Shown: positions 1 through 64,000 of the stretch, one piece after another
How positions within the stretch are numbered: position 1 is the stretch's first letter
How the letters are laid out: the number at the start of each line of letters is the position of its first letter
Source of the DNA: Methylobacter sp. S3L5C
GTDB lineage: Bacteria > Pseudomonadota > Gammaproteobacteria > Methylococcales > Methylomonadaceae
Length of the DNA stretch: 64,000 nucleotides
Assembly (NCBI RefSeq): GCF_022788635.1
Contig: NZ_CP076024.1
Coordinates: forward strand, 4,503,503-4,567,502
Direction: 5' to 3'
Made by a program: the position numbers and the translations under genes
Notes under the pieces: generated by a model
Told to the model about the DNA's origin: nothing
What the model saw: the letters and a program-made list of their open reading frames with translations, nothing else
Databases searched by the model: none

Positions 1-696
1 CGCATAAAAAGTTAAAATTGAACCGAATGCATGAGATCGAGATAGAGCGTCCATATAAACCATTTGTGTTGCATGCCCGGACGCATCAGTCAGAATCTCT
101 GTGACTCCACCAAAAGTGCCAGCAAAAGAATCATATGAAATCAACGTTTCGTTTAACCATATATCTGACCGTCCTGTGTGACGTGTATTGCTTGTACATA
201 AATGGTTACCACAGTCATAGCTAAACCCTGTCTCTCCACCTACTGAGAAACCAACTTTTGAGGCTGTCTGAACTTCATCAATAGTCTGTGCTGCGAGATC
301 CTGACCAAATAGCCAATATCGCCCTCCGAAGCCCACTGGAATCCAGGTAGAAGCTGGCCCCGATATATCAATACTATAAGACATAGTGCCATCGGCTTGG
401 GCCATAGTCTCTCCGTATCTATTATATGCTTTCGCTGATACTAAAATATAAGGCGCTGGCGTACTGGAGAAAGTTACAGTCTCTAGCTCCAAGCTATTGG
501 TATCTATTACTTTATTAGTATAAGTTATCGAATTATTGTGAGGGGTAGAGTTGCCCATAGTATTTGAAATACTACCTTCCGAATAAGAAGAGGTGACACT
601 AGCCCACGATGTATTTGCACAAAGACTTAAAGTTAAACATGGTAATAACAAAGCTAACTTTATTGTTTCTTTACTAGAGTTTTTAGGAGATATCAT
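1..696 (-). CDS. Exported hypothetical protein, C-terminus beyond window
   Basis: An open frame runs from ATG at 696 to the window edge without a stop (232 codons). It begins with a lysine-containing n-region (MISPKNSSKETIK), a hydrophobic stretch (LALLLPCLTLSLC) and an ANTSWA-S cleavage-like site, so it is probably secreted. The mature part is rich in Ser, Thr, Gly and Tyr and has one close Cys pair (DCGNHLC), with no enzyme motif I recognise. The next gene on this strand has a PEP-CTERM tail, and this protein may belong to the same exported class, but its tail lies outside the window. An in-frame TAA at 730-732 leaves no upstream ATG, so the start is fairly secure. Confidence 0.6.
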   Translation of the reverse strand, partial: MISPKNSSKETIKLALLLPCLTLSLCANTSWASVTSSYSEGSISNTMGNSTPHNNSITYTNKVIDTNSLELETVTFSSTPAPYILVSAKAYNRYGETMAQADGTMSYSIDISGPASTWIPVGFGGRYWLFGQDLAAQTIDEVQTASKVGFSVGGETGFSYDCGNHLCTSNTRHTGRSDIWLNETLISYDSFAGTFGGVTEILTDASGHATQMVYMDALSRSHAFGSILTFYA

Positions 697-924
697 GAAA
701 AATTTACGTGATGAAGTCTGCCATTGAATTTAATAGTAATATCAGTTGGTTTGTTTCGTTTAAACATTCGTTTTTTTATGCCTTACGATCTACCAAGTAA
801 TAATAGTTAAGACTTTCAAAAAATGGTAGGTTAAACACAGTTTAAATTGAGGAGTGTTGAAAATGGCATAAAGCCACGTAAATTTTGGCATTTAATAAAT
901 TCTATGGGACTTTTCTGTCGTTTT

Positions 925-1050
925 TATAAACGCACCCTATGAGCAACAAACCCGTAAGACGGTTTAAATGTAGGGTGCATTAGTAATAACGTAATGCGCC
1001 GAATGATCAAAGACCAACATACTGCGCAATACGCTATTTCACCCTACAGA
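925..1050. repeat. REP-like palindromic intergenic repeat
   Basis: CGCACCCTATGAG is followed by an inverted TGTAGGGTGCATTAG, then by a GCATTAG/AATGCGCC palindrome and another CACCCTACAG. This is the layout of the TAGGGTGCGTTA-type intergenic repeats common in gammaproteobacterial genomes. The arms are imperfect, suggesting an old copy. Confidence 0.5.
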
Positions 1051-1162
1051 TTTTAGCTTTCCACGTTGGTGCCGTTAATCAATAACGTTTACCAATTCAT
1101 CGAAGGTGTTGGTGGCGCTGGTACCGCCAGTTTATAGTTAAGATTTGTTGGTTTTTTGGACT

Positions 1163-1199
1163 AAAGCCTTATGATTTAGGTCATGGGGCTTTTTTTGTG
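1163..1199 (+). terminator. Hairpin followed by a T-run
   Basis: AAAGCCTTATGA can pair over 12 positions (two G-U) with TCATGGGGCTTT around a 6-base loop, followed by a run of T. No gene ends just upstream on the plus strand. A related hairpin (AAAGCCCCCTGA ... TCATGGGGCTTT) occurs near 2483, so this may be a mobile or repeated hairpin rather than a dedicated terminator. Confidence 0.45.
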
Positions 1200-1539
1200 G
1201 AGGTGTTTTGGCAAAATAGATATGTAGGTTGGGAAATATCTTTTCCTTGCCCAATATTCAAAGGACAAAAGCATAATATCGATACATTACCCAATGTCAT
1301 CATTCTATTTTAATGTGGAAATGTTGGACAAAAAAATGTGCCCACCTAATTTGTTGAATCAATTTTACAACCAACTCAAGGTGCAGAAACACCCAAAAAA
1401 GCCATTTATTAGGTATATTGGGCGTAGATTTTATTTTTCTGGGTAGCACTTTTCGGCAGAGCCATTGCAGCTTGCATCCATTACCGTCAATAAATATCTT
1501 TAATGTTTACACCGGTTTCATGAAGAACAGTACAACAAA

Positions 1540-1564
1540 AAAGCCGCCCAGTAGAGGCGGCTTT
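1540..1564 (-). terminator. Rho-independent terminator of the PEP-CTERM gene
   Basis: On the minus strand AAGCCGCC pairs with GGCGGCTT around a 7-base loop and runs into TTTTTTG, 18 bases after the stop codon at 1582. Confidence 0.75.
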
Positions 1565-1581
1565 AGTGCCTGATCTTTACG

Positions 1582-2202
1582 TTAAGCGTTGGCGGTCATG
1601 GTGCTATACAGGTTTTGAGATTTAGCCTTTTTCTTATGAAAAGCTCCAAAACCTAATAAGCCTGATACAAACATCCAGATAGCGGCTGGAATTGGAACGG
1701 CGGCAACGGTGGGGGCCATGGCCATGATCTTCCAATTCATTGGGGTATGAGTCGTTAAAGGGGCGAACAATTGGCCGGTTGTACACAAAAATTGTGGCCC
1801 TGCTTCGCACGATCCCAAGCGCGAACCGTTAGGTGTGCCTGCCAGACCGTAATTGTTCCTGTAAATAACGTCCGTATTGGGGTCGCTGAATGCGAAAATA
1901 TTTTCGTTTCCGTCAAAGGATATAACTGCACTTTTGCCGAATACAGCCAGTGTTTGGTCAATCGCCTTCACGGGTCCCTGATAGTTTGTGAGTGTATTAC
2001 TGAATATGAAATTGGTAATATTTCCAATATCGTTCGAGTTATACGCGATTCCATCAAACGTCGCTAACACGTTGAAAAAACCGATATTTTCGAGCATCAT
2101 ATACGACGCGGCGTGGGCCTCAGACCCTATGGTGTTTATCGCACAGAGCGCCAAAGCGACTAGTGTTTTATTCATTTTATTTTTCATATTTACTAATGAC
2201 AT
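1582..2202 (-). CDS. PEP-CTERM sorting-signal exported protein
   Basis: A 206-residue protein with an N-terminal signal peptide (KTLVALALCAINTIGSEAHA, cleavage expected after AHA) and a C-terminal sorting signal: VPIPAAIWMFVSGLLGFGAF followed by HKKKAK. This is the VPxPAA/hydrophobic/basic variant of PEP-CTERM seen in methanotrophs and other Gram-negative bacteria that use exosortase. The mature part (about residues 32-165) has one Cys pair (SCEAGPQFLC) and no enzymatic motif. About 18 residues follow the basic stop-transfer cluster, which is a little longer than usual. Starts at residue 1, 6 or 10 are all possible (MSLVNMKNKMNK). The predicted role is a surface or extracellular matrix protein; its actual function is unknown. 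Confidence 0.75.
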   Translation of the reverse strand: MSLVNMKNKMNKTLVALALCAINTIGSEAHAASYMMLENIGFFNVLATFDGIAYNSNDIGNITNFIFSNTLTNYQGPVKAIDQTLAVFGKSAVISFDGNENIFAFSDPNTDVIYRNNYGLAGTPNGSRLGSCEAGPQFLCTTGQLFAPLTTHTPMNWKIMAMAPTVAAVPIPAAIWMFVSGLLGFGAFHKKKAKSQNLYSTMTANA

Positions 2203-3023
2203 CGTATTCTCGCGGTTTTAACCGTATATTTGTAAATTGCGGTTGAATTAAAGTGATCTTAGAATACCTTTAACACCGATTCATAACAATTTGTTAATTG
2301 TAACGAAATGTAACAATTCAAACTAACCGATTTAAATAGTTGCTATATTTTAATTGTTTTATTTTTAAAATTAATAGTATTAGAAAATACACTCAATATA
2401 ATTTAGTAAAATCCAGACACAGAAAAACCTGCAAGTCCTCAATGTTAATTAATTAACATAAAGCAACTTACTTAAAAAAAGTAAAGCCCCCTGACTAAAA
2501 TCATGGGGCTTTACTTTGTTATATTTTTCATTTTAGAATTGGGCGTTTTCATAGTGTTGTCATAGTACAAAAGCGAAGGCGGCATAGGGTAAAATGGGGT
2601 TGAAATTAAGGTGATTTTTGTATTTTTGTCAATTTGAAACGATTCGCAACGCATTACGATTGTGATGGGTGCTTACAGCGCGAGAGGATAGCGAGAAAGC
2701 GAACGCGGCCCATTAATATGCGCGAGAGCATTAAGAGATATAAAAAAACAGTCTAAAAACACTCAAAAAACAAACTGAATGGGGCTATAAGGTTGTTTTT
2801 TTGTGTAGCCCTGCTCTTCTGCTGGTTTTAAGCGTTTTTGCGCTGTAATGCGATTTTAAACCCTAAAACAGACCAACAAAGTTTTAGGTAATGCCTGTGT
2901 TACTGTCGATCATCCACGACGGTTTCCATGGCTATACCTGGACTTCTGGCCAGATGGCTTCACTATCGACCGGCAATGTTGATTTTTTTAGGTGATTAAG
3001 TGAATTAATCCGGGAGATCCGGC
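2203..3023. other. Intergenic stretch, no confident gene
   Basis: The first half is AT-rich and probably holds the promoter of the PEP-CTERM gene. A hairpin sits near 2483. A 34-codon open frame at 2891-2995 (MPVLLSIIHDGFHGYTW...) lies just upstream of the gene at 3024 but has no clear ribosome site and no recognised family. I do not call it a gene. Confidence 0.45.
2481..2516. terminator. Strong GC hairpin flanked by A/T runs
   Basis: AAAGCCCCCTGA pairs with TCATGGGGCTTT (11 of 12 positions) around CTAAAA. The sequence resembles the hairpin near 1163. It could terminate transcripts from either side, although neither flanking gene ends close by. Confidence 0.45.
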
Positions 3024-3272
3024 ATGGATTTCAATCGAGATAAGTGCTTTAAACGCGGTGGTTATGATCTGGCCAGTGGCAAGGTCATCGTGCAGTTTAG
3101 CGACCAGTCAATCTATGGCTATGACGGCTTAGGTCTTGATGAATGGCTGGAGTGGAAAGAGTCCTACCCGCGAGGCTCGTATTTTAATCTGAATTACCGC
3201 TATTCAAACACGCGCTTTACCCGTTTGGAGTCCTGGCCGGAAAATCTTTTTTTCACGTTTTTTGAAACCTGA
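3024..3272 (+). CDS. Small KTSC-like hypothetical protein
   Basis: An 82-residue acidic/aromatic protein with a plausible ribosome site (GGGAG, 8 bases before ATG). The pattern Y-DLASGKVIVQFSDQSIYGY...YPRGSYFN resembles the beta-hairpin core of the short KTSC domain family: a small-residue turn, an aromatic YxY, then a GxYFN segment. The diagnostic Lys-Thr-Ser-Cys is not obvious, so assignment is tentative. It stands alone between repeat-rich stretches, and codon use looks coding. No function can be given. Confidence 0.5.
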   Translation: MDFNRDKCFKRGGYDLASGKVIVQFSDQSIYGYDGLGLDEWLEWKESYPRGSYFNLNYRYSNTRFTRLESWPENLFFTFFET

Positions 3273-3347
3273 GCGCGCGACCTTAGCGTTATCCTTGAGC
3301 TGCCGGGCTTGACCTCCCGGAACGTTCAGCCGTGAATAGTTGACGTT

Positions 3348-3436
3348 CTGTGGCGCCTGAACGCCACAGTGGCCTTGCTTACGCCGGCCACGGCCCTGCA
3401 AGGCGGCGGGCCTTGCGCAGTTACACTGCGCCCGCC
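3348..3436. repeat. Three consecutive GC-rich hairpins
   Basis: CTGTGGCG/CGCCACAG (3348-3369), GTGGCC/GGCCAC (3369-3391) and a two-part stem GGCGGG..GCGCAG/CTGCGC..CCGCC (3405-3436) follow one another almost without spacer. The local base composition is much richer in G and C than the flanks. Open frames here on both strands are short and low-complexity, so I treat this as structured non-coding DNA. Confidence 0.6.
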
Positions 3437-3726
3437 TCCACCCCCGCCCACCCGTAAACCCTCCCTTGGTTGTTGCATGACTACCCTGCTTAACGGCAAG
3501 CTTGCCTTGCTTGCAGTGTTCACAGCAAAGGGTTTTCGGGCGTCGCGTGGGGGCGGCGATCAGGCGCTTACGCGCCAAAAAATAACCGCTAGTACAAATA
3601 AAAACTTATGCACAATTATTGTGTAAAAGCCTGTGTATATTTATCGTTATTAAACCGGAATCGCGCGTATTTACTGGGCTTTAGTTAAATTATGTAAATT
3701 CTGGCCAGCATTTAAAAGCCTGGTGT

Positions 3727-4248
3727 AGTCGGCATAAAACCAACCAGCACAAACAGCCATGCTGAATGGTTTTACACCTCCAAGGTGGCTAGCGCACTGA
3801 TCGAGCAAAGCCGAAACACAAGCGCAGAACAACACTGCCCTTGTTTTCCGGCTTCACCTTGCCACAATAGAGCGGATCAAAACCAGACAGCTCCAACAGC
3901 ACGACCGCCTGGTTTAAATCCTAAAGGCACTTAACCGCCTTATCTATGTCAGCGTAAAACCAAACAGCATAAACAGCCATGCTGAATGGTTTTACGCCTC
4001 CAAAGTGGCTATCGCACTGATCGAGCAAAGCCGGAACACATTAAAGCGGATTGAAACCAGACAGCTCCAACAGCGCGACCGCCTGGTTTCAATCCTAAGG
4101 GCATTTAACCGCCTGATCTATGTCAGCATAAACCCAACCAGCATAAACAGCTATGCTAAATGGTTTTACGCCTCCAAGGTGGCTATCGCACTGATAGAGC
4201 AAAGCCGGAACACAAGCGCAGAACAACACTGCCCTTGTGTTCCGGCTT
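3727..4248. repeat. Composite palindromic repeat array, left of higBA
   Basis: Three copies of an ~85-base unit A start near 3727, 3948 and 4122. Each has a stem of the type TAAAACCAACCAGCA / TGCTGAATGGTTTTA around AAACAGCC. Unit B hairpins sit at 3809-3853 and 4202-4248; in the latter the 15-base arms AAGCCGGAACACAAG/CTTGTGTTCCGGCTT are exact complements. Unit C lies at 3875-3920 and 4049-4094, the latter with exact 12-base arms GATTGAAACCAG/CTGGTTTCAATC. A linker CTAAGGGCATTTAACCGCC joins units. The order is A-B-C-linker, repeated. In the second module B is cut after its left arm. Confidence 0.75.
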
Positions 4249-4329
4249 CACCTCGTAACTCCTAACCTGTGGGCGAAACTAAAATAGCCATACCAATAAA
4301 TTGACCGGATCTTAAATAAATTATTTGTA

Positions 4330-4354
4330 AAGTGTAAAGCATAGAGATACACTT
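4330..4354 (+). promoter_or_regulatory. Putative HigA operator upstream of higB
   Basis: AAGTGTA and its inverse TACACTT are separated by 11 bases and end 5 bases before the higB start codon. Toxin-antitoxin operons of this type are usually autorepressed by the HTH antitoxin at such a palindrome. A possible -35 (TTGACC near 4301) lies upstream. The only purine-rich ribosome-like site (TAGGA) touches the ATG, so translation start efficiency is uncertain. Confidence 0.45.
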
Positions 4355-4358
4355 AGGA

Positions 4359-4637
4359 ATGATTAAAAGCTTTCGCCATAAAGGCCTTCAACAATTCTTT
4401 GAAACCGGTTCCAAAGCCGGTATAGCAGCAGAACATGAAGCGAAACTGGGCCGGCAATTGCAATTACTCAACGCCGCCAAAGCCCCACAAGAAATGAATA
4501 TTATCGGCTGGAAACTGCGCCCTTTAAAAGGTGAACTCACCGACCATTGGGCAGTAAAAGTAAACGGCAATTGGTGCCTTACTTTCACCTTTGAGAGCGA
4601 AAATGCCATCTTGGTTGATTATCAAGATTATCACTAG
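4359..4637 (+). CDS. higB: HigB-type RelE-superfamily toxin
   Basis: A 92-residue protein of usual HigB length. It shows the family signature from the start (MIKSFRHKGLQQFFETGSKAGI), a central W-LRPLKG motif, and the C-terminal core VNGNWCLTFTFE...VDYQDYH. In the family these elements form the RelE-like mRNA-interferase fold that cleaves mRNA on the ribosome. The toxin gene precedes the antitoxin, which is the HigBA order. The antitoxin start follows 12 bases after the stop, so the two are co-transcribed. The pair is embedded in a hairpin-repeat tract with no other genes, suggesting it arrived as an accessory unit. Confidence 0.88.
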   Translation: MIKSFRHKGLQQFFETGSKAGIAAEHEAKLGRQLQLLNAAKAPQEMNIIGWKLRPLKGELTDHWAVKVNGNWCLTFTFESENAILVDYQDYH

Positions 4638-4649
4638 CAGGTGCATAAA

Positions 4650-4946
4650 ATGACAATGTTTAACCCGCCCCATCCGGGCAGTATTTTAAAAGAAGATATA
4701 TTGCCGGAACTGGGTATCAGTATAACCGAAGCCGCAATACAACTGGGCGTATCGCGTGTTGCTTTGTCTCGTGTTATTAATGGTCGGGCAGCGATCAGCG
4801 CAGACATGGCTATTCGACTTGAGGCTTGGATGAATGGCCCAACCGCAGAAACATGGGTACGCATGCAAGCAGAATACGATCTCTGGCAAGCACGACAAAG
4901 ACCGCGTCCAGCCATTATCCCTATTGAAATATCCCATGCAGCTTAA
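4650..4946 (+). CDS. higA: HigA-type antitoxin, XRE-family HTH
   Basis: A 98-residue protein beginning [20 protein letters not shown], the standard HigA opening, followed by a helix-turn-helix ([26 protein letters not shown], about residues 24-50) and the conserved [28 protein letters not shown] region. I chose ATG at 4650 over the earlier GTG at 4641 because AGGTG lies 7 bases before it and family members start with the MxxFNPPHPG motif. It should neutralise HigB by direct binding and repress the operon at the palindrome in front of higB. Confidence 0.88.
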
Positions 4947-4959
4947 TAGACCCCGATAA

Positions 4960-5276
4960 GCACTCGTTTCAATCCTAAGGAAATTTAACCGCCTTATCTA
5001 TGTCGGCATAAAGCCAACCAGCACAAAAAGCCGTGCTGAATGAGTTTATGCCTCCAAGGTGGCTTTGCAGTTATTGAAGCAAAACCATAAAACAACGGCA
5101 GAACCGCATTGCCCTTGTTTTACAGCCTTGCGGGTTCAAAACAGGCCCAGGTTGAACCGGTATAAAACCAACCAGCATAAACAGCCATGCTGAATGGTTT
5201 TACACCTCTACTGTGGCTTTGCAGTTATTGAAGCAAAACCATAAAACAACGGCAGAAAAGCACTGCCCTTGTTTTA
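4960..5276. repeat. Composite palindromic repeat array, right of higBA
   Basis: A remnant of unit C and linker (GTTTCAATCCTAAGG, TTTAACCGCC) is followed by unit A copies near 5002 and 5157 and unit B hairpins at 5088-5122 and 5242-5276. The B arms here (TAAAACAACGGCA/TGCCCTTGTTTTA) differ from those left of higBA but still pair. Each A copy is followed by TTGCAGTTATTGAAGCAAAACC instead of the left-hand ATCGCACTGATCGAGCAAAGCC. Confidence 0.7.
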
Positions 5277-5308
5277 CCGTTTCGCAGTTTTGTGGCGATG
5301 CAGCCGGT

Positions 5309-5648
5309 TTTAACTCGCTTCCGGCCTTGCCTCCAGCTCAAACCGTGGAGCGCGGCCCGGCATGACCATGCCAAGTTACATAATACCCACGCCTTATACG
5401 CAATATGCAGGGCAGAACAACACTGCCCCGCACACCGCGTATAAATCGTATTATGCAAAATGGCCTTAGTCATGCTTGGCCGCGTTGTTTTTTTACATGG
5501 GGCTTCCAGCCCCAAATCCCGGGTGGCATTCTTGCCTTCGGCTTCACTGTTTAAAAACCTTGCCTCCCTGCAAGCCAAACCTCCCTGTTTGGGTGGTACG
5601 CTGCTTTATTTAAACTCGCTTCCGGCTTCGCCTACAGATCAAACAGCG
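5309..5648. repeat. Two copies of a TTTAACTCGCTTCCGGC repeat
   Basis: TTTTAACTCGCTTCCGGCCTTGCCTCCAGCTCAAACCGTGG begins near 5309, and TTTAAACTCGCTTCCGGCTTCGCCTACAGATCAAACAGCGG near 5607. They flank the nested hairpin at 5379-5455 in direct orientation, like the borders of a unit. The space between has no convincing gene. Confidence 0.5.
5379..5455. repeat. Nested hairpin with conserved GCAGAACAACACTGCCC apex
   Basis: Outer arms CATAATAC/GTATTATG and inner arms TTATACGC/GCGTATAA enclose GGGCAGAACAACACTGCCCC. The apex is the same as in the unit B hairpins near 3809 and 4202, but both stems are entirely different sequences that still pair. Confidence 0.65.
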
Positions 5649-5941
5649 GCAAATTTTTTATCAACAAAGATACTTTAAAAACCCTAATAACCCGGATAAA
5701 TTACACTGACAAGAATACTCATCTCAACCACCATTCCTGCAAAAATAATAATTCGTCAAATGGCCTCTCAGAATTACCAGCTACTTAAAATCAAAATCAC
5801 CCGAGTGAATAATTCGGCCAGCTATTAATACCGCTATCGTAAATAATATTTCGATAAAATAATGCAACACAAAGTAAAAATTACTTTATTTTTTGAATAA
5901 AAAGCGCATAATTTAAATTAATTTTGCAATTGAGGCTTGTC

Positions 5942-7210
5942 ATGCTGCTTGAATTTCGCATTCGTAACTACCGGTCAATTCGCGATGAAATAGTTATTAG
6001 TTTTGTTGCGTCAAAAGATAAAAAGCTCGCCGATACGCACTTGGCATCAACCGGTATCAAAAGTCTGCCCCATGTGGTTCGCAGTGCTGTAATCTATGGC
6101 CCCAACGCCAGTGGCAAATCCACGTTACTACAAGCGCTGGCCTTTATGCGTGCTTTGGTCGCTGAATCTGCCACACTCATGCAATTGGGACAAACTTTTA
6201 ACATTCAGCCCTTCCGTCTGGATGCGGCTTGTGTTGCAAAACCCACCGAATTTGAAATCACCTTTATCTTTAATGGGGTACGCCATCAATACGGTTTTAG
6301 CCTGACGCCTGAAAGAATTATTAGTGAATGGCTCTTGGTCTATCGTACTGCAAAACCGCAACAATGGTTCAGTCGCCAGTTTGACGAAAAAACCCAAAGC
6401 TCCATTTACGAGTTCAGTACCCATCTCACCGGTCCACGTAAGCTTTGGCAGGACAGTACCCGCTCCAACGCACTGTTTTTATCAACGGCTGCGCAGCTAA
6501 ACAGTGAACTATTGGGCCCGGTATTTAGCTGGTTGGTAGAACAACCGGTATATTTCAGCGCAGGCCTGACTCCGCCTCCAGATAACACCACTGAACTACT
6601 TCAAACTGAAAGTGGCAGACGCGCAGTACGTGATTTTCTTGCGTCTGCGGACATCAGCATCAGTGATGTCATGACTGTGCAACGCCAAGGGTTTCAGCAA
6701 AAAATCATGTTTGGCCCCGAAGGGGCAAAAGTTATGCACGACGAACAAGAAATGCTCATGCCACAATTTGTTCACAAGACAGAACGCGGCTCTGCCAGTT
6801 TTGAATTGTATGAAGAATCACAAGGCACCCAACGATTATATGCTCTAGCGGCTCCCGTACTCGATGTACTTAAGCATGGCCGTTTGCTGATTGTCGATGA
6901 ACTGGACAGTAGTTTGCACCCGTTACTGGTTAGACGATTGGTGCGTATGTTCCACCAACCAGAACTTAATCCGCACGGTGCACAACTCTTCTTTACAACG
7001 CATGACTCTTCACTGCTCGATCGAACCTTGTTTCGACGCGACCAAATCTGGTTTACTGAAAAAGATAATGATCAAGCCACCCGATTATATCCACTCAGCG
7101 ATTTTAGTCCGCGTGAAAACGAAGCCTGGGAACGTGGCTACTTAACCGGACGCTATGGTGCTGTGCCATTTTTTAATGACCCACCTTTACTCGCACAAGC
7201 GGCAGGCTGA
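5942..7210 (+). CDS. rloA: RloA-like AAA15-family ATPase
   Basis: A 422-residue P-loop ATPase of the AAA15/OLD-like group. It begins MLLEFRIRNYRSIRDEIVISF, the usual SMC/ABC-like first strand. The Walker A is GPNASGKST (about residue 53) and the Walker B LLIVDELDSSLHP (about residue 315), followed by an H-loop-like FFTTHDSSLLD. I start it at ATG 5942, which has GAGG 8 bases upstream, rather than the in-frame TTG at 5924. The RloB-like gene follows 13 bases later. AAA15 ATPase plus TOPRIM partner pairs (for example AbiL, PARIS) act as phage-triggered abortive systems, which is the likely role by analogy. It leads a same-strand defence cluster. Confidence 0.82.
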   Translation: MLLEFRIRNYRSIRDEIVISFVASKDKKLADTHLASTGIKSLPHVVRSAVIYGPNASGKSTLLQALAFMRALVAESATLMQLGQTFNIQPFRLDAACVAKPTEFEITFIFNGVRHQYGFSLTPERIISEWLLVYRTAKPQQWFSRQFDEKTQSSIYEFSTHLTGPRKLWQDSTRSNALFLSTAAQLNSELLGPVFSWLVEQPVYFSAGLTPPPDNTTELLQTESGRRAVRDFLASADISISDVMTVQRQGFQQKIMFGPEGAKVMHDEQEMLMPQFVHKTERGSASFELYEESQGTQRLYALAAPVLDVLKHGRLLIVDELDSSLHPLLVRRLVRMFHQPELNPHGAQLFFTTHDSSLLDRTLFRRDQIWFTEKDNDQATRLYPLSDFSPRENEAWERGYLTGRYGAVPFFNDPPLLAQAAG

Positions 7211-7223
7211 CCGGTAGCTGTAT

Positions 7224-7898
7224 ATGGGAAAAGACAATCAACCCAAAGCTCGGCAAACCAAACAACTGGCACGTAAATCAGGCCGACGTGAGGGCTATGA
7301 TCGTATTCTCATTGTTAGTGAAGGTAGCAAAACCGAACCGCTCTACTTAAATGAAATTCGTACCAAGTATCGCTTAAGCACCACTAACGTACAGGTACAG
7401 CACAGCCAATATGGCACATCACCGTTGCAAGTAGTTGAATACGCAGAACACCTGTTTATTAACGGCGACGAGAATAAATACATTGAACCCCATGCCTTTG
7501 AACAGGTTTTTGCCGTTTTTGACCGTGATGATCACATCACCTATCATCAGGCGCTTGGCAAAGCAGCGGCACTGAACGGCAAATTGCGCAATGACCTAAA
7601 ACAATCTGTCAGCGTCCAAGCCATCGCTTCGGTACCGTGTTTTGAATTATGGCTGTTATTACATTTCGAAGACGTACATGCTCCATTGCACCGCGATGTC
7701 GTTTATCAGCGACTACGTCAATACCTGCCTGATTATGACAAAGGCCGGGCCGGTTACTACCAACAAACCTGTAACTATTCCCGTGCGGCCACCCAACGTG
7801 CCGAACAACTGGCGCAACTTACCACTGCTCACAATGGCATAGAGCCTTATACCGACCTGCACCGCTTGGTGACTCTTCTCACTACCCTAAAAACCTAA
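7224..7898 (+). CDS. rloB: RloB-like TOPRIM-fold protein
   Basis: A 224-residue protein of RloB-family length. It opens with a basic tail, then [18 protein letters not shown] (first TOPRIM strand with the conserved Glu), [10 protein letters not shown] (the DxD-like acidic motif, about residue 95) and [14 protein letters not shown], the hallmark of RloB. This arrangement implies a metal-dependent TOPRIM nuclease-like effector working with the upstream ATPase. The name comes from genes linked to type I restriction loci, and here too hsdR begins only 17 bases downstream. The family fit is clear; the biochemical activity is inferred. Confidence 0.82.
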
Positions 7899-7915
7899 CG
7901 ACTAAAGCAGAAATC

Positions 7916-10303
7916 ATGAGCAAAAAGACCTTAAGTGAGTCCGATATTTGTGCCAAGTACATCACACCCGCCGTTGTTCATGCCGGATGGGATGAGGCTT
8001 TGCAAATACGTCGAGAGGTTTTTTTCACCAAAGGCCGTGTTATTGTTCGTGGCAAGTTGCACACCCGTGGTGAGCAAAAGCGTGCCGATTACATCCTGTA
8101 TTACAAGGCCAATATTCCGCTTGCGGTCATTGAAGCCAAGGACAATAAACATAGTGTAGGTTCCGGTATGCAGCAAGCGCTTAACTATGCCGAAACACTG
8201 GGCATACCGTTTGTGTTTAGCTCGAATGGTGATGGCTTTTTACTGCATGACCGCACCGGACTGGCTGAAAAAACCGAGCAGGAACTAACCCTGGATGCCT
8301 TTCCTGCACCGGCGGAATTATGGCAACGCTATTGTCAGTGGAAGGGACTGGCAACAGCCGATGCTCGCCATACCGTAGAAATGCCTTATTACGATGATGG
8401 CAGCAGTCGCGCCCCGCGTTATTATCAGGCTACTGCGATCAACAACACCATCGAAGCCGTGGCAAAAGGCCAGCAACGCATTTTGTTGGTCATGGCGACC
8501 GGTACCGGCAAGACTTACACCGCGTTCCAGATCATCTGGCGCTTGTGGAAATCGGGCACTAAAAAACGCATCCTGTTTCTGGCTGACCGCAATATTTTGG
8601 TCGATCAAACCAAGAATAACGATTTTAAGCCCTTTGCCGCTGCCATGACCAAGATCAGCAAGCGTCAGATCGACAAGAGCTATGAAATTTATCTGTCGTT
8701 ATATCAAGCCGTCACCGGTAACGAAGAAGAACAAAACATTTACAAGCAATTCTCGCCGGATTTTTTTGATCTCATTGTCATTGATGAATGTCATCGCGGC
8801 AGCGCCGCAGAAGATTCGGCCTGGCGCGTCATTCTGGCCTACTTTGCATCGGCCACGCATGTCGGCTTAACGGCGACGCCCAAAGAAACCAAAGACGTGT
8901 CCAGCATTTTTTACTTTGGTGAGGCTGTCTACACCTACTCACTCAAACAAGGTATCGAAGACGGCTTTCTTGCGCCTTACAAAGTCGTCCGTATCGATAT
9001 TGACAAAGACTTGCAAGGCTGGCGGCCCAGTAAAGGCCAGCTGGATAAAAATGGTGAGTTAATAGAAGACCGTGTTTATAACCAGATTGATATGGATCGC
9101 ACCTTGGTACTTGAAAAGCGTACCGAATTGGTCGCCAGAAAAATCACTGAATTTCTGGTCGCGACCGATCCTTACGCCAAGACCATTGTTTTCTGTGATG
9201 ACATCAACCATGCCGAACGTATGCGTCAAGCCTTGGTCAACCTGAATCCCGAACGGGTGCAAGAAAATCGTAAATACATCATGCGCATTACCGGTGATGA
9301 ACTTGAAGGCAAGGCGGAACTGGACAATTTTATCAATCCCGAAGAACGTTACCCGGTCATTGCCACCACTTCCAAACTCATGTCAACCGGTGTCGATGCT
9401 CAAACCTGCAAACTAATTGTCTTGGATCAACATATCAAATCAATGACCGAGTTTAAACAGGTCATCGGGCGCGGCACCCGTATCAATGAAGATTACGATA
9501 AATACTGGTTTACCATCATGGATTTTAAAAAAGTCACCGAGCTGTTTGCGGATAAAGACTTTGATGGCGAACCAGTGATGATTTATGAGCCAAAAGGCGA
9601 TGAATCCCCTGTACCACCAGAAGATGAACCTGAAATTATCTTCGATGAAAACGGTAATCCGGTACCGCCATATTCAGCAGACGAACAACTTCCCCCCTTT
9701 GAAAAAGGGGGGATTGAGGGGGGATTTGATGACCCCGGCACCAAGCGGGTAAAATATGTGCTTGCCGATGTAACCGTCTATGTTATTTCAGAACGTGTGC
9801 AATATTACGGCCCTGAAGGCAAGTTGATTACCGAATCCCTTAAAGATTACACCCGTTCAACAGTGCGCAAGGATTATGCCTCACTTGATGACTTCCTGCG
9901 CCGCTGGAGCAAAACCGACCGTAAGGTTGCCATCCTGCAAGAACTGGAAACACACGGCCTGTTACTGGAAGCCTTGGCCGATGACGTAGGCAAAGACTTT
10001 GATGCTTTCGATTTGATTTGCCATGTAGCTTTTGATCAACCACCGCTGACCCGCCGCGAACGTGCCGACCAAGTAAAAAAGCGCAATTATTTTACTAAAT
10101 ACGGCGACCAAGCCCGCCAGGTATTGGAAACCTTGCTGGAAAAATACGCCGATACCGGTATTGAGAATATCGAAGACATTAAAATTCTTACCCTCGATCC
10201 CTTCACAAATATGGGCACCGCCAGCGAATTGGTGTCAGCCTTTGGCGGTAAGCCCGCTTATTTGGCAGCCCTCTATGAACTGGAAAAACAACTCTATGCT
10301 TAA
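7916..10303 (+). CDS. hsdR: Type I restriction enzyme R subunit (HsdR), EcoEI-like
   Basis: A 795-residue HsdR of the shorter EcoEI-like class. An N-terminal PD-(D/E)xK nuclease core is visible ([22 protein letters not shown] split as D ... E-x-K, about residues 57-77). The Walker A is ATGTGKT (about 195) and motif II is DECH (about 287), with helicase motifs LTATP and QVIGRGTR, then a C-terminal EcoEI-type domain. It translocates DNA by ATP hydrolysis and cuts when HsdM/HsdS report an unmodified site. Residues 592-604 ([13 protein letters not shown]) are encoded by an in-frame insertion of an intergenic repeat in the linker before the C-terminal domain. No key motif is interrupted, so the enzyme is probably functional. 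Confidence 0.93.
9691..9727 (+). repeat. In-frame CCCCCTTTGAAAAAGGGGG repeat inside hsdR
   Basis: The palindromic TCCCCCCTTTGAAAAAGGGGGGA followed by TTGAGGGGGGATTT matches a widespread bacterial intergenic repeat. Its length keeps the hsdR frame, adding [14 protein letters not shown] second copy lies just after the gene (10348-10430). Confidence 0.8.
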
Positions 10304-10347
10304 TTTCGTAACAAGTAAGATAAGCATAAAAGGCCAAGTATAAGTAC

Positions 10348-10430
10348 ACCTCCCCCTTTGACAAAGGGGGATTGAGGGGGATTTATCTAATAAAATCTCC
10401 CCTAACCCCTCTTTTTTAAAGAGGGGGACT
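10348..10430. repeat. MITE-like CCCCCTTTG inverted repeat between hsdR and hsdM
   Basis: The left half ACCTCCCCCTTTGACAAAGG..GATTGAGGGGGATTT and the right half AAATCTCCCCTAACCCCTCTTTTTTAAAGAGGGGG are inverted copies separated by ATCTAAT. Each half contains its own small stem. It occupies most of the 175-base gap between hsdR and hsdM and could attenuate transcription into hsdM. Confidence 0.75.
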
Positions 10431-10478
10431 TGAATGATTACAAATTATTTTAATTATTACCCATAAGCAAACAAATTC

Positions 10479-11948
10479 ATGAGCATTTCCTCCACCATTA
10501 AATCCATCCAAGACATCATGCGTAAAGACGTGGGTGTGGATGGCGACGCCCAACGCTTAAGCCAACTCGTCTGGATGTTGTTTTTAAAAATCTTTGACGA
10601 CCGTGAAAGTGAATGGGAGTTACTGCAAGACCATTACCAATCACCGTTACCGGAAGCCTATCGTTGGCGTAACTGGGCAGCCAATCCCGAAGGCATGACC
10701 GGCGATGCACTCAAGAATTTTTTGGATAACGAGATGTTCCCGGCCTTGCAACAACTGGAAGCCAAAGGCGGCGATCAACGTGCTTATGTGGTTCGTTCGG
10801 TGTTTGAAGATGCCTACAACTATATGAAGTCCGGCCAATTAATTCGGCAGGTAATCAATAAAATTCAGGAAGGCGTCGATTTCAACAAAGCTCAAGAACG
10901 CCATTTGTTCGGCGACATGTACGAACAATTGCTCCGCGATTTACAAGCCGCCGGTAATGCCGGTGAATTTTACACACCGAGAGCCGTCACCGAATTTATG
11001 GTGCGCATGGTCAACCCGCGCCTGTCTGAAAAAGTGCTGGATCCTGCTTGTGGTACCGGTGGTTTTTTATCTTGCTCAATTGAACATATCCGCAAACAAG
11101 ATGTAAAAACCGTCGATGATGAAATGCACTTGCAGTCCAGTATTTTCGGCATAGAAAAAAAGCCCATGCCGCATTTGCTCTGCACCACCAATATGATTCT
11201 GCACGGCATTGATGTACCCAGTAATATCCGCCATGACAACACTCTGGCGCGTCCGCTGATCAGTTGGGGACCAAAAGAACGGGTCGATGTGGTTGTCACC
11301 AATCCGCCTTTTGGCGGCATGGAAGAAGACGGTATAGAAACCAATTTCCCCGCCACTTTTCGCACCCGCGAAACCGCGGATTTGTTTCTGGTGCTGATCA
11401 TGCAACTGCTTAAATCCGGTGGCCGTGCCGCACTGGTATTGCCGGATGGTTTTCTGTTTGGCGAAGGCATCAAAACCCGCATCAAAGAAAAATTACTGCA
11501 CGACTGTAACCTGCACACCATCGTGCGCCTGCCTAACGGCGTGTTTGCACCTTACACCGGTATTAAAACCAACCTGCTGTTTTTTAGTAAAGGCACACCG
11601 ACACAACATATCTGGTTTTATGAACACCCTTATCCACCGGGTGTAAAAAGTTACAACAAAACCAAACCGATGAAGATCGAAGAGTTTCAAGCCGAAGCGG
11701 CCTGGTGGGGCAAAGAATCTGACAACTTCAGCACTCGCGAAGAAAACCAATACGCGTGGAAGATGAGTATTGACGACATCAAAGCCCGCAACTATAACCT
11801 CGATTGTAAAAATCCGCATATCGACGAGCAAGAAATCCACGACCCCGAAGTGTTGTTGGCACAATACCAAACCATGCAGAATGACATCGCCGCACTGCGC
11901 GGCAAACTCAAAACCATATTGGCAGAGGCACTGGAGTCAAGACAATGA
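10479..11948 (+). CDS. hsdM: Type I methyltransferase subunit (HsdM)
   Basis: A 489-residue N6-adenine DNA methylase. The helical N-terminal domain (about 1-150) is followed by the SAM-binding motif LDPACGTGGFL (about residue 188) and the catalytic NPPFGG (about 275, N6_Mtase type). Together with HsdS it modifies one adenine on each strand of a bipartite site and, with HsdR, makes up the restriction complex. The stop overlaps the next start as ATGA, so translation of the YhcG-like gene is coupled. Length and motifs are complete. Confidence 0.95.
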   Translation: MSISSTIKSIQDIMRKDVGVDGDAQRLSQLVWMLFLKIFDDRESEWELLQDHYQSPLPEAYRWRNWAANPEGMTGDALKNFLDNEMFPALQQLEAKGGDQRAYVVRSVFEDAYNYMKSGQLIRQVINKIQEGVDFNKAQERHLFGDMYEQLLRDLQAAGNAGEFYTPRAVTEFMVRMVNPRLSEKVLDPACGTGGFLSCSIEHIRKQDVKTVDDEMHLQSSIFGIEKKPMPHLLCTTNMILHGIDVPSNIRHDNTLARPLISWGPKERVDVVVTNPPFGGMEEDGIETNFPATFRTRETADLFLVLIMQLLKSGGRAALVLPDGFLFGEGIKTRIKEKLLHDCNLHTIVRLPNGVFAPYTGIKTNLLFFSKGTPTQHIWFYEHPYPPGVKSYNKTKPMKIEEFQAEAAWWGKESDNFSTREENQYAWKMSIDDIKARNYNLDCKNPHIDEQEIHDPEVLLAQYQTMQNDIAALRGKLKTILAEALESRQ

Positions 11949-12991
11949 GCACCCTAGTCTTATTCGATGGGCTCTATGCGCAAATACGGGATATTCTCCA
12001 GGCTGCACGACAGCGTAGTTACCGCGCCGTTAATGTCGCCATGATTGAAGCCTATTGGCAAATCGGTCGGCAAATTGTTGAACATGAACAGGCTGGCGAA
12101 CATCGTGCTGCCTACGGTCAACAAGTACTCGTCGAATTGGCTAAGGAATTAAGCAAGGAGTTTGGCAAAGGATTTACTGCCGGCAACTTGCGAAATTTTC
12201 GCCAGTTCTACCAGATATTTAGCCAGGAAGAGATTTGCGACGCACTGCGTAGCAATTTGACATGGACGCACTATCGCCAGTTGATGCGCATTGAAAATTC
12301 CGTTGCACGTTCGTGGTATCTAAATGAAGCGGCCAGCCAAGGTTGGAGTGCGCGAGCCTTGGATCGCCAAGTCAGTACCTTGTTCTATGAGCGATTGCTT
12401 TCCAGTCAAGATCAGGCCGCAGTAAAAACAGAAGCCGCAACGCTCATTCAACAATACGCCCCCAGTGACCCACGCGACTTTATTCGCGATCCTTATATTC
12501 TTGAATTTATCGGTGCCCAACCCAGTGCCACGCTGTATGAAAAAGAACTGGAAACCAATTTAATTCAGCAATTGCAAACCTTCCTGCTGGAACTGGGCAA
12601 GGGCTTTGCTTTTGTGGCACGGCAAAAACAATTACGTGTTGAAGGCGATAATTTTTTTGTTGATCTGGTGTTTTACAACTACCTGCTCAAATGCTTTTTA
12701 CTGGTCGATTTAAAAGTCGGCAAGCTTGCCCACCAGGATGTCGGCCAAATGGATATGTATGTACGCGTGTTTGAAGAGCAATACAGGGGCGAAGGCGACA
12801 ACCCGACACTGGGTTTGATCTTGTGCTCTGAACGCAATGAAGCCGTCGCCAAATATTCCCTGTTAGCCGATAGCCAACAGCTGTTCGCCAGTCGCTACCG
12901 CGCCTTTTTACCTACCGAAGCGGAATTACAAGCCGAATTGCAACGCGACCGTGCTGTGCTGGAAAATGCCATTTCAGAAGGTGAAGCATGA
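11945..12991 (+). CDS. yhcG: YhcG/DUF1016 PD-(D/E)xK nuclease-like protein
   Basis: A 348-residue protein with the DUF1016 N-terminal helical domain (about 1-170: YWQIGRQIVEHEQ, GKGFTAGNLRNFRQFY, W-THYRQLMRI) and the C-terminal nuclease core FVDLVFYNYLLKCFLLVDLK. The Asp near residue 239 and D-L-K near 255-258 match the PD-(D/E)xK active site. The family is often found between hsdM and hsdS of type I loci, as here, and is suspected of an accessory or independent anti-phage role. It is translation-coupled to hsdM upstream (ATGA). Activity is inferred from fold only. Confidence 0.88.
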   Translation: MSTLVLFDGLYAQIRDILQAARQRSYRAVNVAMIEAYWQIGRQIVEHEQAGEHRAAYGQQVLVELAKELSKEFGKGFTAGNLRNFRQFYQIFSQEEICDALRSNLTWTHYRQLMRIENSVARSWYLNEAASQGWSARALDRQVSTLFYERLLSSQDQAAVKTEAATLIQQYAPSDPRDFIRDPYILEFIGAQPSATLYEKELETNLIQQLQTFLLELGKGFAFVARQKQLRVEGDNFFVDLVFYNYLLKCFLLVDLKVGKLAHQDVGQMDMYVRVFEEQYRGEGDNPTLGLILCSERNEAVAKYSLLADSQQLFASRYRAFLPTEAELQAELQRDRAVLENAISEGEA

Positions 12992-13035
12992 AAATGACCG
13001 CCTCTTATAAGCGCCGTACCGAGATAGCACGATGA
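12988..13035 (+). CDS. 15-codon minigene bridging yhcG and hsdS
   Basis: ATG at 12988 overlaps the yhcG stop (ATGA), and the minigene stop TGA at 13033 overlaps the hsdS ATG at 13032 (ATGA again). The peptide would be MKMTASYKRRTEIAR. Such double overlap is what a translational-coupling relay would look like, letting ribosomes leaving yhcG re-initiate twice to reach hsdS. It could also be chance. No ribosome site is visible for hsdS apart from this coupling. Confidence 0.4.
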   Translation: MKMTASYKRRTEIAR

Positions 13036-14783
13036 ATGCGATTCAAACCTTAATCACCGAGCACATCGACATCTGGACAGCCGCCGATACCGCCAAGAAA
13101 TCAGGCCGTGGCCGCAGTTCGGGTAATGCCGCCAGTGTTTATGGCATCAAAAAATTGCGAGAGCTGATACTGGAATTGGCTGTGCGCGGCAAGTTGGTGC
13201 CACAAGATGCGAATGATGAACCTGCCAGTGAGTTGCTTAAGAGGATAGAAGCTGAAAAAGCCAAATTGATTGCTGAGGGTAAGGTTAAGAAAACTAAGCT
13301 ACTGCCACTGATTACTGAAGAAGAAAAACCGTTTGAGTTACCACAAAGCTGGGGGTGGGCTAGACTCGGTACAATAGGCATTTCTAGTACAGGAAGAACA
13401 CCGAGTACTCAAAAATCTGCTTTGTATGATGGATCAATACCATTTATTGGTCCGGGGCAAATCACGTTGGCTTGCGAACTTTTGCCTGCAGAAAAGTGGC
13501 TATCTGAGGCTGGACGAAATGAAACAACTATCGCAAAGACTGGCGATATTTTAATGGTTTGTATTGGAGGATCTATTGGAAAATCTGCCATTGCAGATAA
13601 AGAAATGGGTTTCAATCAACAGATCAATTGCATTAGCCCTTTTTGTGTAGAAAATAAATTTGCTCATATATCCGTGATGGCCAATAGTTTTCAATCCAAG
13701 ATTCTTGAATTTGCAACGGGGTCAGCAACTCCGATTATCAATAAATCAAAATGGGAAGAGCTATTAGTTCCCGTGTCCCCGCTCGCCGAACAACAACGCA
13801 TTGTCGCCAAAGTCGATGAACTGATGGCGCTGTGCGACCAATTGGAAAACCAACACAGCAATGCCACCGAAGCCCATGAAAAACTCGTCAGCTACCTGCT
13901 CGACACACTCACACAATCGCAAAGCGCTGAAGACTTCAACACCAACTGGCAACGCATCGCCGCCCATTTCGACACCCTGTTCACCAGCGAAACCAGCATC
14001 GACGCCCTCAAGCAAACCCTCCTGCAACTAGCCGTTATGGGTAAACTCGTCCCGCAAGACCCGAACGACGAACCCGCCAGCGAATTACTAAAACGCATAC
14101 AGATTGAAAAAACTAAGCTGATAGCGGAAGGTAAAATCAAAAAAGCCAAACCGCTTGCACCGATAACGGAAGAAGAAAAACCGTTTGATATTCCCCAAAA
14201 CTGGGAGTGGGTTAAGCCAGAAGAATTCTCTATAAAAATTACAGACGGAGAGCATTTTAGGCCTCCGACAGAAGAAAATGGGGTATATTTTTTATCTGCT
14301 AAGGATGTACGTGAAGAAGGAGTTTCTCTTGATGATCCACTATTCATTTCTGAGGAAACAGCAAAAAAAGCTTTGCAACGGTGCAATCCAGAATATGGTG
14401 ACTTACTTATTGTCAGTCGTGGCGCGACAGTTGGTCGAATGTGTAAGGTTAATATCGATGAAAAATTTTGTTTGTTAGGAAGCGTTATTCTAGTCAAACC
14501 AACAGCATTAGTTCTGAGTGACTACTTATCCATTTCTCTAAAATCACCAAGCTCATTTAGCTTGCTTATTAACGCTTCCGGCTCTACCGCACAACCAGCT
14601 ATATATTTAAAAGATCTAAAAGAAATTACACTTTCCTTACCTCCCATAGAAGAACAACACCGCATCGTCGCCAAAGTCGATAAACTCATGGCAATCTGCG
14701 ACCAACTCAAATCCCGCCTCACCGCAGCCAACCAGTTACAGCAAAAACTGGCCGATGTCTTGGTTGAGCAAGCAGTCAATTAA
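13032..14783 (+). CDS. hsdS: Type I specificity subunit (HsdS)
   Basis: A 583-residue HsdS with two half-sites. Each half has a conserved block (ELAVRGKLVPQDANDEPASE near residue 53 and QLAVMGKLVPQDPNDEPASE near 335), then a variable target-recognition domain (about 110-250 and 395-535) ending in LAEQQRIVAKVDELM or IEEQHRIVAKVDKLM, followed by a coiled-coil spacer. The near-identical conserved blocks are direct repeats at DNA level and could recombine to swap domains. The base composition is lower in G+C inside the recognition domains, as usual for exchanged segments. The recognised sequence cannot be read from the protein. Confidence 0.94.
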   Translation: MNAIQTLITEHIDIWTAADTAKKSGRGRSSGNAASVYGIKKLRELILELAVRGKLVPQDANDEPASELLKRIEAEKAKLIAEGKVKKTKLLPLITEEEKPFELPQSWGWARLGTIGISSTGRTPSTQKSALYDGSIPFIGPGQITLACELLPAEKWLSEAGRNETTIAKTGDILMVCIGGSIGKSAIADKEMGFNQQINCISPFCVENKFAHISVMANSFQSKILEFATGSATPIINKSKWEELLVPVSPLAEQQRIVAKVDELMALCDQLENQHSNATEAHEKLVSYLLDTLTQSQSAEDFNTNWQRIAAHFDTLFTSETSIDALKQTLLQLAVMGKLVPQDPNDEPASELLKRIQIEKTKLIAEGKIKKAKPLAPITEEEKPFDIPQNWEWVKPEEFSIKITDGEHFRPPTEENGVYFLSAKDVREEGVSLDDPLFISEETAKKALQRCNPEYGDLLIVSRGATVGRMCKVNIDEKFCLLGSVILVKPTALVLSDYLSISLKSPSSFSLLINASGSTAQPAIYLKDLKEITLSLPPIEEQHRIVAKVDKLMAICDQLKSRLTAANQLQQKLADVLVEQAVN

Positions 14784-14791
14784 GGAAAACT

Positions 14792-17700
14792 ATGGGATTG
14801 CTGGATGAAAAATATCGAAATTTGCTACTAACCAACGCTTATCTAACCGATAAAGTTGTTTTGGCTCAAGCGTGGAAGAAAGCTCACCAATATATCCGCT
14901 CTACCAATTGGTATGCTGATACTTTCGAACTTGATCGTTCTGCCATTGATCTGGATGCGCAGCTTGATAAGTGGATTAATGAATTGGAGGATGAAAAATT
15001 CACTTTTGATCCACTTCGCTTAGTTCCCGCACCTAAAACTGAGCGTTGGCATTTTAAAGAAAACAATGCAGATAAGGCTATATTGTCCCTAGATTCTCCA
15101 CTGGAAGATATGGGTGCTCAGAGTTTCTCACACGCTTGGTGTCCCGAAAAGGAAGAATCAAAAACGCTTCGGCCTCTGGCTCATGTGACTATTCGCGATC
15201 AATCTTTGATGACTGCTTTAATGATGTGTCTAGCCAATAAAGTGGAAACTCTCCAGTGTGATACCTCAACTGAATTAAAGAAGATACACACAAAGAAATT
15301 GGTGAATTATGGCAATCGTCTGTATTGCACATTTAATGAGGGCGAAGCCAACTTTTCCTGGGGTAATAGTACTTCCTACAGTAAATATTTCTCGGATTAT
15401 CAGCGATTTTTAGCAAGGCCTATGTATTTTGGCGGAGAAGCATTGCAGAAAAAAGTGAATGATGAGCAAATTTATGAAGTACACCTGGACTTGGAGAAAT
15501 TTTACGACCGTATTGACCGTACAAAATTGGTTAAAAAAATTCTTGCGTTATGTAGCAAAGAAGAAATCATTGTTAAACGGTTGCTAACCTGCTTTGAAAA
15601 TTGGGCCTGGGATGAAGAAAGTCCAACAATTTATGAGCGCGTTTGCGCTGAAAATAACATCACTATTCCATCAGGGATTCCTCAAGGATTAGTCGCAGGT
15701 GGTTTCTTGTCCAATATTTATTTATTAGATTTTGATCATTACATCGGTGAGCTAATTGGTAGTGATCTGAATAAAGGCATTCATCTAGTTGACTATTGTC
15801 GTTATGTTGACGATATGCGTTTAATCATTGTTGTTGATAAGAGCATAAAAGTTAAATCTATTGAAGATAGTATCCATGAAAAACTAGGCAAGAAATTACA
15901 GGATATTGGTCTGAAGTTTAATCAAGAAAAAACACGGGTTGAAACATTCAGATCAAAGAAAAGTGGCATTTCAACCAAGTTAAATGATATTCAGAGCAAA
16001 ATTAGTGGGCCTCTTTCTATCAATGAAGTTGATGAGCAGTTAGGTAATCTGGAAGGGCTGATTGGCCTTGCTGACAGCTTGCGCTCGAACGAGAGCGACA
16101 AAGATAACACCAATCCGTTAGCTTTAATCGATGGGCTCAATAATGATGTGCGTGAAGATACTTTATTGCGTTTTACCGCTAACAAAATCCATACCTTGCT
16201 TAAACAAAAACGCAGCTTGGTTGCTCAGGAAATCGGAGAAAATGGAAAATTAAAAGCCGGTTCATGGGATTATTTACAAGAACGTATGGCCAGAAAGTTT
16301 ATTGCTTGCTGGAGTAAAGATCCTTCATTGGTATTAATGCTCAAGAAAGGTTTGGAACTATTCCCCGATAAGCGTATTTTAAAACCTGTACTGGATCAGT
16401 TAAGCATTGTTATTAAACGCAATAAGTATCCGAAGCAACAAAAAATTGCTGGATATTGTTTAGGTGAGATTTTTCGACATGCAGCAGTATCCATCCATAT
16501 TAAGGAACGCTGGGCATTTCCTGCTCATACTGATGTTGAAGGATTTTTTGAGTGCTTACAAACCCTCGCCGTTGACATTATCGAAAATGAAGATGACAAC
16601 GATAAAAATATTTTAGAACAAGCGCGTTTTTTTTGCTTGGTAAGAAATGATTCTTGCTTAGGCAAGGATACAAAAAGCGAAAGTTTTAACACCATCACCA
16701 AGATGATGAAAGGCTTTCGTAGCATATCTTCAGAAATGAAAGTGGCAGATTTTGTTGCAAATGCTTTATTAGCATATCAGCTAGCTGAAAATAAAACTTT
16801 GGTTGTGAGAGCCGTGAATTGCATGCTGGAAAAAGCTGTAAAGAATTTTCCATTCAAGAAAAATTCAAATCTCAAAATGTCTCATGTGAAGATATTTTGC
16901 AAAAAAGTTGCTGCCGAATCACCGCTGTTTTTTGTAGAGCTAGTTAATATCGCCACGAACAATGATTTATCATGGCCAAAGTCACTTAAAAAACTCATTG
17001 ATCAAACTGGGATCTTATATTTACCTATCTCCGGCGATTTGAAGCGCTTCAATGGATCAGTACCGATCTCACTATTAGGTGTTATTAAACGAACCGGTAA
17101 CCCCTTTGCTCATGAAAATGCTGTACTTGCATTACTTATGGCCGTACTTAATGGCGGTAAATTTGGTGTTAAAAAAGATGCTATTAACAACGATATTGTT
17201 GACTTTAAAAAGATCATTGATATTGCTAATTGTAAGGTACGTTGTCAAGACTGGAGCAAGATCCAATCGCTAGATGTCAAATTAGAAATTGTGCAGTCAG
17301 ACAATGTTGAGAAACCAATATTCCCGGTGCCTGAATGGGTATCTGAGAATCATAAGCCGTTATACCGGATAGGTATCTTTTTACGTAGTTGCTTAATGGG
17401 TAGTATTGACTGGTCAGTTATGAATGCACGGGTGTCTAATCAAGCAAAATATACTGGATTGAAAACCAGCTTTATGAAACGCCAGTTAGGTATGATGCAT
17501 TCGCCTGAAGCGCTTAACGGTGAAACGGCACCAATGTCTGGCTGGGTATCGAGTTTGTTATTTCATTTACTGCAATGGCCTGGTACTAGCATTCATGATG
17601 ACGGTTATGATTGGCCAATAGTTTGGGATGTGAAAGCGCTTAAAAAGTTAGTCGAAGATCGTCTTAAATATCAGAAATCGCTATTTTGTAACATGTCTGG

Positions 17701-18610
17701 CATTCCTGCCTATGTGGAACGAGTAAATTTAGATTGGCCAAAAGAAAAGCAGGAACTTCGTGTTGTGATGGTGCAATCATTACTGCCGCTGAAAGGTGAT
17801 TTTTCTGACCATGGGCTGATGCTCGATACACCGGTATATAGAGCCAGGCATCGCCGCCATGTGGCAGCTGTTGCAGAGTTGATTTTGCATAAATCTTACA
17901 GTCAAAACAGTATAGATGATATCAACTACAAAAGAGCCAATATTGATCTCATTATTTGGCCTGAGTTAGCTGTTAATAACGCCGATATGGATATTCTCAA
18001 ATGTTTAGCTGATAAAACCGGTGCAATCATTTTTACGGGTTTAACATTCACACATTTACCTGGTGTGGACGGCCCTAACAATATTGCAAAATGGATAATT
18101 CCAAAAAAACAGGCAAGCGGTCGTCAGTTTATAAACCGCCTACAAGGTAAATGGAATATGATGCAAGATGAGGTTGGCAAAGTTAAGCCTTGGCGACCGT
18201 ACCAATTATTGATTGAACTTGTGCATCCAGCATTTCCAAAAGAAAAAGGATTTACGTTAACGGGTACTATCTGTTATGACGCCACCGACATCAAAATGAC
18301 CGCTGATTTGAAAGATAAATCTGACGCTTATTTGGTTGTTGCTTTAAATAAAGATGTGAACACGTTTGATTCCATGGTTGATGCTTTGTATTACCACATG
18401 TACCAGCATGTAGTGTTGGTCAATACGGGGGAATTTGGTGGCTCAGTGGCCAAAGCTCCCTATAAGGAAAGCTACGACAAATTAATAACCCATGTACATG
18501 GTACTAATCAGGTTTCAATTTCGTCTTTTGAGATGAATATGTTTGATTTTAGGGATGTTGGGTCATTTTATAAGTCAGGTAAAAAACTTAAGACTAGGCC
18601 TGCGGGATAA
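14792..18610 (+). CDS. Reverse transcriptase-nitrilase fusion, DRT type 1-like
   Basis: A 1272-residue protein starting 8 bases after hsdS. The N-terminal reverse transcriptase has motif A HLDLEKFYDRI (about 231-241), motif B IPSGIPQGLVAGGFLSNIY (about 290-308) and the catalytic YVDD (about 337-340). Residues about 400-960 are a long, mostly helical region without a motif I recognise. The C-terminus is a carbon-nitrogen hydrolase domain: Glu in IIWPEL (about 1058), a Lys-rich stretch before it, and the catalytic Cys in GTICYDA (about 1161). An RT fused to nitrilase is the architecture of defence-associated RT type 1, reported to protect against phages. Position at the end of a defence operon fits. 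Substrate and template are unknown. Confidence 0.88.
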   Translation: MGLLDEKYRNLLLTNAYLTDKVVLAQAWKKAHQYIRSTNWYADTFELDRSAIDLDAQLDKWINELEDEKFTFDPLRLVPAPKTERWHFKENNADKAILSLDSPLEDMGAQSFSHAWCPEKEESKTLRPLAHVTIRDQSLMTALMMCLANKVETLQCDTSTELKKIHTKKLVNYGNRLYCTFNEGEANFSWGNSTSYSKYFSDYQRFLARPMYFGGEALQKKVNDEQIYEVHLDLEKFYDRIDRTKLVKKILALCSKEEIIVKRLLTCFENWAWDEESPTIYERVCAENNITIPSGIPQGLVAGGFLSNIYLLDFDHYIGELIGSDLNKGIHLVDYCRYVDDMRLIIVVDKSIKVKSIEDSIHEKLGKKLQDIGLKFNQEKTRVETFRSKKSGISTKLNDIQSKISGPLSINEVDEQLGNLEGLIGLADSLRSNESDKDNTNPLALIDGLNNDVREDTLLRFTANKIHTLLKQKRSLVAQEIGENGKLKAGSWDYLQERMARKFIACWSKDPSLVLMLKKGLELFPDKRILKPVLDQLSIVIKRNKYPKQQKIAGYCLGEIFRHAAVSIHIKERWAFPAHTDVEGFFECLQTLAVDIIENEDDNDKNILEQARFFCLVRNDSCLGKDTKSESFNTITKMMKGFRSISSEMKVADFVANALLAYQLAENKTLVVRAVNCMLEKAVKNFPFKKNSNLKMSHVKIFCKKVAAESPLFFVELVNIATNNDLSWPKSLKKLIDQTGILYLPISGDLKRFNGSVPISLLGVIKRTGNPFAHENAVLALLMAVLNGGKFGVKKDAINNDIVDFKKIIDIANCKVRCQDWSKIQSLDVKLEIVQSDNVEKPIFPVPEWVSENHKPLYRIGIFLRSCLMGSIDWSVMNARVSNQAKYTGLKTSFMKRQLGMMHSPEALNGETAPMSGWVSSLLFHLLQWPGTSIHDDGYDWPIVWDVKALKKLVEDRLKYQKSLFCNMSGIPAYVERVNLDWPKEKQELRVVMVQSLLPLKGDFSDHGLMLDTPVYRARHRRHVAAVAELILHKSYSQNSIDDINYKRANIDLIIWPELAVNNADMDILKCLADKTGAIIFTGLTFTHLPGVDGPNNIAKWIIPKKQASGRQFINRLQGKWNMMQDEVGKVKPWRPYQLLIELVHPAFPKEKGFTLTGTICYDATDIKMTADLKDKSDAYLVVALNKDVNTFDSMVDALYYHMYQHVVLVNTGEFGGSVAKAPYKESYDKLITHVHGTNQVSISSFEMNMFDFRDVGSFYKSGKKLKTRPAG

Positions 18611-19349
18611 ATCCTTCATGGTCTGCAACATATTTCATTCAACCAGCTTTTTAATTTGATAGCTGCGGGGGCTAGTATCATTGCTTCGCCGCTTTTAACG
18701 GCAACGTAATTATTTTCTATAATGGTAATTTTATATATCTTTAATTTAAATTTATTATTTCAGTGTATTCAATAAATTAACTAACACCCAATATAAAATT
18801 ATCTCTAAATAAAGCTATAAATATCCCTAAGCATCAGTTTTATATTAGCCTTTAACAACGTATCGATTTGGATTTTTAAGCATATTTTATAAGCTGCCAT
18901 GATTTGATTTGTTATGGTCTTTGTGGTTTCCAATCAACTCTAAAACTAAGCAGTAAGATATCTTAAAGGCTCGATACGAAGTGGCTCTTGGTCGGTTTTA
19001 TGGCCAATTTTTAGTCTACTATTATGATTCTTGATATAACTCAATCCAGACTTGTATCAAACGTGTTTATTTACGTGGCAAGCTACCTGAAATAACGTCA
19101 CCATCCAAAATTGAAAACGCAGTTCTTGTTTTCTCGTTACACATCATAAGGAATCTTGCCAGTATTTAAGCGCTCACTTTTATTTTAACTATTCCTGCTA
19201 TTACTTTTAAAACAATCAAAAGCACGTTCGCCACTGGGCAATCCTCCCGCCCCTTATCAGGGACAGCAGGCTTACCTAAAGCCTATTAAGGGGGTTCTGC
19301 TCAAGGGATCGCTATGCTTTCAGGTAAATAAACGATAAGCCTGTTTTTG
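18611..19349. other. Intergenic stretch with a gene relic
   Basis: No intact gene was found. It contains the decayed DUF4160 copy described separately (18961-19125) and an AT-rich remainder with no structure I can name. It separates the plus-strand defence operon from the minus-strand DUF4160-DUF2442 pair. Confidence 0.5.
18961..19125 (-). pseudogene. Decayed partial copy of the DUF4160 gene
   Basis: The sequence matches the 3' half of the intact DUF4160 gene at 19622-19891 over about 165 bases, including TCTTAAAGGCTCGATACGAAG and GGCAAGCTACCTGAAATAAC. Several in-frame stops are present: AAA-TAA where the intact copy has AAA-CAG, and TAA-TAG-TAG where it has TTA-ATG-GTA. The 5' half is absent. 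It is a relic of duplication or of a replaced copy. Confidence 0.8.
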
Positions 19350-19610
19350 TTATTGCACCTCTGTTTTTTTATCAAAATTAACAATGTGTCCACGTTCCAA
19401 AATTTGATCCAAGTGAAAATCAAACTGGTCACTCCAATAAATCCGTTTATTTTTAAACTTCACCTGTTTAAACAAGCTACTGTCATAAAGTGGCTTGTAA
19501 CAAGGTATACGCTCCATTTCTGCCTTAACATCAAAATCAACGATTGAGTCATCATCCAAGAAAATGCGCAGGATATAATTATCTTTAGGCTCTATATTAA
19601 TCAATTTCAT
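19350..19610 (-). CDS. DUF2442 family protein
   Basis: An 86-residue protein with the DUF2442 pattern: DDSIVDFDVKAEMERIPCYKPLYDSSLFKQVKFKNKRIYW followed by FDFHLDQILERG (read in two parts). It follows the DUF4160 gene by 11 bases on the same strand. The two families are repeatedly adjacent in bacterial genomes and are suspected to be a toxin-antitoxin-like pair; the biochemical role is not established. Length is normal for the family. The start ATG is preceded by an AGGT-type ribosome site (minus strand). Confidence 0.75.
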   Translation of the reverse strand: MKLINIEPKDNYILRIFLDDDSIVDFDVKAEMERIPCYKPLYDSSLFKQVKFKNKRIYWSDQFDFHLDQILERGHIVNFDKKTEVQ

Positions 19611-19621
19611 AAATACCTCGG

Positions 19622-19891
19622 TTATCTTAAAGGCTCTATACGAAGTGGTTCTTGACCGGTTACCGCCAACTTCCAGTCTACCATTAAAGATTCTTGGTAT
19701 AACTCAATCCAGGCTTGTACCAAACGTGTCTGTTTACGTGGCAAGCTACCTGAAATAACATCACCATCCAAAATTGAAAACACGGCTTCGTCATCTTGAT
19801 ATTCAGCATGAATGTGTGGCATGTTGTGTTTTCCATTATCATAAAAGTACATCATAATTTGGATGCCATAAAAAATAGATATGGTAGGCAT
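19622..19891 (-). CDS. DUF4160 family protein
   Basis: An 89-residue protein with the DUF4160 hallmark: PTISIFYGIQIMMYF near the start, then HNMPHIHAEYQDDEAVFSI and the C-terminal ARG/LYS-WIELYQESLMVDW helix. It is the first gene of the DUF4160-DUF2442 pair, with an 11-base gap. A partial, stop-ridden copy of its 3' half sits about 500 bases downstream, showing this locus has been duplicated or turned over. Function is unknown; a toxin-antitoxin-like role is speculative. Confidence 0.75.
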   Translation of the reverse strand: MPTISIFYGIQIMMYFYDNGKHNMPHIHAEYQDDEAVFSILDGDVISGSLPRKQTRLVQAWIELYQESLMVDWKLAVTGQEPLRIEPLR

Positions 19892-20549
19892 TGTTTATTT
19901 CCTTATTTTAAATTCACGTTAATAATCATGTAAATAAATATCTTTTATTACATTTTCCAAACAATTTATGTAGTGCTTCATAAACCGAAATACCTAAAGT
20001 AATAGTCATTTTCTTGTTCATGGTAAGCCAATAAACAAGGTACATGAAATTTAAAATAGCACATGCTTGATCAAAACCAATTATGGCTGTAAATAATTAT
20101 CTATGATAATGAAAAAGCTTGGTTCATCTTATCCGTTTGCTTTCAGCTTCACTCACTCATAAAAGCATTTTTAGGGGTGTATGTTGTTTTTGGATTGCAT
20201 TAATCCGGTGGCTATTCATTGCCAGAACTGCCCACACACGTAAAGGTTGCGCTTGCCTTTGGCTTCACGGGCCTGGCATCGGTGTTCGATTTTCGTGTCA
20301 TTGCGGATGGTTTCGTATTGCTTGCACTTTGGTACTGTGGATCTTCGCTTTAACGATTGGTCGGCAGTTGGGTCATGTGAACTGAATAAAAATCATCATT
20401 TCAGGGCTCAACCTGATTCATCTTTTTTAATTTATTAATACCGCTTTTTTCAAGTTAAATGTCGGCGTTAAACGCTTCTTCATCAAAAAATAATTGATTG
20501 GTTTTCATGCTTGCCGGGCAATCTAGTTTTGCAGGTATTTCTATCAAAA
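19892..20549. other. Intergenic stretch, nothing confident
   Basis: Plus-strand open frames of 60-90 codons exist near 20119-20438 but are Trp/Cys/Arg-rich with no ribosome site or recognisable family. Nothing else stands out until the perfect inverted repeat at 20550. Confidence 0.4.
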
Positions 20550-20609
20550 ATATATTACCATAAAGATAATGTTTATCTTTCATTTTATATTATCTTTATG
20601 GTAATATAT
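20550..20609 (+). promoter_or_regulatory. Perfect 21-base inverted repeat upstream of ardA
   Basis: ATATATTACCATAAAGATAAT (20550-20570) is exactly complementary to 20589-20609 around an 18-base spacer. Inside it AAAGATAA can alternatively pair with TTATCTTT at 20573-20580, so two mutually exclusive hairpins are possible. It lies about 90 bases before the ardA start. It could be an operator, an attenuator or a replication/transfer-related site; I cannot decide from sequence. Confidence 0.55.
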
Positions 20610-20696
20610 ACAGGTAGTTTTAAATTTAAAAGGTTGGCGAGAGGTCTTGTACACCCCCCGCCGATTTCCACAATCGCAATGTTTAGGTTATCGATT

Positions 20697-21299
20697 ATGA
20701 ATATTACATTATATCCCCTGGGCGCTTATGTGTCCGGTTATTGTCTGCCGTTTACCATCGAGTTGGATGGACTTGATCAGGCAGGTTATAGTCAGGCGGT
20801 CAGCGCCGGGCTTTATGCCGCCACTTATAAAAAAGGCGATGGCAATGTGTTGTCGTCGCGCTGTTTGCGTTGCGATACGGTGGTGATCGCTTCGGTAGAA
20901 AAAGTCTGTGCGTGTTGCGGCAATGTTTATATAGAGGTCAAGCAAACCGATGAAGAGTGGATCGTCTGCGATTATGAAGACATCCCCGAGCAATTTGTTG
21001 GTGAATACGATTTGTCTTCAGATTTTTTTGCCTATTCAGAGTTTATGGCCACGACCGCTTTGGAGGCGGCAGTCATTGATGCAGGTTTGGCGTGTGGTCT
21101 GGATTTATTGCAAATCGAAGCCGCTTATCAGGGTCGCTACGACTCGGATGCTGATTTTGCCGAGCACTATGCCGAAGATACCGGTGCGCTTGATACGGCG
21201 CTGGCCTGGCCTTATACCTGCATAGATTGGGACTATGCAGCACGCGAATTGATGCACGATTACTCTGAACAAGATCAGCATTATTTTTATATCAGTTAG
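20697..21299 (+). CDS. ardA: ArdA-like antirestriction protein with a Cys4 insertion
   Basis: A protein of about 200 residues whose C-terminal half carries ArdA features: AYQGRYDSDADFAEHYAEDTG and the terminal WDYAARELMHDY...FYIS. ArdA proteins mimic bent DNA and block type I restriction enzymes, and the acidic composition here (many D/E) fits. Unusually, the N-terminal third has CLRC...CACC (about residues 60-80), a likely zinc ribbon that I do not associate with standard ArdA. The frame is open upstream to 20511, but the conserved-looking MNITLYPLGAY start at 20697 (or MFRLS at 20679) is more credible. It sits next to a type I system in an integrase-bearing module. Confidence 0.68.
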   Translation: MNITLYPLGAYVSGYCLPFTIELDGLDQAGYSQAVSAGLYAATYKKGDGNVLSSRCLRCDTVVIASVEKVCACCGNVYIEVKQTDEEWIVCDYEDIPEQFVGEYDLSSDFFAYSEFMATTALEAAVIDAGLACGLDLLQIEAAYQGRYDSDADFAEHYAEDTGALDTALAWPYTCIDWDYAARELMHDYSEQDQHYFYIS

Positions 21300-21367
21300 T
21301 TCGCCAAAAAGCAGCCGAATTAAGGCAGCTGCCTTAGCCATTTTAATTTAGTTGGGAGCGGGGTTTT

Positions 21368-21550
21368 ATGATTGAAATAAAGGCAGGTTTGGCAGAATGC
21401 GAAGCCGATGCACTGGCTGAATTTATTAAACGTTTGGATGCTTCAACAATCCGCCGTTTGGTAACTTCAGATCTGGAAGCAGAGCGCATGACTTATGCGT
21501 TATTTGCAATTAAATATGACTTGAAAAATTTGGGTTTTGATCCACGTTAA
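21368..21550 (+). CDS. Small hypothetical protein in integrase module
   Basis: A 60-residue acidic, mostly helical protein (MIEIKAGLAECEADALAEFI ... ERMTYALFAIKYDLKNLG) with GGGAGCGGGG-type ribosome sequence upstream. The next gene begins 10 bases after its stop, so it is part of a short operon from ardA to the integrase. I recognise no family. Confidence 0.6.
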   Translation: MIEIKAGLAECEADALAEFIKRLDASTIRRLVTSDLEAERMTYALFAIKYDLKNLGFDPR

Positions 21551-21559
21551 GGGGATTTT

Positions 21560-21898
21560 ATGAAAAAAATACAAGCAATAAAGATCGGCAAACCATCAAT
21601 CTTGCCGACAAGCTTTCAACAAGTAGCGATTGATAGAGGTGTACCAATTTTAACGCTGGAAGCTGACTTGCTGTTAAAACGCATCCAAGATGGCGGATTT
21701 TCGGGTGATTTTTTAGCCGCAGCTTTTTTGTCAATGTACCGGATGAGGGCCGAATTTGTTTATAGCTTGGGTGAGCTTATCAAACTGGATGCAGAAGGTT
21801 TTCGGTTGTTCCACGAAATATTGCATGTGCGTTTTTGCAAAGGCTGGAATGACGATTTTTTATACGAATTGGAACAAAAAATAATGGCGGTTAAATAA
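21560..21898 (+). CDS. Hypothetical protein in integrase module
   Basis: A 112-residue protein with a strong ribosome site (AAGGGG before ATG). It is helical by composition with the segment FSGDFLAAAFLSMYRMRAEF and ends LYELEQKIMAVK. The next gene starts 4 bases after its stop. I recognise no family. Context (between ardA and an AlpA-like gene plus integrase) suggests a mobile-element accessory function. Confidence 0.65.
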   Translation: MKKIQAIKIGKPSILPTSFQQVAIDRGVPILTLEADLLLKRIQDGGFSGDFLAAAFLSMYRMRAEFVYSLGELIKLDAEGFRLFHEILHVRFCKGWNDDFLYELEQKIMAVK

Positions 21899-21901
21899 CT
21901 T

Positions 21902-22216
21902 ATGGAAACTCTCAATCTTAACCAGGCGGCACAATTTTTAATAATGAACGCCGAGGTATTACGGCGCAAAGCCAGCACGGGCGAAGTGCCGGGGCGAAAA
22001 ACCGGAAAAAGATGGGTATTTATCAAAGAACATCTTGCCGATTGGGTAAGTGGTCGTTATCCTGATCGTGGGCAAGGCTTGCGCGTGATTGATGGTGGCT
22101 TAACTACAAATGGAGTTATTGAAACATGTCAATCTACAAACGCAATGATACGTGGTGGATTCAAATCACCACAGCAAACGGCGAGCGAATACAACGCTCT
22201 TCTGGGACTCAAGTAA
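21902..22216 (+). CDS. AlpA/excisionase-like helix-turn-helix protein
   Basis: A 104-residue protein whose first 60 residues form a MerR/AlpA-type winged helix: LNLNQAAQFLIMNAEVLRRK then EVPGRKTGKRWVFIKEHLADW. This is the pattern of excisionase and AlpA DNA-binding domains that regulate integrases. Its last 30 codons overlap the integrase start by 91 bases in a different frame, so the two are translationally linked. The likely job is control of excision or of integrase expression. Confidence 0.78.
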   Translation: METLNLNQAAQFLIMNAEVLRRKASTGEVPGRKTGKRWVFIKEHLADWVSGRYPDRGQGLRVIDGGLTTNGVIETCQSTNAMIRGGFKSPQQTASEYNALLGLK

Positions 22217-23157
22217 AACAGGAAGCACAAGAACTACACGACAAAATAAAAGCCGAAGCATGGCGGGTGAAAAACTTGGGAGCCAAACCCCGCCACACTT
22301 GGCAAGAAGCAGTCATACGATGGTTAAGCGAGCGTAGCCACAAAAAAAGCCTGCACACTGATAAAGTGCATTTGCGATGGCTAAACGCGCACTTAAATAA
22401 TAAACACATTGATGAAATAAACAAGTCTTTGATTGATGCAATCAAACAGGACAAGTTAAAAACCGGCGCAAGCAACGGCACGGTTAACAGGGTTCTGGCA
22501 TTACTCAGGTCAATGCTGAGTTGTGCAAAAGATGAATGGGAGTGGCTTGATACCATTCCTACGGTTAAATTATTACCCGAACCCAAAATAAGGTTACGGT
22601 GGCTCTCGCATGATGAAGCAGATCGGTTGCTAAAGGAATTACCGGAGCACTTAAAAGCAATGGCAGAATTCACCTTGGTAACAGGCTTGCGGGAATCCAA
22701 TGTAACCGGCTTGCAATGGTCACAACTGGATATGAAAAGGCACTGTGCCTGGATACATGCAGACCAGGCCAAAGCAGAAAAAGCCATTGCCGTGCCCTTG
22801 GGTGCTGATGCACTGGAAGTTATTAGAGCGCAATTAGGTAAAAATGAATCTTTTGTTTTTACTTATGAAGGCAAACCCGTAACCCGTGCCAATAATCACG
22901 CCTGGCGTAAAGCGTTAATTCGTGCTGACATCAAAGAGTTTAGATGGCATGATTTACGCCATACTTGGGCAAGCTGGCATGTTCAGAACGGCACACCGCT
23001 GAATGTTTTAAAAGAACTCGGTGGATGGGCTGATTTAACAATGGTTATGAGGTACGCGCACTTATCCAGCGACCATCTAAAAGAATATACCGGCAATGCC
23101 AGTCTAAAAAAAGAAGGTAGAGTAGCTGTTTTGAAGGAAAAAACAACTACTCCCTAA
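22126..23157 (+). CDS. int: Phage-type tyrosine recombinase/integrase
   Basis: A 343-residue tyrosine recombinase. The N-terminus (MSIYKRNDTWWIQITTANGE) is the usual beta-rich arm-binding opening, followed by the SAM-like core-binding domain. The catalytic domain shows TGLRESN (Arg, about 189), HDLRHTW (His-x-x-Arg, about 275-278), GGW (about 301) and RYAHLS (Tyr nucleophile, about 309). It points at, and ends 70 bases from, the 3' end of tRNA-Lys, the classic position of an island integrase next to its attachment site. All catalytic residues are present. Confidence 0.93.
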   Translation: MSIYKRNDTWWIQITTANGERIQRSSGTQVKQEAQELHDKIKAEAWRVKNLGAKPRHTWQEAVIRWLSERSHKKSLHTDKVHLRWLNAHLNNKHIDEINKSLIDAIKQDKLKTGASNGTVNRVLALLRSMLSCAKDEWEWLDTIPTVKLLPEPKIRLRWLSHDEADRLLKELPEHLKAMAEFTLVTGLRESNVTGLQWSQLDMKRHCAWIHADQAKAEKAIAVPLGADALEVIRAQLGKNESFVFTYEGKPVTRANNHAWRKALIRADIKEFRWHDLRHTWASWHVQNGTPLNVLKELGGWADLTMVMRYAHLSSDHLKEYTGNASLKKEGRVAVLKEKTTTP

Positions 23158-23187
23158 AAAAGTTACAAATTTACTACAAGCAATAAA

Positions 23188-23218
23188 AAAGGCTTAGATG
23201 AAAAACACCTAAGCCTTT
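23188..23218 (+). terminator. Terminator after the integrase
   Basis: AAAGGCTTAG pairs exactly with CTAAGCCTTT around an 11-base loop, with A-run before and T-rich sequence after. It can stop transcripts from the integrase and, in the other direction, from the tRNA genes. Confidence 0.8.
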
Positions 23219-23226
23219 GATTTTAT

Positions 23227-23302
23227 TGGTGGGGTGTCGGGGGTTCGAACCCCGGACCTATGGATTAAGAGTCCACTGCTCTACCAGCTGAGCTAACACC
23301 CC
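23227..23302 (-). tRNA. tRNA-Lys (CTT)
   Basis: A complete cloverleaf on the minus strand: acceptor GGGGTGT/ACACCCC, D-arm AGCTCAGCTGGTAGAGC, anticodon loop CTCTTAA (anticodon CTT), T-arm CCGGGGTTCGAACCCCGG, encoded CCA. Its 3' end faces the integrase, so it is the probable integration target. Confidence 0.95.
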
Positions 23303-23309
23303 AAAATAT

Positions 23310-23397
23310 TGGTGGAGAGAGAGGGGTTCGAACCCTCGATACGTTGCCGTATACACACTTTCCAGGCGTGCGCCTTCGACCACTCGGCCATCTCTCC
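23310..23397 (-). tRNA. tRNA-Ser (GGA)
   Basis: A class II tRNA of 88 bases with acceptor GGAGAGA/TCTCTCC, anticodon loop CTGGAAA (anticodon GGA), long variable arm TACGGCAACGTA and encoded CCA. The discriminator base reads A, whereas G is usual for bacterial serine tRNAs. Confidence 0.93.
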
Positions 23398-23467
23398 TAC
23401 TTATCTTCCCACAGAGACTATGGGAACCGACAAGAATAAACTAGTTTCAGCTTTGTTGCAATGACTT

Positions 23468-25378
23468 TTAGCCGGCATCTTCTTCGGCCAGTCCTTCCAA
23501 CTCATTCCAACGGGCAAAAACTTGCTCCAATTTGGCTTCTGTTACTTTTAATTCATCCAACGTCTTGGCAATGGCCAAAGCATCTTTTTTATAAAAAGCG
23601 GATGAACTGATTTGCAGATTTAATGCGGCTTGTTTAGCTTCCAATTCATCAATCATTTGCGGCAATTTTTCAAGCTCTTGCTGCTCTTTAAAGCTTAATT
23701 TTTTCTTTTTTGCGGCGACTGGTTTTTCCTGGTTCGATACTGCTACCGGCTTTTTTGCCACCACAGCGGGTTTGTTCTGTTTTTCTTGTGTCACATGAGT
23801 GTTCCAGTCCGTGTAACCGCCAACAAATTCATCAACATCACCTGAACCGTTAAGAACATAAACGCTGGTTACTACGTTGTCTAAAAACGCCCGATCATGG
23901 CTTACAAGTAATAAGGTACCATCGTAATTTACCAATTTTTCTTCCAATAATTCCAGTGTTTCCAAATCCAGATCATTGGTTGGCTCATCCATGACGATAA
24001 GATTGGCAGGTCGGGTAAATAATCGCGCCAACAACAGACGATTTTTTTCACCACCTGACAAGCTTTTTACTGGCGAACGCGCTCTTGCAGGTGCGAACAG
24101 AAAATCACCCAAATATGACATAACATGGCGTTTATTACCCGCTATTTCGACAAAGTCATTACCATCAGCCACGGTGTCGGCAACGGTTAAATTAGGATCC
24201 AGTTGATCGCGCAATTGGTCAAAGTAGGCGATTTCAAGCTTTGTACCCTGCTCTACCGTACCGCTATCTGGCACCAATTGTTGTAGCAGTATTTTTAACA
24301 AGGTTGATTTTCCTGCACCGTTGGCACCAATCAAGCCAATTTTATCGCCACGTTGAATCAGTGTTGAAAAATTCTTGATAATTTGTTTTTCGCCATAGCC
24401 AAAACTAATATCTTTAACTTCGATAACCCTTTTGCCGGACGCATCACCTTTTTCCAAAGCCAATCTGGCGGTACCTTGCTGAAGACGACGCTGGGCGCGT
24501 TCATTACGCAATTTTTCCAAGGCTCTGACACGGCCTTCATTACGGGTACGTCGTGCTTTTACGCCTTGTCTGATCCAAACTTCTTCATCGGCCAGTTTCT
24601 TGTCAAATTCAGCATTTTGATTGGCTTCATCTTCAAGAGCGGCGGCTTTACGGGTTAAATAATCATCATAATTACCGGCCCAAGATACCAGATTACCACG
24701 ATCCAAATCCACAATTCGGGTCGCCAGTTTTTGTAAAAATGACCGATCATGGGTGACAAATAAAACCGCACCCTGAAAGTTAAGCATTTGCTCTTCCAGC
24801 CAGTTAATACTTTCAAAATCCAGATGGTTGGTAGGTTCATCCAGCAGTAATACTTCGGGTTCTATGACCAAGGCTCTTGCCAAAGCGACGCGACGCTTCC
24901 AACCACCGGATAAGTCACTAATTTTTAATTCGCCGGGCAAATCAAGCTTGTTTAAGGTCGTCTCAACACGTTGTTGAAAATGCCAACCATTATGCGATTC
25001 CAGCTTATGCTGTAAGTCGCCCATTTCGTTTAACGCTTTATCATCATCATAATCCATGGACAAAGTCAGTGCATGATAACGGGTAAGCCATTCTCCCAAC
25101 TCACCCAAGCCACCGGCAACAGCGTCATAAATGGTTGCATCATCGGGCAGGTCAGGGGATTGCTCCAACCATGCGAGTCTTAATTCAGGTTGTCGCCAAA
25201 TATCGCCATGATCAGGAAGCACATTTCCGGCGATAATCTTCATTAAGGTTGATTTTCCTTCGCCATTACGGCCTAACAAACCAACTCTTTCGCCAGCATC
25301 AAGCTGAAAATCGGCATTTTTTAATAAAGCGTGGGTTCCATAAGCTATGGAGATGTTCGATAAACGTAATAAAGGCAT
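23468..25378 (-). CDS. uup: ABC-F ATPase Uup
   Basis: A 636-residue ABC-F protein with two nucleotide-binding domains: Walker A GRNGEGKST (about 36) and GANGAGKST (about 348), signatures LSGGWKRRVALARAL and LSGGEKNRLLLARLF, and Walker B LLLDEPTNHLD and IVMDEPTNDLD. A linker and a Lys-rich region with a C-terminal coiled coil (about 560-636) mark it as Uup rather than EttA. There are no membrane segments. Uup acts at the ribosome and at branched DNA intermediates. It is a single gene between the tRNAs and the insertion sequences. Confidence 0.93.
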   Translation of the reverse strand: MPLLRLSNISIAYGTHALLKNADFQLDAGERVGLLGRNGEGKSTLMKIIAGNVLPDHGDIWRQPELRLAWLEQSPDLPDDATIYDAVAGGLGELGEWLTRYHALTLSMDYDDDKALNEMGDLQHKLESHNGWHFQQRVETTLNKLDLPGELKISDLSGGWKRRVALARALVIEPEVLLLDEPTNHLDFESINWLEEQMLNFQGAVLFVTHDRSFLQKLATRIVDLDRGNLVSWAGNYDDYLTRKAAALEDEANQNAEFDKKLADEEVWIRQGVKARRTRNEGRVRALEKLRNERAQRRLQQGTARLALEKGDASGKRVIEVKDISFGYGEKQIIKNFSTLIQRGDKIGLIGANGAGKSTLLKILLQQLVPDSGTVEQGTKLEIAYFDQLRDQLDPNLTVADTVADGNDFVEIAGNKRHVMSYLGDFLFAPARARSPVKSLSGGEKNRLLLARLFTRPANLIVMDEPTNDLDLETLELLEEKLVNYDGTLLLVSHDRAFLDNVVTSVYVLNGSGDVDEFVGGYTDWNTHVTQEKQNKPAVVAKKPVAVSNQEKPVAAKKKKLSFKEQQELEKLPQMIDELEAKQAALNLQISSSAFYKKDALAIAKTLDELKVTEAKLEQVFARWNELEGLAEEDAG

Positions 25379-25526
25379 TTTAGAATTTCTGTAGATGACA
25401 AATAGAGGGGGTTACCAGTACATTATATAGAATAATAGCATTGTCTTTATGACAATGTGAGATCTAACCAGTTATTTGTTGGTACAAATAACGGCTTAGC
25501 TTAAGAAAAATCAATGAAGCAAGCTA

Positions 25527-25619
25527 GTACTCAGTCAATCTGATAATGTTGGATGCCATGTCAGTAATTTCGTTATTACAGGGCTACTTTTATCCGACAT
25601 ATCAACGCTGACTGAGTAC
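25527..25619. mobile_element. MITE derived from the adjacent IS630 element
   Basis: Its left end AGTACTCAGTCAATCTGATAATG and its right end CATATCAACGCTGACTGAGTACT match the two ends of the neighbouring IS, with only about 40 bases between. TA dinucleotides flank it at 25525-25526 and 25620-25621; the latter is shared with the IS. Confidence 0.8.
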
Positions 25620-25629
25620 TAGTACTCAG

Positions 25630-26256
25630 TCAATCTGATAATGTCGGATAAAGTTTCTTCAGTTTTATCCGTGCATCCTCCGTGGTAAACCGCCATTTCA
25701 TAGGCCGAGCAATAGTATTTCTTTTTTCTTGCCACGCTAAAATTTCTGTTTTTAACATTTCTTGATCTGGAATGCGGCGATCCATACATTGCCGTGACAG
25801 GATGCTTAATTCTATCTCGGCCATATTTAACCAACTGCCATGCTTGGGCGTGTAGTGTATTTCTAGTTTTTCAAGAATTCTTCTCGCCTCTTTTGGCTCA
25901 AATGCCTTATATAAAGAGGCACCAGTATGGGTATTCAGATTATCCATAACCAGGGTAATACGTTTAGCCTGCGGGTAATGGACATCAACCAGGTTACGAA
26001 TTTGATGCGCCCAATCAATGGCCGTTCTTTGATCGGTTACCTCAACAAACCGTTTGCCCTGCAAGGGTTCAAAAAACATAAAAATATTGCTCACTCCATT
26101 ACGCTCATATTCCGTGTCGTACCGAGCGACCGTGCCAGGCTTTGCCGGTATTGGTGTTCGCGTGTCTTTAATCTGTTGCTTGCTGCTTTCATCCATGCAA
26201 ATCAGTGGTTGCGCTTCATCATAAGGTCGCTTGTAAACCTCAAGCGTATCTTCCAT
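25630..26256 (-). CDS. IS630 transposase, DDE catalytic part (orfB)
   Basis: 208 residues from the first ATG, but the frame is open upstream to the A-run near 26331 (..LKPWQNKEWCIPAKKNAEF..), so the real product is a fusion with orfA by -1 frameshift. DDE_3 features: ICMDES (first Asp), LVMDNLNTH (second Asp) and SWLNMAEIE (Glu). These three acidic residues are the transposase catalytic triad. The motifs look intact, so the element may be active. Confidence 0.85.
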   Translation of the reverse strand: MEDTLEVYKRPYDEAQPLICMDESSKQQIKDTRTPIPAKPGTVARYDTEYERNGVSNIFMFFEPLQGKRFVEVTDQRTAIDWAHQIRNLVDVHYPQAKRITLVMDNLNTHTGASLYKAFEPKEARRILEKLEIHYTPKHGSWLNMAEIELSILSRQCMDRRIPDQEMLKTEILAWQEKRNTIARPMKWRFTTEDARIKLKKLYPTLSD

Positions 26257-26318
26257 AGCACAAACAAACTCAGCATTTTTTTTAGCCGGAATACACCACT
26301 CTTTATTTTGCCAGGGTT

Positions 26319-26765
26319 TTAATTCGTTTTTTTTAAGGTTTGCCGGATAGTTTCATGCGATACACTTTCAATATAACCCAGCTCAACCATCTGCTGTCCA
26401 AGTAAACGTAATGTCCAGCGACTACGCCCTTCAGGTGCATCGCCACAACTTAACGCGATCAAACGGGCTTCATTCTCTCCATCAATAGTACGACTTCTAA
26501 CCCGAATTGACTTTGCCCGGTTTAAAGCCGATTCCAAGCCTTCTTGAACCAGTCGCTCCCGGACTCGTTCAACGGTACGTCTTGAAATACCAAAAGCTTC
26601 ACTTATTGGCCGGTCCAGCCATTTTTCTCCTAACTCGCTAACATCCGCTTTCAGCAGTATTTCAGCGTGTAACCTTTTATGAGCGGCCACTTTTCCGGTA
26701 TGAATCAAACTTCCCAAATAAGCGCGTTCATCTTCCGTTAGTCGTACTATGTATTTCTTTTTCAA
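26319..26765 (-). CDS. IS630 transposase, DNA-binding part (orfA)
   Basis: 148 residues with two helix-turn-helix segments (FGISRRTVERVRERLVQEG, about 60-78, and LGYIESVSHETIRQTLKK near the end). These bind the terminal inverted repeats. It stops in ..LKKTN right after the sequence TTAAAAAAAACG, where slipping back one base leads into the catalytic frame. This organisation is normal for IS630 rather than damage. Confidence 0.85.
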   Translation of the reverse strand: MKKKYIVRLTEDERAYLGSLIHTGKVAAHKRLHAEILLKADVSELGEKWLDRPISEAFGISRRTVERVRERLVQEGLESALNRAKSIRVRSRTIDGENEARLIALSCGDAPEGRSRWTLRLLGQQMVELGYIESVSHETIRQTLKKTN

Positions 26766-26859
26766 TGGTGTTTATTAATGGCAATGTAAAGACATTATAT
26801 GGGGGCTATCATTCGACATATCAACGCTGACTGAGTACTAGTTTGGCTCATGAAAAGCC

Positions 26860-26892
26860 GATGTTGTGGACAAATTTTTTACCCACAACATC
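26860..26892. terminator. Perfect 10-base-arm hairpin with T-rich loop
   Basis: GATGTTGTGG pairs with CCACAACATC around ACAAATTTTTTAC, between the two insertion sequences. There is no T-run after it, so termination is uncertain. Confidence 0.4.
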
Positions 26893-27012
26893 ATCGAAAA
26901 TAGAATGGACAGGCAAGTATTAACCTGCCTCGTTAGTTTTAATCAGCCGTAATTATTCAGTGCCCCAAGTCAAAAACCTAAAAATTTGGTTAAAAAAGCG
27001 CTATATCATTTA

Positions 27013-28445
27013 AATACCTTCGCCAAAATTTAAGCCGCTCTTGCATGAATCCTGCCAATTTCTGCGGCTTGGAAGATACGGTCGTCGATTAAAAATGTGT
27101 CATCATTTTTGTCCAACGAATTAATAATCCGCTGCGTGTATTTTCGGGCTCTGAAGATGGTTTTTAAATCCAGCATACTGCCCTTGTTGGTTCCCTCTAT
27201 TTTTGCCGATAAAAGCGGTGAAAAAGTGACCATGAACAAGGAGAAGTTAGCCGCATTGTTGACTTGCGTTTCTTTGACATTCATAAAATCTTCCAACCCC
27301 CAATATTGCTTGGCATCGCGGAAGTTAAACTCGATTTGAAACCGCAAAGCGTAGTAGCTGATCAATTTTTCACTGGCCAGTGTCAGGACATCACTAAACA
27401 ACAGCACCTTTGCGATCCGTCCTGTTTTTAGGTTGGTCTTTACAATGATGGCGACATTGAGCAATTCAGGAAAGTTTTTGTGCCAAACGTGTACCTGATA
27501 GGTACACGTTTGAATGCCTTTTTCCACGGCCTCCGATTTCCGATGCGCGTCCGTTAATGTTTCCAGTGTTAGTTTTTCACCGTATTTACGCGGCTTACCT
27601 TTTCCTGAATACTCGCCCGAGTAGGGCAAGTAAAGCGTTGAATCATGGCGTAGCTTGCAAATAAGGTGTAGCCCCGTTTGTATAACGGTTTGTAGGCCGG
27701 CATTGTTGCCCAGTGCGCCATCGTAAACAAAGTAGACGATTCCCAAATTCAACTCTATCAGCGTTAATGCCGCATTAATACAGGCTTGCAACTGTCGTTG
27801 AAAAGACGATAGTTTAACAACTTTCCGGTTTTTGTTAACACAGCCCTTAGGTCTCCCAGGTTTCGAGTTTTTTGGTATAACGGCCTTGGGCGCACTGGCT
27901 TGAACATCGCTGCGCACCAGCTGTTCGGTGATTAAAGGGTAAGCCGTCCGCGTTTCGACAGATAACAAGGACAGGTTTAAAAAACATAGCCCAGGCAATG
28001 GCTTGTTGTAAATCGAAGAAAAAAAAAACTAATCCATGCGTTTCTTTCCCTGATTTGGTCACCATGACCTCATCCCCAATCAGCAACCATATACCTTTAG
28101 TTTCCTGTGTATGTTGCTTTATGAGTTGTCAACGTAACGCTGACCACGCTATTTTTTCTTTAAAAAAACGCTGTACCGTCCGATAGCTGCCACCCTTTTC
28201 AGTCCAACGCGACAAACTCAGCATGGTTACCCGCCCCGTCATCGACAGCATGGCTTCAATAAGCAGGGTCATCTGCTTTAGCGTGCAGGCTTTTAAATGT
28301 GGACTTACGGTATTTAGTATTGCCATGATTTCATTCATGGTCAGTTTGGGTGCGAATGCTCTGTTAGAAGCTGTATTCTACCTTCTCTGACCTTTCTCCT
28401 TCCTCCAATATTTACAAATTACTCATGTCAATTGGCGAAGGTATT
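27013..28445 (-). mobile_element. Decayed IS4-family-like element
   Basis: Exact 14-base inverted repeats AATACCTTCGCCAA (27013-27026) and TTGGCGAAGGTATT (28432-28445) bound a region filled by one broken transposase gene. I could not identify a target duplication with confidence. Confidence 0.8.
27030..28338 (-). pseudogene. IS4-like transposase, broken by a stop and a frameshift
   Basis: The gene begins MNEIMAILNTVSPHL at 28338 and reads to an in-frame TGA at 28129-28131 (..AWSALR-stop-QLIKQH..). It then continues in the same frame (LLIGDEVMVTKSGKETHGL) to a run of ten T where the frame shifts, and finishes in the frame ending at 27030. The last part has the IS4 Y-x2-R-x3-E-x6-K motif (YYALRFQIEFNFRDAK). 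Two lesions make it non-functional unless the T-run is a slippage site. Confidence 0.85.
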
Positions 28446-28676
28446 GAAATTTAATTCATTAATTGATTAATTGATTAATTGATTGATTAATGATGACAAA
28501 CATTAGCACTCTGAAAATTAACTACTGCTTAACGACCTCTGACGCACTTTGAAATCAATAAAGCCGCGAGCGAGCTGAGAACCTGTTAAGTCATCTACTC
28601 TGCAAACCTTATTTGCCGTGATAAAACCCGAAACAATTCTTCTGTAACGCTTATAATAGCGATTTTTTGATGTGTA

Positions 28677-31550
28677 ATGGCAGTTCAATCAATGGCAGAT
28701 TTTATCCCCGGTCAACGCTGGATTAGTAATACCGAGTCAGAACTTGGTTTAGGTCTTATTCTTGAAGTAAGTTTCAAGCGCGTTACTGTGCTTTTTTTAG
28801 CCAGTGACGAACGGCGTACTTATGCAAGCGATAACGCGCCCTTAACCCGCGTCAGCTTTGCAGTAGGTGACATCATTGAATCAATTGATGAAGAAAAGCT
28901 GACCATTAATCGCTTGATCGAGAAAGATGGTTTAATTACCTACGTAGGTAAAAATGCTTCCGGACAAGAAGTTCACTTGGAAGAAGTTGAACTGAATCAT
29001 CATATTCAATTCAACAAGCCTCAGGACCGATTGTTTACCGGTCAAATTGATCCCAGCTCATGGTTTCTGTTACGTTATGAAACCTGGCTAAGACTACAAC
29101 AGCTTCAGCAGTCACCCGTCAAAGGCTTACTGGGTGGCCGAACGTCATTAATTCCACATCAGCTATATATTGCCCACGAGTCAGCCAATCGGTCTGCACC
29201 AAGAATAATGCTGGCAGATGAAGTAGGTTTGGGTAAAACCATCGAAGCCGGTTTAATTTTGCACCATCGCCTGATTAATGGCTTGACTCGTCGTGTATTA
29301 ATTATCGTCCCGGAAAGCCTTCTGCATCAATGGTTGGTAGAAATGCTTCGGCGCTTCAATCTGCGCTTTAGTGTTTTTGATGAAGCTCGCTGCACTGAAG
29401 AAATGGCTGATGACGATGGTCTGGATGAAGACGATAGTCCAGAAGATCATAACCCGTTCTTAACTGAACAATTAATTCTCTGCAGTCAGCGCTTTTTCTC
29501 TGATTATCCACGCCGGCAGCAACAAGCTTTACAGGCCGGATGGGATATGGTGATTGTTGATGAGGCACACCATCTCAAATGGAGTGAGCAAGCTGTCAGT
29601 CCCGAGTACCAGTTTGTTGAACAATTAAGCCTGCAGACTCCCAGCCTTATTTTATTGACTGCGACCCCGGAACAACTAGGTAAAGAAAGCCATTTTGCCC
29701 GGCTTAGATTACTGGATCCTGACCGCTTTTACAGTTTTGCTGCTTTCGTGGAAGAAGAACGTCAGTTTGAACCGGTAGCCAACGCGGCCAAATTATTATT
29801 GGCAGAGCAAGCACTCGATGAAAATGACCAAGAAAATCTAACCCGGTTACTTAAAGATGACAATGTCGGCGGATTACTGGAAAATCTCAATAACCCGTCA
29901 AAATCAACGGCAGCAAGAGAATCGTTGATTAAGATATTACTTGATCACCATGGTACCGGACGAATTTTATTCAGAAACTCAAGGCAAACCGTACAAGGCT
30001 TTCCAGAGCGTGAACGTCATGGCTATGCCTTGACAGGTAACAACTCACAAAGCGGAGCTTGTGAACCAGCTGTTGACTTACAACAAGACCCTCGTTTTAT
30101 CTGGCTGGTTGATAAACTAATAACCTCAGTAAAAACCGAATCAAGCGCCTCTTTACGTGGCCAAAAAGCCTTGTTAATCTGTAAACACGCACAAACGGCC
30201 ATTGATCTGGAACAAACTTTAAAAGACCGCGTCGGCATTGCCTCAGCAGTCTTTCATGAAGGCATGACCATTATTGAACGTGACCGGGCAGCCGCTTATT
30301 TTGCTGATCCGGAGAGCTCTGCCCGATTATTGATTTGTTCTGAAATTGGCAGCGAAGGCAGAAATTTTCAATTTGTACATCACTTGATTTTGTGGGACTT
30401 ACCAACCAACCCGGATTTATTGCAGCAACGCATCGGCAGGTTGGATCGTATTGGTCAAAAACATGTTATTCAGATACACATCCCCTATCTTGAAAGCACC
30501 CAACAACACAGTCTGTATCGCTGGTATGACGAAGGACTTGATGCTTTTCGCAGCAACAACTCAGCCGCTCAGACAGTTGCCGATAAACTGCACGATGAAC
30601 TAGAAGACCTGCTACACAACAATAACCAGGCGGATATTGATGCCTTTATCGCCAAAAGCCAAGCTCTTAGTTCAGAAATTGAGGCACAATTACACAATGG
30701 CCGCGACCAATTACTGGAATTAAACTCCTGTCGTAAAGAATTATCCGACGAACTCATTGAACAGCTTAATAACTACGAACATGAAGGGGCACTTTGGCCT
30801 TACATGGAAAATGTTTTTGAATGCTTCGGCGTTGATACCGAGTTTCATTCTGCAGATTGTTTTATTGTTCGTCCCAGTGACCATATGCGGGTTTCCCACT
30901 TCCCCGGTTTATCTGAAGACGGCACCACTGTTACCGGAAACCGGCAACTGGCACTGGCACGTGAAGAATTGCAATTTTTGACGTGGGAACACCCACTGGT
31001 AACCGCAGCAATTGATTTGGTACTATCCAGTGAAACCGGTAATGCCAGCATCAGTGTCATCAGACACAGCGATCTAAAAGCCGGTCAGTTTTTACTGGAA
31101 TGCTTGTTTATTGCTGAATGCAGCGCACCTGCCGAATTACAAATTGGCCGATTTTTACCACCGACGCCTATTCGAGTATTGATTAATCAACAGCAACAAG
31201 ATTTAACTGAAACCATAGAGCATAGTAGTTTACTGGAAACCGGTAAAAAATTTGATAAACAACAAATTATCGACTTTTTAAATAATCAAAAGCTACCTAT
31301 TACCAAACTCTTAGCGACTGCAGAACTAAAAGCAAAAGCCGAAATGCAACAGCTGATTGATGAAGCGACCAATACCATGCTTGACTCGCTATCGGCCGAG
31401 ATAAAACGCCTGGTTAGACTTAAAAAAGTCAATCCAACCATAAAAACCGAAGAAATTGAGCAGCTAAAAGATATGACGATGCTGGCCCATGAAAATATTC
31501 AGGCCGCCCATTTACGCTTGGATGCTGTACGTTTCATTATTACCAGTTGA
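28677..31550 (+). CDS. rapA: RNA polymerase recycling ATPase RapA/HepA
   Basis: A 957-residue Swi2/Snf2-type ATPase, close to the usual RapA length. After the opening FIPGQRWISNTESELGLGLI come the Tudor-like N-terminal domain, Walker A ADEVGLGKTIEAGL (about 181), motif II VDEAHHLKW (about 299), LLTATPEQLG and the helicase C-terminal ..LLQQRIGRLDRIGQ (about 583), then the RapA C-terminal domain. RapA binds RNA polymerase and helps recycle it after termination. Starts at 28677 or 28692 are possible. A TTG frame of the next gene overlaps its end by 4 bases. Confidence 0.93.
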   Translation: MAVQSMADFIPGQRWISNTESELGLGLILEVSFKRVTVLFLASDERRTYASDNAPLTRVSFAVGDIIESIDEEKLTINRLIEKDGLITYVGKNASGQEVHLEEVELNHHIQFNKPQDRLFTGQIDPSSWFLLRYETWLRLQQLQQSPVKGLLGGRTSLIPHQLYIAHESANRSAPRIMLADEVGLGKTIEAGLILHHRLINGLTRRVLIIVPESLLHQWLVEMLRRFNLRFSVFDEARCTEEMADDDGLDEDDSPEDHNPFLTEQLILCSQRFFSDYPRRQQQALQAGWDMVIVDEAHHLKWSEQAVSPEYQFVEQLSLQTPSLILLTATPEQLGKESHFARLRLLDPDRFYSFAAFVEEERQFEPVANAAKLLLAEQALDENDQENLTRLLKDDNVGGLLENLNNPSKSTAARESLIKILLDHHGTGRILFRNSRQTVQGFPERERHGYALTGNNSQSGACEPAVDLQQDPRFIWLVDKLITSVKTESSASLRGQKALLICKHAQTAIDLEQTLKDRVGIASAVFHEGMTIIERDRAAAYFADPESSARLLICSEIGSEGRNFQFVHHLILWDLPTNPDLLQQRIGRLDRIGQKHVIQIHIPYLESTQQHSLYRWYDEGLDAFRSNNSAAQTVADKLHDELEDLLHNNNQADIDAFIAKSQALSSEIEAQLHNGRDQLLELNSCRKELSDELIEQLNNYEHEGALWPYMENVFECFGVDTEFHSADCFIVRPSDHMRVSHFPGLSEDGTTVTGNRQLALAREELQFLTWEHPLVTAAIDLVLSSETGNASISVIRHSDLKAGQFLLECLFIAECSAPAELQIGRFLPPTPIRVLINQQQQDLTETIEHSSLLETGKKFDKQQIIDFLNNQKLPITKLLATAELKAKAEMQQLIDEATNTMLDSLSAEIKRLVRLKKVNPTIKTEEIEQLKDMTMLAHENIQAAHLRLDAVRFIITS

Positions 31551-31558
31551 GTATTGCC

Positions 31559-32386
31559 ATGTTAAATATCGGTAAAATTAATACCTTAAACGTTGTTAAA
31601 AAACAAGGCCCTGACGTCTACCTTGATAATGGCACTTCAGCTAAAGTATTGCTGGCTGACAAAAAACCACCTGAGAAATGTCAGTTAGGCGATGCCCTGG
31701 ATGTATTTGTCTATGTCGATTCAGAAGGACATCTGGCGGCTACCACCAAAATACCGTTGGCACAGGTGGATGATATTGCCTGGTTAAAAGTGGTGTCGCT
31801 TAATTATGTCGGTGCTTTTCTCGATTGGGGTTTGCCCAAAGATTTACTGGTTCCTTTTAGTGAACAACACCATGAAATGGAAGTCGGGAAAGCATACCTT
31901 GTTAAAGTATTTCTTGATGATAAAAACCGTATCGCCGCCACCACCAAAATTGATCGCTTTATTGCCGATGAATCGGTCGATTTTGAAGTCGGTCAAAAAG
32001 TGTCATTAATTATCGCCGATAAAACCGAACTGGGTTTTAAAGCTATTGTTAATAATACCCACTGGGGCTTACTATATCAAAATGAACTGTTTCAGCCACT
32101 CAAAAGAGGCCAAAAGCTGGATGGTTATATTAAACAAATAAGAGAAGATGGAAAAATTGATCTAAATCTTAACCAGCCTGGCTATGGCAAAGTAGTATCA
32201 CTAACCGATAACATCTTAAATAAATTGAAAGAAAATAATGGTACGTTGATGCTAAGCGACAAAAGCCCGCCTGAAGCTATTTATAGCGCCTTTGGCGTCA
32301 GTAAAAAAGTCTTTAAACAAGCCATTGGGGCGCTGTATAAAAAACAGTTAATCAGCATCGATAAAAATGGCATTAAACTCGTATGA
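31559..32386 (+). CDS. cvfB: CvfB-like S1-domain RNA-binding protein
   Basis: About 275 residues. There are two or three S1-type beta-barrel segments (LNIGKINTLNVVKKQGPDVY; VKVVSLNYVGAFLDWGLPKDLLVP; VGQKVSLIIADKTELGFKAIV) and a C-terminal winged helix (SPPEAIYSAFGVSKKVFKQA). This is the CvfB/YitL arrangement, a cytosolic RNA-binding regulator. I prefer ATG at 31559 over TTG at 31547. The stop overlaps the next start (ATGA), so it is coupled to the deaminase. Confidence 0.82.
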   Translation: MLNIGKINTLNVVKKQGPDVYLDNGTSAKVLLADKKPPEKCQLGDALDVFVYVDSEGHLAATTKIPLAQVDDIAWLKVVSLNYVGAFLDWGLPKDLLVPFSEQHHEMEVGKAYLVKVFLDDKNRIAATTKIDRFIADESVDFEVGQKVSLIIADKTELGFKAIVNNTHWGLLYQNELFQPLKRGQKLDGYIKQIREDGKIDLNLNQPGYGKVVSLTDNILNKLKENNGTLMLSDKSPPEAIYSAFGVSKKVFKQAIGALYKKQLISIDKNGIKLV

Positions 32387-32838
32387 TCAACTATGCAAAC
32401 ATGCTGTCCGTCGCGCTTGCCGAAGCACAAACCGGCTATGATGAAGGCGGTGTACCTGTTGGTGCGGCGTTATTTGATAGCCATGGCACGATGCTAGGAA
32501 AAGGTCGAAATCGCCGGGTACAAGATAACGATCCGTCGATTCATGGAGAAATTGATGCTTTTCGTAAAGCCGGTCGCCAAACCAACTATCGCGACAAAAT
32601 TTTGGTAACTACCTTGGCACCTTGTTGGTATTGCTCGGGGTTAATCCGACAATTTAATATTGGTACTGTGGTGGTTGGTGAATCAGTTAACTTCGAGGGG
32701 CATCTGGATTGGCTTAAAGAAGCTGGGGTGAAAATCGTTGAAATAAACAACGCTGATTGTATCGCACTAATGCGACGCTTTATTGAGCAATCACCGCAAA
32801 TCTGGTTTGAAGATATTGGCGAATGCGATTGCAATTAA
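32383..32838 (+). CDS. Cytosine/nucleoside deaminase family protein
   Basis: 151 residues with the zinc deaminase core: HGEIDAF (His ligand and proton-shuttle Glu, about residue 50) and PCWYCSGLI (two Cys ligands, about 81-84). The C-terminus ..RFIEQSPQIWFEDIGE resembles the single-domain yeast-type cytosine deaminase group more than TadA, which would have a different C-terminal helix. It likely deaminates free cytosine or a related base in pyrimidine salvage. It overlaps the S1-domain gene by 4 bases. Confidence 0.8.
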   Translation: MINYANMLSVALAEAQTGYDEGGVPVGAALFDSHGTMLGKGRNRRVQDNDPSIHGEIDAFRKAGRQTNYRDKILVTTLAPCWYCSGLIRQFNIGTVVVGESVNFEGHLDWLKEAGVKIVEINNADCIALMRRFIEQSPQIWFEDIGECDCN

Positions 32839-32975
32839 GGCGAAAGCGAAGAAGATTTCTAGGTAAGATCGGCAGATACCGGAATAAGTAATGGTAAATC
32901 ACTGTCAACTACAGGCACAAACCTTGTGATCAAAGGGCTTGTAAAAAACCGGTGAAGACCATGTAAAGCGAGCCG

Positions 32976-33023
32976 ACATACAGAGGACCGGTAGGCAAAG
33001 TTGCAAACTCGTCCTCTGTATGT
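32976..33023. terminator. 12-base-arm inverted repeat between deaminase and dksA
   Basis: ACATACAGAGGA is exactly complementary to TCCTCTGTATGT across a 24-base loop. It lies between the convergent ends of the deaminase and dksA genes. No T-run follows, so a terminator role is only positional inference. Confidence 0.4.
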
Positions 33024-33054
33024 TGCTTATTGAGCGCTAGAAGCTTCAAAAAGG

Positions 33055-33489
33055 CTAGCCCATCTGTTTTTCCCGAATTTCATCTAGAGTTTTACAATCA
33101 ATGCATAAACTGGCAGTGGGTCTGGCCTCAAGGCGGCGTATGCCTATTTCTATGCCACATGACTCACAAAAACCATAGTCACCTGATTCAATTTCTTTAA
33201 GGGACTCATCAATTTTCTTAATAAGTCTACGTTCACGGTCACGCGTTCTTAATTCCAGACTAAATTCTGATTCCTGCGTCGCCCGATCATTAGGATCTGG
33301 GAAATTAGCGGCATCATCCTGCATGTGGTGCACAGTACGATCCACTTCGTGCATTAATTCGGCTTTCCAATTCTTGAGAATGGTCGCAAAATGCTTTAAT
33401 TGAGCTTCATTCATATATTCTTCGCCTTCAGCTTCTTGATAAGACTTGAAACTAAACGGTGATGCAATCGGTTGAGTACTATCGGTCAT
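33055..33489 (-). CDS. dksA: RNA polymerase-binding transcription factor DksA
   Basis: 144 residues, DksA-like throughout: [37 protein letters not shown] (coiled-coil tip with the Asp residues that reach the polymerase active site) and the zinc finger CESCG...CIDC. DksA acts with ppGpp in the stringent response. The gene ends convergently with the deaminase operon and its start is divergent from the aminotransferase. The N-terminal 20 residues are variable in the family. Confidence 0.96.
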
Positions 33490-33600
33490 CCATTAACTCC
33501 TACTAGACAGTATAAATAAAAACTGCGCATTTTTAGCAGAATAATCGCCAGTTAGCAAGGTTTATTGGTATCATTTCTATTTTTTATGGGTTCCGGCATT

Positions 33601-34767
33601 ATGCAGACACGACTGGCTGAACGAAATTCGAAGATTTCTTCGTTTTATGTCATGGAATTACTACGCCATGCCAAGCAACTAGAATCGCAAGGCAAAGACA
33701 TTATTCACATGGAAATCGGTGAACCGGATTTTCCAACACCACCAACCATTGTCAATGCCGGTATTAAACACATTCAAACCGGCGAGGTTAAATATACACC
33801 TGCAGCCGGCTTACCTGAACTACGTAAAAAAATAGCTGCCTTTTATAAACAGCGTTATGGGGTAACTATAAATGAACAACGCATTTTTGTAACCCCTGGG
33901 GCTTCTGGTGCGTTTTTATTGGCTTTTGGGGTTAGCCTTAACCCGCAAGAAGAACTGTTAATAGCTGACCCTTGTTATCCGTGTAACAGCAACTTTACCC
34001 GCTTGTTTGACGGCAAGACTAAAACCATCGCCGTTGATGCAGGCACCGGTTATCAATTAACTGCACAACTGATCAAAGAATATTGGACTCCCGCGACCAA
34101 AGGCGCATTGATTGCCTCTCCCTCCAATCCTACCGGAACACTTATTACGCCTGAAGAATTGCAGCAAGCTATTGCTACGGTTAATGACTTGGGTGGCTGC
34201 TTTTATTCGGATGAGATTTATCACGGACTGGTTTACGATACAACAGCCACTTCAGCGCTGGCGTTTAGCGACGATGTATTTGTCATTAACAGTTTCTCCA
34301 AATATTTTGGCATGACTGGTTGGCGTATTGGCTGGTTGATTGTGCCGGATGAGTTTATTGAAGCTACGGAGAAACTCGCTCAGAACATTTATATCTCAAC
34401 ATCTACGCCAGCACAATATGCTGCATTAGCTGCTTTTGATGAAAATACTCTGGCAGAACTTGAAAACAGACGCCGGGAATTTGCCGCCAGACGGGATTTT
34501 CTTTATGATAACCTGTTACGTTTGGGCTTTGAAATCCCCATTAAGCCTGCCGGTGCTTTTTATATTTACGCCAATGCCAAAAAGTTTACTGATGACAGTT
34601 ATCAATTCGCACTGGATTTTTTGGAAGCTGAAGGTGTTGCCATAACACCCGGAAAAGATTTTGGCAGTAATGAAGCTAACCACATGCTGCGCTTTTCATA
34701 TACGACATCATTCGCTAAAATGACTATTGCCATCCAACGCCTGGATCGATTTATTAATAAAGGATAA
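33601..34767 (+). CDS. Class I PLP-dependent aminotransferase (aspartate-type)
   Basis: 388 residues starting MQTRLAERNSKISSFYVMEL; the frame is open to 33565 but ATG at 33601 is the family-like start. Fold type I features are visible: the Gly-rich ASGAFLLAFG, SPSNPTGT, DEIYHGL (Asp binding the pyridine nitrogen) and the Schiff-base Lys in SFSKYFGMTGWRIGW (about residue 232). It resembles aspartate/alanine aminotransferases; the exact amino-acid specificity cannot be read. The rhodanese gene follows after 2 bases. Confidence 0.85.
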   Translation: MQTRLAERNSKISSFYVMELLRHAKQLESQGKDIIHMEIGEPDFPTPPTIVNAGIKHIQTGEVKYTPAAGLPELRKKIAAFYKQRYGVTINEQRIFVTPGASGAFLLAFGVSLNPQEELLIADPCYPCNSNFTRLFDGKTKTIAVDAGTGYQLTAQLIKEYWTPATKGALIASPSNPTGTLITPEELQQAIATVNDLGGCFYSDEIYHGLVYDTTATSALAFSDDVFVINSFSKYFGMTGWRIGWLIVPDEFIEATEKLAQNIYISTSTPAQYAALAAFDENTLAELENRRREFAARRDFLYDNLLRLGFEIPIKPAGAFYIYANAKKFTDDSYQFALDFLEAEGVAITPGKDFGSNEANHMLRFSYTTSFAKMTIAIQRLDRFINKG

Positions 34768-34769
34768 CC

Positions 34770-35093
34770 ATGACTGTAAAACAATTATCGGCAACCGAAC
34801 TCAAGAATAAAATTGATCAGGAAGAAAAACTATTTTTGCTGGATGTAAGAGAGCCTAATGAATATGAATACGGCCATATTGCCAACAGCGTATTGATCCC
34901 GCTTAATCAAATCCCGAACAGGCTAAGTGAGTTGGAAATGCAACAGGAAATTGTCGTCATTTGTCATCATGGCATGCGTAGCCAACAAGCGGCTAACTAT
35001 CTTGCGCAATCGGGCTTTAAAAACATTAGTAATTTAACTGGCGGAATTGATGCCTGGTCTTGTAATTGTGATAGCTCAATGCGTCGTTATTGA
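34770..35093 (+). CDS. Rhodanese-like sulfurtransferase
   Basis: 107 residues, a single rhodanese domain: LLDVREPNEYEYGHIANSVLIPL, and the active-site loop CHHGMRSQ (Cys about residue 71), then GFKNISNLTGGIDAW. The catalytic Cys is present, so sulfur transfer is possible. It is co-transcribed with the aminotransferase (2-base gap). The tail CNCDSSMRRY adds two more Cys. Physiological sulfur acceptor unknown. Confidence 0.88.
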   Translation: MTVKQLSATELKNKIDQEEKLFLLDVREPNEYEYGHIANSVLIPLNQIPNRLSELEMQQEIVVICHHGMRSQQAANYLAQSGFKNISNLTGGIDAWSCNCDSSMRRY

Positions 35094-35182
35094 TGGTAAG
35101 CAGTGCTTCTGAAAAAAAATACTCCTTCGATAAAAATCGCTTTATGATATTATCTGCGATCAATAAATCATGAGGATTTGCC

Positions 35183-35419
35183 ATGCCCTATACCCAAGAC
35201 ATTGTAGACGAAATAAACATTCTGGTTCGCTACAACCTGAGCACTACCCAAGAAGGTATTAAAGTACATAAAACGGCGACACCGGAAACTATTGCTGCCA
35301 CCAAACGTTTGTACGATAAGGGACTTGTTACACAGGAAGATGGCGGTTATTTGACTGCCCTGGGCCATGAAGCTGCAGAACAGGCACAAACAGTATTAAA
35401 CTTGCTTAATCCTGCTTAA
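35183..35419 (+). CDS. TIGR02647-type small protein
   Basis: 78 residues: MPYTQDIVDEINILVRYNLS ... GIKVHKTATPETIAATKRL ... TALGHEAAEQAQ. This matches the short proteobacterial family described as TIGR02647, whose members have a helix-turn-helix-like helical fold and no established function. A good ribosome site (GAGGATTTGCC) precedes ATG, and a TATGATATTATC -10-like sequence lies about 40 bases upstream. It ends convergently with rpoH at a shared terminator. Confidence 0.75.
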   Translation: MPYTQDIVDEINILVRYNLSTTQEGIKVHKTATPETIAATKRLYDKGLVTQEDGGYLTALGHEAAEQAQTVLNLLNPA

Positions 35420-35432
35420 AAATTCAGGCTAA

Positions 35433-35469
35433 AAAAAAGGCTTAACGATTAAATCGCCAAGCCTTTTTT
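35433..35469. terminator. Bidirectional terminator between the small gene and rpoH
   Basis: AAAAAAGGCTT and AAGCCTTTTTT pair exactly, with CGAT/ATCG extending the stem. A-run and T-run on the two sides allow termination on both strands. Confidence 0.85.
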
Positions 35470-35487
35470 AACAACTTAAATTAGCTG

Positions 35488-36345
35488 TCAAGCTTCCAGT
35501 ACAACGGTCGCTCTTAGCTTCTTCATGGCATTTTGCTCTAACTGCCTGATTCTCTCTGCCGACACATTGTAGCGCTCGGCAAGCTCATGTAATGTGGCTT
35601 TTTTGTCTGCCAGCCAGCGGCTTGACAGAATATCCAGGCTTCGCTCATCCAATCCCGCCATCGCCTCTGCCAATAAATCTTGGCCATGCCCTTCCCAGTC
35701 GGCATTTTCAAGCAAAACAGAAGGATCGGTGCCATGCTGCTGAAGATAGTTTGCAGGGTAGGCGTAACCGTCTTCAGAAGATTCGTCAACAGGCACATCA
35801 AATGACATATCCTGACTACCCAAACGTTTTTCCATTTCATAAACATCGCTAAGATCAACATTAAGATCTTCCGCAATAGCCATTGCTTCGTTGTTGGATA
35901 ACCAACCAATATCTTTTTTGGATTTACGTAGATTGAAAAACAATTTTCGCTGGGCTTTAGTTGTAGCAACCTTGACGATGCCCCAATTTTTAATCACATA
36001 CTCATGAATTTCAGCTTTAATCCAATGTACCGCAAAAGAGACCAGACGCACACCGACATCAGGATCAAAACGCTTAACAGCCTTCATCAAGCCAATATTA
36101 CCTTCCTGAATAATATCAGGCATTGACAGACCATAACCGCTATATCCTCTGGCAACATGAACAACAAAGCGTAAATTGGTCATAACCAATTCACGTGCCG
36201 CCTCTAAATCGCCGTCATCTCTAAATCTTAGCGTCAACTCACGCTCCTGCTCAGAGGTTAATCTGGGCATTTGCCGAACCAGATTTAAATAGGCGTCAAA
36301 TGTTCCAACTGATAAATTAACAGGTAAAGTCAATGCATTACTCAT
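35488..36345 (-). CDS. rpoH: Heat-shock sigma factor RpoH (sigma-32)
   Basis: 285 residues. Region 2 reads DIIQEGNIGLMKAVKRFDP, with the RpoH-box-like QRKLFFNLRKSKKDIG just after it (about 130-146), and region 4 is a C-terminal HTH (TLHELAERYNVSAERIRQLE). It directs RNA polymerase to heat-shock promoters. The order ftsE-ftsX-rpoH is conserved in gammaproteobacteria. An AGGAG ribosome site precedes ATG. A CIRCE-like palindrome lies 33 bases upstream, in the leader or promoter, suggesting an extra layer of HrcA control. Confidence 0.95.
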   Translation of the reverse strand: MSNALTLPVNLSVGTFDAYLNLVRQMPRLTSEQERELTLRFRDDGDLEAARELVMTNLRFVVHVARGYSGYGLSMPDIIQEGNIGLMKAVKRFDPDVGVRLVSFAVHWIKAEIHEYVIKNWGIVKVATTKAQRKLFFNLRKSKKDIGWLSNNEAMAIAEDLNVDLSDVYEMEKRLGSQDMSFDVPVDESSEDGYAYPANYLQQHGTDPSVLLENADWEGHGQDLLAEAMAGLDERSLDILSSRWLADKKATLHELAERYNVSAERIRQLEQNAMKKLRATVVLEA

Positions 36346-36377
36346 GGTATCTCCTGGGAAAAAACTCTACCCGAATT

Positions 36378-36404
36378 CTAGCACTCTCTGAATCAGAGTG
36401 CCAA
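36378..36404 (-). promoter_or_regulatory. CIRCE-like operator upstream of rpoH
   Basis: CTAGCACTC-N9-GAGTGCCAA matches the CIRCE consensus TTAGCACTC-N9-GAGTGCTAA with one change in each arm and the exact 9-base spacer. It lies between the end of ftsX and the rpoH start. HrcA, the CIRCE repressor, would lift under heat stress. Whether this genome has hrcA is not visible here. Confidence 0.7.
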
Positions 36405-36424
36405 TAATTTTTACAGCACATTTT

Positions 36425-37444
36425 TTACTCCGACTTGGTATGCTGAAGCTGATACATCAGTACTGCCCATGAGCCCAATACTCCCAGTGCCGAAGAAATA
36501 CCTATCAATGCCAATGTTTGTGTGAAATCCAAAAACAACAAATGGAAGCTATCCCCATAAAGTCCTGACAGCTTTTCAACCGACTGCCTTAATACAAGCA
36601 TCAGCGTAGTCACAACAAACCATGCCGATACCCCTGAAATAAAACCAATCCAAAAACCTGTGTATAAAAACGGCCTTCGGATAAACCCGTTTGTCGCGCC
36701 GACCAATTTCGCAATCACTACCTCATCACGGCGAGTATGCAACTCCAGCCGTATGGTATTGCCAATAATAAACAACACAGCGCCACCCAACATCAGATTC
36801 AGCAATGTAGCAAATAGTCGCGCTACCGACATAATAGATTGCAGGCGCTCAATCCACTGCAAATCCATCTGGGCAAAATCGACTTCAGGCGATTGTTCAA
36901 AGCTTTTCAGTAAATCCTCAAGCCCTTGCTTATCTTCCAGACTATTCTTTGGTAGCACCTGAATGACAATAGGTAACGGATTTTCTTCCAATGCATTAAT
37001 AGCAGTACCAAAGCCACTATAAGTCTGAAATTCAGTCAACGCCTGTTTTCTGGAGATTATTTTAACGTCCTGAACATTCTCGTTCTGCCGAATGCTATCT
37101 GCCAACTTATTGGCATGCGCATCAGAAACATCATCCCTGAGAAACAAAGAGAGTTGATTGCTGGTTTCCAGATTACCCGTTAATTGCTGAAGATTGACTA
37201 CCAAAATATAAAAACCGCTCGCCAGTGAAATGGCAATAGCAAGGACCGCTATAGTCATTATCGACGTAAAAGGTGAAGCGACCAGACGACCCAGACTGGA
37301 AAACAAGGCATGTGCATGAAGATCCCGATAAGCCTTTATTTTATCGACAAAATTACCCCCTGCCGTCTTGGTTTGCCGAACATCAGTCCTGACCGACCTA
37401 ACCGGAATATCTTTCCTGATACGATTTTTATGATCTCGTTTCAT
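36425..37444 (-). CDS. ftsX: Cell division protein FtsX
   Basis: 339 residues. A long cytoplasmic N-terminus is followed by four membrane segments (FTSIMTIAVLAIAISLASGF; MLGGAVLFIIGNTIRL; FWIGFISGVSAWFVVTTLML; TLALIGISSALGVLGSWAVL), with the large periplasmic loop between the first two. FtsX is the membrane partner of FtsE and activates peptidoglycan hydrolases at the division site. It begins 3 bases after ftsE ends, so the pair is translated together. Confidence 0.94.
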   Translation of the reverse strand: MKRDHKNRIRKDIPVRSVRTDVRQTKTAGGNFVDKIKAYRDLHAHALFSSLGRLVASPFTSIMTIAVLAIAISLASGFYILVVNLQQLTGNLETSNQLSLFLRDDVSDAHANKLADSIRQNENVQDVKIISRKQALTEFQTYSGFGTAINALEENPLPIVIQVLPKNSLEDKQGLEDLLKSFEQSPEVDFAQMDLQWIERLQSIMSVARLFATLLNLMLGGAVLFIIGNTIRLELHTRRDEVVIAKLVGATNGFIRRPFLYTGFWIGFISGVSAWFVVTTLMLVLRQSVEKLSGLYGDSFHLLFLDFTQTLALIGISSALGVLGSWAVLMYQLQHTKSE

Positions 37445-37447
37445 AAG

Positions 37448-38104
37448 TTAACTCGACACCAATTGACCATGATCTATCTTTAAGACACGGTAATTTAGTT
37501 GTGTAATTAAAGAAATATCATGTGAAGCAATCAACACGGTAACACCGACCTGTTGAAACTGGGCAAACAAAAACATGATTTCTGCCGACAAATCCGGATC
37601 CAGATTGCCGGTTGGCTCATCGGCAATAATAATTGGCGGCTTGTTAACTACAGCCCTGGCAATACCTACCCGCTGCTGCTCACCACCTGACAAAGCCAGG
37701 GGATATTTTTTTTCTTTGCCCGTCAAACTGACCTTATCCAAAGCCGCCCTTACCCTACGAACGACTTCATGGTGCCCAAATCCGGCTATCACCAACGGTA
37801 AGGCCACGTTATCAAAAACCGTTCTATCATGAAGTAGCTTATAATCCTGATAAATAAAGCCCATTTTTCTTCTTATATAAGGCAACTGATTTTCTTTTAC
37901 CTGACCAAGATCTTGTCCATCCAATAATATCTGCCCTCGACTGCAGCGCTCCATGGTAGCAATTAATCGCAACAAAGTACTTTTCCCGGCTCCTGAATGA
38001 CCGGTAAGAAAAGCTATTTCGCCACGCTTTAAATGGAAACTGACATTACGCAATACGTCACCGGTATCAGGGTAACGTTTACTGACACTGACAAACTTTA
38101 TCAT
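37448..38104 (-). CDS. ftsE: Cell division ATPase FtsE
   Basis: 218 residues, an ABC ATPase of standard FtsE size: Walker A GHSGAGKST (about 35), Q-loop YQDYKLL, signature LSGGEQQRVGIARA (about 136) and Walker B IIIADEPTGNLD. With FtsX it couples ATP hydrolysis to cell-wall hydrolase activation during septation. It starts 6 bases after the ftsY stop, in the conserved ftsY-ftsE-ftsX-rpoH order. Confidence 0.95.
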   Translation of the reverse strand: MIKFVSVSKRYPDTGDVLRNVSFHLKRGEIAFLTGHSGAGKSTLLRLIATMERCSRGQILLDGQDLGQVKENQLPYIRRKMGFIYQDYKLLHDRTVFDNVALPLVIAGFGHHEVVRRVRAALDKVSLTGKEKKYPLALSGGEQQRVGIARAVVNKPPIIIADEPTGNLDPDLSAEIMFLFAQFQQVGVTVLIASHDISLITQLNYRVLKIDHGQLVSS

Positions 38105-38110
38105 GACTTT

Positions 38111-40057
38111 TTAGTCTTTTGTAAACAAGGCGTCAACAAACAACTCCGCATCAAAATCCTGTAAATCATCAATACCTTCCCCTATACCTATAAAACGAAT
38201 CGGAATGCCGGTATGTTTGGCTAATGCAAAAATAACACCACCTTTGGCCGTACCATCGAGCTTGGTTAACACCATCCCTGTTAAAGCCACTGTTTCATTA
38301 AACAGTTTTGCCTGAGACAAAGCATTTTGTCCGGTTCCGGCATCCAATACCAGTAACACTTCATGAGGCGCTTCCTGATCCAGCTTGCTCATAATTCTTT
38401 TTACTTTTTTCAACTCATCCATTAAATGAGCTTTTGTGTGTAACCGACCAGCGGTATCTGCGATCAAAACATCGATACCTTTAGCTTTTGCAGATTGCAG
38501 GGCATCATAAATAACCGATGCCGAATCTGCGCCGGTATGCTGGGCTACCACCTGAATATTATTACGCTCACCCCAAACTTGCAACTGTTCAACCGCCGCC
38601 GCCCTAAAAGTATCCCCGGCGGCCAACATAACACTATGACCTTGAGCCTGAAGACGTTTGGCTAATTTACCGATAGTCGTCGTTTTACCGGCACCATTAA
38701 CACCCACCACCAGAATAACAAACGGCGTGTCTTGTGCAGGTATTTGCAGAGGCAGACTGCAGGGCTTTATGATACCCAGCAATTCCTGTTTTAAAGCTGC
38801 CGACAAGGCAACTCCATCCTGCAACTGGTGGCGCTCAACACTTTGCGTCAAGTGTCTGATTATATCGGATGTCGCATCAAAGCCAACATCAGCCATCAGC
38901 AAACCGGCTTCAATTTCTTCCAGCAAATCATCGTTAATTTCTTTCTGGCCGATAGGCAAGCTGGCCAGCATTCCGCTAAGACCTGAGCGCGTTCGCTTTA
39001 ACTGTGAGGTAAGACGTAAATATAAAGACTCAGGTGCCGGCTCTACATAAACAGCTTCCTCAAAAACTTCTACAGGTACGGCAACGGCATCAGTTTTAAC
39101 GAATTTTTGTCGACGTTGTGTTTTTTTAGTAACGGGAATTTGTGTTTCAACCCACCCATATCGACTATAAAAACTGATGGCAATCAAAGGCAGCATCAAT
39201 AATATTCCAACGGCATGATGCGCCAAAACTGCCCAAACAGGCATACCCAGCTTAAGACCTATAATTGCCAAACCAAGCTGCATAAACAACAAGGCACCCA
39301 GCCATAAACCAGCTGCTCTTACCTGTTTTAACGAGTTTGTTAACGTTGCACTGAACATCAGTAAACTTAACAACAAAAAGCACAACAATGCGCCCACTCT
39401 ATGCAACCAGTTGGCCGCTACCTGTGCATCGAAGGAAATTACGCCGGTATAACCGGTAAACAAACCGTTAAATAAATCCAGTGCATTAAAATAATCGGCT
39501 TCAGGCCACCATTGCCCACTGCATTGAGGGAAGCCACTACAGGCCAACGCCGCATGATTGGCACTAACCCAGGCACCCAGAATAATCTCCAATACCAAAA
39601 TAACCATGGCAAAACGGGTAAAACCCACAAGCCCTCTACGCACCTGCCCTTTTACGTTGACCTGACCGGCTATTAACGGATTAACCCGTAAATACAGCCA
39701 AAAAAGCAGCCAAACAGTTAGCATACCCAGTAAGACATTAGTGACTATTACCACAGGCATATCGACTATTGCTTTAGCCCAAAAACCTAAAGCCGCTGAT
39801 AATCCGGCTAAAACCAGCAATATTAATGAGGATGTTACTGCGGCAAACCTGCAATGATGTTGCTGCCATGAAAACACCCCCAGCAACAAGACCACTAAAC
39901 CTGCTGTCGCCGTCAAATAAACCGGGATACTTCTTAAAATATCAACAAGGTTTTGATTAAATAACGCAGGATCAGCAGCAGACAGTCGAAACCATGAACC
40001 TGAAACAATCATAATTAACGTTAAAAAAACGCCAAATAAAGTTAACTTTCTAAACAT
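38111..40057 (-). CDS. ftsY: Heme A synthase-like (CtaA/COX15) - FtsY fusion
   Basis: One uninterrupted frame of 648 residues (652 from GTG 40069). Residues about 1-310 are a COX15/CtaA-like domain with about eight membrane segments: LGAWVSANHAALACSGFPQC, His in NWLHRVGALL and HH in VLAHHAVGILL. After a charged linker (about 310-340) comes a complete FtsY NG GTPase: GVNGAGKTTTIGKLAK, DTFRAAA, DTAGR, TKLDGTAKGG. No in-frame ATG, GTG or TTG occurs in the linker, so FtsY cannot easily be made separately. The N-terminal half of the CtaA part lacks the His pair and the Cys-x-Cys loop of active enzymes. FtsY is the SRP receptor; the fused membrane domain may anchor it. Confidence 0.9.
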   Translation of the reverse strand: MFRKLTLFGVFLTLIMIVSGSWFRLSAADPALFNQNLVDILRSIPVYLTATAGLVVLLLGVFSWQQHHCRFAAVTSSLILLVLAGLSAALGFWAKAIVDMPVVIVTNVLLGMLTVWLLFWLYLRVNPLIAGQVNVKGQVRRGLVGFTRFAMVILVLEIILGAWVSANHAALACSGFPQCSGQWWPEADYFNALDLFNGLFTGYTGVISFDAQVAANWLHRVGALLCFLLLSLLMFSATLTNSLKQVRAAGLWLGALLFMQLGLAIIGLKLGMPVWAVLAHHAVGILLMLPLIAISFYSRYGWVETQIPVTKKTQRRQKFVKTDAVAVPVEVFEEAVYVEPAPESLYLRLTSQLKRTRSGLSGMLASLPIGQKEINDDLLEEIEAGLLMADVGFDATSDIIRHLTQSVERHQLQDGVALSAALKQELLGIIKPCSLPLQIPAQDTPFVILVVGVNGAGKTTTIGKLAKRLQAQGHSVMLAAGDTFRAAAVEQLQVWGERNNIQVVAQHTGADSASVIYDALQSAKAKGIDVLIADTAGRLHTKAHLMDELKKVKRIMSKLDQEAPHEVLLVLDAGTGQNALSQAKLFNETVALTGMVLTKLDGTAKGGVIFALAKHTGIPIRFIGIGEGIDDLQDFDAELFVDALFTKD

Positions 40058-40068
40058 TTTATTTACCA

Positions 40069-40809
40069 CTATCCAATTTGTGAGATTCTAAGTAGATGCA
40101 TGAGATCATCTTTTACTTTATAGGTATTAAAACCCGGTTCATATTGCATCATTAAATTTCCCAAAGGATCTATCAACAACAACATCCCGTCAGGTAGGGT
40201 ACCTTTTCTGATATCGATAATTTTCCTGGCTAATTCCGCATTGGGTTTTACCCTGATCAGATCTGAATTAAGTGCAAATTCCCGATCTTCACTACCAATT
40301 AATTTTTCCGTTAGCGCTGAGTTTATTTTATTTTCTTCACGAAGCAAGCTCAAAAAAAGCGCATTATCTTCCTTGTTTTCTGTACGCCGCAGCCGCCATA
40401 AAAGCGTATCTTTTAGCCACCATTCATTTGCAATTTCCGCAGCAGGCTCTTTAAAAAGCATCACCACCCGACGTGTGCGTGGCAATTCCTTATTTAACAT
40501 CAGTCTTAATTGCTTGGTTTTAAGCAGTGCATCAAGGCAAATTTCATTACAACCGGTATTTGGAATGACATTAACGATTAACCAATGTCCGGCAAGCTCA
40601 CCCAGACTTTCAGTTGAAAAGGTATCAAAACCGGTAAAATCAGCTCGCTCAGTTGATATTGAAGGCATGATCAATTGCCCGATATTGGTTTTTCCTTTTA
40701 CCAACTCAGGATTTTCTTTCAGACCCCAGGCTATTAAAAAAGGAATAATGGTCATTCCAAAAATAACCAGAATTAATAATCGATTTTTTTTCTGTTGCTT
40801 AGTCATCAT
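40069..40809 (-). CDS. SCO-like cytochrome oxidase assembly-associated protein
   Basis: About 246 residues from ATG 40809 (MMTKQQKKNRLLILVIFG), which overlaps the SURF1 stop; longer versions would run antisense-like into SURF1. One N-terminal membrane anchor (LLILVIFGMTIIPFLIAWGL) is followed by a periplasmic thioredoxin-like region with GCNEICLD, a Cys-x3-Cys like the copper site of SCO proteins. This type of protein is typically found between SURF1 and CtaA in gammaproteobacterial cox loci. It probably helps deliver copper or assemble the oxidase; that is an inference from site and context. Confidence 0.72.
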   Translation of the reverse strand: MMTKQQKKNRLLILVIFGMTIIPFLIAWGLKENPELVKGKTNIGQLIMPSISTERADFTGFDTFSTESLGELAGHWLIVNVIPNTGCNEICLDALLKTKQLRLMLNKELPRTRRVVMLFKEPAAEIANEWWLKDTLLWRLRRTENKEDNALFLSLLREENKINSALTEKLIGSEDREFALNSDLIRVKPNAELARKIIDIRKGTLPDGMLLLIDPLGNLMMQYEPGFNTYKVKDDLMHLLRISQIG

Positions 40810-41539
40810 TTCTTTTAAAACTGTAGCCAATAAATAGTATTGTGAGCGTAAATGCCAGTGCAAACCATTGAACAGCATAGGCCGTATGTTGCTCTGGCAA
40901 CATAATTGTTGTTGTTTGCCATTCCCTACCAAAGCCTTCGGGAAGATCCTTATCCAGCTCTATCTGGAACGGGAATAAAGGATATTCCAGTTTCTTTGCC
41001 AAAATTTGACTATCGACCACCTGAAGAACGGAAGGCCAACCTTCTGTTGGTATTTCAGCCCCGGCTAATTTTATGCCAACAGCAGGAAACTGATTTATCC
41101 GTCCGCTTATCTGTGCTTGCTGACTCTTAAGCTGTATATCAGGCAAAACCGATCTAATCTTATTTAACGGAACCCAGCCCCTGTTAACCAGGACAGCGGT
41201 TGCCTCCCCTTCCAGAACAAACGGCGTCAACACAAAATAACCGGCTTTCCCGCCACTAATTTGATTATCGATCAAAAACTGATGCGCCTGATCATAATGC
41301 CCGGCTACTTGTACTTTTTTATACCTGAGCACGCCTACATCAATATCAACAGCAGATGATAACTGCATGACTTCAACAGAAGCCCGTCCTTGTTCTTGCT
41401 GCTCAAGAAATATCTTTTTCTCTTCTGACCGCCCTAGTTGCCACATCCCCAACGCCATCAATAACGGCAATAAACAACAATAAGCCAGCGTAGTGCCTTT
41501 TTTAAAGGTGAGTGAATAGCGTCCAATTTTAAAAATCAT
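40799..41539 (-). CDS. SURF1 family cytochrome oxidase assembly protein
   Basis: 246 residues. Two membrane segments bracket a periplasmic domain: TTLAYCCLLPLLMALGMWQL with the conserved GxWQL, and YAVQWFALAFTLTILFIGYSFK at the C-terminus. Family motifs VNRGWVP and the G-F internal YFVLTPF are present. SURF1 assists heme a insertion into subunit I. It starts the operon leading through the SCO-like protein into the CtaA-FtsY fusion. Confidence 0.92.
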   Translation of the reverse strand: MIFKIGRYSLTFKKGTTLAYCCLLPLLMALGMWQLGRSEEKKIFLEQQEQGRASVEVMQLSSAVDIDVGVLRYKKVQVAGHYDQAHQFLIDNQISGGKAGYFVLTPFVLEGEATAVLVNRGWVPLNKIRSVLPDIQLKSQQAQISGRINQFPAVGIKLAGAEIPTEGWPSVLQVVDSQILAKKLEYPLFPFQIELDKDLPEGFGREWQTTTIMLPEQHTAYAVQWFALAFTLTILFIGYSFKRNDD

Positions 41540-41621
41540 GCTTTTTTTCTTTAACCTATTGGCACAGACACATTAATAAACGAGAATAGAAAAAACCTTA
41601 CCATCACATATAAACACTACC

Positions 41622-41879
41622 ATGATTATCAAAAGCGTCGTCATCATTGCCTTTATTCTGATAATTATCAGTCTCGGCTCAGCCCTGTTTCACTTGGTTA
41701 GCCATAAAAACCAAGAGTCATCGGAAAAAACAGTCAAAGCACTGACTTTTCGGATTACTCTTTCAATCCTGTTATTTGCTTTTATTTTTATTGCCCTGAT
41801 AACCGGGGCTTACAAACCTCAGGGACTGGGTATGCAAATGCACATGAAAAAACCGGTTCAGACTGATGCCATTAAATAA
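41622..41879 (+). CDS. DUF2909 two-membrane-segment protein
   Basis: 85 residues with two hydrophobic helices (VVIIAFILIIISLGSALFHL and TLSILLFAFIFIALITGAY) and a short basic loop between them, ending GLGMQMHMKKP. It matches the DUF2909/twin transmembrane family always found in cox gene clusters between coxC and SURF1. It is transcribed opposite to them and ends at a shared terminator with coxC. Likely accessory to oxidase assembly; mechanism unknown. Confidence 0.82.
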   Translation: MIIKSVVIIAFILIIISLGSALFHLVSHKNQESSEKTVKALTFRITLSILLFAFIFIALITGAYKPQGLGMQMHMKKPVQTDAIK

Positions 41880-41900
41880 ACTGATAACACTCCCGACAAA

Positions 41901-41936
41901 AAAAAAGCGCTGCCTGTTGTTAGGCAGCGCTTTTTT
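41901..41936. terminator. Strong bidirectional terminator after coxC
   Basis: AAAAAAGCGCTGCCT pairs with AGGCAGCGCTTTTTT around GTTGTT. It serves coxC (minus) and the DUF2909 gene (plus). Confidence 0.92.
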
Positions 41937-41952
41937 GGATGCTGACCGTAAG

Positions 41953-42843
41953 TTACAGTAAGTAAACAAACACGAACAAACCTAACCATACGACATCAAC
42001 AAAATGCCAATACCAGGCAGCCGCTTCAAAAGCGAAGTGATTTTCTTTGGTAAAATGACCTTTCCAGCTACGAAACAGCACCACACTTAAAATAATGGCA
42101 CCCACGCAGACATGAAAGCCATGAAAACCTGTCAACATAAAAAATGTAGAGCCGTAAACACCTGAGCCTAAAGTCAAGCCCATTTCACTATAAGCCTCAT
42201 GATACTCAATCGCCTGTAGGGTAACGAACAAGAAACCCAAAGCAACAGTAATTATCAAGCCCTTGATTAATTGGCTGCGCCCCTCTTCCGGTGTCCTGAC
42301 AACACCTGGTTTTGGTGGCAATAAGCCATGATGTGCCCACGTGCAACTAACACCGCTGGTCAATAGAATCAAGGTATTCAAAAATGGCAAACCCCAAGCA
42401 CCCATGGGTTCGAAATCACCGCCAACCTTACCTGGACCATTCGTTGGCCATATCGCCTCAAAAGAAGGCCATAACAGCTCCTTAGTTGCGCCCTCACCCA
42501 ACCAGGGCACAGATAAATTACGGGTATACCACAAGGTACCGAAGAATACCCCAAAAAATATTATTTCAGAAAAAATAAACCACAACATACCCATACGGTA
42601 AGACACGCCTACCTGTTTGCTGTACATGCCGGTCTCACTTTCATGCGCTTGCAAGGCAAACCAACCCACCAACATGGCAACAAAGACCAGTAAACCAGCG
42701 ACCATCATGCCGGGGCCTATTGAAGAACCATTTAAATAGTTTGCAAATCCAGCCAGCATAATCATCAAACCAATCGTACCAATGATTGGCCAGGTCGCTT
42801 TATGAGGAATGTAATAAGCGGTATTTGTAGACATAAACTTCAC
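41953..42843 (-). CDS. coxC: Cytochrome c oxidase subunit III
   Basis: 296 residues with seven hydrophobic helices. Family motifs: YYIPHKATWPIIGTIGL, WFIFSEIIFFGVFF (the conserved Glu of subunit III), LLTSGVSCTWAHHGL, ALQAIEYHEA, FFMLTGFHGFHV and AWYWHFVDVVWLGLF. It stabilises the oxygen-reducing core of the aa3-type oxidase in the inner membrane. It lies 3 bases after ctaG and ends at a strong terminator, closing the coxB-coxA-ctaG-coxC operon. Confidence 0.95.
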   Translation of the reverse strand: MKFMSTNTAYYIPHKATWPIIGTIGLMIMLAGFANYLNGSSIGPGMMVAGLLVFVAMLVGWFALQAHESETGMYSKQVGVSYRMGMLWFIFSEIIFFGVFFGTLWYTRNLSVPWLGEGATKELLWPSFEAIWPTNGPGKVGGDFEPMGAWGLPFLNTLILLTSGVSCTWAHHGLLPPKPGVVRTPEEGRSQLIKGLIITVALGFLFVTLQAIEYHEAYSEMGLTLGSGVYGSTFFMLTGFHGFHVCVGAIILSVVLFRSWKGHFTKENHFAFEAAAWYWHFVDVVWLGLFVFVYLL

Positions 42844-42846
42844 CTT

Positions 42847-43398
42847 TTATTTTTTTACTGATTTTTCAGTATTGTCGAAATATGTGTATGACAGTGTAAT
42901 GGTATTGTATTCTTTAGGTAATTTTGGATTAATGGTAAAGCGCATCGGCAAAGTTTTGGTTTCTTGCGGCTTAAAGATTTGCTCATCAAAACAAAAACAC
43001 ATGATTTTTTCAAAGTAGCTACTGATAACAGCCGGTGAAAAACTCGGAATAGCTCTTGCCAATAAATCTTTGTTGGTTTTATTGGTCGCATAAAAATTGA
43101 CCGTATTATATTCACCCGGATGGACTTTTATCTGTTTTTTTTCTGCGCGAAATTCCATAGGCGTTGACTCATTGAGCATGGTAATAAACTCTACGGTAAT
43201 TTCTCTACTCAAATCAACTTCATAAGCAACCTCAGGGACTTTTTTAATATCATCAGGTCTATCCCGCTCTATCCATTTCCATTCACACAACACATCGTAA
43301 ATGGGTACCAGCGCATAACCAAAACCAAACATGGCCACCGCAATTACCAGCAAGGTTTTCGCTAATTTGGCGTTTTTCTTGCCGACACTCTCACTCAT
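42847..43398 (-). CDS. ctaG: Copper chaperone CtaG/Cox11
   Basis: 183 residues. One N-terminal membrane segment (TLLVIAVAMFGFGYALVPIYDVLC) is followed by a periplasmic immunoglobulin-like domain with IMCFCFDEQ, the Cys-x-Cys copper site, then PMRFTINPKLP. Cox11 delivers copper to the CuB centre of subunit I. Its start overlaps the stop of a 32-codon small gene (ATGA). Confidence 0.95.
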   Translation of the reverse strand: MSESVGKKNAKLAKTLLVIAVAMFGFGYALVPIYDVLCEWKWIERDRPDDIKKVPEVAYEVDLSREITVEFITMLNESTPMEFRAEKKQIKVHPGEYNTVNFYATNKTNKDLLARAIPSFSPAVISSYFEKIMCFCFDEQIFKPQETKTLPMRFTINPKLPKEYNTITLSYTYFDNTEKSVKK

Positions 43399-43493
43399 TG
43401 AGAAACGGCTTGCATCACCGCAAAAATATAAAGAATAAAGGCAATAGCCACCAAAATGACTGCCGTTAAAATATTTTTATTTTTTATTGTCAT
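43395..43493 (-). CDS. 32-residue single-helix membrane protein in cox operon
   Basis: A short frame, MTIKNKNILTAVILVAIAFI then LYIFAVMQAVSQ, encodes a basic N-tip and one membrane helix. Its TGA overlaps the ctaG ATG (ATGA) and it starts about 50 bases after coxA, so it is an operon member. Similar tiny proteins are annotated as cytochrome oxidase small assembly proteins between coxA and ctaG in proteobacteria. I assign it by size, position and topology, not by a motif. Confidence 0.7.
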   Translation of the reverse strand: MTIKNKNILTAVILVAIAFILYIFAVMQAVSQ

Positions 43494-43545
43494 ATATTAA
43501 TCGAGACATTGCCAACGTTGAGTCTGGCAATGTCTCTTTTATGCC

Positions 43546-45186
43546 TTAATGTGAGTCCAAAACGTGTTCAGTCGGCACAATCGCAGGCGGTGTCGTCCAG
43601 GTATGATAAGGAACCGGAGATGGCAGGGTCCATTCCAAGCCATGCTTGGCCGCATCTTCCCAAACCTCGTCAGTTACTTTTTCGCCAGTACCGCCTCTGA
43701 CAGTATCAATAACGATATACAAGAACAGCAATTGACTGGCACCAAAAATAAAACCGCCAATACTTGAAATCATGTTCCAATCAGCAAATTGCACCGCATA
43801 ATCAGGAATTCTGCGTGGCATACCTGCCAAACCTAAAAAGTGTTGCGGAAAAAACAATATGTTTACTGAAATAGCCGACAACCAAAAATGCAGTTGCCCG
43901 ATTTTTTCGTTATACATATGGCCGGTCCACTTGGGTAACCAGAAATATCCGGCAGCCATTAACATAAAAATAGAGGCTGGCACCAAGGTGTAATGAAAAT
44001 GCGCGACAATAAAGTAAGTATCATGGTATTGGAAATCTGACGGCGCAATGGACATCATTAAACCGGTAAAGCCCCCCATGGTAAACAACACTACAAAAGC
44101 AATCGAGAACAACATGGGCGTTTCAAAAGTCATTGCTCCATCCCACATCGTCGCTGTCCAGTTAAATACTTTAACACCGGTGGGTATGGCAATAATCATG
44201 GTGGCATACATAAAATACAACTCACCCGCCAAAGGCATACCGGCGGTGAACATATGATGCGCCCAAACAATAAAGGCCAGAAAAGCAATCGCACCAGTCG
44301 CCCAAACCATTGACGCGTAACCAAATAAAGGTTTACGGGCAAATATAGGGATAATGGTAGAAGCAACACCAAAAGTTGGCAAAATCATGATATACACTTC
44401 CGGATGCCCGAAGAACCAGAAAATATGTTCATAAAGTACCGGATCACCACCGCCCGCCGCATTAAAAAAGCTGGTATGGAAAAATTTGTCGGTTAACAGC
44501 ATGGTTACTGCACCTGCAAATACCGGCATAACAGCAATCAACAAGAAACCGGTAATTAACCAGGTCCAGACAAACAACGGCATATCCATCATTCGCATGG
44601 AAGGTGCACGCATATTGGTAATCGTGGCAATAATGTTAATGGCACCCATGATGGAAGAAATACCCAGCAAATGCACCGAGAACACGGCAAATGGTAAGGC
44701 TTTACCAACAGTAATCGGTTGCAATACCAACGGTGGATATAAAGTCCAACCACCATTAGGCGCACCACCTTCCATAAACAAGGTGCTGGCCAGCAATAAT
44801 ACACCGGCAACCAACAGCCAAAAGCTCATGTTATTCATGCGCGGCAAAGCCATATCGGCGGCACCAATCATTAACGGAATTTGCCAATTGGCCAACCCTA
44901 CAAAGGCCGGCATAACAGCACCAAACACCATAACCAGAGCATGCATGGTGGTCATTGAGTTAAAAAAAGCCGGATCAACAAACTGCAAGCCTGGTTCAAA
45001 CAATTCAGCCCGAATAACCATTGCCATGGCACCGCCAACAAAAAACATTGCCAGCGCAAACACCAGATACATAGTACCGATGTCTTTATGGTTAGTGGTA
45101 ACAATCCATCTTAAAATGCCTTTGGCAGGACCGTGATCGTGATGATCATCGGCATGATGATCGTGTTCATCTACGACAGCAGACAT
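43546..45186 (-). CDS. coxA: Cytochrome c oxidase subunit I
   Basis: 546 residues, twelve-helix heme-copper oxidase core of the aa3 type. Heme a and a3/CuB ligands are visible: MTTMHALVMVFG (His), FWFFGHPEVYIMILP (His-Tyr pair of CuB), WAHHMF (two CuB His) and DTYFIVAHFHYTL (heme a3 and a His). K-channel residues lie around the GHPEVY helix. The His-rich N-terminus (DEHDHHADDHHDHG) is unusual and might bind metal. It reduces O2 at the expense of cytochrome c and pumps protons. Confidence 0.96.
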   Translation of the reverse strand: MSAVVDEHDHHADDHHDHGPAKGILRWIVTTNHKDIGTMYLVFALAMFFVGGAMAMVIRAELFEPGLQFVDPAFFNSMTTMHALVMVFGAVMPAFVGLANWQIPLMIGAADMALPRMNNMSFWLLVAGVLLLASTLFMEGGAPNGGWTLYPPLVLQPITVGKALPFAVFSVHLLGISSIMGAINIIATITNMRAPSMRMMDMPLFVWTWLITGFLLIAVMPVFAGAVTMLLTDKFFHTSFFNAAGGGDPVLYEHIFWFFGHPEVYIMILPTFGVASTIIPIFARKPLFGYASMVWATGAIAFLAFIVWAHHMFTAGMPLAGELYFMYATMIIAIPTGVKVFNWTATMWDGAMTFETPMLFSIAFVVLFTMGGFTGLMMSIAPSDFQYHDTYFIVAHFHYTLVPASIFMLMAAGYFWLPKWTGHMYNEKIGQLHFWLSAISVNILFFPQHFLGLAGMPRRIPDYAVQFADWNMISSIGGFIFGASQLLFLYIVIDTVRGGTGEKVTDEVWEDAAKHGLEWTLPSPVPYHTWTTPPAIVPTEHVLDSH

Positions 45187-45241
45187 ACTTTATACCTCGA
45201 AAATAGTTAAAAAAGAGTCAGTAAATAAGTGCGTCAACCGC

Positions 45242-46369
45242 TTATTCATCATCATCGTCATCAGGAAGCGCCGTTTGCTTTGGCTGTAATGTATCACCGA
45301 CGCTATTACCCAAATTGTTACGGACATAAGTCATCACCTCTGCAAATTCCTTGCCATTCAACTTGGAAAAGGACGGCATTTTGGCGGTACCTGCACGCAA
45401 GAAGCCATCTAAAGACTCCCATTTTCCTGTCGCTATGACACTGCCTGTTAAAGCAGGAATTAAACCGGGAACACCAGCACCGTTAATCTGATGACAGCCG
45501 ACACAATTTTTTAAATATACCGATTGACCATGAGCCATTAACTGCTCACGACTTTGGTCACTCAAATCCGGTTTTTGTTTTTGTTGATCCAGGGTTTTCT
45601 TTACCCAGGCATCATAGTCAGGTTGCTCCATGGCAATTACTACGATAGGCATAAAGCCATGATCTCTTCCGCACAACTCAGTACATTGACCGCGATAAGT
45701 TCCGGCCTTATCGACAGATGCCCATGCTTCGTTAATAAAGCCCGGATTGGCATCTTTTTTCCAGCCTAAAGCAGGTACCCACCAGGAATGGATAACATCA
45801 CCTGATGTCAACACGAAACGTACTTTCTTGTTGACCGGAATCACTAAAGGTTTATCAACATTTAACAAATAATGGGGTACGGAACGAGGATCAGCACCAA
45901 CCGTTCGATGCGTTATTTCACTCGCTTCATCCAAATGACTTTCAAAATGAATATCATTATCCAGATATTTGTAATCCCAATACCATTGTCGGCCGGTTAC
46001 TTGAATCGTCATATCCGACTTTGCAACATTATCCAATTCCAACATGGTTTTTGTTGCAGGTATGGCCATACCAATCAAAATCAGGGTTGGAACAATTGTC
46101 CAGATGATTTCAACAGTGGTATTTTCATGAAATTGTGCCGCTTTATGTCCTTTCGATTTACGGTGATGGTAAATCGAGTAGAACATGGTACCAAATACAC
46201 CGATACCTACGATTACACAGATCCATAGAATCAGCATATGCAGGTCATAAATGTCATTACTGACCTTTGTAACCCCTTTCGTTAAATTGAGCGTATAGTC
46301 CGCCTGCGCTGCTCCTAGCCCTAAAGCCATTAAGATCAGACCTGCGAATAGTTGCTTTGCTTTGTTCAC
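45242..46369 (-). CDS. coxB: Cytochrome c oxidase subunit II with cytochrome c domain
   Basis: About 375 residues from GTG 46369 (GAGG 8 bases upstream, then a signal peptide LFAGLILMALGLGAAQA). Two membrane helices are followed by the CuA domain (HSWWVPALG then CTELCGRDHGFMP: the two Cys, His, Met and Glu ligands) and a C-terminal fused cytochrome c (CVGCHQ, about residue 296, axial Met in KMPSF). The fused heme accepts electrons from soluble cytochrome c. The frame is open upstream to 46432, but the GTG start gives a normal signal peptide. An acidic DDDDDE tail is present. Confidence 0.94.
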   Translation of the reverse strand: MNKAKQLFAGLILMALGLGAAQADYTLNLTKGVTKVSNDIYDLHMLILWICVIVGIGVFGTMFYSIYHHRKSKGHKAAQFHENTTVEIIWTIVPTLILIGMAIPATKTMLELDNVAKSDMTIQVTGRQWYWDYKYLDNDIHFESHLDEASEITHRTVGADPRSVPHYLLNVDKPLVIPVNKKVRFVLTSGDVIHSWWVPALGWKKDANPGFINEAWASVDKAGTYRGQCTELCGRDHGFMPIVVIAMEQPDYDAWVKKTLDQQKQKPDLSDQSREQLMAHGQSVYLKNCVGCHQINGAGVPGLIPALTGSVIATGKWESLDGFLRAGTAKMPSFSKLNGKEFAEVMTYVRNNLGNSVGDTLQPKQTALPDDDDDE

Positions 46370-46837
46370 GGAGCAGCCTCTTCGATAGTAGTTATAAACT
46401 CTTGTAAGTGTTATATCGTTTCGCAACTTCAAGTCAACAAATCAGTTTGACTCGATCCATTTGCGTAATAATTATTACAAAAAACCCTAGAAAGTCTAAC
46501 CTATGAAGTCTATCTATACCAGCGGTCCTTTTTATGCCTTTAAATTGATACAAAAAAAAAGCTTATGAAACAATACAGTATTAAGATTTTTTGTTAGCAC
46601 AAAATTATTGTCATCTACTAAAACCATCCGTCTAAAAGATACTCAAACCCTCAATAAGCAGTTAACTTTCTTTTTTAACCATGCTCAATCTTATCCAAAT
46701 AAAATGCTGTCTTCATTATTTGCCAAACCGATACATATCCTCAATATCCACACAATTAAATCCCTCCTTTTTTATAAACTCTGTGTCACGTGTACACCAA
46801 CTTTGTAAAAAAGCAAGACATGCCCGTAAAGTCAATG
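46370..46837. other. Intergenic stretch upstream of coxB
   Basis: AT-rich, presumably carrying the cox promoter. Open frames near 46608-46995 on the plus strand lack ribosome sites and family features. I could not point to a single convincing promoter. Confidence 0.4.
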
Positions 46838-48742
46838 TCAGTGCAACTTGCTTAAAAAAGACGGATCAATTCGACAGCCACCAATTTCAGGATGATCCAG
46901 CACCTCTTGCTCAAAATCCCTATAGGTTGGCGATTGAAAAGCAATGCGGGTTATTTTTCCGGCAGAGAATTCAAACTCCATCGCGCCACCTTTAGCGCGC
47001 GGACTCCCGTCTTTGGTCGTAAATAACAGCACGCCAATATTGGCAGTCGACTTACCCAACTGATCAGAAAGAATGCGGGCACAACTCAACTCGTTAATAG
47101 CCAACCCGGAAAAAGCCTGTGTCAGCTGACGTGCGCTAACAATAACACCTTCACCCGGAATAACGATCGGTGCAGGTATAACCGGTGCGGGTATTGGTGA
47201 AGTGGCTGCCGGAGGAACTGCTGTGGTTGCTTCTGATGGAGAAAGCACGGAATCTATCGATGGCGGAGCCAATAATTTTTCCAAACCAAAATCACCCAAA
47301 TGATTTTGCAACAGCACAGTACCACCACCACTCTTGTCAGTCGCTAATAACGGAAATATCTGCTGTTCCATTTCAGTCTTGTTGGGATTTTTTAGTACTG
47401 CAATAAGCTGTCTTTCAATCGATTTAAGGGGTAAAAAAAACTGTTCTTTTTTCTGGCTAAGCTCCTCAATCTGTTTCCAGTCGGTGGGTAAATTAACCGG
47501 TAAGCCCATAGCTTTCATCACCGTATAATCATCGACAGTCAGGCACGAGCCAAAATCTTTGCTACGATAGCTTTCCATAACCTTAAGGGAAGTTTGGTCA
47601 CTCACTATCTTTTTCAGCGAAATATTATAATTTTTCCAATCACCATTATTGGTTAAATAATAATAAATAAATGCATTGCGATCAAACTTGTTAAAGCCTA
47701 AGTCTTTCATTACCAGTTTTATTTTACGACAGTTATCCTCCATTTCCTGGTAGCTATTCCAATTTGGTTTTAAATTGGGTTTTGCCGGATGTTTGGATTG
47801 CTCAATCAGTTGCAACAACTTAATTTCACCCGTGCCCGATTTAATTGGCGAATAACCGATTTCTTCCAGTGACAGATCCCGCGCATCAGGAACACCATCT
47901 GCCGCAGTTTTTAACAGTAAGGAAGGAATAATTTCCGGATAAATCTTCAACTCGCCTAAAGGCTCTGCATCCGAACCGAAAAGATTAACACCCCCTTCTG
48001 CTACGGCATATACCTTAAATATATTTTCGTTAAGAGCGCCTGTTTTTCCCGAAAAATCAACAATGCGTGGCAATGAATGTGATTCCGAACTGTGCTTAAC
48101 AGAAGCGGGAACCGTCGTCGCTAACGGTGGATTAATTTTTGCCCATTGGCCGGCAAATTGCCCGACAACCGCAACGCCCATACCCACGCCTGTCAATGCA
48201 AGTAAACTGCTGGCATTTGTCACATCGCTCACTAAACCCGAGACATTAACATCACTATTGGCACTGGAGTAAAAGCTATAATCAATCAGCGTTTCTTTGC
48301 CTAAATCAAGGCGCATCCAGGGCGTCAGCGTTATTTTTTTGGCATCAAACTTAAAATTACACTTTCCTGATGTCGCCTCATATAAAAAAGCAGCGGCTTC
48401 ATTATTAAATTTAAGACCCTCATTACGTACCGTAAAAATAAGCGTGGAAGACAAGTCACCCTTCTCATATGAGGGTGTTATATTATTACAGCCTTTTTTT
48501 AAGACATTGTCGCCTTTAAAATCAAACTCCGAAATCAGCCGCACATAATAATCATCGCCATCAATCACCTGAAAGCCGGGCAAAGGTTGGAATTGATGTG
48601 CCCGGGTTGTTTGTACAGACTGGGGATCTGTCACCTGAGCCGATGGATAATCAATGGCAATTTGTCGGGTAGGCGCACACCCCATCAACATTACACTGGC
48701 AACCAAACTGAATTTCAAAGATGAAATATAACGAATCGACAT
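46838..48742 (-). CDS. Large lipoprotein of unknown function
   Basis: 634 residues starting MSIRYISSLKFSLVASVMLMGCAPTRQIA, a signal peptide with lipobox LMGC. The mature protein has a Gly/Val helix (LLALTGVGMGVAVVGQFAGQW, about 180-200), which looks membrane-active, a low-complexity Pro/Ala stretch (about 500-525) and a C-terminal domain with two Cys (SCARILSDQ; GGCRIDP). I do not recognise the family. It is a single gene between coxB and hslV. It is likely anchored in the outer membrane by its lipid unless position +2 (Ala, not Asp) is otherwise retained. Confidence 0.72.
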   Translation of the reverse strand: MSIRYISSLKFSLVASVMLMGCAPTRQIAIDYPSAQVTDPQSVQTTRAHQFQPLPGFQVIDGDDYYVRLISEFDFKGDNVLKKGCNNITPSYEKGDLSSTLIFTVRNEGLKFNNEAAAFLYEATSGKCNFKFDAKKITLTPWMRLDLGKETLIDYSFYSSANSDVNVSGLVSDVTNASSLLALTGVGMGVAVVGQFAGQWAKINPPLATTVPASVKHSSESHSLPRIVDFSGKTGALNENIFKVYAVAEGGVNLFGSDAEPLGELKIYPEIIPSLLLKTAADGVPDARDLSLEEIGYSPIKSGTGEIKLLQLIEQSKHPAKPNLKPNWNSYQEMEDNCRKIKLVMKDLGFNKFDRNAFIYYYLTNNGDWKNYNISLKKIVSDQTSLKVMESYRSKDFGSCLTVDDYTVMKAMGLPVNLPTDWKQIEELSQKKEQFFLPLKSIERQLIAVLKNPNKTEMEQQIFPLLATDKSGGGTVLLQNHLGDFGLEKLLAPPSIDSVLSPSEATTAVPPAATSPIPAPVIPAPIVIPGEGVIVSARQLTQAFSGLAINELSCARILSDQLGKSTANIGVLLFTTKDGSPRAKGGAMEFEFSAGKITRIAFQSPTYRDFEQEVLDHPEIGGCRIDPSFLSKLH

Positions 48743-49117
48743 ACTTTAAACCTTATGCCGTTTCTTATACGGCGAATCAAACCAAAAAAACAAAAATGAT
48801 AGGGCTTACCCTGCGCTTTTGTCATGCTTTATTTTTTTTGGGCATTTTTTTGACAGATAACCACCCTGTAAATACAGCCACAATAAATTCTCCAATATAG
48901 CCATAAGTGACCAGACCGGCTATCTTCTTTACTGTGATAACCTGTAACAAGCCCCATAAGAAAGGACATGCCTACTATCTGTTTAAACAATCAGCCAACA
49001 CAACAGCAGTAAGACACCTTCGATGCCAAACAAACTATTCCTATATTTTTCTCACATTTTAAATGCATACCATGTAAAATTAAAAACATGTATTTTGCAA
49101 TATAAAAGGATATTGAC
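48743..49117. other. Intergenic stretch between lipoprotein gene and hslV
   Basis: Divergent promoter region. A CCCCATAA sequence at 48952-48959 resembles a heat-shock -10 element, but the nearest -35-like CTTCTT is 22 bases away, too far for a confident sigma-32 promoter. Nothing else is recognisable. Confidence 0.35.
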
Positions 49118-49663
49118 GTGTTTAGAGGAACAACCATACTTTCTGTTCGCAGGAACGGCAAAGTTGTCATTGGCGGAGATGGTCAGGTCACTTTGGGTAA
49201 TACCGTCATGAAAGGCAACGCACGAAAAGTTCGGCGCTTGTATCATGATAAAGTTATTGCCGGTTTTGCCGGAGCAACGGCGGATGCCTTCACGCTATTT
49301 GAACACTTTGAAGGCAAACTAGAAAAACATCGCGGCAACCTGACGCGCGCCGCGGTTGAAATGGCCAAAGATTGGCGCACCGATCGGGCACTTCGCAAAC
49401 TGGAAGCTTTGCTAACCATTGCCGACGCCAAAACATCATTAATTATCTCCGGTACCGGCGATGTTATCGAACCCGAATTTGATTTGATGGCGATAGGTTC
49501 GGGCGGTGCTTTTGCTCAGGCCGCTGCACGCGCATTACTGGAAAATACCAATTTAAGTGCACGCGAAATTGTCGAAAGGTCCTTAAATATAGCGGCAGAT
49601 ATATGTATTTATACCAACCACAATCTACGCATAGAAGAACTAGACGCAGAACCCAACGAGTAG
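49118..49663 (+). CDS. hslV: ATP-dependent protease peptidase subunit HslV
   Basis: 181 residues from GTG 49118 (AAAGGA ribosome site). After a four-residue propeptide (MFRG) the mature chain begins with the catalytic Thr: [20 protein letters not shown], as in Hsl[16 protein letters not shown] is the conserved core loop. HslV forms a double hexameric ring that is opened by HslU. The hslU start follows 4 bases after its stop. Confidence 0.96.
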
Positions 49664-49667
49664 ACGC

Positions 49668-50993
49668 ATGACACAGATGACACCCAAAGAAATTGTAAGT
49701 GAACTGGACAAACACATTGTCGGCCAGGCCAGCGCCAAACGTTCTGTCGCTATTGCGTTAAGAAACCGCTGGCGGCGTCAACAGGTTGATCCTGCCTTAC
49801 GCGATGAAATTACGCCTAAAAACATTTTAATGATTGGACCAACCGGTGTTGGTAAAACAGAAATTGCCCGCCGTCTGGCACGCCTGGCAAATGCTCCTTT
49901 TATTAAAATAGAAGCAACCAAGTTTACCGAAGTTGGTTACGTCGGCAGAGATGTTGAATCCATTATCCGCGACCTCGTTGATACTGCCGTCAGCATGACC
50001 CGCATGGCAGAAATGGATAAGGTTAAAACTAAAGCCTTCGATGCTGCTGAAGATAAAATTCTGGATCTTCTTCTGCCCAGAGCCGATGCCGGCATGCTGT
50101 CTGATTCAGAAGAATCTACCCGCCAAAAAATGCGCAAGAAATTGCGTGAAGGTGATCTTGACAGCAAAGAAATAGAAATTGATGTCACTGTCGCGCCAAT
50201 GGGCGTAGAAATTATGGCACCTCCCGGCATGGAAGAGATGACCAGCCAATTACAAGGCATGTTCCAAAACATGGGTTCCGGCAAAACCAGATCCCGTAAA
50301 ATGCCCATTAAAAAAGCCTTGCAGTCTTTACAGGAAGAAGAAGCCGCCAAACTGGTTAATGAAGATGACATCAGACTGCGTGCAGTAGAAGCAGTAGAGC
50401 AAAACGGCATAGTTTTTCTGGATGAAATAGACAAAATCTGCAAACGCTCGGAATTGGGCGGTGGCGGTGGTGAAGTTTCGCGTGAAGGTGTCCAGCGTGA
50501 TTTATTACCTTTGGTTGAAGGTAGTACTGTCACCACAAAATATGGCGCCATTAAAACGGATCATATTTTATTTATCGCTTCAGGCGCGTTTCATATAGCC
50601 AAACCCTCGGATTTAATTCCCGAACTGCAAGGTCGCTTTCCTATCCGTGTTGAGCTAAGTGCTTTGTCTGCCGAAGATTTTGTACGCATTCTTACCGAGC
50701 CTAATGCCTCTTTAACCGAACAGTATGGCGCTTTGCTGGCTACCGAAGGCGTATCTTTAACATTTGCTGCCGATGGCATTCAGCGCATTGCTGAATTGGG
50801 CTGGCAAGTCAATGAAGCGACTGAAAATATTGGTGCAAGGCGGCTGCACACCATGCTTGAGCGGCTACTGGAAGAAATCTCTTACAATGCCCCTGATTTG
50901 ATAGAAAAGACCATTGTTATTGACGCGGCTTATGTTGATCAACATTTAACCGAGTTTGCCGAAGACGAAGATTTGAGTCGTTATATTTTGTAG
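49668..50993 (+). CDS. hslU: ATP-dependent protease ATPase subunit HslU
   Basis: 441 residues, AAA+ unfoldase: [20 protein letters not shown], Walker [15 protein letters not shown] (about 61), pore loop GYVGRDVE, the I-domain (about 110-240), Walker [10 protein letters not shown] (about 251) and the C-terminal [10 protein letters not shown] sensor-2, ending in DLSRYIL which docks into HslV. It unfolds substrates such as SulA and heat-shock regulators. Co-transcribed with hslV. Confidence 0.96.
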
Positions 50994-51056
50994 AAAATAT
51001 CGGTGTACGTTATCTTTAAGCTGACCTACTAATTAAAGACAAGGTATTTAGCCATA

Positions 51057-51491
51057 GTGAATTCGATTAAGATTACATTGATTGCCAGTGATCAAATATT
51101 TTCGATCATTCCATTACTGCAAACCCTTAATCGTACGATTGCTGAGTCCGTGTTACAAAACCGGCTCAGTGAAATGGTAGAACAAGGTTATCAATGTGTG
51201 GGCATCTATTCTGATAAAAAGTTAATTGGCATCTGCGGATTATGGATACTGACCAAATATTACGTCGGCAAACATATAGAACCTGACAACGTGGTAATAT
51301 TGGAAGAATATCGCGGCAATGGCTTGGGTAAACAACTAATGGCCTGGATATATAACTATGCAAAAGCTCAAGATTGCATAGCAAGTGAGCTAAATTGCTA
51401 TTTAACCAATGAAAAAGGGCAGCAATTTTGGGAAAAAGAAGGTTATAAAAAAATTGGCTACCATTATCAAAAAGCCATTAAATTCACTTAA
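51057..51491 (+). CDS. GNAT family acetyltransferase
   Basis: 144 residues, probable GTG start at 51057. A Gcn5-related fold is indicated by IGICGLWIL (strand 4), VVILEEYRGNGLGKQLMAWI (acetyl-CoA-binding R/Q-x-x-G-x-G/A) and the C-terminal FWEKEGYKKIGYHYQKA. The substrate is unknown. It follows hslU after a 63-base gap and precedes the DUF971 gene by 14 bases. Confidence 0.85.
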   Translation: MNSIKITLIASDQIFSIIPLLQTLNRTIAESVLQNRLSEMVEQGYQCVGIYSDKKLIGICGLWILTKYYVGKHIEPDNVVILEEYRGNGLGKQLMAWIYNYAKAQDCIASELNCYLTNEKGQQFWEKEGYKKIGYHYQKAIKFT

Positions 51492-51505
51492 CTACAAATT
51501 GAAAA

Positions 51506-51895
51506 ATGCGCTTAACTGTAAAATCCAGCAATACCTGGCCTACTGAAATAAAACTGCATCAGGTTTCCAATATTCTTGAAGTCAGCTTTGATGACGGCAA
51601 TGTGTATCAACTGCCGTGTGAATATCTGCGTGTTTACACACCTTCTGCAGAAGCTATAGGGCATGCACCAGGACAGGAAGTTCTTCAGGTCGGTAAAGAA
51701 GATGTCACGATTAAAGAGATTAAACCTATTGGCAATTATGCTATTTCTCCACTATTTAGCGATGGCCACAACAGCGGCATTTACACCTGGGATTTACTGC
51801 ATAAATTAGGCGCTGAATATCCAGCATTATGGGCCAATTATCTCAATAAGCTGAAAGCTGCCGGGCATAAGCATAAAACCACACTTAAAAACTAA
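51506..51895 (+). CDS. DUF971 (gamma-butyrobetaine hydroxylase-like N-domain) protein
   Basis: 129 residues with the DUF971 pattern [34 protein letters not shown], and [20 protein letters not shown]. The family is a small metal-associated beta domain also found at the N-terminus of gamma-butyrobetaine dioxygenase; stand-alone members frequently precede ubiE or hslVU, as here. Role not established. It ends 8 bases before ubiE. Confidence 0.85.
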
Positions 51896-51903
51896 ACACG
51901 ACA

Positions 51904-52653
51904 ATGACAAACGATAACACTACCCATTTCGGCTTTAAACAAGTTGCCACCGACCAAAAAGTCAATCTCGTACGCGGCGTATTTGATTCGGTTGCAGGAC
52001 AATACGACATCATGAATGACTTGATGTCGCTGGGTATTCACCGTATCTGGAAGCGTGTTGCCGTACAATTAAGCAATGTCCGCAAAGGCGAGCAAGTACT
52101 CGATCTGGCAGGCGGAACGGGTGATTTGACCGTACTGTTCGAGCAACGCGTGGGCAAGGACGGTCAGGTTATTTTAGCTGATATTAATTCCGAAATGCTG
52201 CGTACCGGTCGCGATCGATTGATAGACAAAGGGCTGAGCGGCAACGTCCGCTATGCACAAGTTAATGCCGAATGCCTGCCCTTTGAAGATAATACTTTTG
52301 ATTGTGTTTGTATCGCTTTTGGTCTGCGTAACGTCACCGACAAAGATGCCGCATTGCGCTCCATGTACCGGGTATTAAAACCGGGGGGCCGCGTAATCGT
52401 ACTGGAATTCTCACATCCTACCGACAAAATCACTGAAAAAGTTTACGATTTTTATTCTTTTAAACTACTACCTAAAATTGGCAAATTTGTTGCCAAGGAC
52501 GAAGACAGTTATCGCTATCTGGCTGAATCCATTCGCATGCATCCCAAACAGGATGAGCTGAAAAGAATGATGGAAAATGCCGGTCTGGAACGTTGTGAAT
52601 ATTTCAATATGTCGCAAGGTATTGTTGCCGTTCATAGAGGTTATAAAATCTAG
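51904..52653 (+). CDS. ubiE: Ubiquinone/menaquinone C-methyltransferase UbiE
   Basis: 249 residues, SAM-dependent methyltransferase: [20 protein letters not shown], motif [13 protein letters not shown] (about 67), the family signatures [17 protein letters not shown] and ..[15 protein letters not shown] (about 139), and the C-terminal [20 protein letters not shown]. It carries out the C-methylation of the quinone ring. The ubiJ start follows one base after its stop. Confidence 0.95.
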
Positions 52654-52654
52654 C

Positions 52655-53287
52655 ATGACCATCAAACCGTTGTTGATGAGTGTACTTGAAACCGCACTTA
52701 ACCAGTTTCTTGCGTTGGATCAGAACAGGGCTGTTTTTTTAACGCCCCTGGACGGTAAAATCATTGCGCTGACCATTCAACCGTTTAATGAAACTATTTA
52801 CCTCTGTCCCAACACTGACTCCATTCAGCTAATTGATTACAGCCCCAATCAGCCCGATACTCAACTGACGGGGTCTGTTTTTGCCTTTGGTTTAATGGGG
52901 CTTAGTTCAAAACCGATGCGTTCAATTTTCTCCGGTGAAGTAAAAATTGAAGGCGACATGCAGACCGGTCGAAAATTTCAGGAACTGTTTGCCAAACTGG
53001 ATATTAATCTGGAACAACAACTGGCCCGTTACACCGGTGACAGCATAGCGCACAACATCAGTCAATTTTTTCGGGCCGGTCAAAACTGGAGCCAAGACTC
53101 AATTGAAACCTGCCGACTTAACGTCTCGGAATTTCTTCAGGAAGAAACCCGCGATTTACCGGCAAGGCCTGAAGTCGATATTTTTTATGCGCAAACTGAT
53201 GAATTACGCACCGATTTTGATCGCTTGCAAAGCCGGATTGAACGACTTGAAAATGCTTTAGCTACAAAACACAAAGCACAAGACTAA
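52655..53287 (+). CDS. ubiJ: Ubiquinone biosynthesis accessory factor UbiJ
   Basis: About 210 residues from ATG 52655, one base after the ubiE stop; a longer upstream frame would overlap ubiE. The SCP2 lipid-binding domain (about 10-115: LDQNRAVFLTPLDGKIIALT, SGEVKIEGDMQTGRKFQEL) is followed by a C-terminal coiled coil (TDELRTDFDRLQSRIERLEN). UbiJ helps assemble the ubiquinone synthesis complex and binds isoprenoid intermediates. Confidence 0.9.
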   Translation: MTIKPLLMSVLETALNQFLALDQNRAVFLTPLDGKIIALTIQPFNETIYLCPNTDSIQLIDYSPNQPDTQLTGSVFAFGLMGLSSKPMRSIFSGEVKIEGDMQTGRKFQELFAKLDINLEQQLARYTGDSIAHNISQFFRAGQNWSQDSIETCRLNVSEFLQEETRDLPARPEVDIFYAQTDELRTDFDRLQSRIERLENALATKHKAQD

Positions 53288-53358
53288 AAAGCGTTCTACC
53301 TTCACCTATTGGCTTTGTTATACTGTAAAACATATCCAAAATTTACCGGACAGGCATT

Positions 53359-53610
53359 ATGGCGACAATATCTTTTGATACATTAAAATTTGTTGAAAAA
53401 CTCAAAGCAGGCGGCATCCCTGACGATCAGGCCAGAGCGATATCTGAGGCATTCCGTGATGCTTCCGGCGAGGCCGACCTGGTTTCAAAAAAAGATTTGC
53501 AAATCGAACTTGCCCCCATTAGAGCAGATATCAATCTAATAAAATGGATGTTGGGTATTCTATTGGGCGGCGTAATGACGTTAATTCTTAAAGCTTTTTT
53601 TCCACTATAA
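53359..53610 (+). CDS. DUF1640/CCDC90-like small membrane protein
   Basis: 83 residues: an N-terminal helix pair (FDTLKFVEKLKAGGIPDDQA, with AISEAFRD), an acidic coiled-coil segment (KKDLQIELAPIRADINLIKW) and a C-terminal membrane anchor (MLGILLGGVMTLILKAFFPL). This is the bacterial DUF1640 arrangement, short version. It sits between ubiJ and ubiB, but the family is not known to act in quinone synthesis. It is preceded by CGGACAGG, a weak ribosome site. Confidence 0.75.
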   Translation: MATISFDTLKFVEKLKAGGIPDDQARAISEAFRDASGEADLVSKKDLQIELAPIRADINLIKWMLGILLGGVMTLILKAFFPL

Positions 53611-53622
53611 TTTTGTAAATAC

Positions 53623-55173
53623 GTGATCCGACCTAAATTAGTATTACGCCTGATCCATATCAATTGGGTTCTCGTCGTTCATGGCCTGGACGAAATCGTT
53701 TTAAAAACCCATTTATTCCGCCCTATTCGTTATCTGGCTTTTATCACTCCCAGCTATTGGCTTAAACCCAAAGCAGACACGCGTGGCGTCAGAATCAGAC
53801 GCGCCCTGGAAGATCTCGGGCCTATTTATGTCAAATTTGGCCAGGCTTTATCTACACGTAAAGATCTGCTGCCTGATGACATTTCAGATGAACTGGTAAA
53901 ACTGCAAGACCGGGTTCCACCCTTTGCCAATGAGATTGCCCGCAGTATTATTGAAACAGAACTGGGCATGTCAATTACCGAGGCTTTTGCCGAATTTGAC
54001 CCAACGCCATTGGCCTCAGCGTCAGTCGCACAGGTTCATACTGCTGTATTACATACTGGTGAAAATGTCATTGTTAAAGTGTTGCGCCCGGATATTGAAG
54101 ATCGTATTCGTTCCGATATAGGCTTGCTTTACGAGTTGGCACGTTTTGCGGAACGGTTTTGGTCTGATGCCAGAAGATTGCGGGCAATCGATGTCGTTGC
54201 TGAATTTGAAAGATCCACACTGGATGAACTGGATCTGGTCAGGGAAGCTGCCAATGCTGCCAAATTGCGCCGTAATTTTGAAAATTCGGAATTGATCTAT
54301 ATACCCGAAGTCCACTGGTCCCTGACGCGAAAAAAAGTCATGGTCATGGAAAGAATTTACGGCATACCCGTCGGCGAAATAGAACAACTGAAAGCCGCTG
54401 GCGCAGACTTTAAAGCATTGGCTGAACGCGGTGTAGAAATATTTTTTACCCAGGTATTCAGAGATAACTTTTTTCATGCCGATATGCACCCCGGCAATAT
54501 TTTTGTCGATGTTCCCGACAAATACATAGCGGTTGACTTTGGTATTGTTGGCTCCTTGTCTTTATCTGATCAACGTTATCTGGCAGAAAATTTTCTGGCT
54601 TTTTTTAACCGTGATTATCGAAAAGTTGCAGAAATGCACGTTGAATCGGGCTGGGTCCCCAGCACAACCCGCATTGAAGAATTTGAATCTGCGATTCGTA
54701 GCGTTTGCGAACCCATCTTTGAAAAGCCGTTAAAAGATATTTCTTTTGGCCAATTATTATTGCGTTTATTCCAGACCGCACGACGTTTTGATATGCATGT
54801 TCAACCACAACTGGTGTTACTGCAAAAAACGTTGCTTAATATTGAAGGCTTGGGCAGGCAGCTTTATCCTGAACTGGACTTATGGCAAACCGCCAAACCT
54901 TTTCTTGAAAAGTGGTTCCATGAGCGCTTGAGCCCAAAAGCCAAAATAAACAAAATAATTAAACAGTTCCCTGCCTTTGCCGAGCAATTTCCGGAAATTC
55001 CTTCTTTGCTTTACAAAGCATTGGACAATGCCGCCAACTCACAGCAACACGCAGAAGTGCAGCAACGAGAACTGACTTTATTACGCCAGCAAATGGATAA
55101 TAATCATAAGACTACCGTATGGGCCATGATTATTAGCGCCATAATTATTAGCGCCGCCGTATTATTTCAATAA
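53623..55173 (+). CDS. ubiB: Ubiquinone biosynthesis protein UbiB, ABC1/ADCK kinase-like
   Basis: 516 residues from GTG 53623. Signature KFGQALSTRKDLLPDD (the KxGQ motif, about 76), the Ala-rich loop LASASVAQVH, HADMHPGNIFVD (catalytic-loop equivalent, about 285) and VDFGIVG, then two C-terminal membrane helices (IISAIIISAAVLF at the end). UbiB is an atypical kinase-like ATPase that supports ubiquinone synthesis at the membrane. Third member of the ubiE-ubiJ-ubiB group. Confidence 0.93.
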   Translation: MIRPKLVLRLIHINWVLVVHGLDEIVLKTHLFRPIRYLAFITPSYWLKPKADTRGVRIRRALEDLGPIYVKFGQALSTRKDLLPDDISDELVKLQDRVPPFANEIARSIIETELGMSITEAFAEFDPTPLASASVAQVHTAVLHTGENVIVKVLRPDIEDRIRSDIGLLYELARFAERFWSDARRLRAIDVVAEFERSTLDELDLVREAANAAKLRRNFENSELIYIPEVHWSLTRKKVMVMERIYGIPVGEIEQLKAAGADFKALAERGVEIFFTQVFRDNFFHADMHPGNIFVDVPDKYIAVDFGIVGSLSLSDQRYLAENFLAFFNRDYRKVAEMHVESGWVPSTTRIEEFESAIRSVCEPIFEKPLKDISFGQLLLRLFQTARRFDMHVQPQLVLLQKTLLNIEGLGRQLYPELDLWQTAKPFLEKWFHERLSPKAKINKIIKQFPAFAEQFPEIPSLLYKALDNAANSQQHAEVQQRELTLLRQQMDNNHKTTVWAMIISAIIISAAVLFQ

Positions 55174-55231
55174 GCGATATTCAAGAATCTGAACTCAATC
55201 CCCGGCTAAACTTATTCTCAAGCCCAAGCTG

Positions 55232-55265
55232 AGCTCGATCCCAAGCTCCAGCTTGGGATCGAGCT
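55232..55265. terminator. Very long perfect hairpin after ubiB
   Basis: AGCTCGATCCCAAGCT and AGCTTGGGATCGAGCT are exactly complementary with only CC between, followed by TATTTACT. Imperfect further copies of AAGCCCAAGCTGAGCTCG lie just upstream. It may be a REP-like element doubling as the ubiB terminator. Confidence 0.6.
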
Positions 55266-55269
55266 TATT

Positions 55270-55624
55270 TACTCCGCAAAAAACAAGGTTCTCGCTATCG
55301 AGTGCAAAAACCCGATAAAAAAACTCGTCGCGATAGCAACATTAAAGCTGATTACACAATCAGCTAGCAAATCAGCCAATAAATATTCATGGCTTACAAA
55401 TCAGCAGTGTTTATTTGTTAGCTATTCACACACTAAAATTATTGACATTCTAAAGCCCCCACTATAGAATTCGCCCAGCTTGAAAATTGACTTACCGTTA
55501 TGCTTATCTCTACGACGTTTTTCCTGTATGGCTCGTCCTGTTTATCATAAGTAATTCTTAAATTTCTCAGCGCCACCAATCTTGCAAAAGACTTCAATTA
55601 CATATTTTATATTAGGATTACACA
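55270..55624. other. Long leader region of the cold shock gene
   Basis: No gene was found. Long untranslated leaders with temperature-sensitive structure are typical of csp genes; a GGATTA ribosome-like site lies just before ATG. I cannot mark the transcription start. Confidence 0.4.
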
Positions 55625-55825
55625 ATGGCCACTGGTACAGTTAAATGGTTTAACGCTGAAAAAGGTTTCGGTTTTATTCAACAAGAAAACGGCGCTGACG
55701 TTTTTGTTCATTTCCGTAACATTAACAGCTCAGGCTTTAAATCTCTTGATGAAGGCCAAAAAGTACAGTTTACTGTTACACAAGGCCAAAAAGGCCCGCA
55801 AGCAGAAGAAGTAACCATCATCTAA
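55625..55825 (+). CDS. CspA-family cold shock protein
   Basis: 66 residues, one cold shock domain: [20 protein letters not shown] with RNP-1 (KGFGFI) and RNP-2 (DVFVHF). It binds single-stranded RNA/DNA and melts RNA structure. Length and motifs are normal. It has its own terminator directly after and a long leader before, so it is a single-gene transcript. Which csp paralogue it is cannot be decided. Confidence 0.95.
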
Positions 55826-55835
55826 TTGCACAATG

Positions 55836-55867
55836 AACTGTAGCCTTATTATTTTTAGGCTACAGTT
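55836..55867 (+). terminator. Terminator of the cold shock gene
   Basis: AACTGTAGCCT pairs exactly with AGGCTACAGTT around TATTATTTTT, 10 bases after the stop codon. Confidence 0.8.
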
Positions 55868-56124
55868 TGCGTTACCCTGCCCCGCACTATAAAACCCAAG
55901 CAACATTAACTTCTCCTGTTAATTTCCAACCCTGCCTTTTCAGACTACCCTTTAAACTTTAAAAACCTGCTGTACCTCCGCCAGATTAACTACCTTTAAA
56001 GCTTTCGCCTCGCTACTCTTATTTTCGCCTGTTTAAAGCCGCATTCGTTAAACCTACCCTCATACAACCATCCGATTTTCTGCCCTGCCTGATAAAGCTT
56101 ACATATTGTGTCTATTTATGTCTT

Positions 56125-56153
56125 TTTACACATAAATTTTCTTGTGCTATGCT
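56125..56153 (+). promoter_or_regulatory. Sigma-70-like promoter of the formate dehydrogenase operon
   Basis: TTTACA and TATGCT are separated by exactly 17 bases, about 70 bases before fdsG. The 350 bases between the cold shock terminator and fdsG hold no gene. Confidence 0.5.
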
Positions 56154-56224
56154 AACACTAGTTTTAAAGCAGCATGAAGGATGTAGGTTGTTTTAATGAA
56201 TAAATTCGCCATTAAGAGTTGACC

Positions 56225-56701
56225 ATGACTGAATCGAGCAATATGCAAGCGACCGTACAAGCAATAACGACTGCACTTAAAGATAAACCCGGAGCACTTT
56301 TACCTATTTTACATGCCATTCAAGATAGTATCGGCTATGTTCCTGCGGAAAGCGTGCCGGCTATTGCCAAAGCATTAAATCTTTCGCGTGCCGAAGTACA
56401 TGGTGTCATCAGCTTTTATCATTATTTCCGCGAGAGCAAACCGGGCAACCATACTATTTATCTTTGCCGTGCTGAATCCTGCCAGGCAATGGGCGGAAAA
56501 AAATTGGAACAACATATAAAAGATAGCTTGGGTATTGATTTTCATGAAACCACTGCAGATGGTGAATTCTCGTTAGAGCCGGTCTATTGCCTGGGCAACT
56601 GCGCCTGCTCGCCAGCCATGCAAATTGGCACCGAAATTTATGGACGGGTGTCGGCAGACAGCTTTGACACGACCATTAATGAAACCAAGGAACTTGCATG
56701 A
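56225..56701 (+). CDS. fdsG: NAD-dependent formate dehydrogenase gamma subunit (FdsG)
   Basis: 158 residues, a NuoE-like thioredoxin-fold protein with one [2Fe-2S] cluster: Cys in [13 protein letters not shown] and [11 protein letters not shown] (four ligands in two pairs). With FdsB it forms the electron-transfer module passing electrons from FdsA to NAD. ATG 56225 is preferred to TTG 56219; GAGTTGACC precedes. Its stop overlaps fdsB's start by 4 bases. Confidence 0.93.
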
Positions 56702-58251
56702 GTATCACCATTTATGTCCCTTGCGATTCCAGCGCAATTTCTCTGGGAGCTGACAGGGTAGCCATTGCTATCGCCAAGGAAGCTGAAAAACGCAACATTA
56801 CCATTCAATTAATCCGCAACAGTTCACGCGGCCTGTTCTGGCTGGAACCACTGGTTGAAGTAGCCACCGCAGAAGGCCGTCTGGCTTATGGCCCGGTTCA
56901 GGTTGGCGATGTAGCCAGCCTGTTTGATGCCAATTTTGTACAGGGCGGCACGCACCCTCTGCTCTTGGGTTTAACCGAAGAACTGGATTACCTGAAAAAA
57001 CAACAACGCTTAACTTTTGCGCGGTGTGGCATAACCGATCCTGTCAATCTGGATGACTATATTGCTCACGAGGGTTATCGTGGTTTAAGCAATGCCTTAA
57101 AAATGTCACAGGCCGATATTGTTAAAACAGTTACTGATTCCGGTTTGCGGGGACGCGGTGGCGCGGCTTTCCCTACAGGCATTAAATGGAATACCGTACT
57201 GGGTACGCCATCAGAACAAAAATATATTATCTGTAATGCTGACGAAGGCGATTCCGGTACCTTTTCTGACCGCATGGCGATGGAAGGCGACCCGTTTGTA
57301 TTAATTGAAGGCATGACTATCGCCGGTATTGCCGTTGGCGCTAATCAAGGTTATATCTACTTGCGGGTAGAATATCCTCATGCCCATAAAGCCCTGAATA
57401 CCGCTATTGAAAAAGCTTATCAAGCCGGTTACCTGGGCGATAATATTCAAGGTAGTGGTAAAACCTTTAACCTTGAGGTTCGTCTGGGTGCTGGCGCTTA
57501 TATTTGTGGCGAAGAAACGTCTCTAATGGAAAGCCTGGAAGGCAAACGTGGCCTGGTGCGTTTTAAACCACCACTGCCTGCCATTAGCGGTTTGTTTGGC
57601 AAACCCACTGTCGTCAACAATGTTATTTCCCTAGCCTCCGTACCCATAATACTGGATAAGGGCGGTGATTATTACCGTGATTTCGGTATGGGTCGCTCAC
57701 GCGGTACTTTGCCGCTGCAACTTGCCGGTAATATTAAACACGCAGGCTTGGTTGAACTGGCATTTGGTATGACGCTAAGAGAACTACTCTATGATTTTGG
57801 TGGTGGCACAGCATCAGGACGACCCATCAAAGCCGTTCAGGTAGGTGGCCCTTTAGGTGCTTACTTACCCGAATCACAATTTGATACTCCATTAGATTAC
57901 GAAGCCTTTGCCGCAAACTGGACGGTATTGGGTCATGGCGGCGTTGTCGTTTTTGATGACACGGCCAATATGGCTGAAATGGCGCGTTACAACATGGAAT
58001 TTTGTGCCATTGAATCCTGCGGTAAATGCACACCCTGCCGCATAGGTTCAACCCGGGGTTATGAAGTTTTAGATGACATTATTGCCGGCCGGGAGCTAAG
58101 CAAAAATGTACCTTTATTACGCGATCTTTGTAACACCCTACTAAACGGTTCGCTTTGTGCATTAGGCGGCATGACTCCCTATCCTGTTTTGAGTGCTTTA
58201 AATAATTTCCCGGAAGACTTTGGGATAGATGAAAAAGCCGGCGCAGCCTGA
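56698..58251 (+). CDS. fdsB: NAD-dependent formate dehydrogenase beta subunit (FdsB)
   Basis: 517 residues, NuoF-like flavoprotein. An N-terminal thioredoxin-like part (about 1-110) is followed by the FMN/NAD-binding motifs [16 protein letters not shown] (about 147) and [13 protein letters not shown] (about 181), [19 protein letters not shown], and the [4Fe-4S] ligands [10 protein letters not shown] (about 441). It reduces NAD using electrons from formate. fdsA follows after 21 bases with a GAGGAA ribosome site. Confidence 0.95.
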
Positions 58252-58272
58252 TAACGACACGAGGAATGATTC

Positions 58273-61125
58273 ATGAGCATTAATAAACAACAAGATTTTG
58301 GTACCCCTGCCAGCACGGCAACCCAATTGGTTACCCTGGAAATTGACGGTTTTAAGGTAACGGCACCCGTCGGCACATCCATCATGCGTGCAGCAGCAAG
58401 TATCGGCATTGATATTCCTAAATTGTGCGCAACCGACAGCATTGAACCCTTTGGTTCTTGTCGGCTTTGCGTAGTCCAGATTGTCGGTGGCAAAGGCATG
58501 CCGGCATCTTGTACCACACCGGTTGCAGAAGGCTTAAAAGTTGTTACCCAAAACAAAAGTCTGGCTGATGTCCGTCGTGGCGTTATGGAATTATACATTT
58601 CCGATCATCCACTGGACTGTCTGACCTGTTCTGCCAATGGCGATTGCGAACTGCAAGATATGGCCGGCGCGGTAGGTTTGCGCGAAGTGCGTTACAACCC
58701 CATTGAAACCCATCTTGATGCAGTTAAAGATGAAAGTAACCCTTACTTCAGCTTTGACCCCAGCAAATGTATTGTCTGCTCTCGTTGCGTCAGAGCGTGC
58801 GAAGAAACCCAGGGTACTTATGCGTTAACCATTGATGGTCGCGGCTTTGATTCCAAAGTATCGCCCAGTCAAAACGAAGCTTTCATGGATTCCGAATGTG
58901 TCTCTTGTGGCGCTTGTGTACAAGCCTGCCCAACGGCAACCTTAATGGAAAAATCGGTTATTGACCACGGCCAACCGGAACACGCCATTATCACCACCTG
59001 TGCTTATTGTGGTGTCGGCTGTTCGTTCAGGGCAGAAATGAAAGGCGAACAAGTCATTCGCATGGTGCCCAATAAAGATGGCCAGGCCAATCATGGTCAC
59101 TCCTGTGTTAAGGGACGCTTTGCCTTTGGTTATGCCACGCATAAAGACCGCATGACCAAACCGATGATTCGTGCCAGCATTAAAGATGCCTGGCAAGAAG
59201 TCAGCTGGGAAGAAGCCATTAATCATGCCGCCTCAGAATTAAAACGCATTCAGGCAAAGTATGGTAGGGATGCTATTGGCGGCATTACTTCTTCACGCTG
59301 TACCAACGAAGAAGTTTATATCATGCAAAAACTTATTCGTGCAGGTTTTGGTAATAACAATGTTGATACTTGTGCGCGGGTTTGCCATTCACCCACCGGT
59401 TATGGACTAAAACAAACCTTTGGTGAATCATCCGGTACGCAAGATTTTGACTCCGTGATGAAAGCGGACGTCATTATGGTTATTGGTGCCAATCCCACCG
59501 ACGGCCATCCGGTGTTTGGTTCGCAAATGAAAAAACGCCTGCGTCAGGGCGCAAAATTGATCGTCATTGATCCGCGTGAAATTGATCTGGTTAGCAACTC
59601 ACCGCATGTACAAGCCAATCACCATTTAAAACTGCGTCCCGGTACCAATGTTGCCTTGATTAATGCCATCGGCCACGTCATCATCACCGAAAAATTAATG
59701 GACGAAGCCTTTGTCAAAGAGCGTTGCGATATTGCCTCCTTTGCAAAATGGGAAACTTTTATCGCCCAGGAGCATAACTCCCCGGAAGCCACAGAATCTG
59801 TGACCGGCGTTCCTGCCACTGAACTCAGGGCAGCAGCAAGGCTTTATGCTACCGGCAACAATGGCGCCATTTATTACGGCCTGGGTGTTACTGAACACAG
59901 CCAAGGCTCTACCATGGTTATCGGTATTGCCAACATCGCCATGGCAACCGGTAATTTAGGTCGTGACGGCGTTGGTGTTAACCCGCTGCGTGGACAAAAC
60001 AACGTACAGGGTTCTTGCGATATGGGTTCATTTCCGCATGAATTCCCGGGCTATCGCCATGTGTCTGATCCTGCTACCCACAAACTGTTTGAAGCCGCAT
60101 GGCAAGCTGAATTAAGCGATGAACCGGGCCTGCGTATCCCCAACATGTTTGATGCCGCCATGGATAAAAACTTTATGGGACTGTACTGCGAAGGCGAAGA
60201 TATTGCCCAGTCTGATCCTGACATTCAACATGTTCATGCCGCCCTACGTTCTATGGAATGCGTCATTGTGCAGGATATTTTCCTTAATGAAACCGCAAAA
60301 TTTGCCCATGTCTTCTTGCCCGGTTCATCATTTTTAGAAAAAAGCGGCACTTTTACCAACGCAGAAAGACGTATTTCACCGGTACGTAAAGTCATGACGC
60401 CATTGGCAGGCTATCAGGATTGGGAAGTCACCCAACTGCTGTCAAATGCCATGGGTTACCCGATGAACTACAGCCATCCATCAGAAATCATGGATGAAAT
60501 TGCCAGCCTGACACCGACTTTTGCCGGCGTCAGTTATGACAAAATTGACGAACTGGGCAGCATACAATGGCCCTGCTATGATGAAGACTCAGTCGGTACC
60601 CCAATCATGCATGAAGACAGTTTTATGCGCGATAACGGCAAAGGCTTGTTTATGCTGACCGAATACGTCCCCACCATAGAACGTAGCAGTCGCAAATTTC
60701 CGTTGCTGTTAACCACCGGACGCATCCTGTCGCAATACAATGTCGGCGCCCAAACACGTCGTACAGAAAATAACGCCTGGCATGCAGAAGATCGTCTTGA
60801 AATTCATCCACATGATGCCGAAGATCGTGGCGTAAAAATGGATGACTGGGTCGGTATTAAAAGCCGTGCCGGTGAAACCGTGTTGCGCGCAACTATTACC
60901 GAACGTGTTCAACCTGGCGTCGTTTATACCACCTTCCATTTCCCGGAATCCGGTGCCAATGTCATCACTACCGATAACTCTGACTGGGCAACCAATTGCC
61001 CGGAATATAAAGTGACCGCCGTGCAAATCAGTAAAGTTAATCAACCGTCTGAATGGCAAGAAAAGTATCGTGCTTTTTCAGAAACCCAGTTGGATTTGCT
61101 TGAACAAGGCACCAGCAACAGCTAA
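58273..61125 (+). CDS. fdsA: NAD-dependent formate dehydrogenase alpha subunit (FdsA)
   Basis: 950 residues, molybdenum/tungsten-type formate dehydrogenase. Domains in order: [2Fe-2S] (KLCATDSIEPFGSCRLC), His-Cys NuoG-like (HPLDCLTCSANGDC), two ferredoxin clusters (CIVCSRCVRAC; CVSCGACVQACP), the molybdopterin [4Fe-4S] site (CAYCGVGC) and the catalytic subunit with the metal-ligand Cys in RVCHSPTGYGL (about 378-388), then the C-terminal molydopterin-binding domain. It oxidises formate to CO2. In a methylotroph this is the last step of C1 oxidation and a main NADH source. Confidence 0.96.
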   Translation: MSINKQQDFGTPASTATQLVTLEIDGFKVTAPVGTSIMRAAASIGIDIPKLCATDSIEPFGSCRLCVVQIVGGKGMPASCTTPVAEGLKVVTQNKSLADVRRGVMELYISDHPLDCLTCSANGDCELQDMAGAVGLREVRYNPIETHLDAVKDESNPYFSFDPSKCIVCSRCVRACEETQGTYALTIDGRGFDSKVSPSQNEAFMDSECVSCGACVQACPTATLMEKSVIDHGQPEHAIITTCAYCGVGCSFRAEMKGEQVIRMVPNKDGQANHGHSCVKGRFAFGYATHKDRMTKPMIRASIKDAWQEVSWEEAINHAASELKRIQAKYGRDAIGGITSSRCTNEEVYIMQKLIRAGFGNNNVDTCARVCHSPTGYGLKQTFGESSGTQDFDSVMKADVIMVIGANPTDGHPVFGSQMKKRLRQGAKLIVIDPREIDLVSNSPHVQANHHLKLRPGTNVALINAIGHVIITEKLMDEAFVKERCDIASFAKWETFIAQEHNSPEATESVTGVPATELRAAARLYATGNNGAIYYGLGVTEHSQGSTMVIGIANIAMATGNLGRDGVGVNPLRGQNNVQGSCDMGSFPHEFPGYRHVSDPATHKLFEAAWQAELSDEPGLRIPNMFDAAMDKNFMGLYCEGEDIAQSDPDIQHVHAALRSMECVIVQDIFLNETAKFAHVFLPGSSFLEKSGTFTNAERRISPVRKVMTPLAGYQDWEVTQLLSNAMGYPMNYSHPSEIMDEIASLTPTFAGVSYDKIDELGSIQWPCYDEDSVGTPIMHEDSFMRDNGKGLFMLTEYVPTIERSSRKFPLLLTTGRILSQYNVGAQTRRTENNAWHAEDRLEIHPHDAEDRGVKMDDWVGIKSRAGETVLRATITERVQPGVVYTTFHFPESGANVITTDNSDWATNCPEYKVTAVQISKVNQPSEWQEKYRAFSETQLDLLEQGTSNS

Positions 61126-61143
61126 CCCTCCGTCAATCAGATA

Positions 61144-61172
61144 CCTCTCTCTGGGGCAACCCGTGAGAGAGG
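61144..61172 (+). terminator. Hairpin between fdsA and fdhD
   Basis: CCTCTCTC pairs exactly with GAGAGAGG around a 13-base loop; ATTAAAACAATTTTT follows. It could partially terminate or stabilise the fdsGBA message ahead of the less-needed fdhD-fdsD. Confidence 0.5.
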
Positions 61173-61203
61173 CATTAAAACAATTTTTATAGCTAATGAA
61201 ACC

Positions 61204-61452
61204 ATGAGTTATGGCAGATACAAACGTATTCTCCTGTTAAAAAGGGTTGAAGTAACTTCTGCGCGCCTGCAGAAAGTACCCAATCAGGGAGTGCGAAAAG
61301 TAGAAGCACGTCTGGAACAGCGATCAAGAATAATGCAGGAGCGGCGTAGCGCTGTGCAAAGAAATATAAAACCAACTGTTATTACTCCCCTCCGCCTTAA
61401 GTACGACGGGGCGATTGCTTGTGTGCATGGCGATGCCATGGAAAAAAATTAA
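61204..61452 (+). CDS. Basic hypothetical protein between fdsA and fdhD
   Basis: 82 residues, very rich in Arg/Lys (MSYGRYKRILLLKRVEVTSA), ending 3 bases before fdhD. No family recognised; no clear ribosome site (AATGAAACC). Codon use is not obviously coding. It may be a chance frame in the intercistronic space. Confidence 0.3.
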   Translation: MSYGRYKRILLLKRVEVTSARLQKVPNQGVRKVEARLEQRSRIMQERRSAVQRNIKPTVITPLRLKYDGAIACVHGDAMEKN

Positions 61453-61455
61453 CTG

Positions 61456-62292
61456 ATGGACTCGTTACTATTGGACTTGGGCTGGCCCAGTTATCAGCAA
61501 AGATCCGTTGACCGCTGGCAAAATGGCCATCATGAGAAAAAACAAGACTATATTGCCGAAGAAGTGCCTATTTCCCTGATTTATAACGGCATGCCGCATG
61601 TAGTCATGCTGGCAACCCCGACTAATCTGGAAGAGTTTGCCTTGGGCTTTAGCATCACCGAAGGTATTATTAAAAATCCGCAAGAATTACTGTCAGCGCG
61701 GATTTATAATCGCTCCAATGGCATTGAAGTACAGTTAAAAATTCCCGACAACCGCTTTACAGGCATGGCCGATAAAGGTCGAAATTTAACCGGCCGTACC
61801 GGTTGCGGTCTTTGTGGAGCCAGCACCTTAAAACAAGCTATCCGCCAACCCAATGAGGTTAGTGGCGACTTATCCCTGTCAGGTGCCCAGTTGCGCGCAG
61901 CGTTAACCGACATTAAACAACACCAAACCTTAAACCTCTTAACCGGTGCCGTGCATGCGGCGGCTTGGGTTATTCCAGGCCTGGGCATTGTCGATCTCAG
62001 GGAAGATGTAGGACGGCATAATGCACTGGATAAATTGATCGGTTTATTACTTCGTACCGGCAAAGATTTATCTGCCGGCTTTGTCATCGTGACCAGTCGG
62101 GCCAGTTACGAAATGGTACAAAAAACCGCATGGGTAGGTATTACTATGCTCGCCGCTATTTCTGCGCCTACCGGTCTGGCCATAAGACTGGCCGATGAAA
62201 CAGGACTTACTTTAATCGGTTTTGCCCGTGATGATCAACATGTTGTCTATACTCATCCACAGCGCTTAACTCACAGCAACCCTCTTATTTGA
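61456..62292 (+). CDS. fdhD: Formate dehydrogenase accessory sulfurtransferase FdhD (FdsC)
   Basis: 278 residues. Family motifs VPISLIYNGMPHVVMLATPT near the start, LEEFALGFSITEGII, and TGCGLCGAS with the Cys-x2-Cys that carries the sulfur (about 116-119), followed by VHAAAWV and REDVGRHNALDKLIG. FdhD sulfurates the molybdenum cofactor before insertion into FdsA. In Ralstonia-type operons this position is called fdsC. fdsD follows after 6 bases. Confidence 0.94.
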   Translation: MDSLLLDLGWPSYQQRSVDRWQNGHHEKKQDYIAEEVPISLIYNGMPHVVMLATPTNLEEFALGFSITEGIIKNPQELLSARIYNRSNGIEVQLKIPDNRFTGMADKGRNLTGRTGCGLCGASTLKQAIRQPNEVSGDLSLSGAQLRAALTDIKQHQTLNLLTGAVHAAAWVIPGLGIVDLREDVGRHNALDKLIGLLLRTGKDLSAGFVIVTSRASYEMVQKTAWVGITMLAAISAPTGLAIRLADETGLTLIGFARDDQHVVYTHPQRLTHSNPLI

Positions 62293-62298
62293 TTAACC

Positions 62299-62514
62299 AT
62301 GAAAATTGAAACACTTGTCAAAATGGCCAATGACATTGGTAATTTTTTTAACGCGGAAAGTAATAAAGAAATCGCTGCTGAAGGCATATCAAAACACATT
62401 TTACGGTCATGGCATCCTAAAATGCGTCGTGAAATAATTGCTTATTGTAAAGAAGATGGCTCGGCTTTAAGTGAACTGGCCAGAACCGCCATTACCAAAC
62501 TTGATCAAGCTTAA
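62299..62514 (+). CDS. fdsD: Formate dehydrogenase delta subunit (FdsD)
   Basis: 71 residues: LVKMANDIGNFFNAESNKEI, then SKHILRSWHPKMRREIIAYC, the FdsD pattern (..ANQIaxFF...P..A..hl..fWdP.MR). The small subunit is needed for a full-activity complex. It ends the fds operon; a repeat follows. Confidence 0.9.
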   Translation: MKIETLVKMANDIGNFFNAESNKEIAAEGISKHILRSWHPKMRREIIAYCKEDGSALSELARTAITKLDQA

Positions 62515-62520
62515 TTTTTA

Positions 62521-62665
62521 TTCACCACGAAAACACGAAAAGCACGAAGAGCACGAATTTTTTTTGTTCATGCCCTTCGTGCCTTAAGCAGGACGTGTTT
62601 TGCAACGCAGTTTTTCACGTTACCAAGACACATCGTTTTTCTTCGTATCTTCGTGGTAAATAGTT
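62521..62665. repeat. MITE-like CACCACGAAAACACGAA inverted repeat
   Basis: It begins TTCACCACGAAAACACGAAAAG and ends CTTCGTATCTTCGTGGTAAAT, with an internal TTCATGCCCTTCGTGCC. Repeats of this CACGAAG/CTTCGTG type are spread in many bacterial genomes. No coding frame is present. It may terminate the fds transcript. Confidence 0.65.
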
Positions 62666-62705
62666 TTTAAAATTTACGATTACCAAAAGCCCTAAGGATT
62701 AACTC

Positions 62706-62924
62706 ATGAATACAACCGATGCTTACCGGCAAAGACTGTTAACTGAACTAATTGAACAAAGCGCTCAAATTGATGCGTTGGTAATAAAATCACGGCAAGC
62801 CACCGTTGGCTTTAACAAAGAGCTTGATAGCTTACGCGCCCAACAGAAAATAACCACCGGCAAACTACACGAACTGGAAAATGCTGACAATACAGTGTGG
62901 GAAAACATCGGTGATGGCGGTTAA
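62706..62924 (+). CDS. Short coiled-coil hypothetical protein
   Basis: 72 residues, almost entirely helical with heptad-like spacing (LLTELIEQSAQIDALVIKSR, LDSLRAQQKITTGKLHELE). The start has AAGGATTAACTC upstream, a fair ribosome site. No family recognised. It stands alone between the repeat after fdsD and the minus-strand rhodanese gene. Confidence 0.5.
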   Translation: MNTTDAYRQRLLTELIEQSAQIDALVIKSRQATVGFNKELDSLRAQQKITTGKLHELENADNTVWENIGDGG

Positions 62925-63070
62925 CTTAAGCTATTTTAGGGGGCGTGCTGTGCGCGCCAGATATGTCAAGAGCAAGTTGCTATCAACCTAAGGCATTGAC
63001 ACGCATCGCTCAAGCATAAATGATGCGCATCACTTCGTTCAGCACATTCTACAGCATGAAAGTCATCCAC

Positions 63071-63469
63071 TTACTCAACATCAAAGCCGGCTTTTTTCCA
63101 GGCATTGGTGCCGCCCTCAAGATTGATCAAGTTACGGTAACCTAATTGATAAAGGGACTTTGCCGCCATATTTCCCATAGGACCGCCTTCGCAATATAGA
63201 TAGATAGCGGTATTTTTATCCTTGGGAAATTTATCCTGGAATTTTTTAATTTCATTATAAGGCACAAAAAGATCCGTACCTTTAATATGCTGTTGTTCGG
63301 GGGTATGAACATCAACCAGAAAAACATCCTCATTTTGCAAGATTTGCTTTAATTCTGTCGCCGGCATTATTTTTAGGTAGTCAGGCTCTTGAGACGAACA
63401 GCCGGTAACGATAAAAATAACTGCTGTCAGATGCAACAGCATTGTCTTAACTTTAATTTTAGATTTCAT
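63071..63469 (-). CDS. Rhodanese-domain lipoprotein
   Basis: About 132 residues from ATG 63469 (GAGGGG 5 bases before), because MKSKIKVKTMLLHLTAVIFIVTGCSS gives a proper lipobox (VTGC); a longer open frame to 63613 overlaps the channel gene. The rhodanese domain follows: DVFLVDVHTPEQQHIKGTDL, active loop YCEGGPMGNMA with Cys, GYRNLINLEGGTNAW. It is a periplasmic sulfurtransferase-like protein, attached to a membrane by lipid. It starts 34 bases after the MscS-like gene ends. Confidence 0.8.
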   Translation of the reverse strand: MKSKIKVKTMLLHLTAVIFIVTGCSSQEPDYLKIMPATELKQILQNEDVFLVDVHTPEQQHIKGTDLFVPYNEIKKFQDKFPKDKNTAIYLYCEGGPMGNMAAKSLYQLGYRNLINLEGGTNAWKKAGFDVE

Positions 63470-63503
63470 AAAAACCCCTCTTGATAAGCCGATATAATAA
63501 TTT

Positions 63504-64000
63504 TTAAGTAGCTTGGTCATGACCCATACCCCATGGCAGATTAGTCGGTAAAGCCTGATCAGCGTTTGCAATATTTTTAATATAAAGCGATTGAGTCGGG
63601 TGAGCAAATTCAATGCCCGCTGCTTGAAAGCGTTTAAATATCTCCAAATTAATTGCTTGTTGAATATCCATATAAATATTGTAATCCGGGCTCAACACAT
63701 AATAAACGATTTCAAAAAGAAGCGCGAAATCCGTATACGACAAAAAATGTGCACGGTCGAAACGAATATTTTCCTGAGCTTCAATAATCTCCCTGAACAT
63801 GACCGAAATTTCCGGCAATTTTTCTGCCGATGTCTGATAAACCACACCAATGTTAAAAATCACGCGCCGCTCTTGCATACGCTTGTAGTTACGGATTCGG
63901 GTATTAAGCAAATCGCCATTGGCGCAGATAATTTGCTCCCCCGTCAAACTACGAATACGCGTGGTTTTGATGCCGATATGTTCAATACTTCCCATAAAAT
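63504..64000 (-). CDS. MscS-family mechanosensitive channel, C-terminal part
   Basis: About 165 codons are in the window; the frame is open to the edge. MGSIEHIGIKTTRIRSLTGE, then ICANGDLLNTRIRNYKRMQE is the cytosolic beta domain just after the pore helix of MscS proteins (usual G-x-VE-x-I-x-IR-x-T). The remainder is the alpha/beta C-terminal cage. It opens under hypo-osmotic tension. The membrane part lies beyond the window. Confidence 0.85.
   Translation of the reverse strand, partial: FMGSIEHIGIKTTRIRSLTGEQIICANGDLLNTRIRNYKRMQERRVIFNIGVVYQTSAEKLPEISVMFREIIEAQENIRFDRAHFLSYTDFALLFEIVYYVLSPDYNIYMDIQQAINLEIFKRFQAAGIEFAHPTQSLYIKNIANADQALPTNLPWGMGHDQAT

Follow-up and report, generated by a model that had tools for sequence, protein, structure and literature searches.

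The window (the whole stretch of DNA analysed here, 64,000 nucleotides of the Methylobacter sp. S3L5C genome) contains an uninterrupted minus-strand frame at 38111-40069 in which a domain related to heme A synthase (CtaA/COX15) is followed by FtsY, the receptor of the signal recognition particle (SRP), essential for bringing newly made membrane proteins to the cell membrane (Table 1). The Pfam search of the encoded protein detected the COX15-CtaA domain (PF02628; 93.3 bits against a cut-off of 29.9), SRP54_N (43.9 bits) and the SRP54 GTPase (258.4 bits), and in NCBIfam the FtsY equivalog TIGR00064 was matched at 363.4 bits (cut-off 260.7). There are eight hydropathy peaks in the CtaA part, and the structural model places helices, with high confidence, at residues 2-26, 35-63, 70-96, 101-124, 141-166, 209-237, 244-269 and 274-299; a CtaA/COX15-like eight-helix domain and a complete FtsY in one frame, as stated in the original prediction, are thus borne out. 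The predicted extent of the gene should probably be trimmed slightly: the GTG at 40069, which would yield 652 aa, is probably not the start, because the ATG at 40057, four codons inside, is aligned with the initial methionine of 97% of 147 relatives (the starts of which were chosen partly by the motif that follows), so that we lean towards a gene at 38111-40057 and, probably, a product of 648 aa. A fold search with the whole model produced, among the matches listed, only FtsY/SRP54-type chains, that domain filling the list. The fusion protein is the sole FtsY of this one-contig genome, the remaining two SRP54-type matches being Ffh (567.5 bits, cut-off 473.2) and FlhF (271.5 bits, cut-off 174.15), which implies that it serves as the SRP receptor.

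Family matches identify the neighbours as coxB, coxA, cox11, cox3 and SURF1 on the upstream side and ftsE, ftsX and rpoH on the downstream side, in agreement with the original prediction except for a gene labelled "SCO-like", which has no Pfam match and resembles the PA0111 redox-disulfide family only below the threshold (40.3 bits against a cut-off of 230). With these neighbours confirmed, two operons are indeed joined through one polypeptide. In related genomes, the fusion gene remains beside SURF1 and, where the available sequence extends far enough, is usually part of the cytochrome oxidase operon; several loci of family f4 (L249, L253, L254, L143 and L145) have lost the continuation into ftsE-ftsX-rpoH or do not show it, and in L149 (family f3) rpoH lies at a different place, so that the operon link is not universal.

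Table 1. Features of the ctaA-ftsY locus (window coordinates)
Feature	Position	Strand	Basis
ctaA-ftsY fusion gene, 648 aa (probable start)	38111..40057	-	frame, Pfam, NCBIfam, relatives' starts
CtaA-like N-half, TM1-4, residues 2-124, lacking the equivalents of Glu57, His60, His123 and the first Cys pair	39686..40054	-	alignment, model
CtaA-like C-half, TM5-8, residues 141-299, heme-b type bundle	39161..39637	-	alignment, model
Cys173 codon, Cys191 equivalent, cysteine pair 2	39539..39541	-	sequence and alignment
Cys179 codon, Cys197 equivalent, cysteine pair 2	39521..39523	-	sequence and alignment
His219 codon, His216 equivalent, heme-b ligand by homology	39401..39403	-	sequence and alignment
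His280 codon, His278 equivalent, heme-b ligand by homology	39218..39220	-	sequence and alignment
Linker, residues 300-342, no in-frame start codon	39032..39160	-	start-codon scan, model
FtsY alpha-N1 membrane-targeting helix, residues 343-367, conserved in fusions	38957..39031	-	PDB matches, alignment
FtsY NG GTPase domain, residues 368-648	38114..38956	-	Pfam, NCBIfam, sequence/fold matches
ftsE	37448..38104	-	TIGR02673
ftsX	36425..37444	-	TIGR00439
rpoH	35488..36345	-	TIGR02392
PA0111-like protein, sub-threshold family match	40069..40932	-	NCBIfam
SURF1	40799..41539	-	Pfam
cox3, cox11, coxA, coxB genes	41953..46432	-	family matches

A search across Methylococcales for FtsY with an N-terminal membrane part, as the original prediction had proposed, recovered the fusion in six families. 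The whole protein is encoded in a single frame in 30 of 35 genomes of the genus, and a frame spanning the junction is present in 222 of the 228 genomes of the family that have a match and in 52 of 54 genomes from five further Methylococcales families (f3-f7); the fusion is an order-level trait, present in most Methylococcales families examined. Apart from its oddity, nothing speaks for an origin of the fusion in a sequencing or assembly artefact, such as a frameshift or a lost stop codon; an uninterrupted frame crosses the same junction in hundreds of other assemblies and dN/dS is low on both sides of it for the window and L007 (see below), so that such an error has practically no chance of being the explanation and is rejected on the strength of the relatives' intact frames. 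In two genomes (G165 and G291), the frame is interrupted just before the N domain. Among the matches listed for a sample of 370 genomes of the class, four cover the CtaA part, all from Methylococcales, and all others start at residue 308 or beyond; in a sample of 397 genomes of the phylum, a match reaching E 1e-100 or better was obtained for 122, and in two of these, both again from Methylococcales, it covers the CtaA part (in both samples, a distant fusion below the score limits would escape detection). No place covering 80% of the fusion gene was found in the E. coli genomes, the three matches listed comprising the FtsY part only.

Separate ctaA and ftsY genes at the same locus, which the original prediction had named as evidence against a fusion, do occur in relatives, but those found lie in two families (f2 and f8) with what appears to be the pre-fusion gene order: the two genes face each other, and the ftsY-ftsE-ftsX-rpoH neighbourhood is present. 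Comparison of gene orders indicates that a single inversion of ftsY-ftsE-ftsX-rpoH-ctaB converts the f2/f8 order to the fused one, and both ends of this inversion are preserved in the family f5 genome L150. The catalytic residues are intact in the four separate f2/f8 CtaA proteins aligned, and the separate FtsY of an f2 locus (L136) begins with MFGFGKKK. We infer that, in an ancestor shared by most Methylococcales, an inversion brought the 3' end of ctaA and the 5' end of ftsY together, so that FtsY would have exchanged its lipid-binding start for an anchor of eight helices, the two termini of which would both lie in the cytoplasm; at first, this anchor would also have functioned as a heme A synthase.

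In the window protein, the positions of the catalytic residues Glu57, His60 and His123 are occupied by a gap, Pro and Asn, respectively, and the Cys pair of the first extracellular loop is absent, whereas the heme-b His pair (His219 and His280) and the second Cys pair of the C-half are present; judging from the alignment, the catalytic N-half residues of the window CtaA part are lost and those of the heme-b site are kept. The same asymmetry extends to the 147 fused proteins (counted in an alignment with 10 revised starts): Glu57, His60 and His123 are all intact in only 45, and C35 and C42 of the first pair are kept in 104 and 103, respectively, whereas 145 retain the Cys pair and the His pair of the C-half (His219 in 145, His280 in 146). 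When mapped on a tree of the FtsY part only (with 53 of its 150 inner branches drawn open and several long rows), the fewest changes required are 1 for the C-half Cys pair and 2 for the His pair, vs 17 for E57/H60/H123. Between the window and L007, dN/dS is 0.237 in the N-half, 0.087 in the C-half and 0.065 in FtsY; for the L200/L201 pair, the values are 0.115 in the N-half and 0.234 in the C-half, so the C-half is not the more constrained one in every pair (dN/dS values and the start-codon counts below come from the alignment before the revision of starts, which affects neither the linker nor the cited pairs). The number of helices is even both in the window protein (eight) and in the model of the shortened g26 form (six), suggesting that FtsY stays on the same side of the membrane.

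Taken together, these observations make it quite probable, in our assessment, that the fusion protein is a permanently membrane-integral SRP receptor, the anchor of which started out as an active heme A synthase and has, in the window protein, probably been reduced to a support that holds heme b. The permanent membrane embedding of FtsY that was originally proposed follows from the predicted helices. In lineages like that of the window, which have another CtaA elsewhere, decay would have affected the catalytic half while the heme-b half stayed strongly conserved, so that FtsY would probably be mounted on a disulfide-stabilised bundle that holds heme b and makes no heme A. Arguably, the C-half might instead be a passive anchor, with the His and Cys residues conserved because the bundle needs them to fold and with the degenerate lineages binding no heme. 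Two lineages that lack the His pair or the Cys pair retain the fusion (G230 and G179, 2 of 147), which indicates that heme is not required by every such FtsY; furthermore, P177 and G161, which have no known role in heme binding, are as constant as His219 (0.98) among the 102 sequences without the full E57/H60/H123 set, and an anchor alone suffices for FtsY in E. coli experiments (PMC5533587, PMC2780400). However, in the same 102 sequences, His280 and the Cys pair, at 0.99 each, are at the top of the 300 columns of the CtaA domain, and 33 of the 34 sequences that have lost both N-half histidines keep all four C-half residues; a passive anchor is possible but, on balance, unlikely.

A heme-b-holding anchor might also do more than hold. 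The persistence of the heme site after the loss of the catalytic residues in many branches, along with the location of the gene beside SURF1, usually in the cytochrome oxidase operon where the sequence reaches that far, is compatible with a heme that makes FtsY responsive, such that redox state, oxygen or heme supply would act through the bundle on SRP-dependent insertion. We strongly doubt this, given that a long, variable and disordered linker would be a poor signal path and that two lineages have no heme site. Still speculative and unlikely, if less so, is a broader version, namely a heme-bound SRP receptor in which the retired heme A synthase bundle with its heme b would couple respiratory heme or redox state to co-translational insertion and in which, in some lineages, a single polypeptide would provide the sole heme A synthase as well as the sole SRP receptor. 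The fusion is the only CtaA found in ten genomes, eight of which have the catalytically intact domain, compared with 37 of the 137 others (the independent pairs are too few to test this on the tree); where the domain is intact and no second CtaA is present, the fused anchor probably continues to act as a heme A synthase. His60 is replaced by Asn in all 13 of the second CtaA proteins examined, so that heme A synthesis by the second CtaA is an assumption.

The FtsY part is 58% identical to E. coli FtsY (7o9h_B) over 300 structure-aligned residues; in the 652-aa numbering, the match to E. coli FtsY 5gad_l starts at residue 332 and that to the NG+1 construct 2qy9 at 350. Instead of an N-terminal A-domain with a basic alpha-A1 helix (the E. 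coli type, which is not universal), there is the CtaA-like domain, but alpha-N1 is retained, with R348, L349, L353, T356 and R357 invariant in 76 fusions. The gene would yield one polypeptide in which the anchor keeps the GTPase near the membrane through a flexible linker of about 40 residues and does the job of the weak first membrane contact (alpha-A1), and the retained alpha-N1 would still supply the second, regulated contact by which the receptor is activated, as suggested by its conservation and by published E. coli experiments, in which FtsY tethered by a membrane segment is functional if alpha-N1 is present (PMC5533587, PMC2780400).

The alternative is that the fusion is an expression unit only, the precursor being cut in the linker after insertion, or FtsY being translated from an internal start, so that the CtaA-like part and FtsY would exist as separate proteins. 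Conservation of the linker is poor (mean modal frequency of 0.40 in the 102 sequences mentioned above), and its residues 305-334 are modelled with low confidence, as disordered; moreover, the title of a 2008 paper by Weiche, cited in PMC5533587, describes the N-terminal anchor of E. coli FtsY as cleavable. In the window, the start-codon scan confirmed the original claim that the linker has no in-frame ATG, GTG or TTG: none occurs from the end of the last helix up to alpha-N1, and the first one encountered is an ATG at residue 363, which lacks a Shine-Dalgarno-like 4-mer. Among 147 relatives, 19 have in the linker, ahead of alpha-N1, a possible start codon accompanied by such a 4-mer, but 49 have no start codon at all in this stretch and only 8 have an ATG. 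Against cleavage, both the frame and the even number of helices persist despite large deletions in the N-half, and decay of the enzyme half with the anchor kept would be odd if the anchor were removed. We therefore consider separate products very unlikely and retain the membrane-integral receptor.

E. coli FtsY is the textbook example of a peripheral SRP receptor. The fusion shares with the gammaproteobacterial FtsY (E. coli, TIGR00064) the complete NG GTPase, alpha-N1 and, as in the unfused f2/f8 loci, the order ftsY-ftsE-ftsX-rpoH, but has eight predicted membrane helices in place of the A-domain and would be integral. With CtaA/COX15 of type 1.1 (two Cys pairs), it shares the eight helices in two bundles, the C-half His pair, Cys pair 2 and the place in the cox operon; the window protein differs by the lack of E57, H60, H123 and Cys pair 1 in the N-half and by FtsY at the C-terminus. 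The first-loop Cys pair is described as needed in B. subtilis CtaA (PMC8239418) and is absent in some CtaA types. The CtaA fusions reported in the available portions of PMC8239418 and PMC9145763 are with CtaB, and the word FtsY is absent from the main text of both; a literature search by titles and openings of abstracts, with subscription papers, preprints and supplements outside its scope, yielded no account of a ctaA-ftsY fusion. A naturally integral FtsY with an N-terminal transmembrane segment is described in Streptomyces (PMC5853079), but that anchor is a hydrophobic segment rather than a complete eight-helix, enzyme-derived domain, whereas the anchor of the fusion is homologous to CtaA. 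Engineered tethered FtsY variants (3L-Pf3-FtsY and the Zelazny 1997 fusion) similarly have a permanent tether for the first contact and are functional with alpha-N1 (PMC5533587); these are artificial, whereas the natural fusion occurs in six families belonging to one order. A single-molecule study argues that the loose first contact of E. coli FtsY guards targeting accuracy and that any tether uncoupled from activation could substitute for it (PMC5533587); six Methylococcales families apparently made this replacement naturally, keeping the regulated alpha-N1 helix. The fusion would be an example of an enzyme turned anchor, in which the catalytic half decays many times and the heme-holding half stays, so that the role of that heme is directly testable. 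In these genomes, "FtsY" and one "CtaA" should be taken to denote a single protein, and a CtaA match is no proof of heme A synthase activity.

Five unusually long FtsY frames from the class sample were read as candidates for other FtsY fusions and none was accepted: in L258-L261, the FtsY-like start (MFGF...) is internal to a frame that merely happens to be open further upstream, and L262 starts in the ordinary way and carries a long acidic repeat; the single hydrophobic peak among the five is in the upstream part of L260. PF02461, sought as a possible link to methanotrophy, was found in 52 of 80 genomes, with weaker scores in f2 and f8 and high scores in the fused families, a pattern that tracks the family codes, with absences on both sides.

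The original prediction that a CtaA-like domain and FtsY share a single frame is borne out by the open frame in the window sequence and by the profile scores: the frame encodes a COX15/CtaA domain (93.3 bits against the Pfam cut-off of 29.9), Pfam also recognizes in it the N and GTPase domains of SRP54, and its score with the FtsY equivalog model is 363.4 bits, above the cut-off of 260.7. The likely translation start is the ATG at 40057, because a Met is aligned with it in 97% of 147 relatives, in an alignment where the choice of starts was guided partly by a downstream motif. The fusion is the sole FtsY of this genome (one contig, 4.8 Mb, 100% complete), the two further SRP54-type matches being Ffh and FlhF. 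Among the genomes of the collection, the nearest named relative is Methylobacter psychrophilus Z-0021 (94% identity).

Features of the window in and next to the fused gene
Feature	Coordinates	Strand	Remark
ctaA-ftsY open frame	38111-40069	-	single frame
PA0111-like gene	40069-40932		between SURF1 and the fusion; weakly similar to PA0111 redox-disulfide proteins
DUF2909 gene	41622-41879	+	small membrane protein; opposite strand within the cox operon

Examination of FtsY homologues across Methylococcales, the check that the prediction called for, revealed the CtaA junction in most genomes. All 35 genomes of the genus produced a match, and 30 contain the whole protein in one frame; in G022 and G018, the sequence is cut, yet a frame spans the junction, and G003, G020, and G033 contain fragments. 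In the family, 228 of the 237 genomes match at E 1e-55 or better, 222 of these with a frame across the junction; the exceptions are the same three genomes along with G143 and G175 (all fragments) and G165, a draft assembly with the frame broken just before the FtsY N domain (locus L276, about 3495-3505), which may be an error or a true frameshift. Families f3 to f7 of the order have a frame across the junction in 52 of 54 genomes, the exceptions being G291, with a frame break and part of FtsY missing, and G278, where a search for FtsY found none. Outside Methylococcales, no match listed from the class sample (370 genomes) or the phylum sample (397 genomes) covers the CtaA part. Among the papers listed by the literature search, none describes a CtaA-FtsY fusion, and the word FtsY is absent from the main text of two papers on the diversity of CtaA and oxidase assembly (PMC8239418, PMC9145763). 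Integral FtsY is already known in Streptomyces (PMC5853079), as are CtaA-CtaB fusions (PMC8239418, PMC9145763).

Conservation of the CtaA part was assessed in a set of 147 fusions with a single protein from each genome, picked for the presence of both parts in one frame. Residues are numbered as in Bacillus subtilis CtaA, where C35 and C42 form the first Cys pair, C191 and C197 the second, and H216 and H278 the C-half His pair. In the N-terminal half, C35 is kept in 104 proteins, C42 in 103, E57 in 52, H60 in 101, and H123 in 94; in the C-terminal half, C191, C197, and H278 are each kept in 146 and H216 in 145. The full E57/H60/H123 triad is present in 45 proteins, and 145 retain every one of the four C-half residues. 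These 145 include 100 of the 102 fusions in which the triad is incomplete and 33 of the 34 in which both N-half histidines are lost. On the FtsY tree, the triad requires at least 17 changes and the first Cys pair at least 7; the second Cys pair requires at least 1 and the C-half His pair at least 2. The two proteins that do not retain all four C-half residues, L227 (G179) and L238 (G230), lost C-half heme-ligand histidines or the cysteine pair and are natural tests of whether heme matters for FtsY. Among the 300 CtaA-domain columns in the 102 proteins without the full triad, the highest ranks (window numbering) belong to H280, C179, and C173 (0.99) and H219, P177, and G161 (0.98); a further alignment, of 76 fusions, has just eight invariant positions in the CtaA part, every one of them in the C-half: G161, C173, P177, C179, P185, H219, R220, and H280. 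For CtaA, E57, H60, H123, and H278 are given in a table of PMC8239418, according to which the catalytic site seemingly lies in the N-terminal bundle, the C-terminal bundle holds heme b through two histidines, and activity depends on the first-loop cysteines but not on the third-loop ones. The window fusion lacks all three catalytic residues and the first Cys pair, and probably no longer makes heme A. Fusions L165, L167, L172, L173, L177, L179, L180, L182, and L185-L187, from genus g26, are shortened to about 564-570 aa; hydropathy (two of them) and modelling (one) give six rather than eight membrane helices. The N-half is partly missing and the C-half heme residues are retained.

In E. coli FtsY, alpha-A1 makes a weak first membrane contact and alpha-N1 a second, activating one; a transmembrane tether can substitute for the first contact if the receptor is not pre-activated, and tethered FtsY without alpha-N1 fails in vivo (PMC5533587; a functional transmembrane-tethered FtsY is also cited in PMC2780400). 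The fusion shares the architecture of the tethered E. coli protein, namely, an integral anchor in place of alpha-A1, followed by a flexible linker and a conserved alpha-N1, of which R348, L349, L353, T356, and R357 are invariant in 76 fusions. By this analogy, the integral CtaA-derived anchor and flexible linker would most likely replace the alpha-A1 contact, with alpha-N1 conserved. The frame, its spread among genomes, the difference in gene order, and the pattern of conservation are observed directly. We infer that the fusion is one polypeptide in the cell and serves as the SRP receptor, and likewise its membrane sidedness and heme binding; a less likely reading is that of a heme-responsive SRP receptor.

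No other PF02628 match was found in 10 of the 147 genomes with the fusion. The triad is intact in 8 of these 10 (four g21 genomes, 94-99% complete; G308, 94%; G096, G129, and G292, 78-85%) versus 37 of the other 137, a trend that fits a dual-function protein, heme A synthase and FtsY, in some lineages, with too few independent pairs on the tree for a statistical test; in G004 (65% complete) and G307 (85%), the triad is not intact. Elsewhere in the genome of the window lies another CtaA gene, whose product (the second CtaA) is about 332 aa long. In all 13 such proteins examined (L148:7515-8513 from this genome and L263-L274), Asn replaces H60, the second Cys pair is absent, and E57, H123, and the C-half histidines are kept, a residue pattern like that of type 1.3 CtaA (PMC8239418). 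Assuming that the second CtaA makes heme A, bacteria that possess it may rely on this type 1.3-like enzyme.

Families f2 and f8 have separate genes. A complete stand-alone FtsY frame (343-367 aa) is present in 6 of the 8 genomes searched; of the other two, one has an FtsY frame that runs off its contig, and the search found no FtsY in the second. Stand-alone CtaA frames (325-350 aa) occur in at least 15 of 20 genomes among the matches listed, the remaining five having no CtaA match or none among those listed. G249 (f2; 73% complete, 5% contamination) has three stand-alone CtaA matches on three contigs. The AMO/PmoA-family genes of f2 and f8 (G237-G254, G309-G310) score below most of those from fused families and perhaps encode a different monooxygenase.

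In f2 (L136, L137, L139) and f8 (L138), M16-peptidase genes-ftsY-ftsE-ftsX-rpoH face ctaB-ctaA-PA0111-like-SURF1-cox genes, with additional DNA between some genes in L138 and L139. The f5 locus L150 has the order coxB-coxA-cox3-SURF1-PA0111-like-ctaA-ftsY-ftsE-ftsX-rpoH, then reversed ctaB, then M16-peptidase genes; inversion of the ftsY-to-ctaB segment interconverts the unfused and fused orders, and both ends are kept in L150. L150 is the only one with ctaB beyond rpoH among the seven fused loci compared past an rpoH that follows ftsX (the window, L150, L255, L250, L144, L110, L098). After the fusion, ftsE was not found in L249, L253, L143, and L145, nor rpoH in L254; in L149, rpoH is at another place. 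On the tree of the FtsY part, fused versus separate is one change, with low support (49) around the separate sequences, which fits a single origin of the fusion; separate genes appear to be the ancestral state because they are the rule outside the order. The PA0111-like gene of the window is poorly conserved (27-34% identity to the f2-f8 counterparts), and the DUF2909 gene keeps its place in the cox operon at many loci with the fusion and at some with separate genes.
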